The position numbers and the translations under genes are program-made. This document shows positions 1-64,000 of a stretch of 64,000 bases of DNA, piece after piece. Below the pieces are notes generated by a model, which was given only the letters and a program-made list of their open reading frames with translations, did no database searches and had not been told where the DNA came from. The stretch comes from Ectothiorhodospira haloalkaliphila ATCC 51935. GTDB lineage: Bacteria > Pseudomonadota > Gammaproteobacteria > Ectothiorhodospirales > Ectothiorhodospiraceae. Position 1 is the stretch's first letter; every line of letters starts with the position of its first letter. The stretch is from positions 619,844-683,843 of the forward strand of contig NZ_KK214998.1 in NCBI RefSeq assembly GCF_000633935.1, written 5' to 3'.

Positions 1-490
1 CCAGGTGCCGACGGGCCAAGCGCCGCTCAATCTTGTCCTGACGTTCGAGCAGCCAATCCAGCGCCCCGTACAACTCATGCTCATCCGCATCGGCAACCCC
101 GAACCACTCGCCCAGCGTGCTGTGGTCCCAACTGCGGCTGGTCGCCAGCTTGCTCTGCGGGTCCCGTACCCGTGCAGCGATCATCGCCAGCACCAGATCC
201 CGTTGCCGTGATGGCTTGGAATCCAGCAGGGGTCCCAGGTGCAACCGCTGCATCGCCTGACCGATCGCCTGCACCGCGCCGTGTGTCCGTGAACGTACCA
301 CCTCGAAGAGGCTATCGACGGGAGCCAGCGGCTCCCCCTTGAGGACGGCACGAATCGATTCGGCTTGTTCGCGGGACAGGGACGAGAGATTGGCGAGGGT
401 GCGCTTGACGATGCGACCGCCTTCGCGGGTGGACTCGCGCAGCAGAATAGCGGGCGGCGAATTGCGATTGGGGACAATGTCGATGTACAT
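1..490 (-). CDS. IS1634-family-like transposase, N-terminal part (partial)
   Basis: The reading frame starts at an ATG (488-490, complement) and stays open for about 163 codons to the window edge, so the C-terminus is missing. The protein begins MYIDIVPNRNSPPAILLRES and continues with REGGRIVKRTLANLSSL, the characteristic opening of IS1634/IS4-superfamily DDE transposases. The catalytic residues would lie beyond the window. The family catalyses cut-and-paste transposition of its own element. Its position against a truncated hsdS suggests that insertion or a later deletion broke that gene. Assignment rests on recognising the N-terminal pattern; the exact IS name is unknown. Confidence 0.75.
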   Translation of the reverse strand, partial: MYIDIVPNRNSPPAILLRESTREGGRIVKRTLANLSSLSREQAESIRAVLKGEPLAPVDSLFEVVRSRTHGAVQAIGQAMQRLHLGPLLDSKPSRQRDLVLAMIAARVRDPQSKLATSRSWDHSTLGEWFGVADADEHELYGALDWLLERQDKIERRLARRHL

Positions 491-560
491 GGACTGATTA
501 TAGCCCAACGCCATGGAATGAAAAACAAAAAAATTGATTTACATGGGTACATTTTCGACT
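1..560 (-). mobile_element. IS1634-like insertion sequence, one end only
   Basis: This is the right-hand (transposase 5') end of an insertion sequence whose body lies left of the window. The transposase fills 1-490. The AT-rich non-coding tail from about 491 differs sharply in composition from the GC-rich neighbours and leads directly into a broken hsdS. The outer boundary, set here at about 560, is not certain because the other terminal inverted repeat and the target duplication are outside the window. Motifs around 551-570 resemble insertion-sequence ends in general, but I cannot assign them. Confidence 0.6.
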
Positions 561-619
561 AAAAATTGACCTACCTCACCGAAAACTCGAACACCACCAG
601 CGACTTACCAAGAACATGA

Positions 620-934
620 GAATGGTTCGCGCTGAAACTTCAGGTTAAGAGTATTCTCAAGGCAAAAGGAAAAGGTAGCGCACAAGACAACATCAATCTT
701 GCGACTTTTGAGAGCGAGAAATTTCCCTTTCCGCCGCTAGAGAATCAGCTAGAAATCATCGAGAACCTTCAAGAGATTAGATCGGCCGTAAGGCAGCTCG
801 AAGCCATCTATCAGAAAAAACTCACTGCTCTGGCTGAACTCAAACAATCCATGCTACAAAAGGCCTTTTCGGGCGAGCTGACAGCAGACCCGATAAGCCT
901 CACCAACGCTTTCAAGGAGGAGCCAGTTACATGA
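620..934 (+). pseudogene. hsdS: type I restriction-modification specificity subunit, 3' remnant
   Basis: The frame ending in TGA at 932-934 encodes about 104 residues. They include KGKGSAQDNINLATFES, then FPFPPLENQLEIIENL, and then a helical stretch ending LTALAELKQSMLQKAFSGEL. This is the usual end of a type I S subunit: the last part of target-recognition domain 2 plus the C-terminal conserved coiled coil. The same frame hits a stop at 617-619, and no first recognition domain or start is present, so it is a fragment. Base composition is clearly more AT-rich than downstream genes. The stop overlaps the ATG of the next gene (ATGA), showing the original hsdS was coupled to it. hsdM is not visible and may lie beyond the insertion sequence. 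Confidence 0.8.
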
Positions 935-1935
935 CCCAGGAACACCAGGCACCGATTATCATCTACGACGCAGCCGACAACCCCGTCGAAGTCCGTCTGG
1001 ATACGGATCAGGAGACGGTTTGGCTCTCACAACGGCAAATGGCTGACGTCTTTGATACTTCGACGGACAATATCGGCCTGCACCTCAAGAATATCTACGC
1101 TGACGATGAACTGGTCGAGGAGGCAACTACCGAGGAATCCTCGGTCCTTCGTCAGGAAGGCCAGCGGCAGGTTCGGCGGCGCGTCAAGCACTACAACCTC
1201 GACGCGATCATTTCAGTCGGCTACCGGGTCAACTCAGGCCGCGCCGTCAAGTTCCGCCAGTGGGCCACCCGCGTCCTCCGCGAACACCTCACCCAGGGTT
1301 GGACCCTGAACCGCCAGCGCTTTGAGGAAAATGCCCGGGAACTGGAGGCGGCCCTGGCGCTGGTGCGCAAGGCCGCGCAAAGCCCGGCGCTGGACGCGGG
1401 CAGCGGTCGTGGCCTGGTGGATATCGTCAGCCGCTACGCCCAGACCTTTCTGCTGCTGCAGCGCTACGACGAGGGCCTGCTGACCGAGCCACGTGCCCAG
1501 CCGGGTGGAAGCCTGCCCACACTGGAACAGGCGCGGGCCGCGCTGGACAGTCTGAAATCCGAGCTCATGGCGCGCGGCGAGGCGACCGATCTGTTCGCCC
1601 GGGATCGGGGCGACGGTCTGGCCTCGCTGCTGGGCAATCTGGATCAGAGCGTGTTTGGCGAGCCCGCTTACCCCAGCGTGGAGTCCAAGGCCGCGCATCT
1701 GCTGTATTTCGTGGTCAAGAACCATCCGTTTTCCGATGGCAACAAGCGCAGCGCGGCCTTCTTGTTCGTGGACTTCCTCCACCGCAATGGGCGGCTGCTG
1801 AATGCGGCAGGTGAGCCGGTGATCAATGATGTGGGCCTCGCGGCCCTGACCCTGCTGGTGGCCGAGTCCGATGCCGCCAACAAGGAAACCATGATCCGCC
1901 TGATCATGAACATGCTGGCTGGAGCCCGAGAGTGA
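931..1935 (+). CDS. RhuM-Fic fusion protein
   Basis: The 334-residue protein has two parts. Residues 1 to about 125 match the RhuM family (WLSQRQMADVF, then NLDAIISVGYRVNS, RAVKFRQWATRVL), a domain named after a Salmonella pathogenicity-island protein of unclear role. Residues about 165-330 form a Fic/Doc fold with an intact active-site motif HPFSDGNKR at 265-273. Fic enzymes usually transfer AMP or another phosphate-containing group to a hydroxyl on a target protein. No separate antitoxin gene is adjacent. It overlaps hsdS by four bases and hsdR by four (GTGA), so it is an integral operon member. The ribosome site AAGGAGGAG lies just upstream. Target and chemistry are unknown. Confidence 0.85.
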   Translation: MTQEHQAPIIIYDAADNPVEVRLDTDQETVWLSQRQMADVFDTSTDNIGLHLKNIYADDELVEEATTEESSVLRQEGQRQVRRRVKHYNLDAIISVGYRVNSGRAVKFRQWATRVLREHLTQGWTLNRQRFEENARELEAALALVRKAAQSPALDAGSGRGLVDIVSRYAQTFLLLQRYDEGLLTEPRAQPGGSLPTLEQARAALDSLKSELMARGEATDLFARDRGDGLASLLGNLDQSVFGEPAYPSVESKAAHLLYFVVKNHPFSDGNKRSAAFLFVDFLHRNGRLLNAAGEPVINDVGLAALTLLVAESDAANKETMIRLIMNMLAGARE

Positions 1936-4346
1936 AGGAAGCCGGCCTCAACGAAGCCGAAACCCGCGCTGAACTCATCGACCCGGCCCTGAAGGAGGCG
2001 GGGTGGGGTGTGATGGAGGCCAGCCGGGTGCGGCGTGAGGTGATCACCCTCGGCCGGCTGCAGGGCGGCGGCAAACGGGCCAGGCAGGACATCGCCGACT
2101 ATGTGCTGATCTATCGCGGCCAGAAGCTTGCGGTGATCGAGGCCAAGAAACGCAGCTTGCCGGTGACCGAGGGATTGGCCCAGGCCAAGCGGTATGCCGA
2201 GCGTTTGCAGACCCGATTTGCCTACGCCACCAATGGCGACGGCATCTACCGGGTGGACATGGGCACGGGCACGGAGGGGCCGGTGGATGCCTGGCCCTCT
2301 CCCGATGGGCTGTGGGTGGAGACCTTTGGCACGGGTGCCGGTGATCAAGAGACCTGGCGGGAACGTTTCGGCGCGGTGCCCTTCGAGGACAAGGGTGGGT
2401 TCTGGCAGGCGCGCTATTATCAGCACAACGCCATCAACCAGGCGCTGGAGGCCATCGCGGCGGGTCGGGATCGCATCCTTCTGACCCTGGCCACCGGCAC
2501 CGGCAAGACCGCCATCGCCTTTCAGATCGCCTGGAAGCTGTTTCATGCCCGCTGGAGTCTGGCGGCACGCGCCACGGGCACGCCTGGTCGGCAGCCGCGC
2601 ATCCTGTTCCTGGCGGATCGGAACATCCTGGCCAATCAGGCATTCAACGATTTTTCTGCCTTTCCCGAGGACGCCCTGGTTCGTATCGATCCGGAGATCA
2701 TCCGCAAGAAGGGCCGGGTGCCCAAGAACGGGAACATTTTCTTCACGATCTTCCAGACCTTCATGACCGGGCGCGATGCGGCGGGCAATCTTGCGCCCAA
2801 CTTCGGGGACTACCCATCGGATTTTTTCGATTTCATCATCATCGATGAATGCCACCGGGGCGGCGCCAACGACGAGAGCCACTGGCGGGGCATCCTGGAG
2901 TATTTCCAGCCTGCCGTGCAGCTCGGCCTGACCGCCACCCCCAGGCGCACGCTCAACGCCGATACCTACGCCTACTTCGGCGAACCGGTCTACATCTACT
3001 CCCTGAAGGAAGGCATCAACGACGGCTTCCTGACACCCTTCAAGGTCCGGCAGATCGCCACGACCCTGGATGACTACGTCTACACGCCCGATGACCAGGT
3101 GATCGAGGGTGAGGTGGACGCGGGGCGGCGCTACCGGGAAGATGACTTCAACCGGGTCATCGAGATCGCGGAACGTGAACGGTATCGGGTGAAGCTGTTC
3201 ATGGAACAGATCGACCCGCGAGAGAAGACACTGGTGTTTTGCGCCACCCAGGAACATGCCCTGGCGGTCCGCGACCTGATCAACCAGCTCAAGACCAGCA
3301 CCGATCCCCATTATTGCGAGCGCGTCACGGCGAACGATGGCAAGGAGGGCGAACGCTTCCTGAAGCAGTTTCAGGACAACGAAAAGACCATCCCGACCAT
3401 CCTCACCACTTCGCAGAAGCTCTCCACCGGGGTGGACGCCAGGAATGTCCGCCACATCGTGCTGATGCGACCGGTGAACAGCATGATCGAGTTCAAGCAG
3501 ATCATCGGTCGGGGGACGCGGCTGTTCGATGGCAAGGATTATTTCACCATCCACGATTTCGTGAAGGCCCACGAGCACTTCAGTGATCCGGAATGGGATG
3601 GCGAGCCGTTGCCCCCCGAGCCCTGCGAGCAATGCGGAAACAGCCCTTGCAGTTGCACCAGGCCACCGCCTGAGCCTTGCGCTGTTTGTGGCCAGCGGCC
3701 TTGTGTGTGCGAGAAGGCGCCGCCGGAACCTTGCCAGGTCTGCGGCGAAAGGCCCTGTCTTTGCGAGAAACGCCGCAAGGTGAAGATCCGGCTGGCCGAT
3801 GGCAAGGAACGCACCCTCCAGCACATGACCGCCACGAGCTTCTGGGGTCCGGACGGCAAGCCCATCTCCGCAGCCGAGTTCATCCAGCGTCTGTTCGGTG
3901 ATCTGCCCGAGTTGTTCAAGGACGAGGACGAACTACGCCGTCTGTGGGGCCGCCCGGATACCCGCAGGAAGCTCCTGGAGGGGCTGGAGGAGAAGGGCTA
4001 CGGCAGGCAACAGCTGGCCGATGTGGGCAAGCTGATCGAGGCCGAGCACAGTGATCTCTACGATGTGCTGGCCTACATCGCCTTCAACATGGCGCCGGTG
4101 ACTCGGGCCCAGCGAGTGGATGCCCACAAGGAACGCATCTTCCATGGTCATGACTACAGGCAGCGGGAGTTCCTGAGATTCGTCCTCGATCACTATGTGG
4201 TCCAGGGCGTCAGCGAGCTGGACACTGCCAAGCTGCCGCAGTTGATCGAGTTGAAGTACCACAGCGTCGGCGATGCCGTGCAGGAGTTGGGACCCGTGGG
4301 CAATATTCGGGAAGTCTTTGTGGATTTTCAGCAGCATCTGTATTGA
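1932..4346 (+). CDS. hsdR: type I restriction enzyme R subunit
   Basis: This 804-residue motor-nuclease subunit normally cleaves unmodified DNA after ATP-driven translocation by the HsdR2M2S complex. An N-terminal PD-(D/E)xK-type nuclease is visible (D53, then E70-A-K72). The helicase core follows with Walker A ATGTGKT at 187-193, DECH at 305-308 and a motif-VI-like GRGTRLF near 530. The C-terminus resembles the EcoEI-type HsdR end. Residues 563-616 hold three tandem 18-residue cysteine repeats, described separately. The start is GTG, overlapping the preceding stop. Length and motifs look intact although the upstream hsdS is broken, so restriction depends on whether another S subunit is supplied elsewhere. 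Confidence 0.92.
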   Translation: MKEAGLNEAETRAELIDPALKEAGWGVMEASRVRREVITLGRLQGGGKRARQDIADYVLIYRGQKLAVIEAKKRSLPVTEGLAQAKRYAERLQTRFAYATNGDGIYRVDMGTGTEGPVDAWPSPDGLWVETFGTGAGDQETWRERFGAVPFEDKGGFWQARYYQHNAINQALEAIAAGRDRILLTLATGTGKTAIAFQIAWKLFHARWSLAARATGTPGRQPRILFLADRNILANQAFNDFSAFPEDALVRIDPEIIRKKGRVPKNGNIFFTIFQTFMTGRDAAGNLAPNFGDYPSDFFDFIIIDECHRGGANDESHWRGILEYFQPAVQLGLTATPRRTLNADTYAYFGEPVYIYSLKEGINDGFLTPFKVRQIATTLDDYVYTPDDQVIEGEVDAGRRYREDDFNRVIEIAERERYRVKLFMEQIDPREKTLVFCATQEHALAVRDLINQLKTSTDPHYCERVTANDGKEGERFLKQFQDNEKTIPTILTTSQKLSTGVDARNVRHIVLMRPVNSMIEFKQIIGRGTRLFDGKDYFTIHDFVKAHEHFSDPEWDGEPLPPEPCEQCGNSPCSCTRPPPEPCAVCGQRPCVCEKAPPEPCQVCGERPCLCEKRRKVKIRLADGKERTLQHMTATSFWGPDGKPISAAEFIQRLFGDLPELFKDEDELRRLWGRPDTRRKLLEGLEEKGYGRQQLADVGKLIEAEHSDLYDVLAYIAFNMAPVTRAQRVDAHKERIFHGHDYRQREFLRFVLDHYVVQGVSELDTAKLPQLIELKYHSVGDAVQELGPVGNIREVFVDFQQHLY
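3618..3779 (+). repeat. three tandem 54-bp cysteine-rich units inside hsdR
   Basis: Three in-frame 54-bp units begin at 3618, 3672 and 3726. Each encodes EPC-x2-C-G-x2-PC-x-C followed by a charged, proline-containing linker, so 12 cysteines fall in 51 residues. Spacing C-x2-C-x4-C-x-C is exactly conserved, while codons and linker residues differ. This indicates old duplication under selection for the cysteines. The spacing fits a small metal-binding knuckle, but no metal can be inferred. It sits between the helicase core and the C-terminal domain. Confidence 0.9.
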
Positions 4347-4435
4347 GCAGCCATGTGCCGGTGATCCAGGAGAGAATTTTCGCGCCTGTGTTACTGTTCC
4401 CGGATGCCATCAGAATCGGATAGGGGAGTAGGTGG

Positions 4436-5959
4436 ATGCGTGGCGTGATCGCGGCGGGCCACCCGGATACGGTGGAGGCCGGGGCCATGATCCTGGAGGC
4501 GGGGGGGAACGCCTTTGATGCCACCGTGGCCGCTGTGTTCGCGGCTTGTGTGGCCGAACCGGTGCTGGCCTCCCTGGGCGGCGGTGGATTTCTGGTGGGT
4601 CAGGAGGGTGAGGGGGAGCCCCTGGCGCTGGATTGTTTCGTGCAGACGCCGCGGCAGCGGCGGCCGCTGGAAGAGCTGGATTTTCATCCCATCACGGCGG
4701 ATTTCGGCACGACCACCCAGGATTTTCACATTGGTCTCGGGTCCATGGCCACGCCCGGGCTGGTGGCCGGTCTCTTCGGGTTGCATGGCCGATATGGCCG
4801 CCTGCCCATGACCGAGGTGCTGGCACCCGCAGTCCAGCTGGCCCGGGAAGGTGTGGAGCTCAACCCGCTTCAGGGGTACATCTTTTCCATCGTTGCACCC
4901 ATCTATGTAGCCACCCCGGGGGCCCGCGACCTGTTCACGTCCGATGGGGCGGCCATGCTCCGCTCGGGGGATCGATACCGTAATCCGGCCCTGTCCGACC
5001 TGCTGGACAACCTGGGTCGAGAGGGGCCGGATCTGTTCTATCGGGGCGATGTGGCCCACCAGATTCATGAGGCCAGTCGGGAGCAGGGCGGGCATCTGCA
5101 CCGGGATGACATGGCGGCCTACCGACCGGTCTGGCGTGAACCCATCGCCCGGATGTACCGGGGGGTGGATCTGCTCATCAATCCGCCCCCATCCTCCGGC
5201 GGGCTGCTCCTGGCCTTTGCCCTTCATCTGCTGGAGTCGCAGGATCCGGCCATGGCTGTGCCGGGTTCGTTGTCCCATGTGGAGCGCCTGTCGCGGGTCA
5301 TGGAACTCACCGAGCGCCTGCGGGCGGACTGGTCAGGCCCCCTGGACGAGAGCGTGCTGGCCCCGGAATCCCTGCAGGCCTACGCGAGTCAGCTCGCCGG
5401 CCTGCCGCCGGCCCATCGGGGCACGACCCATGTGAGCGTGCTGGATGCCTTGGGCAACGCGGCGGCCATGAGTCTTTCCAATGGTGAAGGGTGTGGCTGG
5501 GTGGTTCCCCATACGGGGGTGATGATGAACAACATGCTGGGGGAGCAGGATCTGAACCCAGAGGGGTTCCACCGGTGGCCCACGGACAGCCGCATGACCT
5601 CCATGATGGCCCCCACCGTGGCCCGATGGCCGGATGGCCGCCTGCTGGCCCTGGGCTCCGGTGGGTCCAACCGGTTGCGCAACGCAATCCTGCAGGTGCT
5701 GGTGCACTGCATTGATCATGATTTGCCGCTGGACTCGGCCGTGAGCGCGCCGCGCCTGCACTATGAAGCCGGTCTGCTGAACCTGGAGGGCGGTCTGGCG
5801 CCTTCCGTCTGCCAGGCCCTGGTGGATGGCGGCCGGTCCTGCCAGGTGTGGCAGGACCGTAACCTCTTCTTCGGCGGCGCCCACTGCGTGGAGCGTTACG
5901 AAGGGGGATTCCGTGGGGCGGGGGACCCCCGGCGTGGTGGTGTTTGCCGCGTCATCTGA
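4436..5959 (+). CDS. gamma-glutamyltransferase family protein, cytoplasmic form
   Basis: The 507-residue protein belongs to the Ntn-hydrolase gamma-glutamyltransferase/acylase family, whose members self-cleave at a threonine. That threonine is T330 in GTTHVS, followed by the oxyanion-region pattern and MMNNMLGE. The N-terminal half shows GGNAFDATVAA and LGGGGFL. There is no signal peptide, unlike its paralogue at 7629, so it may act in the cytoplasm. The start is supported by GGGGAG eight or so bases upstream. It lies downstream of hsdR, same strand, about 90 bp apart, and converges on the FadL-type gene. Substrate is unknown: glutathione, gamma-glutamyl peptides or acyl amides are all possible. 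Confidence 0.85.
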   Translation: MRGVIAAGHPDTVEAGAMILEAGGNAFDATVAAVFAACVAEPVLASLGGGGFLVGQEGEGEPLALDCFVQTPRQRRPLEELDFHPITADFGTTTQDFHIGLGSMATPGLVAGLFGLHGRYGRLPMTEVLAPAVQLAREGVELNPLQGYIFSIVAPIYVATPGARDLFTSDGAAMLRSGDRYRNPALSDLLDNLGREGPDLFYRGDVAHQIHEASREQGGHLHRDDMAAYRPVWREPIARMYRGVDLLINPPPSSGGLLLAFALHLLESQDPAMAVPGSLSHVERLSRVMELTERLRADWSGPLDESVLAPESLQAYASQLAGLPPAHRGTTHVSVLDALGNAAAMSLSNGEGCGWVVPHTGVMMNNMLGEQDLNPEGFHRWPTDSRMTSMMAPTVARWPDGRLLALGSGGSNRLRNAILQVLVHCIDHDLPLDSAVSAPRLHYEAGLLNLEGGLAPSVCQALVDGGRSCQVWQDRNLFFGGAHCVERYEGGFRGAGDPRRGGVCRVI

Positions 5960-5981
5960 ACGGCCGTCCAGGCCATCCGGG

Positions 5982-7442
5982 TCAGAACCGATACCCATAA
6001 TTCACCCGATACACGGTCTGGCTGTGGGAGATCCGCGTGCCCTCAAAGGCCGGGCCGGACTGGGTGACGGTGACCTTGGGGGCGTAGGTGAGGGAGGCGT
6101 GCAGGGCGCTCTGGGGTGAGAACCGGTAACTGAAGCCGCCGCTGAAGTGATGCTGCACGATGGCGGGGAACAGCGGGTTGACGGTCTCGTCGGGGATGGG
6201 ATTGCTGGCGTAGTTGGTGCCGCCGCGCACGGTCCAGCGGTCGTTCACCCGGTAGGCGGCGCCCAGGGCGATCACGGTCTGATCCTTCCAGCGCTGGGTG
6301 AGGGATGCGTCCAGTTCGGCCCCGGCAAAGTCGCCGTTCTCGGGTGTGTTGTCGGCGGTGAAGGTCATGTCCAGGCTCTTCATCACGTCGGACCACAGCA
6401 CGTGGCGAACGTCACCGGCCAGCAGCAGGCGGTCCGTGGCCTGGAAGGCCACGCCCAGGTGATAGCTTTCCGGCCACTGGAAGTCATTGATCCGGATGCG
6501 GCCCGAGACGGGCTGGGTCTGGAACTCCGTACTCCCCTGGGGCAGTACCCCGAGGCTCAGTCTGGCGCTGCTGGTGGACAGATCATCCAGCCGGGTGCGG
6601 GTGTGGTAGCTGGCGCCCAGGGTGACGCGATCGGTGGCCTGGACCACGATGCCCAGCTTGCCTGCCAGGCCGTCGCCGGTGGCCTCGCCCCGGAAGCGGT
6701 CGTCCCGGTTGAAATCGAAGCGGGCATAGCTCACGTCCTGGATCTGCCCCGCCTGGAATGCCGGCTGGAAGCGTTCCGTGATCATGCTGCCGCTGGCCGA
6801 GCCCAGGTTGGGCGTGCCGCCCGGTTGCGCCATCATGCCGAAGGTCTGGCCGTCCAGATCCAACTGCAGGTCCAGCGCCGCCCAGACGTAATCCAGCTGC
6901 GCCGCCACGGCCACCCGGTCGCTCACCCGGAAGGCCAGGGGGAACATGACGCGGCCCATGCTCAGCTCCGATTTGATGGGCTCGCCCGATAGGGGCACCA
7001 TCTCCCCCATCATGGATGTTCCACCGGAGAATAGGGATGACCCGGTGCGGTAGTCGGTGCCCATGCCGCCCTGGGCCATCACGGCGGCGCCGAAGCTGAA
7101 GCGATCCTGGGTGCGGATGTAGGATACGGATGGCATGTGAAAGCTGCGAGCGCGGCTCTTGTCCTTGCCCGCGTCAGGGTGCTCAGCGGTCACCCGCGGG
7201 GCCAGCAGGGCGTAGCCCAACCCTACGGTATTCACCTCGCCACGGCGCATGCCTAGGGTGGCGGGGTTGTTCATCACGGCGGAATTGCCTGTCTCGTGGG
7301 CCACGCCGGCTCCGCCCATGCCGCCGGCAATGGCCCCGTAGGCGTCCATGTTCATGGCGTTGGTGGCCTGTGCGGTGGCGGATGCGCCCATGATGCCAGT
7401 GATGCACAGGGCGAGCGTGGCACGTTTGAAAAGCACGGTCAT
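5982..7442 (-). CDS. FadL/OmpP1-type outer-membrane channel
   Basis: The 486-residue protein starts with a cleavable signal peptide (about residues 1-27, ending ATAQA). It then shows the FadL-type N-terminal hatch region, with a GGMGGAG stretch and NNPATLG. Many alternating amphipathic strands follow, and the protein ends in YGYRF, the terminal aromatic signature for outer-membrane insertion. The family imports hydrophobic compounds such as long-chain fatty acids or aromatic hydrocarbons. It is divergent from the secreted gamma-glutamyltransferase gene and convergent with the cytoplasmic one. The substrate cannot be told from sequence. Confidence 0.88.
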   Translation of the reverse strand: MTVLFKRATLALCITGIMGASATAQATNAMNMDAYGAIAGGMGGAGVAHETGNSAVMNNPATLGMRRGEVNTVGLGYALLAPRVTAEHPDAGKDKSRARSFHMPSVSYIRTQDRFSFGAAVMAQGGMGTDYRTGSSLFSGGTSMMGEMVPLSGEPIKSELSMGRVMFPLAFRVSDRVAVAAQLDYVWAALDLQLDLDGQTFGMMAQPGGTPNLGSASGSMITERFQPAFQAGQIQDVSYARFDFNRDDRFRGEATGDGLAGKLGIVVQATDRVTLGASYHTRTRLDDLSTSSARLSLGVLPQGSTEFQTQPVSGRIRINDFQWPESYHLGVAFQATDRLLLAGDVRHVLWSDVMKSLDMTFTADNTPENGDFAGAELDASLTQRWKDQTVIALGAAYRVNDRWTVRGGTNYASNPIPDETVNPLFPAIVQHHFSGGFSYRFSPQSALHASLTYAPKVTVTQSGPAFEGTRISHSQTVYRVNYGYRF

Positions 7443-7628
7443 GTGGGACTCCCTTGGTGGTGTGTGCCCCTGGTGTCCATGGAAGGCCGCGCCGGGGCTT
7501 TATAGTATGTTGTGCAGCCAAACTATCAGACCCTGGAAATCCGTATCCCAAAAGATATCGATACCCACATGATGGGTGTGGATGGCCAACCGTTTCCGCC
7601 GCCCCTCATCGTTCCCCAGGAGACCGCG

Positions 7629-9314
7629 ATGTCCCGTTCCACTCGATCCCTCGTCCTTCTGATCTGCCTGGCCTGTGCCGGGCCGCTGCTGGCGGATGCG
7701 CCGCCCCATGGGGTGGCCACGCCCCATCCCCTGGCCACCGAGGTGGCCCTGGAGGTGCTGTCCCGGGGCGGTAATGCGTTCGATGCTGCCGTGGCCGTGG
7801 GTGCGGCGCTGGCGGTGGTGGAGCCCTATGGGTCCGGTCTGGGCGGGGGTGGTTTCTGGCTATTGCATGAGGCCGCCACCGGGCGTCAGGTCATGGTGGA
7901 TGCCCGGGAGCGGGCGCCGTTGGCCGCCGATGCAGACATGTTTCTGGATGATGAAGGCGAGGTGGATAGGGATCGGGTAATGAATGGCCCCCTGGCAGCC
8001 GCCATTCCCGGCACGCCCGCCGCCCTGGATCATATCGTCCGGGAATATGGGGCGCTGCCTCTGACAACGTTGCTGGAGCCGGCCATCCGTCTGGCCCGGG
8101 AAGGGTTCCCGGTGGACCCGGTCTATGAGCGGTTGACCTCCTTCCGGCGCGACACCTTGCGAGCGTGGCCGGCGTCGGCAGCGGTCTTTCTGGATGATGG
8201 CGAGGTGCCGGAAGAGGGCTTCGTGATCCATCAGCCGGACCTGGCCCTCACCCTGGAGCGACTGGCGGATTCGGGGCGTGATGGGTTCTACCGGGGGCCC
8301 GTGGCCGAGCGGCTCGTCGAGGCCGTGAGCGAGGCCGGGGGGATCTGGACCCAGGAGGATCTGGCAAGCTATCAGGTGGTGGAGCGCGAGCCGATCAGCT
8401 TCGATTACCGGGGCATGCGGGTGGTGTCGGCGCCGCCGCCGTCCTCGGGTGGCATCGCCCTGGCCCAGGCCATGCAAATGATGGAACGCTTCGATCTTGA
8501 GGCCATGGACGAGGCGGATCGGTTGCATCACGGGGTGGAGGCGATGCGCCTGGCCTATCACGACCGGGCCCGGTATCTGGGGGATGTCGACTTTGTGCAG
8601 GTGCCGGTGGAGCGTCTCATCGATCCGCGCTACGCGGCCGGGCTGGCCGCCACGGTGCACCCGGGCCGGGTCCGGCCCAGCGAGCAGTTGCCGGGGCCGG
8701 CGGGCCTGCGGGGTGGGGAGGATACCACCCATTTCTCCATCATTGATGCGCAGGGCAACCGGGTGTCGGCCACTCTGTCGCTGAACTATCCCTTTGGCTC
8801 AGGGTTCATGCCTGCCGGGACGGGGGTGGTCCTGAACAATCACATGGATGATTTCACGGCCGCACCGGGTACACCCAATGCCTATGGCCTGATCCAGTCG
8901 TCGGCCAATCGCATCGAGCCGGGCAAGCGCATGCTGTCGAGCATGTCGCCCACCTTTCTGGAGATGGATGATCGGGTGGCTGCGCTGGGTACGCCGGGCG
9001 GCAGTCGGATCATCACCATGGTGCTGTTGTCGGCCCTGGATTTTCATGCCGGTGGTGGTGCCGATCGCCTGGTGTCGTCGCCCCGTCATCACCATCAGTA
9101 CCTGCCGGACTACATCGAATATGAACCGGATGCCTTCAGTGATGAGCTCAAGGCGCAACTGGAAGCGTATGGGCATGTACTGGAGGCCCGGTCTCGACCC
9201 TGGGGCAATCTGCAGGCGGTGGTTGTGGAGACGGATGGCCGTTTCGAGGCGGCGGCAGATCCCCGGGGTGTGGGCACCCACTCAGCAACAGGCCTCCTCC
9301 ACCCAGGTGAGTAG
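7629..9314 (+). CDS. ggt: secreted gamma-glutamyltransferase
   Basis: From the ATG at 7629 the protein has 561 residues and begins with a signal peptide (SLVLLICLACAGPLLADA). An upstream ATG at 7512 would bury that signal, and a CAGGAG ribosome site precedes 7629, so I chose the latter. The catalytic threonine is T366 in DTTHFS. SGLGGGGFW, APPPSSGGIALAQ and a C-terminal GTPGGSRIITM glycine loop are present. Periplasmic enzymes of this type hydrolyse or transpeptidate glutathione and other gamma-glutamyl compounds. The 3' end overlaps the convergent cowN by 33 bp. It is a clear but diverged paralogue of the gene at 4436. Confidence 0.92.
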   Translation: MSRSTRSLVLLICLACAGPLLADAPPHGVATPHPLATEVALEVLSRGGNAFDAAVAVGAALAVVEPYGSGLGGGGFWLLHEAATGRQVMVDARERAPLAADADMFLDDEGEVDRDRVMNGPLAAAIPGTPAALDHIVREYGALPLTTLLEPAIRLAREGFPVDPVYERLTSFRRDTLRAWPASAAVFLDDGEVPEEGFVIHQPDLALTLERLADSGRDGFYRGPVAERLVEAVSEAGGIWTQEDLASYQVVEREPISFDYRGMRVVSAPPPSSGGIALAQAMQMMERFDLEAMDEADRLHHGVEAMRLAYHDRARYLGDVDFVQVPVERLIDPRYAAGLAATVHPGRVRPSEQLPGPAGLRGGEDTTHFSIIDAQGNRVSATLSLNYPFGSGFMPAGTGVVLNNHMDDFTAAPGTPNAYGLIQSSANRIEPGKRMLSSMSPTFLEMDDRVAALGTPGGSRIITMVLLSALDFHAGGGADRLVSSPRHHHQYLPDYIEYEPDAFSDELKAQLEAYGHVLEARSRPWGNLQAVVVETDGRFEAAADPRGVGTHSATGLLHPGE

Positions 9315-9584
9315 GGCCTGGGCATCGTCGTCGCCACACTCCTCGAACAGTTCGCGGATCTGATTGATGTTGGCGTGGATCAGGAACAGGTCGTCGGGCT
9401 TGGGGCCGGATTTGGGATTGCGCTTGCCCAGGAAGTAGTCCCAGAAGGGGGATTTCTGGTCGGGGTCGGCGGTGTATTCCTCGATCAGGTTCATGACCAG
9501 TTTGGCGTTGCCGTCACAGTCCAGGTCCTTGAAGCTGATGTAGCGGGCGTTGGCGGCGTCGGGATGGAGATTGGGGCGGGTCAC
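9282..9584 (-). CDS. cowN: N2-fixation sustaining protein CowN
   Basis: The 100-residue protein matches CowN: RYISFKDLDCDGNAKLVMN, then NPKSGPKPDDLFLIHANIN, and QIRELFEECGDDDAQALL ending EEACC. CowN lets molybdenum nitrogenase keep working in the presence of carbon monoxide. I take the GTG at 9584 as start, with AAGGAG seven bases before it. A longer frame to 9626 is excluded because it would begin inside the sigma-54 promoter. Upstream lie a -24/-12 element, an IHF-like site and a NifA site (separate entries), so expression should follow the nitrogenase regulon. No nif structural genes are in the window. The family assignment is from recognised sequence and supported independently by the promoter. 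Confidence 0.9.
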   Translation of the reverse strand: MTRPNLHPDAANARYISFKDLDCDGNAKLVMNLIEEYTADPDQKSPFWDYFLGKRNPKSGPKPDDLFLIHANINQIRELFEECGDDDAQALLTWVEEACC

Positions 9585-9621
9585 GAAGGGGCTCCTTGAG
9601 TCGGTGTTGTGCCGAATCTTT

Positions 9622-9637
9622 AGCAAGGAGCGGGCCA
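9622..9637 (-). promoter_or_regulatory. sigma-54 (-24/-12) promoter of cowN
   Basis: On the complementary strand the bases read TGGCCCGCTCCTTGCT. The invariant GG and GC are separated by exactly ten bases, close to the consensus TGGCAC-N5-TTGC. Transcription would begin around 9611, leaving a leader of about 26 bases before the GTG at 9584. Confidence 0.88.
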
Positions 9638-9652
9638 GGAGGCCGTGGTTTT

Positions 9653-9665
9653 CAAGTGCTTGTTT
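9653..9665 (-). promoter_or_regulatory. IHF-like site between NifA site and promoter
   Basis: The complement reads AAACAAGCACTTG, one mismatch from WATCAA-N4-TTR. It is preceded by a long A tract (9663-9669 on the other strand), as in many IHF sites. Its place between the activator site and the -24 element is where DNA bending is needed at nif promoters. Confidence 0.55.
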
Positions 9666-9709
9666 TTTTATTGGATATTTTTAAGGGTAGGGGGTGGGTT
9701 GCTGAGGAT

Positions 9710-9725
9710 TGTGGGAAAGCTGACA
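9710..9725. promoter_or_regulatory. NifA upstream activating sequence
   Basis: The bases TGTGGGAAAGCTGACA form a perfect TGT-N10-ACA motif. Its centre is about 106 bp upstream of the predicted cowN start point, within the usual range for NifA binding. Confidence 0.8.
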
Positions 9726-9729
9726 AGGA

Positions 9730-9753
9730 GGGGAGGGCGCTCGGACCCTCCCC
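9730..9753 (-). terminator. hairpin downstream of valS
   Basis: GGGGAGGG (9730-9737) and CCCTCCCC (9746-9753) form a stable hairpin beginning 11 bases after the valS stop. The T tract that should follow is weak, so termination strength is uncertain. Confidence 0.5.
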
Positions 9754-9763
9754 CTCATACACC

Positions 9764-12526
9764 TCACAACCGCCGGATCTTCTCCAGTTGCCCTTCCAGC
9801 TCCCGCAGGCTGGCACTCATCTCCGCCACCCGGGTGCGTTCCTTCTCCACCACCTCGGCGGGGGCCCGGTCCACGAAGCTGGGGTTTTCCAGTCGACCCC
9901 GGCACTGGGTGAGGTTCTTCTGCACCTTGGCCACTTCCTTTTCAAGTCGGGCGATCTCCGCCTCCTTGTCGATCAGGCCGGCCAGGGGGATGAGCAGGTG
10001 CATCTCACCTACCAGAGCCATGGCCGACTCCGGGGGCTCCTCGCCGTGCAGCCATTGCACCGACTCGGGCTTGCCCAGGAATTCGATGAAGGCGCGGCTG
10101 GACTGGAAGCGGGTCTGATCCTCCGGTTGCCAGTTGTGCAGCAGCACGGGCAGGGGCTTGCCGGGGCTGATGTCCATTTCGGCGCGGATGCGGCGCATGC
10201 CCAGGATGAAATTCTTCACCCATTCGATCTCCTTGTCTGCCTGGGCGTCCCGTGCGCTCTCGTCCACCTGAGGATAGGGCTGGTGCATGATGGTCGCGCC
10301 CTCGCGACCGGCCAGGGGGGCCACCTGGCGCCAGATGGCCTCGGTGATGAAGGGCATGATGGGGTGCATCAGCCGCAGCAGGGTCTCCAGTACCTGGACC
10401 AGGGTCTGGCGGGTGCCGCGGCGGGCGGCCTCGCTGCTGTCCTCGCCGGTGAGCACCGGCTTGCACAGCTCCAGATACCAGTCGCAGTAGTCGTGCCAGG
10501 TGAATTCATACAGGGCACGGGCGGCCAGGTCGAAACGGTATTCACCCAGTTGGCGATGCACCTCGGCAATGGTGACCTGCAGGCGGGAGGTGATCCAGCG
10601 GTCGGCCAGGGAGAGCTCCACCTCGCCGCCGTTCACGCCGGTGTCCTGCCCCTCGGTGTTCATGAGCACATAGCGGGCCGCGTTCCACAGCTTGTTGCAG
10701 AAGTTGCGGTAGCCCTCGATGCGGCCCAGGTCGAACTTGATGTCCCGACCGCTGGAGGCCAGGGCTGCCAGGGTGAAGCGCAGGGCGTCGGTGCCGAAGG
10801 CGGGGATGCCATCGGGGAACTGCTTCTTCGTGGCCTTGGCGATGCGCTTTTCCATCTGCGGCTGCATCAGGCCCTGGGTGCGCTTGGCCAGCAGGTCATC
10901 CAGGGTGATGCCGTCGATCAGGTCGATGGGGTCGAGCACGTTGCCCTTGGACTTGGACATCTTCTGGCCCTCGGCGTCCCGGATCAGGCCGGTGACATAC
11001 ACCTCCCGGAAGGGCACATCGTCCATGAACTTCAGGCCCATCATGATCATGCGAGCCACCCAGAAGAAGATGATGTCAAAGCCGGTCACCAGCACCGAGG
11101 TGGGGTAGAAGGTCTTGAGCTCGGGGGTCTTTTCCGGCCAGCCCAGGGTGGAGAAGGGCCACAGGGCCGAGCTGAACCAGGTGTCCAGCACGTCGGGATC
11201 GCGGGTGAGAGTCACATCCGAGCCCAGACCGTACTTGCTGCGGGCCTCTTCCTCGCTGCGGGCCACGTAGATGTTGCCGGCATCGTCGTACCAGGCGGGG
11301 ATGCGATGGCCCCACCAGATCTGCCGGGAGATGCACCAGTCCTCGATGTTGCGCATCCATTCGAAGTAGGTCTTGTTCCAGTTTTCCGGCACGAAGCGGA
11401 TGCGGCCATCCTCCACCGCCTGGATGGCCGGCTCGGCCAGCGGGCCCGCCTTCACGTACCACTGGTCGGTGAGGAAGGGTTCGATGACGGCGCCGCTGCG
11501 ATCGCCCCGGGGCACCATCAGCTTGTGGTCATCGATGCGCTCCATCAGGCCCTGGGCGTCCAGATCCTGGATCACCCGCTCACGGGCCTCGAAGCGGTCC
11601 AGGCCCCGATAGGCCTCGGGGGCCTCGTCGTTGATCTTCGCGTCGATGGTGAAGATGTTGATCATGGGCAGGTCGTGCCGGGTGCCCACGGCATAGTCAT
11701 TGAAGTCGTGGGCGGGGGTGATCTTCACGCAGCCAGAGCCGAATTCCGGGTCCACGTAGTCATCGGCGATCACCGGGATGCGCCGGCCGGTGAGCGGCAG
11801 TTCCACTTCCTTGCCGATCAGGTGCCGGTAGCGCTCGTCCTCCGGGTTAACCGCCACGGCGGTGTCGCCCAGCATGGTCTCGGGTCGGGTGGTGGCCACC
11901 ACCAGATGGCCCGAGCCGTCGGCCAGGGGGTAGCGCATGTGCCAGAGCTTGCCCTGTTCTTCCTCCGAGAGCACTTCCAGGTCGGAGACGGCGGTGTGCA
12001 GGACCGGGTCCCAGTTCACCAGGCGCTTGCCCCGGTAGATCAGGCCCTCGTCGAACAGTTGCACGAAGACTTCCGTCACCGCCTCGGAGAGGCCGTCGTC
12101 CATGGTGAAGCGTTCCCGGCTCCAGTCGATGGAGGTGCCCAGGCGACGCATCTGCTGCTGGATCTGGTGGCCGGAGTGCTCGCGCCACTGCCACACCTTG
12201 TCCAGGAAGGCGTCGCGGCCCAGGTCGTGACGGGACTGCCCCTCCCGGGCCAGTTGCCGTTCCACCACCATCTGGGTGGCGATGCCGGCGTGGTCGGTGC
12301 CGCCCTGCCACAGGGTGTTGTCGCCGCACATCCGGTGGTAGCGGATGAGGGTGTCCATCAGGGTGTCCTGGAAAGCGTGCCCCATGTGCAGGGTGCCGGT
12401 CACGTTGGGTGGCGGCAGCATGATGCAGTAGGGGTCCCCCTCGCCACTGGCGGCGAACCAGCCATGGGTTTCCCATTCCTGGTAGACGGTTTGTTCGATG
12501 GCGCGGGGGTCGTAGGTCTTTTCCAT
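9764..12526 (-). CDS. valS: valyl-tRNA synthetase
   Basis: The 920-residue class Ia synthetase charges tRNA-Val with valine and edits threonine. The HIGH-type motif is HMGH at 47-50 and KMSKSKGN starts at residue 522. The editing (CP1) domain lies between them, with [15 protein letters not shown]. An anticodon-binding domain and a C-terminal arginine/glutamate-rich coiled coil (about 845-920) complete the family architecture. Length is normal. It is the last gene of the pepA-holC-valS run, a conserved gammaproteobacterial order, with 63 bp to holC. Confidence 0.98.
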
Positions 12527-12589
12527 GGGGCCTGTATCGGATGCGGGGCGAAAGTGACGGATTATATTAATCTTTTTTTGGGGTGCCGG

Positions 12590-13009
12590 TCACCTGCCCA
12601 AGGGGTGGTGATGCAGGTCGCAGCCTTGTTCCCGGTAGTGCCGGAACCGCGCCCGGCCGCTGTCGCGGATGGCGGGGTCCTCGTTGACCACCTCGGCCAC
12701 GCGCTCGAAGCGCTCGAACTGCGCGGGCACCTCGGGCACCAGGTTTACCAGCACCTGGGCAGCCTCCGGGGCATTGGGGCCGATGCTCACGGGCACTCGC
12801 GCATCGTCAGGGTTGATGCCGTGGGGGATGAAGGCGTCGTCCTTGAAGGTCCACAGCAGGTCGTCCAAGGCCCGGGCCTCGTTTTGCGAGCGGGTGTGGA
12901 TATGCACCCGGTGCCCAAGGCCGAAGGCCTTGTGCACCAGGCGGCAGACGGTGGTGAGGCGCTGCTGGGCGTGGGTGCCCTTGAGGAGGTAGAAGTCGAC
13001 TCGGGTCAT
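12590..13009 (-). CDS. holC: DNA polymerase III chi subunit
   Basis: From the ATG at 13009 the protein has 139 residues and starts [11 protein letters not shown]. It contains [18 protein letters not shown] and [10 protein letters not shown], typical of HolC, which links the clamp loader (through psi) to single-strand-binding protein. The ATG overlaps the pepA stop by four bases, favouring this start over the longer frame to 13123. Its place between pepA and valS is the standard one. Confidence 0.95.
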
Positions 13010-14502
13010 GCCTCCTTCACCCGGTTGAACAGGAACTGCATCACCAGGGGCACCGGCCGACCGGTGGCCCCCTTCTCCTTGCCGCTCTTCCAGGCCACCC
13101 CGGCGATATCCAGGTGGGCCCACTTGTACTTCTTGGTGAAACGCGACAGGAAGCAGGCGGCGGTGATGGTGCCTGCCGGGCGGCCGCCGATGTTGGCCAT
13201 GTCGGCAAAATTGCTGTTGAGCTGCTCCTGGTATTCATCCCACAGGGGCAGCTCCCAGGCGCGGTCCAGGGTCTGGCGGCTGGCGGTGAGCAGGTCGTTG
13301 GTGAGGGAGGCGCTGTTGCCCAGTACAGCAGTGGCCTGGTGGCCCAGGGCGATGATGCAGGCGCCGGTGAGGGTGGCCATGTCCACCACCACCTCGGGAT
13401 CGAAACGCTCCACGTAGGTCAGGGCATCGCAGAGCACCAGGCGGCCCTCGGCGTCGGTGTTGAGGACTTCCACGGTTTGTCCGGACATGGTGGTGATGAT
13501 GTCGCCGGGCTTGGTGGCGCGGCCATCGGGCATGTTCTCGGCGGCGGCGATCACACCGATCACGTTCATGGGCAGCTTGAGCTCGGCGCAGGCCTTCATG
13601 GCGCCCATGACGGCGGCGGCGCCACCCATGTCGTATTTCATCTCGTCCATGGCCTCGCCGGGCTTGAGGGAGATGCCGCCCGTGTCGAAGGTGATGCCCT
13701 TGCCCACCAGGACCACGGGCTTGTCATTCTTCTTGCCGCCCCGGTAGTCCATGACGATCAGGCGGGCCGGCTGCTCGGAGCCCCGGGAGACGGACAGCAG
13801 GGCGCCCATGCCTTCCTTCTCCATGGCCTCCTCGTCCAGGATGTCCACCTTGAGGTCCTTGTAGGCCTTTTTCAGGCCCTTGGCCTGGTCGGCCAGATAC
13901 ACCGGTGTGCACACATTGCCCGGGCGGTTGCCCAGGTCCCGGGTCAGCTGCATGCCGGTGGCGGTGGCGGTGGCCCGTTTCAGGATCTGTCCGGCGGTGT
14001 CCAGCTCCCCTTCGGCCTCCACGTTGAGCACCATCTCCTTGAGGGCTGTCCGGTCCTTTTTCTTGTTGCTCTTGAGCTCGTCAAAGCGGTAGAGGGCGTC
14101 TTCCACCACCAGCACGCTCTGGAAGATCTTCCAGGGCAGGTCGCGGCCCTTGACGGGCACATCGGTGAGGAAATTGTGGGCGGTGGCCGCGCCGCTTTGC
14201 TTGAGGGCAGCGATCATGTGGGAGGTGAGCTTGCGGAAGGAGGCTTCGCTCAGGTCCCGCTCCTTGCCGCAGCCCACCAGCAGGATGCGCTCGGCCAGGT
14301 CGCCCGGCACATGATGCAGCCAGAGGGTCTGGCCCAGTTCGCCATCCATGTCGCCTCGCTTGAGCAGGGCGCTGATGGCGCCATCGGTGGCCTGATCCAG
14401 GGCCTTGGCGGCGGTGGACAGCTTGCGACGCTCGAATACACCCGCAACGATGCAGGGGCTGCGCTGTTCCTGGGGTTGACCGCTTGCGACTGAGAATTCC
14501 AT
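13006..14502 (-). CDS. pepA: leucyl aminopeptidase (cytosol aminopeptidase)
   Basis: The 498-residue M17 metallopeptidase removes N-terminal residues. In some bacteria it also binds DNA as a cofactor of Xer recombination. The signature NTDAEGRL starts at residue 348, preceded by metal-ligand segments [16 protein letters not shown] and MKYDMGGAA. The start MEFSVASGQ at 14502 has GAGGAA seven bases upstream. A longer frame to 14562 is less likely because its extra 20 residues do not resemble the family. It is divergent from lptF and coupled to holC. Confidence 0.95.
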
Positions 14503-14661
14503 GCCATTCCTCGAAATAGACTGGGAAAGCCCGATGATGCAGCAATCCGGGCCCTGGGTCACTGGGGTAGGGGGCGGGTGGTTGGCCTACCCGATGCCGG
14601 GGCTAGTAGTATAGGGAATCTTCTTCCACCGTTAACGCACCCCGTGCCGGGGTGATTCGAG

Positions 14662-15771
14662 ATGCCGTTGAAGGTCCTGGACCGTTACCTGATCCGCGAG
14701 ATGCTGCTCACGCAGATGGCGGTGATCCTGGTGCTGCTGCTGATCATCCTGGGCGGCATGCTGGCACGCCTGCTGGGGGAGGTGGCCGAGGGGCGCATTC
14801 CCGCCGATGTGTTGCCGGTGATCCTGGCACTGGGGTCTTTCCGGGCCCTGATCCTGTTGTTGCCGGTATCGCTGTTCCTGGCGGTGATGCTCACTCTGGG
14901 GCGGTTGTACAAGGACAGCGAGATGGCGGCACTCAAGGCCTGCGGTGTGGGTTACGGGCGCCTGTTCGTCACCGTGATGGCGATCACCCTGCCGCTGAGC
15001 GCGTTGCTGGCGGTGCTGTCGTTGTATGTGGGGCCCTGGACCACCCTGCAGGTGGACGAGATCCGCGCCGAGACCGCGCAGCGTTCGGATCTCATGGGCA
15101 TCACCCCCGGGCGCTTCCTGCAGGCTGGCAGCGTGGGTGGCACCGTCTTCTTCGTGGAGTCGTTTTCCGATGATCGTGAGGTGATGCACAACGTCTTCAT
15201 CCAGCGGCGCCAGGGCGAGGACACTGAGGTGGTGGTGGCCCGCAGTGCCGAGCAGCAGGTCGATCCCGGTAGTGGCCAGCGCTTTCTGGTGCTGCGTGAT
15301 GGCCATCGTTACGAGGGCAGCCCGGGAGATGCGGACTTTCGCATCATTCAGTTTGCCACCCATGGCGTGCGCATGCCCGATCCCAGAGCGGTGACCGTGC
15401 GCAGCCGCACGGACAATGTACCCACTGCCGATTTGTGGGGGTCGGATCGCCTGGAGCACCGGGCGGAACTGCAATGGCGCCTGGCCGCACCGTTGTCCAT
15501 GCTGCTGCTGGCCGTGCTGGCCCTGCCGCTGTCCTACACCTCGCCGCGCCAGGGTCGGTTCGCCAAGCTGGCTGCGGGGGTGGGGATCTATGTGGTCTAT
15601 GCGCAGATGCAGATGGTCTCCAAGGACTGGTTTGCCGATGGTGACACACCGGCCTGGCTGGGCATGTGGTGGGTGCACCTGGGGCTGGTGGTACTGGCGC
15701 TGGTGCTGCTGTGGCGACAGTACGGCAGCTTCTGGATCTTGCGTGGCTGGCGCCGGGCGAAACTGGCATGA
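14662..15771 (+). CDS. lptF: LPS export ABC permease LptF
   Basis: The 369-residue inner-membrane protein is one of two permeases of the LptB2FG complex that extracts lipopolysaccharide for transport to the outer membrane. Three hydrophobic segments near the N-terminus, a periplasmic beta-jellyroll (about 120-265) and three C-terminal segments fit YjgP/YjgQ. MAALKACGVGYGRL is the conserved coupling-helix region. It is divergent from pepA with about 160 bp between the starts, and overlaps lptG by four bases. Confidence 0.95.
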   Translation: MPLKVLDRYLIREMLLTQMAVILVLLLIILGGMLARLLGEVAEGRIPADVLPVILALGSFRALILLLPVSLFLAVMLTLGRLYKDSEMAALKACGVGYGRLFVTVMAITLPLSALLAVLSLYVGPWTTLQVDEIRAETAQRSDLMGITPGRFLQAGSVGGTVFFVESFSDDREVMHNVFIQRRQGEDTEVVVARSAEQQVDPGSGQRFLVLRDGHRYEGSPGDADFRIIQFATHGVRMPDPRAVTVRSRTDNVPTADLWGSDRLEHRAELQWRLAAPLSMLLLAVLALPLSYTSPRQGRFAKLAAGVGIYVVYAQMQMVSKDWFADGDTPAWLGMWWVHLGLVVLALVLLWRQYGSFWILRGWRRAKLA

Positions 15772-16829
15772 AGATCCTGCGCTTCTACATTGCCCGGCAG
15801 GTGATTGGCGGGACCCTGCTGGCCCTGCTGGTGCTCACCGCACTGGACGTGGGTTTCGCCTTCATTGCCGAGATCGACGATGTGGGGGAGGGTGCCTACG
15901 GCTGGATTCAGGCCCTGATGTACACGGCGTTGACCGTGCCACGCCGCCTTTACGAACTCTTCCCCACCTCGGTGCTCATCGGCGCCCTGCTCAGCCTGGG
16001 CACGGTGGCCGAGAATAGCGAGCTTACGGCCATGCGGGCGGCGGGGGTGTCGGTGTCGCGCATCATCACCTCGGCGTTACAGGCGGGTGTGGTGCTGATG
16101 CTGGCGGCGGTGCTGCTGGGCGAGGTGGTGGCCCCGGCCAGCGAGCGTCAGGCCCAGAACATGCGCACCTTTTCCCATTCCGATCAGATTCAGGTAGGTG
16201 GGGTTGGTCTATGGGCGCGGGACGGGAACGATTACCTGAATGTGCGGGTGATCATGCCCGGTTTGCGTCTGCATGATTTGCGGGTGTACCGGTTCGACGA
16301 AGAGCAGCGCATGACCGAGTCCATCCGCATTGCCAGCGCCCGTTACCACGACGGGGAATGGCAGATGGAAGGCGTGGTACGCAGCCAGGTTTCGGTGGAG
16401 GGCGTGGAGGTGGAGCAATCCGACACCGAAACATGGGACCGCCTGCTGGCGCCGGAGCTGTTCGACGTGATCGTGGTGGAGCCGCGGCAGATGTCCGCCT
16501 GGACCTTGGCGCGCTATATCGGCTACCTGCGCGAGAACAATCTGGAGTCGGCGCCCTATGAGCTGGCCTTCTGGACGCGATTCACCACGCCGTTATCCAG
16601 CCTGGTGATGCTGCTGCTGGCCATCCCCTTCATCTTTGGCTCGTTGCGCACCGGCGGTGCGGGGCAGCGCCTGTTCATCGGCATCCTGATCGGCGTGGGG
16701 TTCCACCTGCTCAACCGGATGCTCAATCACATGGGGCTGGTCTACGGCATGCCGCCACTGTTGGCGGCGGTGCTGCCCATGGCCGTCTTCCTGGTGATCG
16801 CCCTGTGGGCCATCCGGCGGGTGCGCTAG
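15768..16829 (+). CDS. lptG: LPS export ABC permease LptG
   Basis: The ATG at 15768 overlaps the lptF stop (ATGA), giving a 353-residue protein that begins MKILRFYIARQVIGG. The open frame extends further upstream but only as lptF shadow. The architecture mirrors LptF: paired membrane segments, TAMRAAGVSVSRI in the coupling helix, a periplasmic domain and terminal helices ending ALWAIRRVR. The partner ATPase gene lptB is not here, as is usual. The 3' end overlaps the convergent RDD gene by four bases. Confidence 0.95.
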   Translation: MKILRFYIARQVIGGTLLALLVLTALDVGFAFIAEIDDVGEGAYGWIQALMYTALTVPRRLYELFPTSVLIGALLSLGTVAENSELTAMRAAGVSVSRIITSALQAGVVLMLAAVLLGEVVAPASERQAQNMRTFSHSDQIQVGGVGLWARDGNDYLNVRVIMPGLRLHDLRVYRFDEEQRMTESIRIASARYHDGEWQMEGVVRSQVSVEGVEVEQSDTETWDRLLAPELFDVIVVEPRQMSAWTLARYIGYLRENNLESAPYELAFWTRFTTPLSSLVMLLLAIPFIFGSLRTGGAGQRLFIGILIGVGFHLLNRMLNHMGLVYGMPPLLAAVLPMAVFLVIALWAIRRVR

Positions 16830-17347
16830 ACCTGCCCGGCCTTGTGATCCGGCAGCCGGATCAGGCGTGTTCCCGACCAGCGGTCGTGGAGCATGAATTT
16901 CTGTGGGTGCATCAGGGTCCAGACCAGGCCGGCCACCACGATCACGGCCACCACCAGGGCCACGGGCCACAGGCCCGTGCGCCAGGCCTGCAGGCCCCCC
17001 AGCAGCAGCATCCACTGACTCATGGCCAGCACGAAACGACGCATGGCCTGCACCCAGGTGACGCGATAGCCATCAAACCCCACCAGGCGCACCCGCCAGG
17101 TCTGCATGGCCAGGGTGATGCCGCTGTGGGTCCAGAACCAGCCGAAATACAAAAAGGCCACCCCGAGGATGAGCAGCACATAAGCCGGATACAGGGGGTG
17201 CTCCACGGTCAGGCCGGTAGCCACGGTCACCAGCAGGGTGGTGAGCATCAGTGCCGACAGGGCCAGCAAGCCGTCGTACATCCAGCAGGCCATGCGGCGC
17301 AGCAGTCCAACGGGTTCGTGCGAGTAGGGTTTCGCGGTCTCGGTCAT
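16826..17347 (-). CDS. RDD-family membrane protein
   Basis: The 173-residue protein has the RDD layout: an N-terminal RRMACWMYDGLL segment with the conserved Arg and Asp, then paired hydrophobic helices (about 27-48 and 58-76), a loop with WRVRLVGFDG, and two more helices near 110-145. It ends in HDRWSGTRLIRL, a common C-terminal motif of the family. Function is unknown in most bacteria; some relatives have been linked to ion or sodium transport. The gene converges on lptG and is divergent from the PilZ gene. Confidence 0.85.
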   Translation of the reverse strand: MTETAKPYSHEPVGLLRRMACWMYDGLLALSALMLTTLLVTVATGLTVEHPLYPAYVLLILGVAFLYFGWFWTHSGITLAMQTWRVRLVGFDGYRVTWVQAMRRFVLAMSQWMLLLGGLQAWRTGLWPVALVVAVIVVAGLVWTLMHPQKFMLHDRWSGTRLIRLPDHKAGQV

Positions 17348-17379
17348 GGTGGAGCCTGGGCAATGCGTGAGGAGCGGCC

Positions 17380-17385
17380 ATTATA
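17380..17385 (-). promoter_or_regulatory. -10 element for the RDD gene
   Basis: The complement reads TATAAT, a perfect sigma-70 -10 hexamer, about 33 bases before the RDD start. A weak TTCTAC lies 16 bases upstream of it. Confidence 0.5.
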
Positions 17386-17414
17386 CTCATCCCCCCTGCA
17401 AGTAGAACCGGCCC

Positions 17415-17442
17415 TTACAAACCGGGTCCGTACTCCTATACT
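17415..17442 (+). promoter_or_regulatory. sigma-70 promoter of the PilZ gene
   Basis: TTACAA (17415-17420) and TATACT (17437-17442) are separated by 16 bases. The predicted start point, about 17449, coincides with an in-frame GTG. That makes the downstream ATG at 17497, with its own ribosome site, the better translation start. Confidence 0.6.
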
Positions 17443-17496
17443 CGTGAGGTGAATGCTGACAGGATCAGCGCAATGGCCACGATGGAGAGGCAATCC

Positions 17497-17880
17497 ATGG
17501 TAGAGGAAGAGCAGAACGGAAGACGGCAGTTTCATCGGGTGACTTTCGACGGCGTGGCCTTTCTCACCTTCGATAGTCCTGATGAAATCCGGGTGGAACT
17601 GGTGGACCTGTCGCTGCAGGGTGTGCTGGTGCGAACGCCCACCCTGCTGGCGCCCCGCCGAATGGGGGACTACGGTTACCTGCGTGTGCCGCTGGATTCG
17701 GAGAACAGTATTCTGGTGATGGTGCAGGTGGTGCGCATGGATGCCCACGATCTGGGGCTTCGGGTCACGCAGATGGACCTGGAAAGCGCCCAGCATCTGC
17801 GCCGCCTGGTGGAGTTGAATCTGGGTGATGAGACACTCCTCAGCCGTGACCTGGCGGCCCTGATGGACAGCGGCAAGTAG
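17497..17880 (+). CDS. PilZ-domain protein
   Basis: From the ATG at 17497 (GGAGAGG seven bases upstream) the protein has 127 residues. RRQFHR near the N-terminus and DLSLQG about 30 residues later form the RxxxR and (D/N)xSxxG motifs that bind cyclic di-GMP. The family couples c-di-GMP to motility, pili or exopolysaccharide. An in-frame GTG at 17449 would add 16 residues but falls at the predicted transcription start. It stands alone between divergent RDD and the nfeD/SPFH pair, so its partner is unknown. Confidence 0.88.
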   Translation: MVEEEQNGRRQFHRVTFDGVAFLTFDSPDEIRVELVDLSLQGVLVRTPTLLAPRRMGDYGYLRVPLDSENSILVMVQVVRMDAHDLGLRVTQMDLESAQHLRRLVELNLGDETLLSRDLAALMDSGK

Positions 17881-17968
17881 ACAAGTAGAAAGGAAACCTT
17901 GTGCCGCCTCCCATGGTCGAACCCATCAACGCTCCACAGCTCAATGCTCAAAGGCTGGTCCCGGCCCC

Positions 17969-19495
17969 ATGAAACGACTCGCAACCCCCTTTGCCCGCCG
18001 AATCCTGCTCTGGTGTCTGCTGCTGTTGGTGGGCGCCGGGCTGGCCCTGTTCAGTCACGCCCAGGAGAACGGCAATGGCAATGAACGGGGGGTGGCCGTG
18101 GTGCTGGATGTGGATGGTGCCATCGGCCCCGCCACCAGCGATTACTTTGTGCGCGGGCTGCAATCGGCCCGGGACATGAACGCCGAGATTGTGGTGGTCC
18201 GCATGGACACCCCCGGTGGGCTCGACAGCTCCATGCGGGACATGATCAAGGCCATTCTGTCGTCCCCGGTGCCGGTAGCCAGCTACGTGACGCCTTCGGG
18301 CGCCCGAGCCGCCAGTGCCGGCACCTATATCCTGTATGCCAGCCATGTGGCGGCCATGACCCCGGCCACCAATCTGGGATCGGCCACCCCGGTGCAGATG
18401 GGAGGCCCTCCCGGCATGCCGGATGAGGACGAGCCTCGCCGGCCACGCTCCGAGGATCGTCAGGAGGACGATGCCACCGATGAGGACAACGGTTCTGTCG
18501 ATGCCAACGGTGATGAAGCCAATGGCGAAGCGGCGGAAATCAGAGAAGATGATGTGGAACCTGCGAGCGAGCCACGACGGGGTGGCACCGCCATGGAACG
18601 CAAGGTGCTGGAGGATGCCGTGGCCTATATCCGGGGGCTGGCCGAGTTGCGCGGGCGCAACGCCGACTGGGCCGAGGAGGCGGTGCGCGAGGCCGTTAAC
18701 CTCACGGCAACCGATGCACTCGAGAAGAATGTGATCGACGTGGTGGCCGAGGATATCCGGGATCTGCTGATGCAGATCGATGGCCGCACGGTGAAGATGG
18801 ACGTGGGTGAGCGGGTGCTCAACACCGAAAATCTGGAACTGGTGGAGATCGAACCCGACTGGCGTACCCGGCTCCTGTCGGTGATCACCAATCCGAACAT
18901 CGCCTACATCCTCATGCTGGTGGGCATTTACGGCATCATTTTCGAGCTGGCCAACCCGGGCAGCATCTTCCCGGGCGTGGTGGGTGCCATCAGCCTGGTG
19001 CTGGCCTTGTATGCCTTCCAGGTGCTGCCCATCAACTATGCGGGCCTGGCGCTGATCATCCTGGGGATCGCCTTCATGATTGCCGAAGCCTTCCTGCCCA
19101 GTTTCGGGATACTGGGCATCGGCGGGGTGGCCGCCTTCGTCTTCGGCTCCATCATCCTGGTGGATGAAACCAACCTGCATATTTCCATCCCCCTGATCGG
19201 CGGCACGGCGCTGGTTTCCGCGGTCTTCTTCATCTGGGTGATGAGCAAGCTGATGAATTTGCGAAGAAAGCAGGTGACAACCGGTCGGGAGGAGCTGATC
19301 GGGGCCCAGGGGCAGGCCCTGAAGGACTTCTCCAAGGGGGCTGGTCGGGTCTGGGTGCACAGTGAATCGTGGCTGGCCCAGTCCCGGGTGGCCATCTCCA
19401 AGGGCGATGCGGTGCGGGTGACCGGTATGGATGGTCTCACGCTGACCGTGGAGCCCGTGTCTGATCAAGAAACCTCAACAGGAGTTGCATCATGA
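17969..19495 (+). CDS. NfeD-family membrane-bound serine protease
   Basis: The 508-residue protein is a long-form NfeD. It has an N-terminal signal or anchor (about 11-31), a ClpP-class protease domain (about 40-280) with catalytic serine in [12 protein letters not shown], then several membrane helices (about 310-420) and a C-terminal OB-fold domain. Such proteins cleave stomatin-type partners at membranes. An unusually acidic, low-complexity stretch lies at about 148-210 within the protease domain. The stop overlaps the start of the SPFH gene by four bases, matching the known functional pairing. Confidence 0.9.
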
Positions 19496-20373
19496 TGACA
19501 GCCCTTCTGGCTCCGCTGGCCCTGATCCTGGGCCTGCTGATCCTGTCGATCCGGATCCTGCCCGAGTACGAACGTGGCGTGATCTTCTTCCTGGGGCGCT
19601 TCCAGTCAGTGAAGGGTCCCGGTCTGATCATCGTGATCCCGGGGATTCAACAGATGGTCCGTGTGGACCTTCGCGTGATCACCCTGGATGTGCCCAGTCA
19701 GGATGTGATTTCCCAGGATAACGTGACGGTACGGGTGAATGCGGTGCTGTACTACCGGGTGGTGGATCCGGAAAAGGCCATCATTCAGGTGGAAGACTTC
19801 AACAACGCCACCAGTCAGCTGGCCCAGACCACCCTGCGTTCGGTGCTGGGCAAGCATGATCTGGATGAGATGCTCTCGGAGCGGGACAAGCTCAACGACG
19901 ACATTCAGAGCATTCTGGACAAGCAGACGGACAACTGGGGTATCAAGGTGGCCAACGTGGAGATCAAGCATGTGGATCTCAACGAGAGCATGATCCGCGC
20001 CATTGCCCGTCAGGCCGAGGCGGAGCGTGAGCGGCGCGCCAAGGTCATCCACGCCCAGGGTGAACTGCAGGCGGCGGTCAAGCTCACCGAGGCGGCGGAT
20101 ATCATGTCGGGCAACCCCCAGGCCCTGCAGCTCCGTTATCTTCAGACCATGAGCGACATGGCCACCGACAACGCCTCGACCATCGTCTTCCCGTTCCCCT
20201 TCGACATGCTCAAAGCGTTCATGGGTGGCGACGATTCGGGCCCGGGGGGCGACAATGACAAGGCCCGCCGGCCCGCCAAGACGTTGGAAGAGGCCGCCCA
20301 GACCACGGTGGAGGCCGATGAGGGTGCGGCAGAGGACAGTGTGCTTCCGCGTCGCTCCAAGGGCGATAAATGA
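19492..20373 (+). CDS. SPFH/stomatin-like protein (slipin)
   Basis: The 293-residue protein has one N-terminal membrane segment (about 3-22) followed by an SPFH domain with [13 protein letters not shown] and [12 protein letters not shown] coiled-coil region rich in Arg and Glu comes next ([20 protein letters not shown]). The acidic C-terminal tail is low complexity. These proteins form oligomeric scaffolds in membrane microdomains and are typical partners of NfeD. It is translationally coupled to nfeD. Confidence 0.92.
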
Positions 20374-20386
20374 TCAAGATTGATGC

Positions 20387-21283
20387 ATGACACAGGCGTC
20401 GTCGCTGATCGATCGGTTTCTGGACGCCATGTGGATGGAGCATGGTCTGAGTGACCACACGCTGTCTGCCTACCGGGCGGATCTGTCGGGCCTGGAACGC
20501 TGGCTGGATGGACAGGGTGGTGATCTTGCCGGGGCGGACCGCCACCAGCTGCTGCGCTATCTGGCCCAGCGTCTGGAGGGCGGTGCCCGGCCCCGGAGCA
20601 TGGCCCGCCTGCTGTCGACCCTGCGACGATTCTATGGCCACCTGCTGCAGGTCGGTCAGATCCGTGAAGACCCCACGGTGCGCATCGACGCGCCACGGCT
20701 GGGGCGCCCCCTGCCGGATACGCTGACGGAAACGGAGGTGGATGCCCTGCTGGCGGCCCCGGATACGGAGGACACCAACGGCCTGCGGGATCGGGCCATG
20801 CTGGAGGTGCTGTATGCCACCGGGCTGCGGGTCTCCGAACTGGTGGGATTGCGGCTTGGCCAGGTGAGTCTGCGCCATGGTGTGGTGCGCACCCAGGGCA
20901 AGGGAGGCAAGGAGCGCCTGGTGCCCCTGGGGGAAGAGGCCATGGACTGGCTGGAGCGCTACCTGACCGAAGCCCGTCCGGGGTTGATGCAGGGGCACGG
21001 ACAGTGCGAGGCCCTGTTCGTGACCCGCCGTGGCGCGGGCATGACCCGTCAGGCCTTCTGGTACATGATCCGTCGCCACGCCCGGACGGCGGGTATCACC
21101 AAGCATCTTTCGCCCCACACCCTGCGTCACGCCTTCGCCACGCATCTGCTCAACCATGGCGCAGACCTGCGTGTGGTGCAGATGTTGCTGGGTCATTCCA
21201 GTCTCTCCACCACGCAGATCTACACCCATGTGGCCAGGGAACGGCTCAAGACGCTGCACGCCGAGCACCATCCACGGGGCTGA
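20387..21283 (+). CDS. xerD: site-specific tyrosine recombinase XerD
   Basis: The 298-residue recombinase resolves chromosome dimers at dif together with XerC. All catalytic residues are visible: R148 (TGLRVSE), K172, H244 and R247 in HTLRHAFATH, H270 in LGHSS and the nucleophile Y279 in QIYTHV. The N-terminal SAM-like core-binding domain occupies about residues 5-90. Adjacency to dsbC is a conserved gammaproteobacterial arrangement and supports XerD rather than XerC. Confidence 0.93.
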   Translation: MTQASSLIDRFLDAMWMEHGLSDHTLSAYRADLSGLERWLDGQGGDLAGADRHQLLRYLAQRLEGGARPRSMARLLSTLRRFYGHLLQVGQIREDPTVRIDAPRLGRPLPDTLTETEVDALLAAPDTEDTNGLRDRAMLEVLYATGLRVSELVGLRLGQVSLRHGVVRTQGKGGKERLVPLGEEAMDWLERYLTEARPGLMQGHGQCEALFVTRRGAGMTRQAFWYMIRRHARTAGITKHLSPHTLRHAFATHLLNHGADLRVVQMLLGHSSLSTTQIYTHVARERLKTLHAEHHPRG

Positions 21284-21391
21284 ACCCAGAGCCCCTGGCA
21301 TGGTCTTTTAATCAGTCCCCCGGGTAATATGTTCCGCGTTTCAATCCGGCGACACCGCGATCGCGGCCCAACCCATTCCAAGAGTTGAACC

Positions 21392-22120
21392 ATGCCCAGC
21401 TACCGCATTGTCCTTGTCATGATCCTCCTGCTGGCCCTGCCGGGCCTTTCCCATGCTGACGCTCCCGGTGAGTTGCGAGAGCGCATTGAGGCTCTGGTGC
21501 CCAATGCCCAGGTCAGCAGCATTCGCGAAACTCCCATCCAGGATCTTTACGAGGTGCGTTTCGGCGCGCAGGTCCTCTACATGAGCGGGGATGGCCGCTA
21601 TGTGCTGGAGGGGGACCTGGTGGAACTGGACACCCGACGGAGTCTCACTGCTGCGGCCCGTTCCGAAGGTCGGCAGGAGATCCTGGGAGGGCTCAGCGAG
21701 ACCAGCATGGTGATCTACCCTGCCGAGGGCGAGTCCCGTCACACCATTACCGTCTTCACCGATGTGGACTGCCCCTACTGCCGGCGTTTGCATGATGAGG
21801 TGGCCAAACTCAATGAGGACGGCATTACCGTGCGTTACCTGATGTTCCCTCGCTCCGGTGAAGGCACGCCCACTTACGAGAAAATGGTGTCCATCTGGTG
21901 TTCCGATGACCGCGCCGAGGCCATGGACCAGGTGAAGGCGGGGCGCTCCATTTCCGAGAATGCGTGCGATACGCCAGTGCGCGATCATCTGCGGGCGGGC
22001 CAGATGATGGGCGTGAACGGCACGCCGGCCATCCTGCTGGAGACCGGCGACATGATCCCCGGTTATCGTCCGGCGGGTGAGATTGCCCAGATGATCGACC
22101 ATGTGTCGGGCGGACGTTGA
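21392..22120 (+). CDS. dsbC: thiol:disulfide interchange protein DsbC
   Basis: The 242-residue periplasmic protein has a signal peptide (cleavage near SHA-D), an N-terminal dimerisation domain and a thioredoxin-fold domain. The active site is CPYC (C127, C130) with the cis-proline loop NGTPAI. A second cysteine pair (CSDDR, NACDTP) fits the structural disulfide of DsbC. It isomerises wrong disulfides in secreted proteins. It follows xerD as in many relatives, although the usual downstream neighbours are replaced here by the CnoX-like gene. Confidence 0.93.
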   Translation: MPSYRIVLVMILLLALPGLSHADAPGELRERIEALVPNAQVSSIRETPIQDLYEVRFGAQVLYMSGDGRYVLEGDLVELDTRRSLTAAARSEGRQEILGGLSETSMVIYPAEGESRHTITVFTDVDCPYCRRLHDEVAKLNEDGITVRYLMFPRSGEGTPTYEKMVSIWCSDDRAEAMDQVKAGRSISENACDTPVRDHLRAGQMMGVNGTPAILLETGDMIPGYRPAGEIAQMIDHVSGGR

Positions 22121-22132
22121 TCCAGTCAACCT

Positions 22133-22161
22133 CTTGAAACCTGAGTCTTCACCCCGAAAAT
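22133..22161 (+). promoter_or_regulatory. sigma-32-like heat-shock promoter upstream of the CnoX-like gene
   Basis: CTTGAA (22133-22138) is followed after 13 bases by CCCCGAAAAT (22152-22161), close to the sigma-32 pattern CTTGAA-N11-16-CCCCATNT. It lies about 60 bases before the ATG. In E. coli ybbN (cnoX) is reported as a heat-shock gene, which agrees. Confidence 0.6.
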
Positions 22162-22222
22162 AGAGGGTCACCCATCGGCCCTCCGGGCTGGGACTCACGC
22201 AACTTCAGTACAAGGCCAATTC

Positions 22223-25091
<2,869 letters not shown>

Positions 25092-25101
25092 GCGGGGCCA
25101 G

Positions 25102-25152
25102 AAGCCCCTCTCCCCTCACCCCAACCCCTCTCCCCGGAGGGGAGAGGGGCTT
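25102..25152. repeat. C/G-tract inverted repeat downstream of parE
   Basis: AAGCCCCTCTCCCC (25102-25115) and its exact complement (25139-25152) enclose a second copy of CCCCTCTCCCC that can pair with the same right arm. The intervening CACCCCAACCCCTCTCCC recurs in similar form after hemN (39131-39164). There is no T run, so it looks like an interspersed repeat more than a classical terminator. Confidence 0.7.
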
Positions 25153-25178
25153 AACTTCAGGAATCAACAGGTGTACAC

Positions 25179-25412
25179 GTGGCAAAACCAATGGTTGGAT
25201 TTGGAACACGCCTGGGGCTGATCCTGCTCAGCTTCGCGGGCATCATCATCGCCATGACCGGTATCCTGGAGCTGGCCACCGGTGGCGTGGGCAGCTTCTA
25301 TCCCCCTGAATGGCGATTCCCGGGTTACTCCGTGGTGATGATCATCGGCGGGTATCTCATGATGGCCCCCATGGGCTGGCTTTACATGCGGGATGCCAAG
25401 ACCGATGACTGA
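25179..25412 (+). CDS. small two-helix membrane protein, unknown function
   Basis: This 77-residue protein starts at GTG with AACAGG about seven bases upstream. Two hydrophobic segments (about residues 10-31 and 49-66) are joined by a loop with FYPPEWRFPGYS, and the tail is charged. I do not recognise a family. It lies between parE and parC on the same strand, 13 bp before parC, so it is probably co-transcribed with parC. Coding character (codon-position GC bias, ribosome sites, good spacing) is convincing despite the size. Confidence 0.7.
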   Translation: MAKPMVGFGTRLGLILLSFAGIIIAMTGILELATGGVGSFYPPEWRFPGYSVVMIIGGYLMMAPMGWLYMRDAKTDD

Positions 25413-25425
25413 GTCCCGCTGAGCC

Positions 25426-27672
25426 ATGAGCAATCTCGAACTGAACCTGGATGGTGTTGAACAGCAACCGCTGCACACCTTCACGGAAAAGGCGTACCTG
25501 GACTATTCCATGTACGTCATCCTGGACCGCGCACTACCCCATGTTGGGGATGGCCTCAAGCCCGTACAGCGGCGCCTGATCTACGCCATGAGTGAGCTGG
25601 GCCTGTCGGCCCTGTCCAAGCACAAGAAGTCCGCCCGTACCGTGGGCGATGTGCTGGGCAAATACCATCCCCATGGGGATTCGGCCTGTTACGAGGCCAT
25701 GGTGCTGCTGGCTCAGCCCTTCTCCTCCCGTTATCCGTTCGTGGACGGGCAGGGCAACTGGGGCTCTCCGGACGATCCCAAGTCCTTTGCCGCCATGCGC
25801 TACACCGAGGCGCGCCTGTCCCCCTATGCCCAGTTGCTCCTGTCGGAACTGGGGCAGGGCACGGCGGATTGGGTGCCCAACTTCGATGGCACCATGGAAG
25901 AGCCCAAGGTGCTGCCCGCCCGGTTGCCCAACGTGTTGTTGAATGGTGGTTCGGGGATCGCTGTGGGCATGGCCACCGATATACCGCCCCATAACCTTCG
26001 TGAGGTGGCCCGCGCCTGCATCTGTCTGCTTGAGGACCCGGATGCAGGGCTGGAACAGATCTGCGAGCACATCCAGGGCCCGGATTTCCCCACCGATGCG
26101 GAGATCATCACCCCGCGTCAGGATCTCATGGCCCTGTACCGCACGGGTCATGGCAGTTTGCGCATGCGCGCCCGCTTTGAACGGGAGAATGGCGACATCA
26201 TCATCACCGCCCTGCCGTTTCAGGTGTCCGGGGCCAAGGTGCTTGAGCAGATTGCCTCACAGATGAACGCCAAGAAGCTGCCCATGGTGGAGGACCTGCG
26301 GGATGAGTCGGACCATGAGCATCCGACCCGCCTGGTGATCACCCCCCGTTCCAATCGCGTCGACCCGGAAGGCCTCATGGCCCACCTGTTCGCCACCACC
26401 GATCTGGAACGCAGCTACCGGGTGAACATGAACCTGATCGGCCTGGACGGGCGGCCACAGGTGAAAAGCCTGCCGGCGCTGCTGGCCGAGTGGCTGGAGT
26501 TCAGGGTGGAGACGGTGCGCCGCCGCCTGCAATGGCGCCTGGACAAGGTGCTCAAGCGCCTGCACATCCTGGAAGGCCTGCTGATTGCCTACCTGAACAT
26601 CGACGAGGTGATCCGCATCATCCGTGAAAACGACGAGCCCAAGCCCGTGCTGATGGAACGTTTTGGGCTCACGGACACTCAGGCTGAAGCCATCCTGGAA
26701 CTCAAGTTGCGCCACCTGGCCCGCCTGGAGGAGATGAAGATCCGCGGCGAGCAGGATGAACTGGAGCAGGAACGGGATCACCTGCAGACCGTGCTGGGTT
26801 CCGATGTCAGGCTGCGTGGTCTGGTGCGTGACGAGATCGAGGCGGATGCCGAGAAGTTTGGCGATGATCGACGCTCACCCATTGTTGCGCGCGCCGCCGC
26901 CCAGGCCCTGGACGAATCCGCCCTGGTGCCGGCCGAGCCCCTTACCGTGGTGCTCTCGAAGATGGGCTGGGTGCGGGCCGCCAAGGGCCACGAGGTGGAT
27001 GCCCAAGGGTTGAATTACAAGTCCGGCGATGCCTATCAGTCCGACGCCCAGGGACGCAGCAACCAGCAGGCGGTGTTCCTGGATTCCACGGGCCGCACCT
27101 ATGCCCTGGCCGCCCATACCCTGCCGTCGGCCCGAGGGCAGGGGGAGCCGATCTCGGGGCGCCTGTCGCCACCCGATGGGGCGCGCTTTGTGGGCGTGAT
27201 GATGGGGGCAGGGGAGGATCTGTACCTGATGTCCACTGATCACGGCTATGGCTTCATCTGCCGCATGGAGGACATGATCTCCCGCAACCGTGCCGGCAAG
27301 GCGGTGCTCACGGTGCCCCAGGGCGCCTGCGTGCGCCATCCGATGCGGGTGCGTGATCCCCGGCAACAGTACCTGGCGGCCGCCACCACCGACGGTTACC
27401 TGCTTCTGATCCCTCTCTCGGAGCTGCCCTGCATGCCCCGGGGCAAGGGCAACAAGATCATCAACATCCCCTCCGCCCGCCTCAAGGCTGGCGAAGAGTC
27501 TCTGGCGGACCTGACCCTGCTGGAACCCGAGGACAGCCTCACTGTCGTGGCGGGCAAGAAGTTCAAGACCCTCAAGCCGGATGAATGGCGGGAGTACCTG
27601 GGAGAACGCGGCAAACGCGGCACAAAACTCCCCCGAGGTTTCCAGAAGGTGGACACCCTGAGGCCCCAATGA
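25426..27672 (+). CDS. parC: DNA topoisomerase IV subunit A
   Basis: The 748-residue subunit makes and reseals the double-strand break during decatenation. The catalytic tyrosine lies in [11 protein letters not shown], and the N-terminal segment [15 protein letters not shown], the quinolone-region motif [14 protein letters not shown] and a C-terminal beta-pinwheel region are visible. The length of about 750 and the neighbouring parE identify ParC rather than GyrA. No terminator with a T run follows; a REP pair lies downstream. Confidence 0.97.
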
Positions 27673-27722
27673 TCCTCCTCTTGGGAGCGAAAGGAATCTG
27701 TCCCGGTCTTTGAGGTTTTTGG

Positions 27723-27810
27723 GTGGGAGCGGGCCTGCCCGCGAACGGGGTGTGGAATCACCACCGTGGCCCTTCCCTGCATGGGCTTCGCGGCCGGGGG
27801 CCGCTCCCAC
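27723..27810. repeat. paired REP elements (BIME-like) between parC and htpX
   Basis: GTGGGAGCGGGCCTGCCCGCGAA (27723-27745; first 20 bases are the conserved core) and the inverted copy at 27787-27810 are separated by 41 bases. Each contains its own imperfect hairpin (GCGGGCCTGCCCGC; GCGGCCGGGGGCCGC). The sequence strongly resembles the REPs common in Pseudomonas intergenic regions. Just downstream the octamer AAGGGGAC occurs three times between about 27815 and 27842. Confidence 0.8.
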
Positions 27811-27857
27811 AGGGGACTCAAGGGGACCCATTCAAGGGGACTATCCTTGTTGCCGAG

Positions 27858-27886
27858 CTTGAATTTTTAACGGTAAACCCCATCTA
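27858..27886 (+). promoter_or_regulatory. sigma-32 heat-shock promoter of htpX
   Basis: CTTGAA (27858-27863), a 14-base spacer and CCCCATCTA (27878-27886) match the sigma-32 consensus almost perfectly. The ATG of htpX lies 45 bases downstream, and HtpX is a heat-shock protease in E. coli. Confidence 0.85.
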
Positions 27887-27930
27887 ATACGCCGGACAAA
27901 GTCGGCAATCTTCTCATCGACGGAGAGAAC

Positions 27931-28821
27931 ATGAAGCGTATCGCCCTTTTTCTGGCCACCAACCTGGCCATCATTGTGGTGCTCAGTATCACCCTGCGGA
28001 TTCTGGGCGTTGAACGGATCCTGGACGAGACCGGGACCGGGCTGAATCTCAACAACCTGCTGGTGTTCGCGCTGGTATTCGGTTTCGGTGGCTCGTTCAT
28101 CTCCCTGGCCATTTCCAAATGGATGGCCAAGAAGACCATGGGTGTCAAGGTGATTGAACAGCCTGGCAACCCCACCGAACAGTGGCTGGTGGACACCGTG
28201 CGGCGGCAGGCCAAGCAGGCCGGCATTGGCATGCCTGAGGTGGGAATCTTCAACTCCCCCGATCCCAACGCCTTCGCCACCGGTATGTCCAGGAACAACG
28301 CCCTCGTTGCGGTGAGTACCGGCCTGATGCAGAACATGGGGCAGGACGAGGTGGAGGCTGTGCTGGGTCACGAGGTGAGTCACGTGGCCAACGGCGACAT
28401 GGTGACGCTGGCCCTGATCCAGGGGGTGGTGAACACCTTCGTGATCTTCCTGGCCCGCGTGATCGGGCACTTTGTGGACCGGGTGGTGTTCAAGAACGAG
28501 CAGGGTCATGGCCCGGCCTTCTGGATTACCACCATCGTGGCGGAGATCATCCTGGCCATCCTGGCCTCCATCATCGTGATGTGGTTCTCCCGTCAGCGGG
28601 AATTCCGGGCCGACACCGGTGGTGCCGAACTGTCCAGCCGGGAGAAGATGATTTCGGCTCTGGAGCGCTTGCGTGCCGCTCAGGGACAGCCTTCACAGAT
28701 GCCGGATCAAATGCAGGCCTTCGGTATCCGCGGCGGTGGTGTCACCCAGGGCCTCAAGCGCCTGTTCATGACGCACCCGCCCCTGGAAGAGCGGATCATG
28801 GCGCTGAAGTCGGGGCGTTGA
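27931..28821 (+). CDS. htpX: membrane zinc metalloprotease HtpX
   Basis: The 296-residue M48 protease degrades misfolded inner-membrane proteins together with FtsH. Two N-terminal helices (about 5-25 and 35-57), the zinc motif HEVSH, two further helices (about 160-182 and 195-217) and a downstream glutamate in [12 protein letters not shown] are visible. Length and order of helices match E. coli HtpX. It is monocistronic, with its own sigma-32 promoter and a palindromic terminator at 28839-28869. Confidence 0.96.
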
Positions 28822-28838
28822 TGGTTGTATGGCTGCTC

Positions 28839-28869
28839 GGGATGAGGGGCAGGTATTGCCCCTCATCCC
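28839..28869. terminator. bidirectional hairpin between htpX and the fimX-like gene
   Basis: GGGATGAGGGGCA (28839-28851) pairs perfectly with 28857-28869 across a five-base loop. It lies after htpX and overlaps the last codons and stop (28863-28865) of the convergent gene, so it can serve both strands. Confidence 0.7.
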
Positions 28870-30959
28870 ATTGTTGAAAAGTCGTATTCCAAACCTTCCG
28901 ACGGGGGCTGCAGGAAGTTGCCCTGGATGTAATTGATCCCCAGACCCCAGAGGATGGAGAGGCTGTTGGCATCTTCCACCTGCTGGGCCAGAATCAGGCG
29001 GTTCTGCGAATGGGCCGTGTCCGTGATCTGGCGCATGGCCTTCTGGTTCTCTTCGCTGCTGGGCAGGTTTCGGGTAAACGAGGCATCCACCTTGAGATAG
29101 TCCGCGGGGAAGTGATTGAGCACCTGGAACGGATTCAGGCCGTTGCCGAAGTCCTCCAGGGCCAGTTGGCAGTGGACACTCTTCAGGGCCTTGGCAAATT
29201 CCTTGGCCTGCTTCAGATAGGCCACCACGGTATTCTCCTTGAGCTCGAAGACCACGCATTCCGCCGGGATGCGGTGCTCTTTCAGGCGTTCCATGATCCA
29301 GGGCAGCATGCCCGGATCGTGCAGTGAGCCCGCGGTGATCTTGATGAAGAAGATGGTGTCGTGGCCGGCCTTGCGTTGTGTGGCCAGTCGCTGCACCGCG
29401 TGATCGATCACCCAGCGATCCAGGGCCTTGGCCATGTTGGTGCGTTCCGCGCTGGGCATGAATTCAGCTGGGCTGATGGCTTCGCCGTCCTCATCCAGCA
29501 GCCGCATGAACACCTCGTAACGCTCACCGCTCTCGCCGTGCAGGCTCACCACCGGCTGATAGAGGAGGTGGAGCCGGTTGTCCCGAATCGCTTCGCTGAT
29601 GCGGGCGGTCCAGGTCTCGTCCAGTTGCTTTTGGGTCATCTCCCGTTCCTTGGGGCGATAGATGACCACGCGGTGACCGTTGCCTTCCCGGGCTGCCTGC
29701 TGGCAGGCCTTCTGGGCGCGGGAAAGCAGCTCGTTCATGTCCGGGGCGTTCTCGTCGATCCGGGCAACGCCCATGGAGGCGGTGCAGGTCAGCGAGCGGC
29801 CCTCCACGTCACAGATGTGATTGGAGATGGTTTCCAGGATGCCCTGAGTGAAACGCTCCAGGGTTTCGCTTTCCCATTGGCGGGTGAGAATGGCGAAGGC
29901 CTCGCCATCAAAGCGCGCGACGATATCTTCCTCTGCGCAGACCTCCTCCAGCAGCTTGCCGATATCCCCCAGCACCAGGTCACCGCCGGCCACCCCCACC
30001 GTCTCGCGGATGTTGGAGAATCGGTCGATGCGAAGTTCGATCAGTGAGGCGTTGCCGTTGCCCTGAGTGGCCGTGCTGAATGCATCCTGCAAGCGCTCCA
30101 TGAAGTACTGGCGGTTGTACAGACCCGTGATCAGATCCCGCTGGGCCAGGTAATTGAGCTGCTTTTCCAGTTCCCGGGTATTGCTGGTGCGGTTTCGGAT
30201 CAGGATCTGTGTGCAGGGCTCCCCGTCGATGGTCGCCGGGCTGAATTCCATCTGCACGGCCAGTGCTTCGCCGCCGGCGGTGCGGATCTGAAGGTCCAGG
30301 GGCTCGGAGTCGGATGCGTCCTGGTCCTGGCCCCGATTGCGTTCATAGGCGCGCAGGAAATCCTTGAGTTTTTGCTGGTCGTCCCGGGACACCATGTCCA
30401 TGAGGGGGATGCCCTCGATGTCGTCCAGGTGGGAGTAACCGAACAGTTCCAGGTAGGAGGTGTTGGCGTAGGTGTGCATGCCCTCATGCACGTAGGCAAT
30501 GGCATCACGGGAACTGTCCAGGAGGGTCTTGCAGCGCCTTTCCGTGTCCCTGAGGCCGGATTCGAAGGTCTTCAGGCGGCGCCATTGCCGCTGGAACTCG
30601 GCGGCCCGGGTCACTACGTGGCGCAGATGATCCAGGCGGTTTTTCTGCACCATGTCGTGGGCGCCCAGTTCCATGCAGTCCACCACGTCCAGGTCCGGGG
30701 AGGTGGCTACGGCCACGATGGGGGCGTGGCGCCCCATGTGCTGGTTGGCCTCCACCACCTTTTCCAGTGACAGTTCAGGGTGATTCAAGGTGCAGATGAC
30801 CACATCCGGGGTGTGGCTGCGGAGCTTTTCGTGGAGTTCTTCTTCGTCTTCGGCGCGCTCTGGTCTGACCGCAAATCCAGCGGACTTGAGGGTGCTGACC
30901 ATCATCTCGGCGTCGTTGAGATCATCGTCGATGATCAGAAGGCGGATGATATTTTCCAT
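28863..30959 (-). CDS. fimX: FimX-like REC-PAS-GGDEF-EAL protein with degenerate motifs
   Basis: From ATG at 30959 the protein has 698 residues. Its domains are a receiver (5-120), PAS (about 140-262), GGDEF (about 270-440) and EAL (about 455-690). The receiver has cysteine (C56, ICTLN) where the phosphorylated aspartate is expected. GGDEF reads DGEAF at 351-355 and EAL reads EVF at 482-484. Loss of all three signatures is the hallmark of Pseudomonas FimX, a polar c-di-GMP-binding scaffold that promotes type IV pilus assembly. Proximity to psd and to the gene at 31074 also resembles the P. aeruginosa fimX region as I recall it. It is probably a c-di-GMP receptor, not an enzyme. Confidence 0.82.
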   Translation of the reverse strand: MENIIRLLIIDDDLNDAEMMVSTLKSAGFAVRPERAEDEEELHEKLRSHTPDVVICTLNHPELSLEKVVEANQHMGRHAPIVAVATSPDLDVVDCMELGAHDMVQKNRLDHLRHVVTRAAEFQRQWRRLKTFESGLRDTERRCKTLLDSSRDAIAYVHEGMHTYANTSYLELFGYSHLDDIEGIPLMDMVSRDDQQKLKDFLRAYERNRGQDQDASDSEPLDLQIRTAGGEALAVQMEFSPATIDGEPCTQILIRNRTSNTRELEKQLNYLAQRDLITGLYNRQYFMERLQDAFSTATQGNGNASLIELRIDRFSNIRETVGVAGGDLVLGDIGKLLEEVCAEEDIVARFDGEAFAILTRQWESETLERFTQGILETISNHICDVEGRSLTCTASMGVARIDENAPDMNELLSRAQKACQQAAREGNGHRVVIYRPKEREMTQKQLDETWTARISEAIRDNRLHLLYQPVVSLHGESGERYEVFMRLLDEDGEAISPAEFMPSAERTNMAKALDRWVIDHAVQRLATQRKAGHDTIFFIKITAGSLHDPGMLPWIMERLKEHRIPAECVVFELKENTVVAYLKQAKEFAKALKSVHCQLALEDFGNGLNPFQVLNHFPADYLKVDASFTRNLPSSEENQKAMRQITDTAHSQNRLILAQQVEDANSLSILWGLGINYIQGNFLQPPSEGLEYDFSTMG

Positions 30960-30989
30960 GCGATCCGGGCCTGCTCGGGCGGGAACCAT

Positions 30990-31031
30990 GATCGGCTGTC
31001 AAGCCGATCACCCATACTGCCGGCGATTATA
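30990..31031 (-). promoter_or_regulatory. promoter and leader hairpin of the fimX-like gene
   Basis: The complement of 31026-31031 is a perfect TATAAT; no convincing -35 is present. The leader of about 60 bases contains a hairpin with arms GATCGGCT and AGCCGATC (30990-31009). It ends 30 bases before the chosen ATG. Confidence 0.5.
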
Positions 31032-31073
31032 CAGACAATGCCGGGGCGGTCACCAACGAGCGGACCTGGGGTG

Positions 31074-32864
31074 CTACAGGATGTCGGGCCAGAGCGGAGT
31101 GTTCTTATGCGATGTTTCGCCCTCAGGGGCCGCAGTGGACTGCGCTGGGCGGAACTGGAATTGAGTGAACAGGCTGGACTGGGTTTCGATGGCGGAGAGA
31201 GCCACGATGAGTGTGCGACCCGCGAGGTTGACGGCCACCTGCTCGCCCGCCTCGAACAGACCGGCCCGACATGCCAGGGTGGCGTGTTGCTCCAGCACCT
31301 TGATCCGCGGCAGCAGCAGCCCCGGAACCCTGCGCCCCATGGGGCGTCCATGCCGCACCGGACTGATGTCCACCGGCATGGCCTTGGGAGCCAGCATCTT
31401 GACGCCGACTTCCAGGCCGGAGTTGCTGGGGCTGCGTATCCAGCGGACCATGCCCAGGCGCCAATGCTCGCGTCCAGAGGTGGCATCCCGCAGGGCGATC
31501 AGTTCACCCACTTGGGCCCGAACGCTCACATCGCCCCGCCAGCGCAGCCGAAACCCTCCGGCGCTGGTGTCGAGGATTTCCCAGGAGGTGGGAACGGGTG
31601 CCTCTTTGCCGGGATGCAACGCCCTCGATTGATCCTCAGTGGTGCGGTCGGTGACCAGGTTGCCCTTGGCGATGGTGTCCCAGGCGTTGGACGTCACATC
31701 CTGGGGCATGTCTGCCAGGTAGCGCACGGTAATGCCCTCACTTTCGTAGCGTGGGGAATCGGACATGCGTTCCAGGGAAAGTTCTTCGAAGGCCCTGTCC
31801 CGCTCCTGGGCCTTGCCGATCATACTGGCTTGGGGGGCAGGGTTGACGGCCTGGCGGATCATCTCGTGGGCGGCAGTGATGCCCAGCACGACGTCGACGT
31901 GACCGTCGTTGGACATGCGACTGAAGCGACGACGGGCATTGTTGGTCCACGCCTGCAGGACGCGGGCCGCTATGTCCCTGTGGAGCGGGCCCGGGGTGTC
32001 CTGGGCGTTGGCGCGCAGCTCCTCGCGTATCTGGCGGATCAGGGGGAACAGGTTCAGGTAACGGACGGCCTCATGCCGGCCAGCCTCTGAACCATGAACG
32101 TAGGCGGGTGGCTCATCGGTGCTCAGGTCGAGCACGTACAGGTAATCAGCGTTGTCGGCCACGGGGGAGGTGGTGATGGCGCACGCTTGGGCAGAACCTT
32201 CCAGGTAGCGGGTCAGGGCATCGGTATCCCCCTGGTGCAGGGTAAGCGGGTCAGCCAGGCTGTAGAGACTCATCTGCTTGTAGGTATGCGCCACGGTGCT
32301 GCGCCGCTGACCGTTCAGTTCCGTATCCTTGATCTCCTGGGCGACCAACTGCCTCTGTTCGGCCAGATGGTAAAGCCAGTGGGCCTGCTCCCAAAGCCCG
32401 TCGGGCGTGGGCTGATAGAGGCGCCCGGCGTGAAAGTGGCGTTCTGCCAGGGCGCGCATGGCCCGGTGAATGCCCAGGGCCAGGTGTCGAGGCGCCAGGC
32501 TGTTGGCTCCGGAACTGCCTTCGCGCACCACCTGGAGGTAACCCATGGCGACCTCGTACAGCAAATCGGTGTTGATGTTGGCAATGCGCTGGCTTCGGGC
32601 AGGCAGGGGCAGGGAGCGGCTGACAAAGTGTCGGCTCAGTTGATCGAGGATCAATCTCCGGGTGGGGCGCAGAAGCTCGAGGATTTCCAGGCGATCGTAA
32701 GCGGGCATCCGCAACCGATTGAGTTCGGTCAGGCCCTGGTAGAGCAGCCGGGTGGTCTCGCCGGTGTTGGCCAGGGGCAGTTCCTTCAACCAGCGCTTCA
32801 CCTTGCGGGGCTGAGTGGGGAATGGCTCGGTTTCCAGGTGCATCGACGGGGTCCCGACCAGCAT
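31074..32864 (-). CDS. conserved protein adjacent to fimX (PA4958-like), C-terminal PilZ-like region
   Basis: From ATG 32864 (GGAG nine bases upstream) the protein has 596 residues; a TTG at 32891 and an ATG at 32843 are alternatives. It opens with RKVKRWLKELPLANTGETTR, followed by a long helical region to about 400. The C-terminal third (WEILDTSAGGFRLRWRG, then VGVKMLAP) reads like a PilZ-type beta-barrel, but the RxxxR motif is not clear. In Pseudomonas the homologous gene sits beside fimX, so a role in pilus or c-di-GMP signalling is likely but inferred. It has its own sigma-70 promoter. It is soluble, without signal peptide. Confidence 0.7.
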   Translation of the reverse strand: MLVGTPSMHLETEPFPTQPRKVKRWLKELPLANTGETTRLLYQGLTELNRLRMPAYDRLEILELLRPTRRLILDQLSRHFVSRSLPLPARSQRIANINTDLLYEVAMGYLQVVREGSSGANSLAPRHLALGIHRAMRALAERHFHAGRLYQPTPDGLWEQAHWLYHLAEQRQLVAQEIKDTELNGQRRSTVAHTYKQMSLYSLADPLTLHQGDTDALTRYLEGSAQACAITTSPVADNADYLYVLDLSTDEPPAYVHGSEAGRHEAVRYLNLFPLIRQIREELRANAQDTPGPLHRDIAARVLQAWTNNARRRFSRMSNDGHVDVVLGITAAHEMIRQAVNPAPQASMIGKAQERDRAFEELSLERMSDSPRYESEGITVRYLADMPQDVTSNAWDTIAKGNLVTDRTTEDQSRALHPGKEAPVPTSWEILDTSAGGFRLRWRGDVSVRAQVGELIALRDATSGREHWRLGMVRWIRSPSNSGLEVGVKMLAPKAMPVDISPVRHGRPMGRRVPGLLLPRIKVLEQHATLACRAGLFEAGEQVAVNLAGRTLIVALSAIETQSSLFTQFQFRPAQSTAAPEGETSHKNTPLWPDIL

Positions 32865-32935
32865 GGCGGAGTGCTCCAGCGTGTCTCTCAAATACAGGGT
32901 GAGACATTAAAAATGTGTGACGGAGTTCACTATAT

Positions 32936-32964
32936 TTTATAGCGCACCTCTACCTGGGTAACAA
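32936..32964 (-). promoter_or_regulatory. sigma-70 promoter of the 31074-32864 gene
   Basis: On the complement, TTGTTA (32959-32964) and TATAAA (32936-32941) are separated by 17 bases, a good sigma-70 match. The leader is about 65 bases. Confidence 0.65.
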
Positions 32965-33024
32965 ATGATTTTTTGACGCATGGTTCGTACAGGGTGGCAT
33001 AAGTGCATCCCGGGCTTGCCGTTT

Positions 33025-34050
33025 TCAGGTGTGATATCCGGCCTCGGTCAGCGAGGATTTGCCCGGTGCGCCTGGGATCTCTCTGACAAGTCTGGGCAGG
33101 AGGTAACCTGGCTGCTGAGCCGCCAATGCCTTCATGATGGCGAGCGCCGGCGCTTCTTTCACCGCGAAATGCGCGGCCCCGCTCACCGGGTCCAGCAAGT
33201 GCAGGTAATAGGGCTGCACACCCGATTCGAACAAAGCCTCGCCAAGATCACCCAGGGCGGCGACGCTGTCATTGACGCCACGCAGGAGAACGGCCTGATT
33301 GAACAGGCGCACGCCGGCCCGGTCCAGGGCGGCGAGGGCACTGCAGGTGGAGGCGTCCAGCTCCTGGGCATGGTTGGCGTGGATCACCATGACCGGGCGC
33401 AGACGGGTGCCCGTGAGCCAGTCAATCAGATCCTGTCCGATACGTTCCGGAAGGATCACCGGTAGCCGGGTATGCACGCGCAGGGTGCGCAGGTGGTCGA
33501 TGCGGGCAAGATCCCGTGTCATGGCGGCCAGTTCGCCATCTGTCAGCATCAGGGGGTCGCCGCCGCTGAGAATGACCTCATGGATATCCGGTCGCGAGCG
33601 CAGCCAGGCCAGCGTTTCTGGCCAGCGGCTGCGTCCGGCCGAGGCCTGCCCGTAGGGATAATGACGACGAAAGCAGTAACGGCAGTGAATGGCGCAGGCG
33701 CCGGTGGTGATCAGCAGGGCTCGGCCGGCGTATTTCTGGATGACGCCAGGGGCCGCCATGGCATCCAGATCCCCCACCGGGTCTTCCACGAACCCGGGGG
33801 CTGCTTCGAACTCGCCCTGCAGTGGCAGCACCTGGCGCAGCAGGGGGTCGTGCGGTTCACCCGGGTGCATTCGTGACACGTAACTTTCCGGCACCTGCAG
33901 GCGAAACCGCTGTGCTGCCAGCCGGGCCGCGGACAGCAGTCCCGGATCCAGGTTCAGGCGGCGAATCAGGGCCTCCGGATCGGTGATGGCTTCTGCCAGT
34001 GCCGTCTGCCAGGCACAAGCCTGACGGTCGGCGGTCAATCGCGTTATCAT
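33025..34050 (-). CDS. epmB: EF-P beta-lysylation protein EpmB (lysine 2,3-aminomutase)
   Basis: From ATG 34050 the protein has 341 residues. The radical-SAM motif is CAIHCRYC, followed by FRRHYPY and the strand [11 protein letters not shown]. EpmB converts (S)-alpha-lysine to (R)-beta-lysine for attachment to elongation factor P. It is shorter than true catabolic lysine 2,3-aminomutases, and its place divergent from efp-epmA settles the assignment. The frame extends to 34212, but that part overlaps the efp start and is not conserved-looking. Confidence 0.94.
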
Positions 34051-34205
34051 TAGCGGTTTTACCCAGAGGGTGGACACGGGGCGACCGGGCATTTTGCCGC
34101 GTTTCCCGGGCCCGGTGCCAGTGTTCCGCCCCGGATGCGCCCGGCATCCACGGTTTTCCCTTACCCCAATGCGAGCCGAGGGGCTCGACCCGGAGAACTT
34201 TGAGC

Positions 34206-34769
34206 ATGGCAACCTACAGCACCAACGAATTCAAGAGCGGACTCAAGATCCTGATGGACGGCGATCCTTGCACCATCGTGGAAAATGAGTTCGTCAAGCC
34301 TGGCAAGGGTCAGGCGTTCAGCCGCGTGAAGATCCGCAATCTCAAGACCGGTCGGGTACTGGACAAGACCTTCAAGTCTGGCGAGTCGGTAGAGGCCGCC
34401 GACGTCATGGATACGGAGATGCAGTATCTCTACAACGACGGCGAGTTCTGGCATTTCATGGTGCCCGATAACTTCGAGCAGTATGCCGCCGGCGAGACCG
34501 CCGTGGCAGATGCCATGAAGTGGCTCAAGGAACAGGACACCTGCGTGGTGACCCTGTGGAACAATTCTCCGTTGTCGGTGGCACCGCCCAACTTCGTGGA
34601 GCTCACCATCACCCAGTGCGACCCGGGTATTCGCGGTGATACCGCCACCGGCGGCACCAAGCCGGCCACCCTGGAAACCGGTGCCGTGGTCAAGGTGCCC
34701 CTGTTCGTCAACGAGGGGGACGTGATCCGCGTGGACACCCGTAGCGGCGAGTACGTGTCGCGGGCATGA
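34206..34769 (+). CDS. efp: elongation factor P
   Basis: The 187-residue factor relieves ribosome stalling at polyproline stretches. It begins [15 protein letters not shown] and has the modified lysine K34 in the loop KPGKGQAF. Three beta-barrel domains and the C-terminal signature [17 protein letters not shown] are complete. GGAG lies ten bases before the ATG; upstream in-frame sequence to 33999 is not EF-P. It overlaps epmA by four bases and is divergent from epmB. Confidence 0.98.
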
Positions 34770-35716
34770 CCTGGAAGCCGGCTGCCGCGTTCGGGCGGTT
34801 ACGCCAACGGGCGCGCCTGCTGGCAGACATTCGCGCTTTCTTTGCCGGCCGTGGGGTGCTGGAGGTGGAAACCCCGTACCTGTCCATGGCCGGGGCCACC
34901 GATCCTGCCATCCAGAGCCTTTCCGTGCCTCTGGGGGGCGGCAGGCGCTGGCTCCACAGCTCCCCCGAATTCCCCATGAAACGGCTGTTGGCGGCGGGCA
35001 GTGGGGATATCTACCAGATTGCCCGCGTGTTTCGGGGTGAGGAGGCCGGGCGCCACCATAATCCGGAGTTCACCCTGCTGGAATGGTATCGGGTGGGCTT
35101 TGATCATCATGCGCTCATGGCCGAAGTGGAGGCGCTGATTCGCCAGGTGGCTGGTGATCGGCTGGCGGCTGGCGCGCAAGTGCTGACTTATCGCGAGGCC
35201 ATGCTCCGTCACGCCGGGGTGGATCCGTTTCAGGCCAGTGAGATGGAGTTGTCCCGGCGCGCCCGGTCTCTGGGGCTGGATGTGCAGGGCAGCCTGGATC
35301 GGGATGGCTGGCTGGATCTGCTCATGTCCACCGTAGTCTGCCAGGCCTTTCAGGCCGACAGCCTGACCCTCATTCACGACTATCCGGCCAGTCAGGCGGC
35401 CCTGGCCCGGGTCCGTCCCGGAGAGCCGCCGCTGGCGGAGCGTTTCGAGGTCTATTGGGGGGCGATGGAGCTGGCCAACGGCTTTCACGAGCTGGGGGAT
35501 GCCGCGGAACAGCGCCGTCGCTTTGAGGCGGATCAGGATCGCCGCGCGCGCCAGGGGTTATCGCCCATGCCCCTGGACGAGCGGCTTCTCAAGGCCCTGG
35601 AAGCCGGCTTGCCCGGCTGTGCCGGGGTGGCCCTGGGTGTGGATCGGTTGCTCATGTGCCTGGGCGGCGTGGACGATATCCGGGACGTGCTGGCCTTCGA
35701 CTGGGAGCGGGCATAG
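34766..35716 (+). CDS. epmA: EF-P--(R)-beta-lysine ligase EpmA (PoxA/GenX)
   Basis: This 316-residue protein is a LysRS catalytic-core paralogue without the anticodon domain. Class II motifs are visible: [10 protein letters not shown] (motif 1), [23 protein letters not shown] (motif 2 begins RVFRGEEAG) and a C-terminal [11 protein letters not shown] (motif 3). It attaches beta-lysine to K34 of EF-P. The start overlaps the efp stop, so substrate and modifying enzyme are coupled. Length matches the family. Confidence 0.96.
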
Positions 35717-35732
35717 GCTTCCCGAGGTATTC

Positions 35733-36617
35733 CTAACGCATCGATACCGGCTTCATCCACCCCAGGGCCTCACCCATCTTGAGCTTGCGCCCGCTGGTCA
35801 GCTCGCTGGACCATTCCACCGCCCCCTCGGGCAGCAGCAGGATCACCGTGGAGCCCAGGTTGAAACGGCCCATCTCATCGCCCCGGGACAGGCTCACCGG
35901 TTCGGATTGATGAGCCTTGACCTCCATCTCTCGTGGCAGGCGTGGCGTGATCTCGCCGGACCAGACGGTTTCGATGGAGGCCACGTTGATGGCGCCCACC
36001 AGCACCATGGCCATGGGGCCCATGTCGGTGTCGAAGAGGCAGACCAGGCGCTCGTTGCGGGCGAATAGCCGGGGAATGGTACGCGTGGTGAAGGGCGCTA
36101 CCGAGAACAGCCTGCCGGGCACGTAGACCGTTTCCCGGAGCACGCCATCCCAGGGCATGTGCACCCGGTGATAGTCGCTGGGAGACAGGTACTGGGTGAT
36201 GAAGTCGCCGTTTGCGAACGGCGCCGCGCGCTGCGGGCAGCCTCCCAGGAGTTCCTGGGCCGAATAATCACGCCCCTTGGCCTGGATGATCCGCCCATCG
36301 TGCAGTTTGCCGAACTGGCTTACACGGCTGTCGGCGGGGCTGAGCAGGGCGTCCGGATGGGTGTCCAGCGGGCGGGCCTCTGGATGCAGGGCTCGGGTGA
36401 ACAGGGCATTGAAACTGGCGTAGTGGGCGGGCTCCGGGTCCAGCGCCTCGGCCATGTTGAGCCCGTATTGACGAATGAACCAGCGTGCCACCGGGTCCTT
36501 CAGGCTGGTCTCCCAGCGTGACAACCGGTACACCACGCGCGAGATGGCGTGGTGGGGCAGCAGATACAGGGGCAGGGCCTTGAGCCAGTCCCGCCAGTTG
36601 GCCTCTTGATCGCTCAT
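35733..36617 (-). CDS. psd: phosphatidylserine decarboxylase proenzyme
   Basis: From ATG 36617 the protein has 294 residues. The self-cleavage motif LGST ([10 protein letters not shown]), which yields the pyruvoyl prosthetic group, lies near the C-terminus. [12 protein letters not shown] and the N-terminal membrane-associating segment fit the proteobacterial type. It makes phosphatidylethanolamine. The starts of psd and prmB are divergent and only 33 bp apart, so their promoters must overlap the opposing genes. The longer frame to 36896 is a shadow of prmB. Confidence 0.96.
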
Positions 36618-36650
36618 GAGGGTATTATCCCACAGCCCTCCATCACCCGC

Positions 36651-37559
36651 ATGAATCTCATGGACATCGCTTCTGACACCGACGATCTGGTCACGGTGCG
36701 TGATTACATCCGCTTCGGCATGAGCCGGTTCAGTGCCGCCGGCCTGACCTTCGGCCATGGCACCGATAATGCCCTGGACGAGGCCGCCTGGCTGGTCTTT
36801 CAGGCCCTGCACCTGCCGCATGACTTCTCCGGCGCCTGGCTGGATTGTCGCCTCACCCGGGACGAACGCCGCCGGGTGCTGGATTTGCTGCACCAACGGG
36901 TGGAAACCCGCAAACCGGCCGCCTACCTCACCGGTCGAGCCTATTTCATGGGCATGGAGTTCAAGGTGGACGAGCGTGTGCTGGTGCCGCGTTCACCCCT
37001 GGCAGAGTTGATTGGCCAGGGCTTTGCCCCCTGGATCGAGCCCGAACAGGTGGAGCGGGTGCTGGATCTGTGCACCGGCAGCGGCTGCATCGGCATTGCC
37101 TGCGCCCATGTGTTCCCGGATGCCCGGGTGGACCTGACCGATATCTCCCGGGATGCCCTGGACGTGGCGCGGGAGAACATCAGTCTGCACGGGCTTGAGG
37201 ATCGGGTAGAGGCCCTGGAGTCGGATCTGCTGGCGGAACTGGGTTCCAGGCAGTACGACATCATCGTCAGCAACCCGCCCTATGTGGATGCCGCCGACAT
37301 GGCCGCACTGACCCCGGAGTTTCGCCATGAACCGGAGCTGGGGCTCTCGTCCGGCCCCGATGGCCTGGAGGCCACGGTGCGCATCCTCAAGGACGCCGGC
37401 CGACACCTGAAGCCCGGTGGCATCCTGGTGGTGGAGGTGGGCAATAGTGCCCCGGCCCTGGAGGCCCGCCTGCCCGATGTGCCCTTCACCTGGCTGGAGT
37501 TCGAGCACGGGGGGCAGGGGGTGTTCCTGCTCACCTTCGAGCAGGTACAGTCGCTTTGA
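36651..37559 (+). CDS. prmB: ribosomal protein uL3 N5-glutamine methyltransferase
   Basis: From ATG 36651 the protein has 302 residues. It has a helical N-terminal domain and a SAM methyltransferase fold with [12 protein letters not shown] and the NPPY glutamine-methylation motif (VSNPPYVDA). PrmB modifies ribosomal protein L3. It is separated from its paralogue PrmC by length and by its place just upstream of aroC, a standard neighbourhood, here with hemN inserted between. Confidence 0.93.
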
Positions 37560-37719
37560 GGTGATGCCGGGTGCAGGGGTGCTCGAGTGGCGCTCACATG
37601 GCCCCAACATGGCACAAGTCACGCAAATGGCCGTTCAGGCGTGCCAATCCGGTTCGGCATGTTTATGATGAGCGGTTACAATAGACGATCAACACTTTAT
37701 CCCCGGGTACCTAGCCGCC

Positions 37720-39108
37720 ATGAGCTTGTCGCAGAGCATTGATTTCGATCTGGACCTGATCAACCGTTACAATACGGCGGGTCCTCGATACACATCCTAT
37801 CCCACGGCGGTGCAGTTCCACGAAGGTTTCGGGGCGGAGCGCTACGCGGAGATCGCCCGGGAGACCAATGCCAGCGGGCGTCCGCTGTCGCTGTATTTCC
37901 ACATCCCCTTCTGCGACACGGTGTGCTTCTACTGCGCCTGTAACAAGGTGGTCACCAAGGACCGCACCAAGGCCAAGCCCTATCTGGACCGTCTCTACAA
38001 GGAAATGGCCATGCAGGGCGCGCTGTTCGACAAGAACCGTCCGGTGACCCAGTTGCACTGGGGCGGCGGCACGCCCACCTTCATCTCCCACGACGAGATG
38101 ACCGAGCTGATGGGCAAGACCGCCGAGCACTTCGGGCTGCTGGATGACGACACCGGCGAGTATTCCATCGAGATCGACCCGCGGGAAGTGGACGACAGCA
38201 CCCTGGGTCTGCTGCGCAAGCTGGGTTTCAACCGCATCAGCCTGGGCGTGCAGGACTTCGACGAGAAGGTGCAGAAATCCGTCAACCGGGTGCAGAGTGA
38301 GTCGCTGGTGCTGGGTGTGCTGGAAGAGGCCAGAAGCCTGGGCTTCCGCTCCACCAGTGTGGACCTGATCTACGGCCTGCCCCATCAGGATCGCAAGACC
38401 TTCGGCGATACCATCGAGAAGATCATCAAGGTGGATCCGGCCCGGATCTCGGTGTTCAACTACGCTCACCTGCCGGACCGCTTCAAGCCCCAGCGCCGCA
38501 TTGAAGAAGAGGCACTGCCCAGCCCCGGCGAGAAGCTGGCCATGCTGCAGCAGACCATCCAGCAGCTCACCGAGGCCGGTTATGTGTATATCGGCATGGA
38601 CCACTTCGCCAAGCCCGATGACGAACTGGCCGTGGCCCAGCGAGACCACACCCTCTACCGTAACTTCCAGGGGTATTCCACCCACTCCAACTGTGATCTG
38701 GTGGGCCTGGGTTCCACCAGTGTGGGCGTGGTGGGCAACAGCTACAGCCAGAACCATCATGACCTGGAGAAGTACTTCCAGTGCATCGATGACGGCAAGC
38801 TGGCGGTCTTCCGCGGGGTGGAACTGGATGCCGACGATGTACTGCGCCGCGATGTGATCACCCGTCTGATCTGCCACTTCGAACTGGCCTTCGAGGACGT
38901 GGAAAAGGTGCACGGCATCAAGTTCACGGACTACTTCGCCCGTGAACTCAAGGAACTCAAGCCAATGGAAGACGATGGTCTGCTCAAGGTCTCCGGTAAC
39001 ACCATCACCGTGCAGCCCGCCGGTCGTCTGCTGATCCGCAACATCTGCATGACCTTTGACCGTTATCTGCGTGAGGCCACGGAACAGCGCTTCTCCCGCG
39101 TGATCTGA
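37720..39108 (+). CDS. hemN: oxygen-independent coproporphyrinogen III oxidase
   Basis: The 462-residue radical-SAM enzyme decarboxylates coproporphyrinogen III in heme (and bacteriochlorophyll) synthesis without oxygen. The motif FHIPFCDTVCFYCACNK holds the CxxxCxxC cluster ligands plus the extra cysteine typical of true HemN. The N-terminal YNTAGPRYTSYPTA and the C-terminal HemN domain are complete. It stands between prmB and aroC with its own 160-bp upstream region. I found only a half-site like ATCAA there, not a full FNR box. Confidence 0.96.
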   Translation: MSLSQSIDFDLDLINRYNTAGPRYTSYPTAVQFHEGFGAERYAEIARETNASGRPLSLYFHIPFCDTVCFYCACNKVVTKDRTKAKPYLDRLYKEMAMQGALFDKNRPVTQLHWGGGTPTFISHDEMTELMGKTAEHFGLLDDDTGEYSIEIDPREVDDSTLGLLRKLGFNRISLGVQDFDEKVQKSVNRVQSESLVLGVLEEARSLGFRSTSVDLIYGLPHQDRKTFGDTIEKIIKVDPARISVFNYAHLPDRFKPQRRIEEEALPSPGEKLAMLQQTIQQLTEAGYVYIGMDHFAKPDDELAVAQRDHTLYRNFQGYSTHSNCDLVGLGSTSVGVVGNSYSQNHHDLEKYFQCIDDGKLAVFRGVELDADDVLRRDVITRLICHFELAFEDVEKVHGIKFTDYFARELKELKPMEDDGLLKVSGNTITVQPAGRLLIRNICMTFDRYLREATEQRFSRVI

Positions 39109-39130
39109 TTCCGCAGTCCGTCCGCCCTTA

Positions 39131-39164
39131 CCCCAAACCCTCTCCCGCCCGGCGGGGGAGGGGC
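39131..39164. repeat. C/G-tract inverted repeat downstream of hemN
   Basis: CCCTCTCCCGCC (39138-39149) pairs with GGCGGGGGAGGG (39151-39162) with one wobble. The preceding ACCCCAAACCCTCTCCC matches the parE-downstream repeat with few changes, suggesting one interspersed repeat family. Confidence 0.55.
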
Positions 39165-39186
39165 CATCCTTCGGGGCCCTGCATCC

Positions 39187-40251
39187 ATGTCCGGAAACAC
39201 CATAGGCAAGCTGTTTACTGTGACCAGCTTTGGCGAGAGCCACGGCCCGGCCATCGGCTGCATCGTCGATGGCTGTCCCCCTGGCCTGGGGTTGAGCGAG
39301 GCCGATCTGCAGGGCGACCTGGACCGGCGCCGCCCGGGGACCTCCCGGCACACCACCCAGCGTCGTGAACCGGATCAGGTGAAGATCCTCTCCGGGGTCT
39401 TCGAAGGCGTGACCACCGGGACGCCCATCGGGCTGTTGATCGAGAATGCCGACCAGCGCTCCAAGGACTATTCGGAGATCGCCGAGCGCTTCCGGCCCGG
39501 TCATGCGGATTACACCTACTTCAGGAAATATGGCCTGCGGGACTACCGGGGCGGGGGTCGCAGTTCGGCCCGGGAGACCGCCATGCGAGTGGCCGCCGGC
39601 GGCATTGCCAAGAAATATCTGCGCGAGCACTTCGGGGTGCAGGTGCGGGGTTATCTGGCCCAGTTGGGGCCCATCCGCATCGATGCCGTGGACTGGTCCG
39701 TGGTGGACACCAACCCCTTCTTCTGTCCCGATGCCGCCAAGGTGCCGGAGCTGGAGGCCTATATGGACGCCCTGCGCAAGGAAGGGGACTCCATCGGTGC
39801 TCGCATCAACGTGGAGGCCACGGGTCTGCCCGCCGGCTGGGGTGAGCCGGTATTTGACCGGCTGGACGCCGACATCGCCCACGCCATGATGGGCATCAAT
39901 GCCGTCAAGGCCGTGGAAGTCGGTGATGGCTTCGCCTGTGTGGAGCAAAAGGGTACCCAGCACCGTGACGAAATGACCTCCGAGGGGTTTGTCTCCAACC
40001 ACGCCGGGGGGGTGCTGGGAGGGATCTCCTCGGGGCAGGATATCCGCGTGAGCATGGCCTTGAAGCCCACCTCGAGCATCCGCTTGCCGGGGCGATCCCT
40101 GGATGTGCATGGCGAGCCGGTGGAAGTGATCACCACCGGGCGCCATGATCCCTGCGTGGGCATCCGCGCCACGCCCATTGCCGAGGCCATGCTGGCCATC
40201 GTGCTGATGGATCATGCGTTGCGGCATCGGGGGCAGGTGGGGGGGCGTTAG
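39187..40251 (+). CDS. aroC: chorismate synthase
   Basis: The 354-residue enzyme performs the last step of the shikimate pathway using reduced FMN. Family signatures [27 protein letters not shown] with [14 protein letters not shown], and GGISSGQDI are intact. It supplies chorismate, which the trp genes further along the window use via anthranilate. It is followed by a short C/G-rich hairpin region and then the MFS gene. Confidence 0.97.
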
Positions 40252-40290
40252 GGGCTCCAGCTGCCCCCTCTGATCAACAGCGACTCTCCA

Positions 40291-40309
40291 TTCTCCCCTC
40301 AGGGGAGAA
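40291..40309. terminator. short hairpin downstream of aroC
   Basis: TTCTCCCC and GGGGAGAA form a perfect eight-base stem with a three-base loop about 40 bp after aroC. No T run follows. Surrounding GGGGAGGAGGGGGG resembles the C/G-tract repeats after parE and hemN. Confidence 0.4.
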
Positions 40310-40388
40310 GGGCCGGGGAGGAGGGGGGCGGCGGGCATGACGCCCTGTTCGCCACCCTCGCCCCAACCGCCTTGATTCCGGAAACTTC

Positions 40389-41558
40389 ATGCCTGCTTCC
40401 TACTGGAAACTCTCCAGCTTCTATTTTTTCTATTTCGCCAGCATCGGCGCCTTCATGCCCTACTGGGGGCTGTACCTGAAGGAACAGGGTTTTGCCGCCG
40501 GGCAGATCGGCGAACTCATGGCCATCGTGCTGGCCACCAAGATCATTGCCCCCAATGTGTGGGGCTGGCTGGCGGACCACACCGGCAAGCGGACCCTGGT
40601 GGTGCGCATCGCTGCGGGCATGGCCATGATCTGCTTTGCCGGGCTGCTGTTCCACTCCGGTTACTGGTGGGTGGCGGTCACCATGGCCCTGTTCAGCTTC
40701 TTCTGGAACGCGGCGTTGCCCCAGTTTGAAGCCACCACCATGAACCACCTGGGCAAGAGCACCCATGCCTACAGCCGCATCCGGCTGTGGGGATCCATCG
40801 GCTTCGTGCTCTCGGTGGGCAGCCTGGGGGCCGTGTTCGAGACCGTGGACGTGGCCTGGTTGCCCTGGATCGTGCTGGTCCTGCTGGGTGCCCTGTGGCT
40901 CAGTACCCTGCGGGTGCGGGACGGGGGCGGGGTGCAGCCCGGCCCCGAGCCGGAATCCCTCTGGACCACCCTGAAGATCCCGGCGGTGATCCTGCTGCTG
41001 ATAGCCTGTTTCCTAATGCAGGCCAGTCACGGTCCCTACTATGCGTTCTTCACCCTGTACCTGGAGGAGCACGACTACACCCGCACGGTGGCCGGCTACC
41101 TCTGGGCGCTGGGGGTGCTGGCGGAGGTGGGGGTTTTCCTCATGATGCATCGCTGGCTGCCGCGTTTTGGTGCCTGGCGCCTGCTTGCCCTGGCTCTGCT
41201 GATCACCGCGGTGCGCTGGGGGTTGCTGGCGGGGTTCGTGGACAGCCTGCCGATGCTGGTGGTCATCCAGTTGATGCACGCGGCCAGCTATGGCCTGTAC
41301 CACGCGGCGGCCATCTCGCTGATCCATCAGTTCTTCGTCGGGCGCCAGCAGGGGCGGGGACAGGCCCTGTACTCCTCCCTGAGCTTTGGTCTGGGCGGCG
41401 CCATGGGGGCCCTGGCCAGTGGTTACATCTGGGATGGCGCGGGGCCCATGTGGGTGTATGTGATGGCCTCGGGCCTGGCCACGGCGGGCTTTGTGGCGGC
41501 CCTGCTGGGTAGCGGTTCGCGGCAGTATTCCGTGAGGCCGGATTCGGTGAATCAATAA
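40389..41558 (+). CDS. MFS transporter, HcaT/LacY-like
   Basis: The 389-residue protein has about 12 hydrophobic segments and begins YWKLSSFYFFYFASIGAFMP. This opening, with the loop GWLADHTGKR and RIRLWGSIGF before segment five, is characteristic of the MFS_1-like group that includes E. coli HcaT. Substrates in this group are mostly unproven. It follows aroC on the same strand (137 bp) and converges on the LysR gene. Confidence 0.85.
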   Translation: MPASYWKLSSFYFFYFASIGAFMPYWGLYLKEQGFAAGQIGELMAIVLATKIIAPNVWGWLADHTGKRTLVVRIAAGMAMICFAGLLFHSGYWWVAVTMALFSFFWNAALPQFEATTMNHLGKSTHAYSRIRLWGSIGFVLSVGSLGAVFETVDVAWLPWIVLVLLGALWLSTLRVRDGGGVQPGPEPESLWTTLKIPAVILLLIACFLMQASHGPYYAFFTLYLEEHDYTRTVAGYLWALGVLAEVGVFLMMHRWLPRFGAWRLLALALLITAVRWGLLAGFVDSLPMLVVIQLMHAASYGLYHAAAISLIHQFFVGRQQGRGQALYSSLSFGLGGAMGALASGYIWDGAGPMWVYVMASGLATAGFVAALLGSGSRQYSVRPDSVNQ

Positions 41559-41580
41559 GCGCGCCCTGATCGTGACGTCT

Positions 41581-42462
41581 TCAAGCAGGGTCTGAAGGCG
41601 CATCGGCCCCCTCCAGCATGGCCAGCAGCACCGATGCGGCGTTGGACCGGGTGCGGTCCCGGTGAGTCACCCAGCCCAGTTCCCGGTGCATGGTCAGACC
41701 GGGCAACTCCAGGTGATGCAGTTCCGCACCCATGGAGAGGGGGAGCACACCCCAGCCCAGACCGATACTGATCATCATCTGCAGGGTTTCCAGGTAGTGG
41801 GTTTCCAGCACCCGTGTCGGCGTAATGTCCTGGGTGGAGAAGGCGGCATTCACCAGTCGGCGGGTGAAGGTGCCTTCCGGGGGCAGGATGGCCGGGTAGC
41901 CGTTCAGGTCTTCAGGAATGCAGGTCCGGCTGGCCAGGGGATGATCCTTGGCCACCATGGCGGCCAGTGGGTCGTCCCAGATGCGCTGCCAGGTCAGCAG
42001 GGGCGAAGGCTGCTCCGGCAGGGTGACCACGGCCAGGTCCACCTGCCCCAGTTCGGCTGCCCGACAGGCCTCTTCCGATTCCATGAAGCGGATGTCCAGT
42101 TCCACCGCCGGGTAACGCCGCGCGAAGGCCTCGAGCACGGGCGGCAGCCTGCGCAGACCCACGTGATGGGAGGTGGCCAGGATGAGGGGGCCCTCCACGC
42201 GATCCGAGAGGTTGTCCAGCAGCCGTCGCGTTTCCGCCAGGTCCTCCAGGATGAGCCTGGCCCGGGGCAGCAATACCCGGCCGGCCTCCGTCACGCTGAT
42301 GCGGCGGCCAATACGGTCGAACAGGGGCTGGCCCAGTTCCGACTCCAGGGCCGCCACACGCTTGCTCACCGCTGGCTGGGTGAGGTGCAGGGTCTGTGCT
42401 GCTTCGGAGAAGGAGCCGGTGTTTGCCACCGCCAGGAAGGCCTTGAGGTTTTCCGGGAGCAT
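41581..42462 (-). CDS. LysR-family transcriptional regulator
   Basis: The 293-residue regulator has an N-terminal winged helix (FLAVANTGSFSEAAQTLHLTQPAVSKRVAALE at about 9-40; core TQPAVSKRV) and a periplasmic-binding-like effector domain. It is divergent from leuC with 126 bp between the starts. This classical LysR arrangement suggests it controls leuCDB and itself, perhaps in response to an isopropylmalate-like effector. That link is inferred from position and from a dyad in the intergenic region. Confidence 0.88.
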   Translation of the reverse strand: MLPENLKAFLAVANTGSFSEAAQTLHLTQPAVSKRVAALESELGQPLFDRIGRRISVTEAGRVLLPRARLILEDLAETRRLLDNLSDRVEGPLILATSHHVGLRRLPPVLEAFARRYPAVELDIRFMESEEACRAAELGQVDLAVVTLPEQPSPLLTWQRIWDDPLAAMVAKDHPLASRTCIPEDLNGYPAILPPEGTFTRRLVNAAFSTQDITPTRVLETHYLETLQMMISIGLGWGVLPLSMGAELHHLELPGLTMHRELGWVTHRDRTRSNAASVLLAMLEGADAPSDPA

Positions 42463-42518
42463 GAGGCTTCTCGCAAGGGGTGTGGGCTTGGAATTCTCGC
42501 CAGGAATACTTTACATGA

Positions 42519-42558
42519 ATAAGATGAATTGGCGTTATCCAACTCCGGTCTCTATCCT
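42519..42558 (+). promoter_or_regulatory. leuC promoter with candidate LysR dyad
   Basis: ATAA-N12-TTAT (42519-42538) is an AT-rich dyad of the size bound by LysR proteins. TTGGCG (42529-42534) and TATCCT (42553-42558), 18 bases apart, make a plausible sigma-70 promoter overlapping it. Confidence 0.45.
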
Positions 42559-42588
42559 TATCACCAGAGGCAATCGAGGTATTCACCC

Positions 42589-43995
42589 ATGACCGGAAAG
42601 ACACTCTACGACAAACTCTGGGACGCCCACGTGGTTCGCCGCGAGGACGACGACACGGCCCTGCTCTACATCGATCGGCACCTGGTGCACGAGGTGACGT
42701 CACCCCAGGCCTTCGAGGGCCTGCGTCTGGCGGGCCGTCAGCCCTGGCGTACCAACACGGTGCTGGCCGTACCGGATCACAACGTGCCCACCACGGACCG
42801 TGACAAGGGGATCGCAGATCCCGTCTCCCGTACCCAGGTGGAAACGCTCCAGCAGAACGTCACCAGCCTGGGCATCACCTTTTTCCCCATGGGCGATGTG
42901 CGTCAGGGCATCGTGCATGTGATCGGGCCGGAGCAGGGGGCCACGCTGCCGGGCATGACCGTGGTGTGCGGTGACTCCCACACCTCCACCCATGGGGCCT
43001 TCGGGGCCCTGTCCGTGGGGATTGGTACCTCGGAGGTGGAGCACGTGCTGGCCACCCAGTGCCTGTTGCAGAAGAAGATGAAGAACATGCTGGTCTCCGT
43101 GGACGGCAAGGTGGGCCCCGGGGTCACCGCCAAGGACATCGTCCTGGCCATCATTGGCGAGATCGGCACGGCTGGCGGCACCGGTTGCGCCATCGAGTTT
43201 GGCGGTGAGGCCATTCGTGATCTGTCCATGGAAGGTCGCATGACCGTGTGCAACATGGCCATCGAGGCGGGCGCCCGGGCCGGCATGGTGGCCGTGGACC
43301 AGACCACCATCGACTACGTGAAGGAGCGCCCCTACGCGCCCCGTGGTGAGCACTGGGAGCAGGCCGTGGCGGTCTGGCAGGAACTCAAGTCCGATCCTGA
43401 CGCGAAGTTTGATCATGTGGTGCACATCGATGCCGCCAGCATCCAGCCCCAGGTGAGCTGGGGGACCTCTCCGGAGATGGTGGCGCCGATCGGTGGTCGG
43501 GTACCCGATCCGGCCACCGCCGGTGATGCGGTCAAGACCCGGGGCATGGAGCGGGCGCTGGAATACATGGGCCTCAAGGCGGGCATGGCCGTGACCGACA
43601 TCCCGGTGGACAAGGTCTTCATCGGTTCCTGCACCAACGGTCGCCTGGAGGATATCCGGGCTGCCGCCGAGGTGGTGAAGGGTCGCCGGGTGGCCGAGAG
43701 CGTCAAGCTCGCCATGGTGGTGCCGGGCTCGGGCCTGGTGAAGCAGCAGGCGGAACAGGAAGGCCTGGACAAGGTGTTCCTGGAGGCCGGCTTTGAATGG
43801 CGCGATCCGGGTTGCTCCATGTGCCTGGCCATGAACGCCGACCGCCTGGAGCCGGGTGAACGCTGCGCCTCAACCTCCAACCGTAACTTCGAGGGTCGTC
43901 AGGGCCTGGGTGGGCGTACCCACCTGGTGAGCCCCGCCATGGCAGCCGCCGCGGCCGTGGCCGGGCATTTCGTCGATGTCCGGGAAATGAACTGA
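42589..43995 (+). CDS. leuC: 3-isopropylmalate dehydratase large subunit
   Basis: From ATG 42589 the protein has 468 residues. It is an aconitase-family enzyme that isomerises 2- to 3-isopropylmalate in leucine synthesis with LeuD. The 4Fe-4S ligands are in GSCTNGR and the pair in CSMC, and [16 protein letters not shown] is conserved. An upstream in-frame extension to 42529 crosses the predicted promoter and lacks a ribosome site. leuD follows after 13 bp. Confidence 0.97.
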
Positions 43996-44008
43996 GTGAG
44001 GTGACCCC

Positions 44009-44650
44009 ATGGAAAAATTTCAAAGACTGACCGCCAAGGTGGCGCCGCTGGATCGCTCCAATGTGGACACCGACGCCATCATTCCCAAGCAGTATCTGAA
44101 GTCCGTCAAGCGCACGGGGTTTGGCCCCACGCTGTTCGATGACTGGCGTTATCTCGACCCGGGCGAGCCGGGCATGGATCACAGCCAGCGTCGCCAGAAC
44201 CCGGATTTCGTGCTGAACGATGCACGTTATCAGGGCGCGCAGATCCTCCTGGCCCGCAAGAACTTTGGCTGTGGCTCCTCCCGCGAACATGCGGTGTGGG
44301 CCCTGACCGATTACGGATTCCGGGCCGTGATTGCCCCGAGCTATGCGGACATCTTCTTCAGCAACAGCTTCAAGAATGGACTCCTGCCGCTGGTGCTGGA
44401 CGAGGCCATCGTCGATCAGCTCTTCAATGAGGTGCTGGCCGAGCCCGGCTACCAGTTGACCGTGGACCTGGAGGCCCAGACGGTGGAAACCCCCTCGGGC
44501 CAGAGCTTCTCCTTTGAGGTGGACCCGTTCCGACGTCATTGTCTGCTCAACGGGCTGGACGACATCGGCCTCACCCTGCAGCATGCCGATGATATCCGCG
44601 CCTACGAGGAGAAACGCCGCGCCGAGGCGCCCTGGCTGTTTCCGGCCTGA
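44009..44650 (+). CDS. leuD: 3-isopropylmalate dehydratase small subunit
   Basis: The 213-residue swivel-domain subunit begins with [20 protein letters not shown] and contains the family motif [15 protein letters not shown]. It completes the LeuCD active site. It is co-directional with leuC (GTGAGG ribosome site) and is followed by a hairpin before leuB. Confidence 0.97.
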
Positions 44651-44673
44651 TAAAAGAATCATGCACACCGACG

Positions 44674-44695
44674 GACCGCCTCCCCGGAGGCGGTC
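44674..44695. terminator. hairpin between leuD and leuB
   Basis: GACCGCCTCC pairs exactly with GGAGGCGGTC across CC. Without a T run it may tune readthrough or mRNA stability rather than stop transcription within the leu operon. Confidence 0.4.
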
Positions 44696-44744
44696 ACGGC
44701 TGTCACACTGATCCCATTACACCTGTTGTCATTCCGAGTATCCC

Positions 44745-45824
44745 ATGACCCACAAAATCCTTGTCATGCCCGGTGACGGCATCGGCCCCGAGATCGTCTC
44801 CGAGGCCACCCGTCTGCTGAACGCCCTGCGTGATCGTTTCGGCCTGGATGCCGAACTGGAAGAGGCCCCCATCGGCGGGGCCGGCTACGATGCGGCCGGT
44901 GAGCCGCTGCCGGCACACACCCTGAAACTGGCCCGGGAGGCCGATGCCGTGCTCCTGGGCGCCGTGGGCGGGCCGCGCTACGACGAACTGCCCTGGGAAA
45001 AACGCCCGGAGCGTGGCCTGCTGGCCATCCGTTCGGAACTGGGCCTGTTTTCCAACCTGCGCCCGGCGATCCTCTACCCTCAACTCGCGTCCGCCTCCGC
45101 CCTCAAACCGGAGATCGTCGGCGGCCTGGACATCATGATCCTGCGCGAGCTCACCGGTGGGGCCTATTTCGGCAAGCCCCGCGGCATCGATACCCGCGAG
45201 GATGGCGTACGCCAGGGTTACAACACCATCATCTATTCCGAACCGGAGATCGAGCGCATCGCCCGCAGCGGTTTCGAGATCGCCATGAAGCGGGATCGGC
45301 GCCTGTGCTCGGTGGACAAGGCCAATGTGCTCGAGGTCTCACAACTGTGGCGTGAAGTGGTGGAACGGGTGGCCAAGGAGTACCCGGACGTGGCACTGTC
45401 CCACATGTACGTGGACAATGCCGCCATGCAGCTGGTGCGCGCGCCCAAGCAATTCGACGTGATCGTGACCGAGAACATGTTCGGCGACATCCTCTCGGAT
45501 GCGGCCGCCATGCTCACCGGTTCCATCGGCATGCTGCCGTCCGCTTCCCTGGATGCCGCCGGCAAGGGCATGTACGAACCCATTCATGGCTCGGCGCCGG
45601 ACATCGCGGGCCAGGGCCTGGCCAATCCGCTGGCCACGTTGCTGTCGGTGGCCATGATGCTGCGCTACAGTCTCGACGAAGAGGCCCAGGCGGCACGCGT
45701 GGAGGCTGCGGTGGGTCAGGTGCTGGACAATGGTCTGCGCACGCCGGACATCTGGACTCATGGCTGCGACAAGGTGGGCACCCAGGAGATGGGGCAGGCG
45801 GTGGTGGCCGCTCTGTCCGACTGA
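44745..45824 (+). CDS. leuB: 3-isopropylmalate dehydrogenase
   Basis: The 359-residue NAD-dependent enzyme oxidises 3-isopropylmalate. It starts with [14 protein letters not shown], and holds [24 protein letters not shown] and the metal/substrate motif [20 protein letters not shown]. It ends the leuCDB set; leuA is not in the window. About 95 bp separate it from leuD. Confidence 0.97.
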
Positions 45825-45877
45825 TCGAACCTCGCCCGCGCACCCATAATCAGTACTCGATTCAAGGATTCATAAAG

Positions 45878-46900
45878 ATGAGCAAAACCTATGATGTGGC
45901 CGTTGTCGGCGCGACCGGCGCCGTTGGCGAGACCATGCTCTCCATCCTGGCCGAACGGAAGTTCCCCGTCGGGCAGGTGTATGCCGTGGCCAGCAGTCGT
46001 TCCGCCGGTTCCCGGGTGAGCTTCGGTGACCGTCAACTGGTGGTTCAGGACCTGGCCGAGTTCGATTTCTCCAAGGTGCAGATCGGTCTGTTCTCGCCCG
46101 GCGCCTCCGTCTCCAAGGAATATGCCCCCAAGGCGGCTGCTGCCGGCTGTGTGGTGATCGACAACACCTCGCAGTTCCGCTACGACGACGATATCCCGCT
46201 GGTGGTGCCGGAGGTGAACCCCCATGCGGTGGCTCAGCACACCAACCGGGGCATCATCGCCAACCCCAATTGCTCCACCATCCAGATGCTGGTGGCCCTC
46301 AAGCCCCTGCACGACGCCGTGGGTATCGAGCGCATCAACGTGGCCACCTACCAGGCGGTGTCGGGCACCGGCAAGGACGCCATCGAGGAACTGGCCGGCC
46401 AGTCGGCGCGGCTGCTCAATGGCCAGCCGGTGGAATGCCAGGTGTATCCCAAGCAGATCGCCTTCAACTGCCTGCCGCATATCGACGTCTTCCTGGAGAA
46501 CGGCTACACCAAGGAAGAGATGAAGATGGTTTGGGAGACCCGCAAGATCTTTGAGGATGAGGCGATTCAGGTGAATCCCACCACGGTGCGTGTGCCGGTG
46601 TTCTACGGTCACTCCGAGGCCGTGCACATCGAGACCCGGGACAAGATCAGCGCCGAGAAGGCCCGCGAACTGCTGGCCGCCGCGCCGGGTGTGGAAGTGC
46701 TGGACGAGCGTGCCGACGGCGGTTATCCCACGGCGGTCACCGAGGGCGCGAATCGCGATCCTGTCTTTGTGGGCCGTATCCGGGAGGATATCTCCCATCC
46801 CCGAGGCCTGAATATGTGGGTGGTGGCGGATAACGTGCGCAAGGGGGCCGCCCTCAACAGTATCCAAATTGCCGAAGTTTTGATAAAAGATTACCTATAA
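45878..46900 (+). CDS. asd: aspartate-semialdehyde dehydrogenase
   Basis: The 340-residue enzyme reduces aspartyl phosphate toward lysine, diaminopimelate, threonine and methionine. The Rossmann motif VVGATGAVGETML and the catalytic cysteine in NPNCSTIQ are intact, as is VPVFYGHSEAVH. The USG-1-like group with this length often lies between leuB and fimV/truA in gammaproteobacteria. It has a strong hairpin downstream. Confidence 0.95.
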   Translation: MSKTYDVAVVGATGAVGETMLSILAERKFPVGQVYAVASSRSAGSRVSFGDRQLVVQDLAEFDFSKVQIGLFSPGASVSKEYAPKAAAAGCVVIDNTSQFRYDDDIPLVVPEVNPHAVAQHTNRGIIANPNCSTIQMLVALKPLHDAVGIERINVATYQAVSGTGKDAIEELAGQSARLLNGQPVECQVYPKQIAFNCLPHIDVFLENGYTKEEMKMVWETRKIFEDEAIQVNPTTVRVPVFYGHSEAVHIETRDKISAEKARELLAAAPGVEVLDERADGGYPTAVTEGANRDPVFVGRIREDISHPRGLNMWVVADNVRKGAALNSIQIAEVLIKDYL

Positions 46901-46918
46901 CGTGGGCTTGTCCTGAGT

Positions 46919-46949
46919 CAGCGGACCGGATGCCGCGTCCGGTCCGCTG
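46919..46949. terminator. hairpin downstream of asd
   Basis: CAGCGGACCGGA (46919-46930) pairs perfectly with TCCGGTCCGCTG (46938-46949) over a seven-base loop, 19 bp after asd. No T run follows, so termination is likely but not certain. Confidence 0.55.
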
Positions 46950-47033
46950 CATGATGAGGCTCAACCGGGGGAACGGCGACCGGGCCGGATAAGCAGGACG
47001 GTCCCCGGGTCGTGTCAAAGAGGGGATTACGCT

Positions 47034-50000
47034 GTGCGCAGACTGGCTTTGGGAACGGCCGTATTGGCCCTGATCGTACCGGGGGCGAGCCTGGGGCTGG
47101 GGCTGGGAGAAATCGAACCCCGTTCCGCGCTCAATCAGCCCCTCCGCGCGGAGATCGAACTGGTCTCCGTGGAGCCAGGCGAGATGGACGATCTGGTGGT
47201 TCGGCTGGCCCCCGACGCCCTGTTCACGCGCATGGGCATCGACCGGGATCACCGCTTGACCGAGCTCGAGTTCGAGCCCATGACCACACGGGACGGTCGC
47301 CATGTGATTCGGGTGACCTCCCGCGATCCCATCCGCGAACCCTTCCTCAACTTCCTCATCGAAGCCAGCTGGCCCAGCGGTCGCCTGGTGCGCGAATACA
47401 CCATCCTGCTGGATCCGCCCACCCGCTTCGAACAGACCCGCCAGCCCACCCCGGCCCCCTCGGCACCGGCTCCCGGGCGTGAGACCGCCCCCCCAGGCGT
47501 GACCCGCGCCGAAGCCCCTCGCGACACCGCTCCCACCACTTACCGGGTCAGCCGTGGCGACACCATGTGGCAGCTGGGTGAACGTCTGCGGCCCGACACC
47601 GGTGTGAGCGTGGAGCAGATGATGCTCGCGCTGCTCAGAGCCAATCCCGAGGCCTTCGAGGACGACAATATCAATAACCTGCGCAGCGGCCATGTGCTGC
47701 GCGTGCCGGCCCGCGATGAGATCACCCGCCTGGCGCCCCGCGAAGCGCGCCAGGAAGTGGTGCGTCAGAATCGACTCTGGCGGGAATACCGGGAGCGGGC
47801 CACGGAGCAGCCTGAACCCCAGGTGGCCGTTGCCGATGAGCCGGCACCGCCGCGTGATCCGGCCCCGGACGAAGCCAGGGAGCCGGCACCCCCCGCGCCG
47901 GTGGACGACGATGCCCGCCTGGAGATTGTTGGCGATGGTCTCACCGATGACGAGGCCCAGCGGTTGCAGCGGGAACTGGCCCTGTTGCGGGAAACCACCG
48001 AGTCCCGTCGCCAGGAGGCGGAGGAACTGCGTAATCGCGTGGAAGAGCTGGAAGGATTGCTGGAAAGGCAGTCCCGTCTGCTGACCCTCACCAACCAGCA
48101 GCTGGCAGATCTGCAGAACCAGCTGGCCCGCATGGAGGGGCGCGACCCCGACCACCTGCCTCTGGCCTTGCCAAGCGAGCCTTTGCCAACGACCCCCGAG
48201 GCGGTGGCGCCCGCACCGGCTCCGGATGCCGCTCCAACTCCCGAAGTGGCCCCAGCGCCTCCTGCGCCGGTCACACCCGCCGAACCGGAGCCGCGACCCA
48301 CCGCGCTGACCCAGTTGCTGAACAATCCTTCCCTGCTGATGGGGGCCGGTTTTGGTCTGCTGCTGATCCTGGCCCTGCTGTGGCTGATGATCCGTCGCCT
48401 GCGTGATCGTGAGGACGGCGAGGACGTCGCAACCCCCCTGGCTGATGCCTCGGTGGGCCAGGAGGCCGGTACTCAGGGCAAGGGAACCGCCGCCGCCGCG
48501 GCTGCCGGCGCGGCCGCCGGCGGTGTTGCTGCCGCCCGGGATGATGCGGATCGGGAGCGGCCCACCTTTGGTGTCGAGTCCGACTCCAAAGAGGACCTGT
48601 CCACGGCGATGATGGACACCATGGAAACGCAGTTGCCCTCCCCGAAAGGGCCCATGGGGGATTCTGCGGAGTTGACCGATACCATGGAGCTCTCGCTCCC
48701 CGGCGGTGATGCCGCCGAACCCGAGGATGGTGGCCCACGCCATCGGGACGAAGTATCGAATGACGATACCGTGGCCGAAGCGGATGTCTACCTGGCCTAT
48801 GGGCTGTACCAGCAGGCGGAGGATCTGCTTGAAAATGCCGTGAAGCAGGATCCGGATCGCGTGGATTATCGTTTCAAGCTGGCAGAAACCTATTTCGCCA
48901 GCAAGAATCGGGAGGCCTTTGAGGGTGTGGCGGCAGACATGCGCCAGTCCCTGGGTGAGCGTCCTGCCAGGCTGTGGGACCGGGTGGTGCTCATGGGGCA
49001 GGAGATCAGCCCCGATAACCCCCTTTTCCGCGGTGCAGCCGCCTCGGGTCAGGGCACCCATGAGCGCCCTGATACCAGCGACTTCGATCTGGATACCACG
49101 GAACTGGAAGGCTCGCTCTCCGAGGTGGACTTCGAGATCCGTGATGACATGGATGACATGGGGCTGGGAGAAGATCCAGCCTCCGGGGATCAGACAGAAA
49201 TCTCCAAAATCGGTGAGCTGGACCTGGATCTGCCCGAGGATATCGGTGCCGATGTGCCCGAGGATTCAGGAAAGGCGGCGCCGGAAGATGCGCCCACCAT
49301 GCAGGTGGAAGAAACCCCGGGCATGGATGACGAGGCCCCCACCCGGGTTCATCCTCCGGCGCAGACGGCCACATCCGCCCCGGACAAGCCTGAGGAGCGC
49401 GCCCGTACCCAGGACGCCGATGATGCCACACTGGAATTCGATCTGGACGACAGTGACTTCCTGGACGAGGACTGGGCGAAAGACGTGGGTGAGGGTGCGT
49501 CCAGGCCGGACCTGGACGAGGGCGCTGACATCGATGCGGATGAGCCGACCCGGCGCGCCGGGTCGGGGGACGATACCGCCACGCTGCAGACGGACGAGCC
49601 CTTCCCTGATCTGGATGAACCCCCGGCACTGGATCGTGGTGTCGAACCCCCCACGACCGAAGGCACGGGCGAGCAGGACGATACCCTGCAGCTGGATGCG
49701 GACGATCTGAACTTTGATCTGGACGACATGGAGTCCATGGGCAAGGATGAGCCTGCCACGCCCAGGGCGCTGGGTGAGGATCTGGACTCCGATGCCGATA
49801 CCCGATGGCTGGATGACACCTTTGACGCGGATGATGCCGCCCGCACCTCGGACGAACTGGACAGCGCCGAGGATGATGACTTCAGTCTCGGCGACGAGAT
49901 CAGTACCAAGCTGGATCTGGCCCGGGCCTACATCGAGATGGGGGATGCGGAAGGCGCCCGTGCCACCCTGGAGGAGGTGATCAGCGATGGTGACGACGTG

Positions 50001-50042
50001 CAGCGCCGCGAGGCCGAGGAGCTGATGCGTCAGATCCAGTAA
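47034..50042 (+). CDS. fimV: FimV/HubP-type polar hub protein
   Basis: The 1002-residue protein starts at GTG with AGAGGGG upstream. It has a signal peptide (about 1-21), the FimV N-terminal domain (GEIEPRSALNQPLRAEIEL), a LysM peptidoglycan-binding domain (about 168-222, YRVSRGDTMWQLGERL), Pro/Ala linkers and a coiled coil (about 310-365). One membrane helix lies near 432-452. A very acidic cytoplasmic region follows, and it ends with the conserved FimV C-terminal motif LDLARAYIEMGDAEGAR. FimV organises type IV pili and cell poles and activates adenylate cyclase in Pseudomonas. It fits with the FimX-like protein in this window. Confidence 0.95.
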   Translation: MRRLALGTAVLALIVPGASLGLGLGEIEPRSALNQPLRAEIELVSVEPGEMDDLVVRLAPDALFTRMGIDRDHRLTELEFEPMTTRDGRHVIRVTSRDPIREPFLNFLIEASWPSGRLVREYTILLDPPTRFEQTRQPTPAPSAPAPGRETAPPGVTRAEAPRDTAPTTYRVSRGDTMWQLGERLRPDTGVSVEQMMLALLRANPEAFEDDNINNLRSGHVLRVPARDEITRLAPREARQEVVRQNRLWREYRERATEQPEPQVAVADEPAPPRDPAPDEAREPAPPAPVDDDARLEIVGDGLTDDEAQRLQRELALLRETTESRRQEAEELRNRVEELEGLLERQSRLLTLTNQQLADLQNQLARMEGRDPDHLPLALPSEPLPTTPEAVAPAPAPDAAPTPEVAPAPPAPVTPAEPEPRPTALTQLLNNPSLLMGAGFGLLLILALLWLMIRRLRDREDGEDVATPLADASVGQEAGTQGKGTAAAAAAGAAAGGVAAARDDADRERPTFGVESDSKEDLSTAMMDTMETQLPSPKGPMGDSAELTDTMELSLPGGDAAEPEDGGPRHRDEVSNDDTVAEADVYLAYGLYQQAEDLLENAVKQDPDRVDYRFKLAETYFASKNREAFEGVAADMRQSLGERPARLWDRVVLMGQEISPDNPLFRGAAASGQGTHERPDTSDFDLDTTELEGSLSEVDFEIRDDMDDMGLGEDPASGDQTEISKIGELDLDLPEDIGADVPEDSGKAAPEDAPTMQVEETPGMDDEAPTRVHPPAQTATSAPDKPEERARTQDADDATLEFDLDDSDFLDEDWAKDVGEGASRPDLDEGADIDADEPTRRAGSGDDTATLQTDEPFPDLDEPPALDRGVEPPTTEGTGEQDDTLQLDADDLNFDLDDMESMGKDEPATPRALGEDLDSDADTRWLDDTFDADDAARTSDELDSAEDDDFSLGDEISTKLDLARAYIEMGDAEGARATLEEVISDGDDVQRREAEELMRQIQ

Positions 50043-50075
50043 GCCGCCGGTTACCCGGCGCCTCTTCCAGCCCTG

Positions 50076-50121
50076 GAAGACCACCCACCGGATGGCGCTG
50101 ATCATCCAGTGGGTGGTCTTC
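50076..50121. terminator. long hairpin between fimV and the next gene
   Basis: GAAGACCACCCAC (50076-50088) pairs perfectly with GTGGGTGGTCTTC (50109-50121) across a 20-base loop, 34 bp after fimV and ten bases before the next ATG. It could end fimV transcription or mask translation of the following gene. Confidence 0.5.
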
Positions 50122-50131
50122 ATCGTGATTC

Positions 50132-50824
50132 ATGCACCCAGCCACCAAGATACTCGGCGTTATCCTGTTCATTCTCTGCGTCGCTCGGGCCAACCCGGCG
50201 GTGATTGCCGGTGGATGTTGCTGGGTGGCGCTGGGTCTTTGGCATGTGGGCAGGGAGGGGGTCGACCGCTTTCTGACCATGGTGGGGCGGCTGAAATGGT
50301 TTTTCCTGTCCATCATCCTGGTGTTCGGGTGGTTTACTCCCGGGACGCCGCTGCTCGCCCTGGCCCCGGAGTTGTCCCCCAGCCGGGAGGGCCTGTTGCT
50401 GGGGCTGCAACGCAGCCTGGTTCTGGTGCTGGCCGTGGGAGCGGTGGTCTGGCTGCTGGAGACCACCCGACGGGATGACCTGGTGAAGGGCCTGCTCTGG
50501 CTCACCCGGCCCCTGGCGATCCTGGGGTTTCCACGCGAGCGGTTCGCGGTACGCCTGGTCCTGACCCTTGAGGCGCTTCCCCGCGTCGGACTGCTGGCCC
50601 GGGAGGCGCGGGACCACGCCAACGAGGCGCCACGGGGGCTGGGAAAGCGACTGCAGGCATTGGGCGAGCGGGCTGCGGGCCTGTTTCAGGGGGTGCTCAA
50701 CCAGGCGCAACAGGCGCCGCTGGAACCCATTCATCTGGCCCCCATGGCAGCACCCGGGTGGCGGGACTGGCTCGGTGTGGCGCTGATCATCCTGCCCTTG
50801 ATGGCCCTGGCCGCTGTGCTTTGA
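50132..50824 (+). CDS. multi-spanning membrane protein, possibly CbiQ/EcfT-like
   Basis: The 230-residue protein has hydrophobic segments at about 5-40, 52-70, 88-112 and 212-230. Between them is a basic, amphipathic region with LTRPLAILGFPRERFAVRL and REARDHANEAPRG. The layout resembles the transmembrane T component of energy-coupling-factor transporters, whose coupling helices carry Ala-Arg motifs, but the canonical signatures are weak. No ATPase or substrate-binding component is adjacent. Upstream is a hairpin; truA follows after 41 bp on the same strand. I could not identify a ribosome site, so the start is tentative. Confidence 0.5.
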   Translation: MHPATKILGVILFILCVARANPAVIAGGCCWVALGLWHVGREGVDRFLTMVGRLKWFFLSIILVFGWFTPGTPLLALAPELSPSREGLLLGLQRSLVLVLAVGAVVWLLETTRRDDLVKGLLWLTRPLAILGFPRERFAVRLVLTLEALPRVGLLAREARDHANEAPRGLGKRLQALGERAAGLFQGVLNQAQQAPLEPIHLAPMAAPGWRDWLGVALIILPLMALAAVL

Positions 50825-50865
50825 AGGGACTGAACGCCCCTGATTCTTCCGAATGACTGGAACAC

Positions 50866-51660
50866 ATGACTGAGACCCTTCATCGCCTGGCGATAGGCAT
50901 CGAATACGACGGCTCCGGATTTCGCGGCTGGCAGACCCAGAAAGAGGCCCGTACCCTGCAGGCCCAGGTGGAAAAGGCCCTCTCCCGGGTGGCGGACGAG
51001 CCCATCGGCGTGACCTGTGCCGGTCGCACCGATGCGGGTGTGCATGCCACCGGCCAGATCATTCATTTCGACACCCGTGCGGTGCGCGACCCGCGCGCCT
51101 GGTTGCTGGGAGGCAACAGCCATCTGTCCCCGGAGCTGAGTTTTCAGTGGGTGCGGCCCATGCCCGATGACTTTCATGCCCGTTTCTCTGCGCGGTGGCG
51201 TCGTTACCGCTACATTTTTCTCAACCGCCTCACCCGACCGGCCATCCTGCGCCGTCGAGTCACCTGGATTCATCGACCCCTGGATGCGGCGCTGATGGCG
51301 AAGGCCGTGCCGCATCTGCTGGGGGAGCATGATTTTTCCAGTTTTCGCGCCAAGGGCTGTCAGGCTCGCACACCCATACGCACGGTTCAGGAAGTATCCG
51401 TGCATCGGCGCGGCGATTTCATCCACCTGGATATCCGCGCCAACGCCTTCCTGCATCACATGGTCCGCAATATCGCCGGAGTCTTGATGGCCATTGGTCG
51501 CGGCGAATACCCTCCCGAGTGGATCGCCGAGGTGCTCACGGCGCGAGACCGCTCCCAGGCAGGCATCACGGCCCCGCCGGACGGCCTGTACCTGGTGCAG
51601 GTGGGTTATGAGGATCGTTTCGACCTGAATCCGCCGGCGGTCGTCCCCGAGTACGCCTGA
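50866..51660 (+). CDS. truA: tRNA pseudouridine(38-40) synthase
   Basis: The 264-residue enzyme isomerises uridines 38-40 in the anticodon arm. It shows GIEYDGSGFRGWQ, the catalytic aspartate in GRTDAGVHA, and FLHHMVRNIAGVL near the C-terminus. It lies between fimV and trpF, the order known from Pseudomonas. Confidence 0.97.
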   Translation: MTETLHRLAIGIEYDGSGFRGWQTQKEARTLQAQVEKALSRVADEPIGVTCAGRTDAGVHATGQIIHFDTRAVRDPRAWLLGGNSHLSPELSFQWVRPMPDDFHARFSARWRRYRYIFLNRLTRPAILRRRVTWIHRPLDAALMAKAVPHLLGEHDFSSFRAKGCQARTPIRTVQEVSVHRRGDFIHLDIRANAFLHHMVRNIAGVLMAIGRGEYPPEWIAEVLTARDRSQAGITAPPDGLYLVQVGYEDRFDLNPPAVVPEYA

Positions 51661-51731
51661 CGCCCGGCAGGCTGATCCCGGGGCCGGATTTCTGTTAATC
51701 TTGCCGATCCTGTTCAGCAACCCAGGCGGCC

Positions 51732-52376
51732 ATGCGTACCCGTATCAAGATCTGTGGCATTACCCGCGCCGAAGATGCCCGGGCAGCGGCCCGGGCCGGC
51801 TGCGACGCCATCGGTCTGGTCTTCTACGATCGAAGCCCCCGGGCAGTCGATGTGGAGCAAGCGCTGGCTGTCGCTCACGCCGTGCCACCGTTCGTGACGC
51901 GGGTGGGATTGTTCATGGATGCGGATGCCGAAAGGGTGCGCCAGGTGATGGCCCGGGTGCCCCTGGAGGTGTTGCAGTTTCATGGCGGCGAGTCGCCGGA
52001 CTACTGCGAGGCCTTTGGCCGCACCTACCTCAAGGCGGTTCCCATGGCCGGTTCCGAGACGCCGGAAGCCTTCATGGCCCGTTATGCCGGGGCACAGGGC
52101 TTCCTGCTGGACAGTCATGGCGCTGGTCAGGCCGGGGGTACCGGGCAGACATTCGATTGGGGCCGATGGCCCACGGGCAGCCCACAGTCGTTGGTTCTGG
52201 CGGGTGGGCTGCATCCCGACAATGTGGCCGAGGCGGTCAGGCAGACCCGCCCCTGGGCCGTGGATGTGAGCAGTGGCGTGGAGTCGTCGCCGGGCGTGAA
52301 GGACGCCCGACGCATGATCCGATTCATCAGCGAGGTACGACGTGTCGACCGTGAGCAAACCCCAACAGACGCCTGA
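51732..52376 (+). CDS. trpF: phosphoribosylanthranilate isomerase
   Basis: The 214-residue TIM-barrel enzyme carries out the third step from chorismate to tryptophan. It has [11 protein letters not shown] with the catalytic cysteine, [12 protein letters not shown] and the C-terminal [16 protein letters not shown] phosphate-binding end. Its last 35 bases overlap the start of trpB in another frame, implying coupling. Confidence 0.96.
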
Positions 52377-53571
52377 CTGGAGCGCCTTCCCGGATGCCCG
52401 TGGGCATTTCGGGCCCTATGGTGGCCAGTTTGTCTCCGAGACCCTGATGGAGCCCCTGGAGGAATTGCGGGAGGCCTATCATCGTTATCTGAAGGATCCG
52501 GAGTTCCTGGCCGAACTGGACCGTGACCTGGCGCAGTACGTGGGGCGCCCCAGCCCCTTGTATCTGGCGGAACGGCTCACCCGTGAACTGGGGGGGGCGC
52601 GCATCTACCTCAAGCGCGAAGACCTGAATCACACCGGTGCCCACAAGGTGAACAACACCATCGGCCAGGCACTCCTGGCCAAGCGCATGGGCAAGACCCG
52701 CATCATTGCCGAGACCGGCGCAGGACAGCACGGCGTGGCCACGGCCACCGTGGCTGCGCGCCTGGGGCTGGAATGCGTGGTCTACATGGGCGCCGATGAC
52801 ATCCAGCGCCAGTCGCCCAACGTGTATCGCATGCGTCTGCTGGGCGCCCGGGTGGTGCCCGTGTCCTCCGGGTCGCGGACCCTCAAGGATGCCCTCAACG
52901 AGGCCATGCGTGACTGGGTGACCAACGTGGACAATACCTTCTACATCATCGGCACCGTAGCCGGGCCGCACCCCTATCCGGCCATGGTGAGGGACTTCCA
53001 GTCGGTGATCGGTCGCGAAGCCCGGGCCCAGTATCTGGAAGAGACCGGTGAACTGCCCGATGCCCTGGTGGCCTGTGTGGGCGGTGGTTCCAATGCCATC
53101 GGGCTGTTTCACCCCTTCCTGGACGATGCCGGCGTGGCCATGTACGGGGCCGAGGCGGCCGGGGATGGCATCGACAGTGGCCGCCATTCCGCTCCATTGT
53201 GTGCCGGCAAGCCCGGCGTCCTGCATGGTAATCGCACCTATCTCATGGAGGATGCCGACGGCCAGATCACCCAGACCCATTCGGTGTCGGCCGGTCTGGA
53301 CTACCCCGGAGTGGGCCCGGAGCATGCCTGGCTCAAGGATGCCGGGCGGGTGCAGTATGTGCCCATCACGGACGAGGAGGCCCTGTCCGCCTTCCACCGT
53401 CTCACCCGCACCGAGGGCATCATCCCGGCGCTGGAAACCAGCCACGCCATTGCCCAGGTGATCAAGCTGGCACCTCAGCTTCGCTCCGACGGCGGGATCA
53501 TCGTCAATCTGTCCGGTCGTGGTGACAAGGACATCAACACCGTGGCCCGTATGGAGGGCATCGAGCTGTGA
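52342..53571 (+). CDS. trpB: tryptophan synthase beta chain
   Basis: The 409-residue PLP enzyme joins indole and serine. The lysine that binds PLP is in [16 protein letters not shown], and GGGSNAIG forms the phosphate loop. The start GTG at 52342 has GAGG seven bases upstream, giving a 35-bp overlap with trpF; a GTG at 52351 is an alternative that changes little. trpA begins within its stop (GTGA). Confidence 0.97.
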
Positions 53572-54383
53572 GCCGCATAGCCGCCCGTTTCGAATATCTC
53601 AGGTCGCAGGGTCGCAAGGCCCTGATCCCCTATGTGACCGCCGGTGACCCGGAGCCCGCCAATACCGTGCCGCTGATGCACGAGTTGGTGAACGCCGGAG
53701 CCGACATCGTTGAACTGGGGGTACCGTTCTCCGACCCCATGGCCGATGGCCCGGTGATTCAGCAGGCCTGCGAGCGTGCCCTGAAGCACCACGTGAGCCT
53801 GCGGGATGTGCTGGGCATGGTGCGCGAGTTCCGCCGCGACAACACCACCACGCCGGTGGTGTTGATGGGCTATCTCAATCCCGTGGAAATCATGGGCTAC
53901 GAGACCTTTGCCCGGGAGGCGGCCGAGGCGGGTGTGGACGGGCTGCTGACCGTGGACCTCCCCCCCGAGGAGGGCGCTGACCTGGTGCAGACCCTGACCA
54001 CGAACGGCATTGATCCCATCTTCCTGTTGGCGCCCACCAGCCACGAGGGCCGTATCAAGGCCATTTGTGCAGCCGCGTCCGGTTTTGTGTACTACGTCTC
54101 CCTCAAGGGGGTGACCGGTGCCGCCACCCTGGATGTGGATGCCGTGGCGGAGAAGCTTGCCCTGATCCGCCAGCACACGGACCTGCCTGTGGGTGTGGGT
54201 TTTGGCATCAGCGATGCCCCCACCGCCGCTCGCGTGGGCCGTGTGGCCGATGCCGTGGTGGTGGGCAGTGCGCTGGTCAAGCTGCTGGCCGCCAACACCC
54301 AGGATCTGCCGGCTGGCCGTGCCGCAGCAGCAGATCTGCTGGGAGAGATGCGCCAGGCCATGGATGCCGCCCCCAAGGCCTGA
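53568..54383 (+). CDS. trpA: tryptophan synthase alpha chain
   Basis: The 271-residue TIM-barrel subunit cleaves indole-glycerol phosphate. The catalytic glutamate lies in [18 protein letters not shown] and the aspartate in [26 protein letters not shown] binds phosphate. GTG start overlaps trpB by four bases. It completes trpFBA here; trpE, G, D and C are elsewhere. Confidence 0.97.
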
Positions 54384-54457
54384 CGGGATACGCCATTGTC
54401 TTCAAGGTCGGCCACGTGCCCGTGCCGATCATCGATCCAACAGGATGACCGACGCCC

Positions 54458-55441
54458 ATGAGCTGGTTTGAAAAACTCGTCCCTTCCCGGATCCGCACCG
54501 ACGCCACCAACAAGCGTGCCGTGCCCGAGGGCCTGTGGCTGCGCTGTGATGGCTGTTCGGCCACCCTGTATCGCCCCGAGGTGGAGCGCAGCCTGGACGT
54601 GTGCCCCAAGTGCGGCTTTCACATGCGCATGAATGCCCGGCGTCGCCTGGAAACCTTCCTGGACGCCGGCGAACGCGAGGAGATCGGGGCCCAGATCGAG
54701 CCGGTGGACATGCTGCGCTTTCGCGACAGCAAGCGCTACAAGGATCGCCTGCAGGCGGCCCAGAAGACCACGGGCGAGAAGGACGCGCTGGTGGTCATGA
54801 AGGGGACGGTGCGGGACGTGCCTGTGGTGGCCGCGGCCTTCAACTTCAACTTCATGGGCGGCTCCATGGGTTCCGTGGTGGGGGAGCGTTTCGTGCGCGG
54901 CGTGAATACTGCCGTGGAACAGGGCGTCCCCATGGTGTGCTTTTCGGCCAGTGGCGGGGCCCGCATGCAGGAGGCCTTGTTCTCGCTGATGCAGATGGCC
55001 AAGACCAGTGCCGCCCTGGCGCGGTTGCGCGAGGCGCGCCTGCCCTATGTCTCCGTGATGACTGATCCCACCATGGGGGGGGTATCGGCCAGTCTGGCCA
55101 TGCTCGGCGACATCAATGCCGCCGAGCCGGGCGCCTTGATCGGCTTTGCCGGCCCACGGGTCATCAAGCAGACGGTACGTGAAACCCTGCCAGAAGGTTT
55201 CCAGCGATCCGAGTTCCTGCTGGAACACGGCGCCATTGACATGATCATTGATCGCCGGGAAATGCGAAACCGTCTCTCCTCGGTGCTGTGCCTGCTGACC
55301 CACCAGCCTGGCCAGCCGGTTCCCGAGGCCGAGGCCTTCGACGAGGAGCTCGAACCGGAGCGGGTGGGGCAATCTCCCGAGGGTGTGGTCGATCCGTCTT
55401 CGGAGCAGGATAAGGCTGCGCAGGGGCCGGCCAGTTCATGA
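54458..55441 (+). CDS. accD: acetyl-CoA carboxylase carboxyltransferase beta subunit
   Basis: The 327-residue subunit has the N-terminal zinc ribbon with four cysteines (CDGC, then CPKC) and a crotonase-like domain with [13 protein letters not shown]. It works with AccA to carboxylate acetyl-CoA for fatty acid synthesis. The C-terminal 40 residues are a variable acidic tail. It overlaps folC by four bases, an arrangement shared with E. coli. Confidence 0.97.
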
Positions 55442-56751
55442 GTGAACCCGGCGCACCCCGGCCGCGATTCGACAACCTGTCGGACTGGCTGGACTGGCAG
55501 GAGCGTTTTCACATACGCCCCATTGATCTGGGGCTTGAGCGGGTGGGGCGCGTAGCCGACCTCATGGGTCTGCGGCCGGCCTCTGCCCCGGTGATCACCG
55601 TGGGTGGCACCAACGGGAAAGGGTCGACGGTGGCGTTTCTGGAGGCCATCTACCGGGCCGCGGGCTATCGCGTGGGTGTTTACACCTCGCCTCATCTGCT
55701 GCGTTATAACGAACGTATTCGCCTGCAAGGCGAGCCTGTGGGGGATGGCCCCCTGTGCGAGGCCTTTGCCGCCATCGACCGGGCCCGGGACAACATCAGC
55801 CTGAGTTATTTCGAGTTCGGCACCCTGGCGGCCCTGTGGCTGTTCCGCCGAGAATCCATGGATGTGATCCTGCTGGAGGTGGGGTTGGGGGGGCGTCTGG
55901 ATGCGGTCAATATCCTGGACGCCCACGTGGCGGTGGTCACCTCGGTGGGGATCGATCATCAAAGCTGGCTGGGGGAGGACAGGGAAGCCATTGGTTTCGA
56001 GAAGGCGGGCATCTTTCGCGGTGAACAGCCGGCGGTGTGTGGTGATATGGATCCGCCCCGTCGCCTGCTGGAGCACGCCGCCAGCCTGGACACCCCCCTG
56101 GCCCTGGCCGGCAGCGACTTTCATGCCGGCCCCGTGGCCGAAAATGGTGTGTGGGATTATCACGGCATGGGCATGACCCTCACGGCGTTGCCGCCACCGG
56201 GCCTGGCCGGATCGGTGCAGCGTGGCAATGCCGCCACCGCCATCACCGCAGCCCTGCTATTGGAGGATCAGGTCCCCCTGACCGAGCGGGCGGTGCGTGA
56301 GGGGATCGCCCAGGCACGGCTGGCGGGGCGGTATCAGTGCCTTCAGCAGGACCCCGCAGTGTGGGTGGATGTGGCGCACAATCCACAAGGCGCCCGCATC
56401 CTTGGGGGGCACCTGGCGGATGAGCCCGTCAAGGGCCGCACTCTGGCCGTCATGGGCGTCATGGCCGACAAGGATGTGCCGGGAATTCTGGAGCCATTGA
56501 GATCGTTGGTGAATGCCTGGTACCTGGGGGCGCTGGATGTTCCTCGAGCCCTGGCGCCCGAGGAACTGGCTGTCCATCTGGAGGGCGCAGCGCCAGTGCA
56601 GATCCAGGCCAGCGTTGCCGAGGCCTGCGAGGCAGCGCTGTTGCAGGCTGGCCCCGGGGATCGCATTATCGTCTTCGGTTCCTTTCATACCGTGGCCGCC
56701 GTGTTGCAGGCCCCGTTCCCCTGGGCCGACGCACCCTTGAAGAGCGCCTGA
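55438..56751 (+). CDS. folC: bifunctional folylpolyglutamate/dihydrofolate synthase
   Basis: The 437-residue Mur-ligase-family enzyme adds glutamates to folates. The P-loop is [11 protein letters not shown], followed by [13 protein letters not shown] and [13 protein letters not shown]. The ATG overlaps the accD stop. In E. coli the next gene is dedD; here dps has been inserted between. Confidence 0.96.
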
Positions 56752-56755
56752 TTCG

Positions 56756-56773
56756 CCCATACCTTGGTATGGG
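56756..56773 (+). terminator. hairpin after folC
   Basis: CCCATACC and GGTATGGG make an eight-base stem five bases after folC, followed within ten bases by TTTTT. It is a plausible terminator separating folC from dps. Confidence 0.5.
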
Positions 56774-56845
56774 TGAGGGTGGTTTTTGATTGACCCATCC
56801 CTCTCGTTGATTCAAATCCGTCCGTTTAGCAAGGAGAACAAACCA

Positions 56846-57316
56846 GTGAGCAAGATCGATATCGGCATCAATGAACAGGACAGACTCAGTATTGCCGAGG
56901 GCCTCAAGCGCCTGCTGGCCGACTCCTACACCCTGTACCTGCAGACCCACAATTTCCACTGGAACGTGGTGGGCCCGCAGTTCCGCGAACTGCACCTGAT
57001 GTTTGAGGAACACTACACCGAGCTGGCGACCGCGGTGGACGATATCGCCGAGCGTATCCGCACCCTGGATGTGGTGGCTCCAGGCACCTACAAGCAACTG
57101 GCTTCCCTGAGTTCCATCGAAGAGGTGGAGGGCGTACCTGCTGGTCGGGAGATGGTGGACATCCTCACCGACAGTCACGAGAAGGTGGTCAAGTGCTGCC
57201 GCGATGTCCTCAAGGTGGCGCAGGAGGCCGATGACGAGTCCACCGCCGCGCTGGTGTCGGATCGTATGCGGGTTCATGAAAAGACCGCGTGGATGCTGCG
57301 GGCACTGAACCAGTAA
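56846..57316 (+). CDS. dps: Dps-family ferritin-like DNA-protection protein
   Basis: From GTG 56846 (AAGGAG nine bases upstream) the protein has 156 residues. The intersubunit ferroxidase residues are visible: H in [11 protein letters not shown] and the Asp/Glu pair in VDDIAERI with EEHY before it. Dps dodecamers oxidise and store iron and shield DNA under stress. The open frame to 56786 lacks a ribosome site. Its position inside the accD-folC-dedD-cvpA-purF cluster is unusual. TTGATT occurs twice upstream, but I could not define the promoter. Confidence 0.9.
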
Positions 57317-57407
57317 CATGCGGCCTTTGGCTGCAGTGCCCGTGGGCCGGATCTCTTGCCTTGAGGTGAGGGGCCCGGCCCGTGGCTTTTGAGATGATGG
57401 GCAACAC

Positions 57408-57992
57408 GTGGAAGCACCCCTGAAACAACGTCTGTTGGGTGCCACCGTCCTGGTGGCCCTGGCCGTGATCTTCCTGCCCATGCTGCTGGATGGCTCCGGG
57501 CGGGAGGCTCGCCTGGACACCACTCAAGCCATTCCCCCGGAACCGGTCTTTGATCGCCCGACCACGGCGGCAGCGCCCCGTGGCGACGCAACCGTGGCAC
57601 CCGATGTATCCACACCGCGAATGCTTCAGGCGCCCGCCCCCGGGTCGGCGCGTGAGCCTCAGGCGCGTCCCCTGCCGGATAACGCCGCGTCGCAACCGGC
57701 GCCTTCGGCGGAATCCCGTCCGCCGGCACGTCCTCAGCCTGGCAGCACGCCGGTGGCCGGCGGCTGGGTGGTGCAGGTGGGCAGTTTCAGTCAGGAGTCC
57801 AATGCCCGGGCCGAGGCCGAGCGCCTCAGGCAGGCAGGATTCCCGGCCTTTGTGGAACGCACCGAGGCAGAAGGGCGATCTCTCTTCCGGGTGAAGGTGG
57901 GCCCCGAACTGGAGAGGCGCGCTGCCCAGGCCCTCAAGGCGCGGCTCGAACGGGAACAGGAGCTACCCGGTATCGTTGTGACCCATCCGTGA
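57408..57992 (+). CDS. dedD: SPOR-domain protein DedD
   Basis: The 194-residue protein starts at GTG. It has a membrane helix at about 10-27 (LLGATVLVALAVIFLPMLL), a long Pro/Ala-rich linker and a C-terminal SPOR domain (about 118-194, GWVVQVGSFSQESNA). SPOR domains bind denuded glycan strands at the division septum. The position before cvpA-purF is the E. coli arrangement. Confidence 0.92.
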   Translation: MEAPLKQRLLGATVLVALAVIFLPMLLDGSGREARLDTTQAIPPEPVFDRPTTAAAPRGDATVAPDVSTPRMLQAPAPGSAREPQARPLPDNAASQPAPSAESRPPARPQPGSTPVAGGWVVQVGSFSQESNARAEAERLRQAGFPAFVERTEAEGRSLFRVKVGPELERRAAQALKARLEREQELPGIVVTHP

Positions 57993-58036
57993 TCGGGTTA
58001 TTTTTCGGGCAAATGGCCATCCGCGCCTTCGATCTT

Positions 58037-58045
58037 TGTTAAAAT
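58037..58045 (+). promoter_or_regulatory. extended -10 promoter of cvpA-purF
   Basis: TGTTAAAAT matches the extended -10 form TGnTAtAAT. The predicted start is near 58052, where a nine-codon frame (58053-58079) begins with ATG and ends in a TGA overlapping the cvpA ATG. Confidence 0.5.
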
Positions 58046-58075
58046 CCCGTTCATGTTCCTGCAATCTTCAAGACA

Positions 58076-58570
58076 ATGATCTGGATTGATTTGGTTATCG
58101 TGGCCATCATCGTCGTCTCGGCGGTGATCAGCCTGTTCCGAGGGTTCATCAAGGAGGCCATTTCCCTGGCCACCTGGGTGCTGGCCTTCCTGGTGTCGCT
58201 GACCTACGCGACCCCCTTCTCCGAACACCTCCCCCTGGGCATCGAAGATCCTACCCTGTTGGTGGGGATCGCCTTTGCCATTCTCTTCATCCTTACCCTG
58301 ATTGTGGGTGGGGTGGTGAATCTGCTGGCGAGCCAGTTGGTGAAAAAGACGGGCCTTTCGGGCACCGATCGCAGCATCGGGGCTGTTTTTGGCCTGGCGC
58401 GCGGCGTGGCCATTGTGGCCGTGGTGGTCCTGATGGCGAGCCTGACCGTCGTGCCCCAGGAGCCCTGGTGGCAGGAAAGCCAGCTACTGCCCCAGTTTGA
58501 ACGTATCGCACTGTGGATGCGTGATTTCCTGCCCCAGGATATCGCAGATAATTTCTCCTTCGGGGACTGA
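58076..58570 (+). CDS. cvpA: CvpA family membrane protein
   Basis: The 164-residue protein has four hydrophobic segments (about 1-20, 27-45, 60-85, 100-122) and begins MIWIDLVIVAIIVVSAVISL. It contains RGFIKEAISLATWVLAF, typical of the family. CvpA was named for colicin V production but is needed for resistance to bile acids and envelope stress in enteric bacteria. It is co-transcribed with purF as in E. coli. The ribosome site is weak. Confidence 0.93.
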   Translation: MIWIDLVIVAIIVVSAVISLFRGFIKEAISLATWVLAFLVSLTYATPFSEHLPLGIEDPTLLVGIAFAILFILTLIVGGVVNLLASQLVKKTGLSGTDRSIGAVFGLARGVAIVAVVVLMASLTVVPQEPWWQESQLLPQFERIALWMRDFLPQDIADNFSFGD

Positions 58571-58621
58571 CCCCCGGATTGGGTTCCCCCGCTCTTTTTT
58601 GAATCTTTAAGAGGCCTTCCC

Positions 58622-60130
58622 ATGTGCGGAATCGTCGGAATCGTCGGTCGCAGCCCTGTCAATCAGGCGCTGTACGACGCCCTGTTGGTATTGCAGCACC
58701 GGGGTCAGGATGCGGCCGGCATCGTCACCTGTGACCTGGAGGGTCATCTGCATCTGCGCAAGGACAACGGCCTGGTCAGGGACGTCTTTCACGAGCAGCA
58801 CATGCGCAACCTGACCGGCCCCATGGGGATCGGCCATGTGCGTTACCCCACCGCCGGCAGTGCCTCCTCCGCCGAGGCCCAGCCCTTCTACGTGAATTCC
58901 CCCTACGGCATCACCCTGGGGCACAACGGCAACCTCACCAACGCCAGTGACCTCAAGCGCGAGCTCTTCCTCGAAGACCGCCGCCACATCAATACCGAAT
59001 CGGACTCCGAGATCCTGCTGAACGTGCTGGCCCAGGAACTGATCCGCCAGGACGGTCTGGCGGTCACTCAGGAGGAGATCTTCAACGCCGTGAGCGGCGT
59101 GCATCGCCGCTGCCAGGGGGCCTATGCCGTGGTGGCCATGGTGGCCGGGCGGGGTGTGGTGGGCTTTCGGGATCCCCACGGCATCCGTCCGGTCGTTTTC
59201 GGTCGACGGGAAACCCCGGAGGGCCCCGAATACATGGTGGCCTCGGAAAGCGTGGCCCTGGACACCCTGGGTTTTGAACTGGTGCGGGATCTGGACCCGG
59301 GTGAAGCGGTCTATATCGAGATGGATGGCACCGTGCACACCCGCCACTGCGCCGAACAGGCCACACTCTCGCCGTGCATCTTCGAATACGTGTATTTTGC
59401 CCGCCCCGACTCGGTGATCGATGACGTGGTGGTGCACCGGGCGCGCATGCGCATGGGCACGCGTCTGGGCAAGAAGATCCTGCGGGAATGGCCGGATCAC
59501 GACATCGACGTGATCATCCCCATCCCGGATACCGGGCGCACGGTGGCCATCGAGATGGCCCATGAGCTGAACGTGAAATACCGGGAAGGCTTCATCAAGA
59601 ATCGCTACATCGGCCGCACCTTCATCATGCCGGGTCAGACCCAGCGACGAAAATCGGTGCGCCAGAAGCTCAATGCCATCGGGCTGGAGTTCAAGGGCAA
59701 GAACGTGCTGCTGGTGGATGACTCCATCGTGCGCGGTACCACCTCCCGGGAGATCGTCATGATGGCTCGTGAATCCGGGGCCCGTAAGGTCTACTTTGCC
59801 TCCGCCGCGCCGCCGGTGCGCTACCCCAACGTGTATGGCATCGACATGCCCGCCGCCCAGGAACTCATCGCTCACGGACGCAGCGAGGGCGAGGTCTGCC
59901 AGGCGGTTGCCGCCGATAGATTGATCTATCAGGATCTGGAAGACCTGGTGGGTGCCGTGCGCAAGGGCAATCCGCGCCTGGAAGATTTCGATTGTTCCGT
60001 GTTCACGGGTGAATACGTCACCCAGGTCAGTCGTGATTATCTGGCCCATCTGGAGGAACGTCGCAATGACCTGGCCAAAAAGAAAAAGGAACGCGAATAC
60101 GCCAACCTTGATCTGTACAACAACGCCTGA
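58622..60130 (+). CDS. purF: amidophosphoribosyltransferase
   Basis: The 502-residue enzyme commits PRPP to purine synthesis. After removal of Met the nucleophile is Cys in MCGIVGIVG. The glutaminase domain (1 to about 230) shows [10 protein letters not shown] and GHNGNLTN. The phosphoribosyltransferase domain contains the PRPP loop [18 protein letters not shown]. The ribosome site is AGAGG. Lys-rich C-terminus and length match E. coli PurF. Confidence 0.97.
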
Positions 60131-60134
60131 TCTC

Positions 60135-60794
60135 ATGTTGCGCCGCATCCAGACCATGGCCATGCTGGTGTTGTGTCTGTTTGCCTTCGGCCCCATGGCG
60201 GGCGCAGGCTGGTACGTGGAAACCTTCGATACGGAACGCGAGATGTCACCCTGGTATCAACCCGTGCTCAAGCGATTGCAGTCGGATTTCCCCGAATTCT
60301 TCGTGGCCGACCCGGTGGCGGTGGTGCGGATTGATGAACAACGCCTCTATCTGATCCGCCAGGGGCAGATCCAGAGGGAATATCCTATTTCCACATCCCG
60401 CCACGGCATCGGCAATCAGGACGGCAGCTTCCGTACGCCGCTGGGGGTGCATCGGATCCACAGCAAGTTCGGTGATGGCGTGCCCAAGGGCACGGTGTTC
60501 AGGGCCCGCGAGAACACGGGCAAGATTGCGCCCATCGTGACTGCGCCCGAGCGCACTCCCGGTGATTACATCACGACCCGCATCCTCTGGCTTGAAGGGC
60601 TTGAGGATGGCGTGAACCGGGGAGAGGGGATCGATTCCTTTTCCCGCTACATCTATATCCATGGCACCGACGAGGAGGGGCTGATCGGTCAGCCTGCCTC
60701 GGAGGGCTGTGTGCGCATGACCAATGCGGATGTGATAGAACTGTTCGAAACCATGCCAGAGGGCACGCTGGTCGTGATCCAGTCGTCGCCCTGA
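60135..60794 (+). CDS. L,D-transpeptidase (YkuD domain), exported
   Basis: The 219-residue protein starts at ATG 60135, four bases after purF. It has a short signal peptide ([15 protein letters not shown]). The YkuD domain contains [18 protein letters not shown] followed by CVRMTN, giving the catalytic histidine and cysteine. Such enzymes cross-link peptidoglycan or attach lipoproteins; the specific reaction is not clear. Closeness to purF suggests co-transcription. Confidence 0.88.
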
Positions 60795-60826
60795 AAGCCC
60801 AAGCCCCAGGAAGCAGAGGACAGCAT

Positions 60827-62995
60827 ATGAGCGAGTATGTCACGGCGGGTCAGTTGCAGGTTGCCGCCCAACTGCACGATTTCATCAACCAGGAAGCCCT
60901 GCCGGGCACGAATGTCTCTGCCGAGGCCTTCTGGGGTGGCCTGGACCGGATCGTTCATGATCTGGCCCCCCGAAACCGTGAGTTGCTGGACAAGCGCGAT
61001 GCCATGCAGGTGTCCATTGACGACTGGCACAAGGCGCATCCCGGCCCTGTGGATATGCAGGCCTACCAGGATTTCCTGCGGGAATCCGGCTACCTGTTGC
61101 CCGAAGGCGAAGATTTCCAGGTGACCACGTCCAATGTGGATGCCGAGGTGGCCAGCCAGGCCGGGCCACAGCTGGTGGTGCCGGTGATGAACGCCCGCTA
61201 TGCCCTGAATGCCGCCAATGCCCGCTGGGGTAGCCTTTATGACGCCCTCTACGGTACGGACGCCATTGCCGATGCGGATGGCTGTGAGCGCGGGGCCGAG
61301 TACAACCCCCGCCGTGGTGCCAGGGTGGTGGAGTTCGCGCGGCAGTTTCTGGATGACGCCGCACCCCTGCAGCAGGGCAGTCATGGTGGCTCCAGGGGCT
61401 ATGCCGTGGTGGATGGGGTGCTGCGCGTCACGTGTGCCGATGGCAGCGAGACCGGCCTCAAGGTACCCGGGCAGCTCAAGGGCTACCAGGGCGATGCGTC
61501 GGCCCCCAAGGCGGTACTCCTGGAGCACAACGGCATTCACTTCGAAATCCAGTTTGATGCCGAACACCCCATTGGCAAGACCGATTCCGCCAGCATCAAG
61601 GACATACTCATGGAGTCGGCCCTGACCGCCATCATGGACTGCGAGGACTCGGTGGCCGCAGTGGACGCGGAAGACAAGGTGGTGGTCTACCGTAACTGGC
61701 TGGGCCTGATGAAGGGCGACCTGTCCACCACCTTCCAGAAGGGTGGCAAGAGCGTGGAGCGCTCCATGCACCCGGACCGGGAATACACCACGCCGGAAGG
61801 CGGTCGCCTGGTGATGCAGGGCCGCTCGCTCATGTTCGTGCGCAATGTGGGTCACCTCATGACCATTGATGCCGTGCGTGACAAGGATGGCCAGCCCGTT
61901 CCCGAGGGCATTCTGGATGGGATGATCACCAGCCTGATCGCCTTGCATGACCTGAACAAGACCACCGGCCTGCGTAATTCCCGCAGCGGTTCGGTATATA
62001 TCGTCAAGCCCAAGATGCACGGCCCGGAAGAGGTGGCCTTCACCAACGAACTCTTCGGGCGCGTCGAGGATGCCCTGGGCATGACCCGTCACACCCTGAA
62101 GGTGGGGGTGATGGACGAGGAGCGGCGCACCACCCTGAACCTCAAGGCCTGCATCCGCGAGGTGAAGGAGCGCATCGTCTTCATCAACACCGGATTCCTG
62201 GATCGCACCGGGGACGAGATCCACACCTCCATGGAAGCCGGCCCCATGATCCGCAAGGCTGCCATGAAGAACTCCCGCTGGTTGCAGGCCTACGAGGACT
62301 GGAACGTGGATGTGGGTCTGGCCTGTGGCCTCAAGGGGCATGCCCAGATCGGCAAGGGCATGTGGGCCATGCCGGATCTGATGGCCGACATGCTCAAGCA
62401 GAAGGTGGGGCATCCCAAGGCCGGTGCCAACACCGCCTGGGTGCCGTCCCCCACGGCCGCCACCCTGCATGCCCTGCATTATCACCAGGTGAACGTGGCC
62501 GACGTGCAGGCCCAACTGGCCGGTCAGCGCCGCGCGCGGCTGGAGGATATCCTCACCATCCCGGTGGAGGCCGATCCCCAGTGGAGCGCCGAGGAGATCC
62601 AGCAGGAACTGGACAACAACGCCCAGGGCATCCTGGGTTACGTGGTGCGCTGGATCGACCACGGCGTGGGTTGCTCCAAGGTGCCAGACATCAATAATGT
62701 GGGACTGATGGAGGACCGGGCCACCCTGCGTATCTCCAGCCAGCACATCGCCAACTGGCTGCATCACGGCATCTGCAGTGAGGCTCAGGTGGTGGAGACC
62801 CTCAAGCGCATGGCCAGGGTGGTGGATGAGCAGAACGCCAGTGATCCCACCTATCACCCCATGTCGGCAGACTTCAATGCCTCGGTGGCCTTCCAGGCGG
62901 CTTGTGATCTGGTCTTCAAGGGGCGCGAGCAACCCAGCGGCTATACGGAGCCGGTACTTCATCAGCGCCGGATCGAGGCCAAGGCAAGGGTCTGA
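60827..62995 (+). CDS. glcB: malate synthase G
   Basis: The 722-residue single-chain enzyme condenses glyoxylate and acetyl-CoA. It has the TIM-barrel motif [18 protein letters not shown], the [18 protein letters not shown] region and [18 protein letters not shown]. The length of about 720 separates it from the shorter isoform A. It allows growth on acetate or glycolate. No isocitrate lyase gene is adjacent. It ends at a repeat-rich intergenic region with a perfect palindromic terminator. Confidence 0.97.
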
Positions 62996-63026
62996 TGGAC
63001 TCAGCGCCGGCAGGCTGGATTGTGCG

Positions 63027-63068
63027 TTGACGCATCGATGTTGACGTGTCGATGTTGGCGTATCGAAA
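63027..63068 (+). repeat. three tandem 14-bp units downstream of glcB
   Basis: TTGACGCATCGATG, TTGACGTGTCGATG and TTGGCGTATCGAAA follow one another without spacers immediately before the terminator. Confidence 0.85.
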
Positions 63069-63098
63069 AAGGGGGCGGCCCATGGGCCGCCCCCTTTT
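63067..63098. terminator. perfect 32-bp palindromic terminator between glcB and the MBL gene
   Basis: AAAAGGGGGCGGCCCA and its exact complement are centred at 63082.5. With A's on one side and T's on the other, it is a textbook bidirectional intrinsic terminator for the convergent genes. Confidence 0.93.
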
Positions 63099-63143
63099 CA
63101 ATGGTTCAATCTCTTCAATGGTTCAATTCAGTTGACCGGTCAA
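63097..63143. repeat. duplicated 14-mer and 12-bp palindrome after the terminator
   Basis: TTCAATGGTTCAAT occurs at 63097-63110 and again at 63114-63127. TTGACCGGTCAA (63132-63143) is a perfect palindrome that follows. Confidence 0.8.
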
Positions 63144-63167
63144 TTGTCCGGTTCTGGCTGTCGAGGC

Positions 63168-64000
63168 TCATTCGTGATCCAGCCAGAACTCCAGGCCCTG
63201 CACATTCAGTTCCACATCCATCCCCAGCAGCTCCCTGACCCGAGGTTCCGGCATGTCGCAGCCGTGGGTCCGCAGACGCTTCACCAGCAAGGCCATCATG
63301 CCTTCCACCAGGGCCTCGTGCCGACCCTCGCCGGCGTCCGCATGCGCACGGGCCATGTCCACGTAGGCATCGATCATCTCATGCTGTTCCGCCTGCAGGC
63401 GCGATAGATCATTCACGCGCCCGTAGTGGGTGAGGTACATGTAATCCAACCCCTGATCCACCAGGCGATCCACTGAGGCATGCAGGGCATCGGGGTCGAA
63501 TTGCACCGGGGTGGTGGTGGGCAGGGCGAAAGCACCACGGTCCGTATCGAATTCACGATAGGACAACCCGAACGTATCTCCGCTGAAGGCCCCATGCCCG
63601 GCCTCGTCCACCACGCTGAAATGGTGTTTCGCATGTCCTGGGGTGTCCAGGAAGGTGAGGGTGCGGCCATTGAGTGAGACCGTGTCACCGTCCTGGGCCT
63701 GAATGACCCGCTCTTCGGGGATGGGCAGGATCTCACCAAACATGCGCGCCATGGCCTCTTCCCCATAAACGGCCGTGGCCCCGGCGATGAGCTTGGAGGG
63801 ATCGATCATGTGCCGCGCCCCCCGTGGGTGGATCACCAGCCGGGCCTCGGGCAGGTGGCTCATGAGTGCGCCGGCACCGCCGGCGTGATCCAGGTGGACG
63901 TGGGTGGGGATCACATAGTCCACCTGATCCCGGGTGATGCCCTTGTGCTCCAGCACTTCCAGCAGCCCGGGTACGGACAGGGCAGTACCCGTCTCCACGA
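63168..64000 (-). CDS. metallo-beta-lactamase-fold hydrolase (partial)
   Basis: The frame is open to the window edge, so the N-terminus is missing; an internal GTG at 63998 is not the true start. At least 276 residues are seen. The zinc motif is THVHLDHAGGAG, with a later histidine in DTPGHAKHH and aspartate in FSGDTFGLSY. The C-terminal 90 residues are helical with HYGRVNDLSRL. This resembles uncharacterised MBL-fold proteins rather than lactamases or glyoxalases II. Substrate unknown. Confidence 0.85.
   Translation of the reverse strand, partial: VETGTALSVPGLLEVLEHKGITRDQVDYVIPTHVHLDHAGGAGALMSHLPEARLVIHPRGARHMIDPSKLIAGATAVYGEEAMARMFGEILPIPEERVIQAQDGDTVSLNGRTLTFLDTPGHAKHHFSVVDEAGHGAFSGDTFGLSYREFDTDRGAFALPTTTPVQFDPDALHASVDRLVDQGLDYMYLTHYGRVNDLSRLQAEQHEMIDAYVDMARAHADAGEGRHEALVEGMMALLVKRLRTHGCDMPEPRVRELLGMDVELNVQGLEFWLDHE

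Follow-up and report, generated by a model that had tools for sequence, protein, structure and literature searches.

Proteins of the CowN family are known from Rubrivivax, Rhodospirillum rubrum, and Rhodobacter capsulatus. In R. capsulatus, NifA reportedly acts on cooA, and CooA on cowN. PMC4257681 reports that CowN protects nitrogenase from carbon monoxide (CO) in R. rubrum, and that cowN adjoins rcoM in R. rubrum and cooA in Rubrivivax. For Gluconacetobacter diazotrophicus, PMC8047169 describes a cowN gene with a TGT-N10-ACA UAS and NifA dependence, whose expression rises 30-fold under diazotrophic conditions and further with CO. There, cooA adjoins cowN and the CooA and NifA sites overlap upstream; the reason for CowN production in nitrogen-fixing cells without added CO is raised as an open point in the same source.

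Here we analyzed a 64-kb stretch of DNA (the window) from Ectothiorhodospira, a purple sulfur bacterium, that encodes a member of the CowN family. As in G. diazotrophicus, its cowN gene is preceded by a TGT-N10-ACA UAS. In that species cooA is present and a CooA site lies over the UAS, whereas CooA was not found here and 72 bases, a nif-like distance, separate the UAS from a -24/-12 element downstream; RcoM, encoded beside cowN in R. rubrum, was likewise not found in the window genome. The order of UAS, IHF-like site, and -24/-12 element is that of nifH-type NifA-IHF-sigma-54 promoters, which drive nif operons, whereas the promoter in the window would drive a single accessory gene next to valS. 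Promoters of this type are textbook, and both CowN and the NifA dependence of G. diazotrophicus cowN are already known (PMC8047169). What our sequence comparison adds is a predicted direct NifA/sigma-54 promoter in all nine cowN-bearing Ectothiorhodospira genomes, with the usual CO sensor not found. A literature search, which covered subscription papers thinly and so leaves unpublished status unproven, found nothing on cowN in Ectothiorhodospira.

A nifH-type promoter arrangement upstream of cowN

The cowN gene occupies positions 9282-9584 on the minus strand, with 100 codons from a GTG at 9584 followed by a stop. Its product was assigned to the CowN family by PF20543 (E = 1e-35; 122.6 bits against a cut-off of 27) and scores 121 bits with NF033689 (cut-off 48); E. 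marina has the nearest CowN among named relatives, at 96% identity. Upstream on the same strand, 179 bases before the GTG, the list of open reading frames (ORFs) places valS (9764-12526). Sequence resembling valS also lies 5' of cowN in all nine congeners that carry cowN, and two E. mobilis strains have extra DNA between the two genes, or a second, weaker valS match. At the other end, a gamma-glutamyltransferase-like ORF (7512-9314, plus strand; named by eye) converges on cowN with a 33-base tail-to-tail overlap (9282-9314), and a match to it downstream of cowN was found only in G000 and G009 among the nine loci searched.

The elements upstream of cowN all read on the minus strand, which is its coding strand. 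The NifA-type UAS (TGTCAGCTTTCCCACA, 9710-9725) fits TGT-N10-ACA as well as the stricter TGT-N4-T-N5-ACA. An IHF-like site (AAACAAGCACTTG, 9653-9665), one mismatch from the IHF consensus WATCARNNNNTTR, overlaps a run of seven A at 9663-9669, and a sigma-54 -24/-12 element (TGGCCCGCTCCTTGCT, 9622-9637) contains GG-N10-GC. The first-pass annotation had read these same three elements here, and their positions agree with it base for base. Sigma-54 promoter geometry puts the predicted +1 at 9611, 12 bases past the -12 C. By eye, 13 of the 16 positions of the UAS agree with those of a nifH UAS bound in vitro by a NifA DNA-binding domain (PMC10590331).

The ORF list gives cowN as 114 amino acids from a TTG at 9626, which lies within the -12 element and therefore cannot be on a transcript starting at 9611. 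The GTG at 9584, already favored as the start in the first-pass annotation, has a Shine-Dalgarno-like AAGGAG (9592-9597, minus strand; called from sequence) seven bases 5' of it, and five of the six columns of this site are invariant across nine Ectothiorhodospira genomes. E. magna (G002) has an ATG where the window has the GTG, which further supports this start.

A strong G+C-rich hairpin at 9729-9754, whose minimum-energy fold has 10 pairs, stops four bases short of the UAS. The segment 9720-9765 folds at -22.1 kcal/mol (z = -2.0). The hairpin lacks a T-run, and terminator prediction did not pick it up; it may still attenuate read-through from valS.

The arrangement is conserved in Ectothiorhodospira and recurs at nif genes

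We shuffled the 250 bases 5' of the cowN GTG 20,000 times, preserving dinucleotide composition. TGT-N10-ACA alone appeared in 1.6% of the shuffles and the exact -24/-12 pattern in 0.01%; no shuffle had a UAS followed by a -24/-12 element with 40-130 bases between them. The -24/-12 pattern is unremarkable by itself, with one match in the window against 0.42 expected, so we rejected the box alone as promoter evidence and rely on how the elements combine and are conserved. Across the whole genome, a similar -24/-12 pattern gave 14 matches, and its reversed control gave 4.

UAS, IHF-like site, and -24/-12 element precede cowN in 9/9 Ectothiorhodospira genomes that have the gene, in line with the first-pass annotation. 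All nine UASs fit TGT-N4-T-N5-ACA, the gap from UAS to -24 is 71-73 bases in eight genomes and 64 in one, and a predicted IHF-like site with one mismatch ends 14-16 bases before -24 in every genome. Mean column identity in the nine-genome alignment is 0.88 for the UAS, 0.80 for the IHF-like site, and 0.91 for the -24/-12 element, with the spacers below the motifs at 0.65, 0.67, and 0.73.

These data bear on the possibility that the match is fortuitous and that cowN is read through from valS or transcribed from a sigma-70 promoter. The proximity of valS on the same strand would allow read-through, as would the lack of any intrinsic terminator called at 9200-9850. Both the shuffles and the nine-genome conservation speak against a fortuitous match, a sigma-70 promoter scan of 9200-9850 gave no match, and E. 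mobilis DSM 4180 keeps the promoter despite ~1.3 kb between valS and cowN. We consider a fortuitous match extremely improbable.

A genome search found nifHDK, nifA, and rpoN all present, in keeping with the earlier view of this organism as a nitrogen fixer. The genes nifH, nifD, nifK, nifX, nifE, and nifN lie together on contig C3, and nifL, nifA, and nifB on contig C4 near 817-821 kb, all over NCBIfam cut-offs; rpoN is on contig C2, and ihfA and ihfB are on contigs C1 and C3. cowN does stand far from any nif cluster: nifHDKENX is on another contig, and ~188 kb of the shared contig separate cowN from the nifL promoter. Of 47 genomes in the order, 10 carry cowN, and the set with nifD over cut-off is identical. 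One congener without nifD over cut-off (G006) also has no cowN, and genome G010 (81% complete) has NifA over cut-off, a nifD-like match below cut-off, and no cowN. In the phylum sample, cowN was found in 5 of 398 genomes, the window genome included.

In the window genome, nifH is preceded by TGTCGTTATCCATACA, AAACAGTGATTTA, and TGGCACGTGCCTTGCA in the same element order as at cowN, and nifE is preceded by a like arrangement of the three element types. Six of the eight listed nifE promoters in the genus have an IHF-like site with one mismatch, and those of G004 and G005 have none with fewer than four mismatches.

The promoter elements, their conservation in nine genomes, and the presence of nif genes, nifA, and rpoN support the assignment of cowN to the NifA regulon that the first-pass annotation had proposed. 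We think it very probable that cowN is a single-gene member of this regulon, with a UAS, an IHF bend, and a sigma-54 start near 9611. NifA, held back by NifL, would bind the UAS at 9725-9710, and IHF would bend the DNA at about 9665-9653, which would let UAS-bound NifA touch the sigma-54 RNA polymerase waiting at 9637-9622. Transcription of cowN would then begin near 9611, so that CowN would be made together with nitrogenase. Factor binding, promoter activation, the transcript 5' end, and when cowN is expressed are all inferred from the DNA sequence. Weighing on the other side are the single mismatch in every IHF-like site at cowN, the poor IHF matches at the nifE promoters of G004 and G005, the one-base difference between the UAS and a CooA-type site, the cowN of the nifD-bearing relative Thiorhodospira sibirica, which lacks such a promoter in its 400 upstream bases, and the compound-pattern rows at TauE genes (three) or at genes with no known tie to nif (three).

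cowN loci outside the genus

We compared 44 cowN loci, seven from Ectothiorhodospira and 37 from elsewhere (33 records and four phylum-sample genomes). Flanks were up to 4 kb, less at contig ends and 1.5 kb for the four phylum-sample genomes, and with flanks this unequal, cooA could still lie elsewhere in the compared genomes. The named outside loci are beta- or gammaproteobacterial or come from MAGs named Proteobacteria, so that alphaproteobacteria are covered mainly via papers. A UAS with a -24/-12 element (at most two mismatches) was found in 7/7 Ectothiorhodospira loci versus 2/37 others; the two are Marinospirillum, with one mismatch and a gap of 84, and Billgrantia, with two mismatches and a gap of 142. 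No UAS accompanies the -24/-12-like element that Nitrincola and G431 carry no more than 90 bases from the CowN match. A sigma-54-like sequence 5' of Tolumonas cowN was left uncounted, as by eye it sits in an inverted repeat.

The CowN tree, built from 35 rows of short proteins and with 14 of its 32 inner branches open, groups Billgrantia, Marinospirillum, and Nitrincola (96/92). As the tree does not join the Billgrantia group to Ectothiorhodospira, we rejected the idea that NifA/sigma-54 wiring of cowN marks one clade, and one origin is not shown. In Thiorhodospira sibirica (L110), which belongs to the same family and has nifD, the 400 bases 5' of cowN contain neither a NifA/sigma-54 nor a CooA-type promoter, and the locus has no CooA-like gene.

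CooA-like genes were found in 0/7 Ectothiorhodospira loci versus 16/37 others, 15 of them within ~230 bases upstream of the CowN match and one ~1.3 kb upstream; CooA identity was checked in the PDB for the gene of locus L125, and the other CooA-like genes are matches to it. A CooA-type site with at most one mismatch occurs in 7/7 Ectothiorhodospira loci (always with one mismatch) and in 12/37 others. Loci L104, L106, L116, and L123 have perfect CooA-type palindromes (e.g. TGTCGGCCAGCCGACA) 103-113 bases before the CowN match. Because such palindromes fit TGT-N10-ACA as well, NifA and CooA sites cannot be distinguished by searching for that motif alone; one dyad geometry can serve two unrelated activators, NifA and CooA. 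We also searched the window, allowing up to three mismatches, for a dispersed CCCCTCTCCC...GCGGGAGAGGGG element that stands 5' of cowN in relatives, and found no match.

Search for a CO sensor

Using PF13545, PDB kinship, and a CooA query, we found no CooA in the window genome. PF13545, which detects a real CooA used as positive control at 60.8 bits, has seven matches there, two of which are other proteins by sequence. The remaining five are CRP/FNR-type proteins: two over the FNR cut-off, one over the CRP cut-off, one DNR-like, and one FNR-like. The DNR-like protein matches DNR best in the PDB (E = 2.1e-41), with CooA far down the list (E = 2.4e-9), and the FNR-like protein most resembles FNR-type regulators, its 52 listed PDB matches including no CooA. 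For the positive control, encoded by the gene adjoining cowN in L125, the top PDB matches are CooA (E = 3.7e-40). Used as a query, the L125 CooA reached 33.9 bits in the window genome, at one of the two FNR genes, and at best 41.7 bits (28% identity) across ten Ectothiorhodospira genomes. NCBIfam was rejected as a CooA test: it returned no CooA-named model for the positive control or for six other CooA-like or CRP-like neighbors of cowN, and the test therefore rests on PDB kinship, PF13545, and the CooA query.

The sole LytTR protein found in the window genome is a response regulator with receiver and LytTR domains, and the LytTR-type heme sensor that RcoM control of cowN would call for was thus not found. 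CooA control was rejected, with cooA not found and the CooA-type site TGTCR-N6-YGACA not fully matched: the UAS carries one mismatch to it, in the right half, in all seven named Ectothiorhodospira loci. Some other, unfamiliar CO sensor in Ectothiorhodospira is possible.

This near-match raises the question of a dual site, at which NifA and a CO-responsive CRP/FNR-type protein would share the 16-base dyad and cowN would still respond to CO, as has been proposed for G. diazotrophicus. CooA and NifA sites do overlap upstream of G. diazotrophicus cowN (PMC8047169), and the DNR-like and FNR-like proteins of the window genome have no assigned ligand. Against this, the five CRP/FNR-type matches to PF13545 include no CooA, and the right-half G of the CooA site is absent from 9/9 UASs. 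By eye, the nifE UASs of the genus match the CooA consensus at least as well as the cowN UAS does, so nothing about the resemblance is peculiar to cowN. We regard a dual site as unlikely.

We favor direct NifA control, probably free of a CO sensor, as a lineage-specific wiring of a known gene. Because neither CooA nor RcoM was found, we infer, with less confidence than for the promoter, that CO is unneeded as an inducer of cowN in Ectothiorhodospira. The fuller proposal, that cowN has been uncoupled from CO sensing, with the dyad that serves CooA elsewhere acting as a NifA UAS ahead of a sigma-54 core and CowN made pre-emptively with nitrogenase, falls just short of an even call in our judgment. 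If it is true, CowN would serve as a constant accessory of nitrogenase, either countering CO that arises within the cell or playing a part unrelated to CO. Its complete nif-type cowN promoter, with no CO sensor found, makes Ectothiorhodospira a natural system in which to ask whether CowN does more than respond to external CO, a question open to direct test should nitrogen fixation alone induce the protein.

Other matches to the compound promoter pattern

We searched ten Ectothiorhodospira genomes with a compound pattern (TGT-N4-T-N5-ACA, gap, TGGYNYGNNNNTTGCW) and obtained 27 rows, against 0 for the reversed control. Twenty-one rows precede nifE (8), cowN (7), a NifB-like gene (4, from two promoters), or nifL (2), and the remainder stand before a TauE/SafE permease gene (3) or genes without a known nif link (3). 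Rows L076 and L084 are the same promoters as L067 and L077, and L081 and L068 were assigned to cowN by position. Family scans confirmed nifE and nifL of G000 and the TauE gene of G001 with its neighbor; we named by eye the remaining nifE rows, the TauE rows in G003 and G007, and the NifB-like gene in G004 and G005. The cowN promoters of G003 and G004 escape the pattern through one mismatch in the -24 part. The window genome contributes four rows: those of nifE, cowN, and nifL, and a fourth whose UAS is, by eye, a CRP-type palindrome.

These rows also bear on which activator would act at cowN. The nifA model has 16 matches in the window genome, which shows that further sigma-54 activators exist, and NtrC or an NtrC-like protein, for example, could drive cowN in place of NifA. 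The conserved cowN UAS is of the TGT-N10-ACA type and common to nifE, which argues for NifA; control by another activator appears highly unlikely.

The TauE/SafE permease gene in G001 (L064, 607-1443 and 2-607), G003 (L082), and G007 (L078) is preceded by a UAS and a -24/-12 element, without a good IHF-like site. It is possibly an unrecognized sigma-54 target tied to metal or sulfur supply. In G001, the gene that follows it carries DUF4213/DUF364 (putative heavy-metal chelation) domains.
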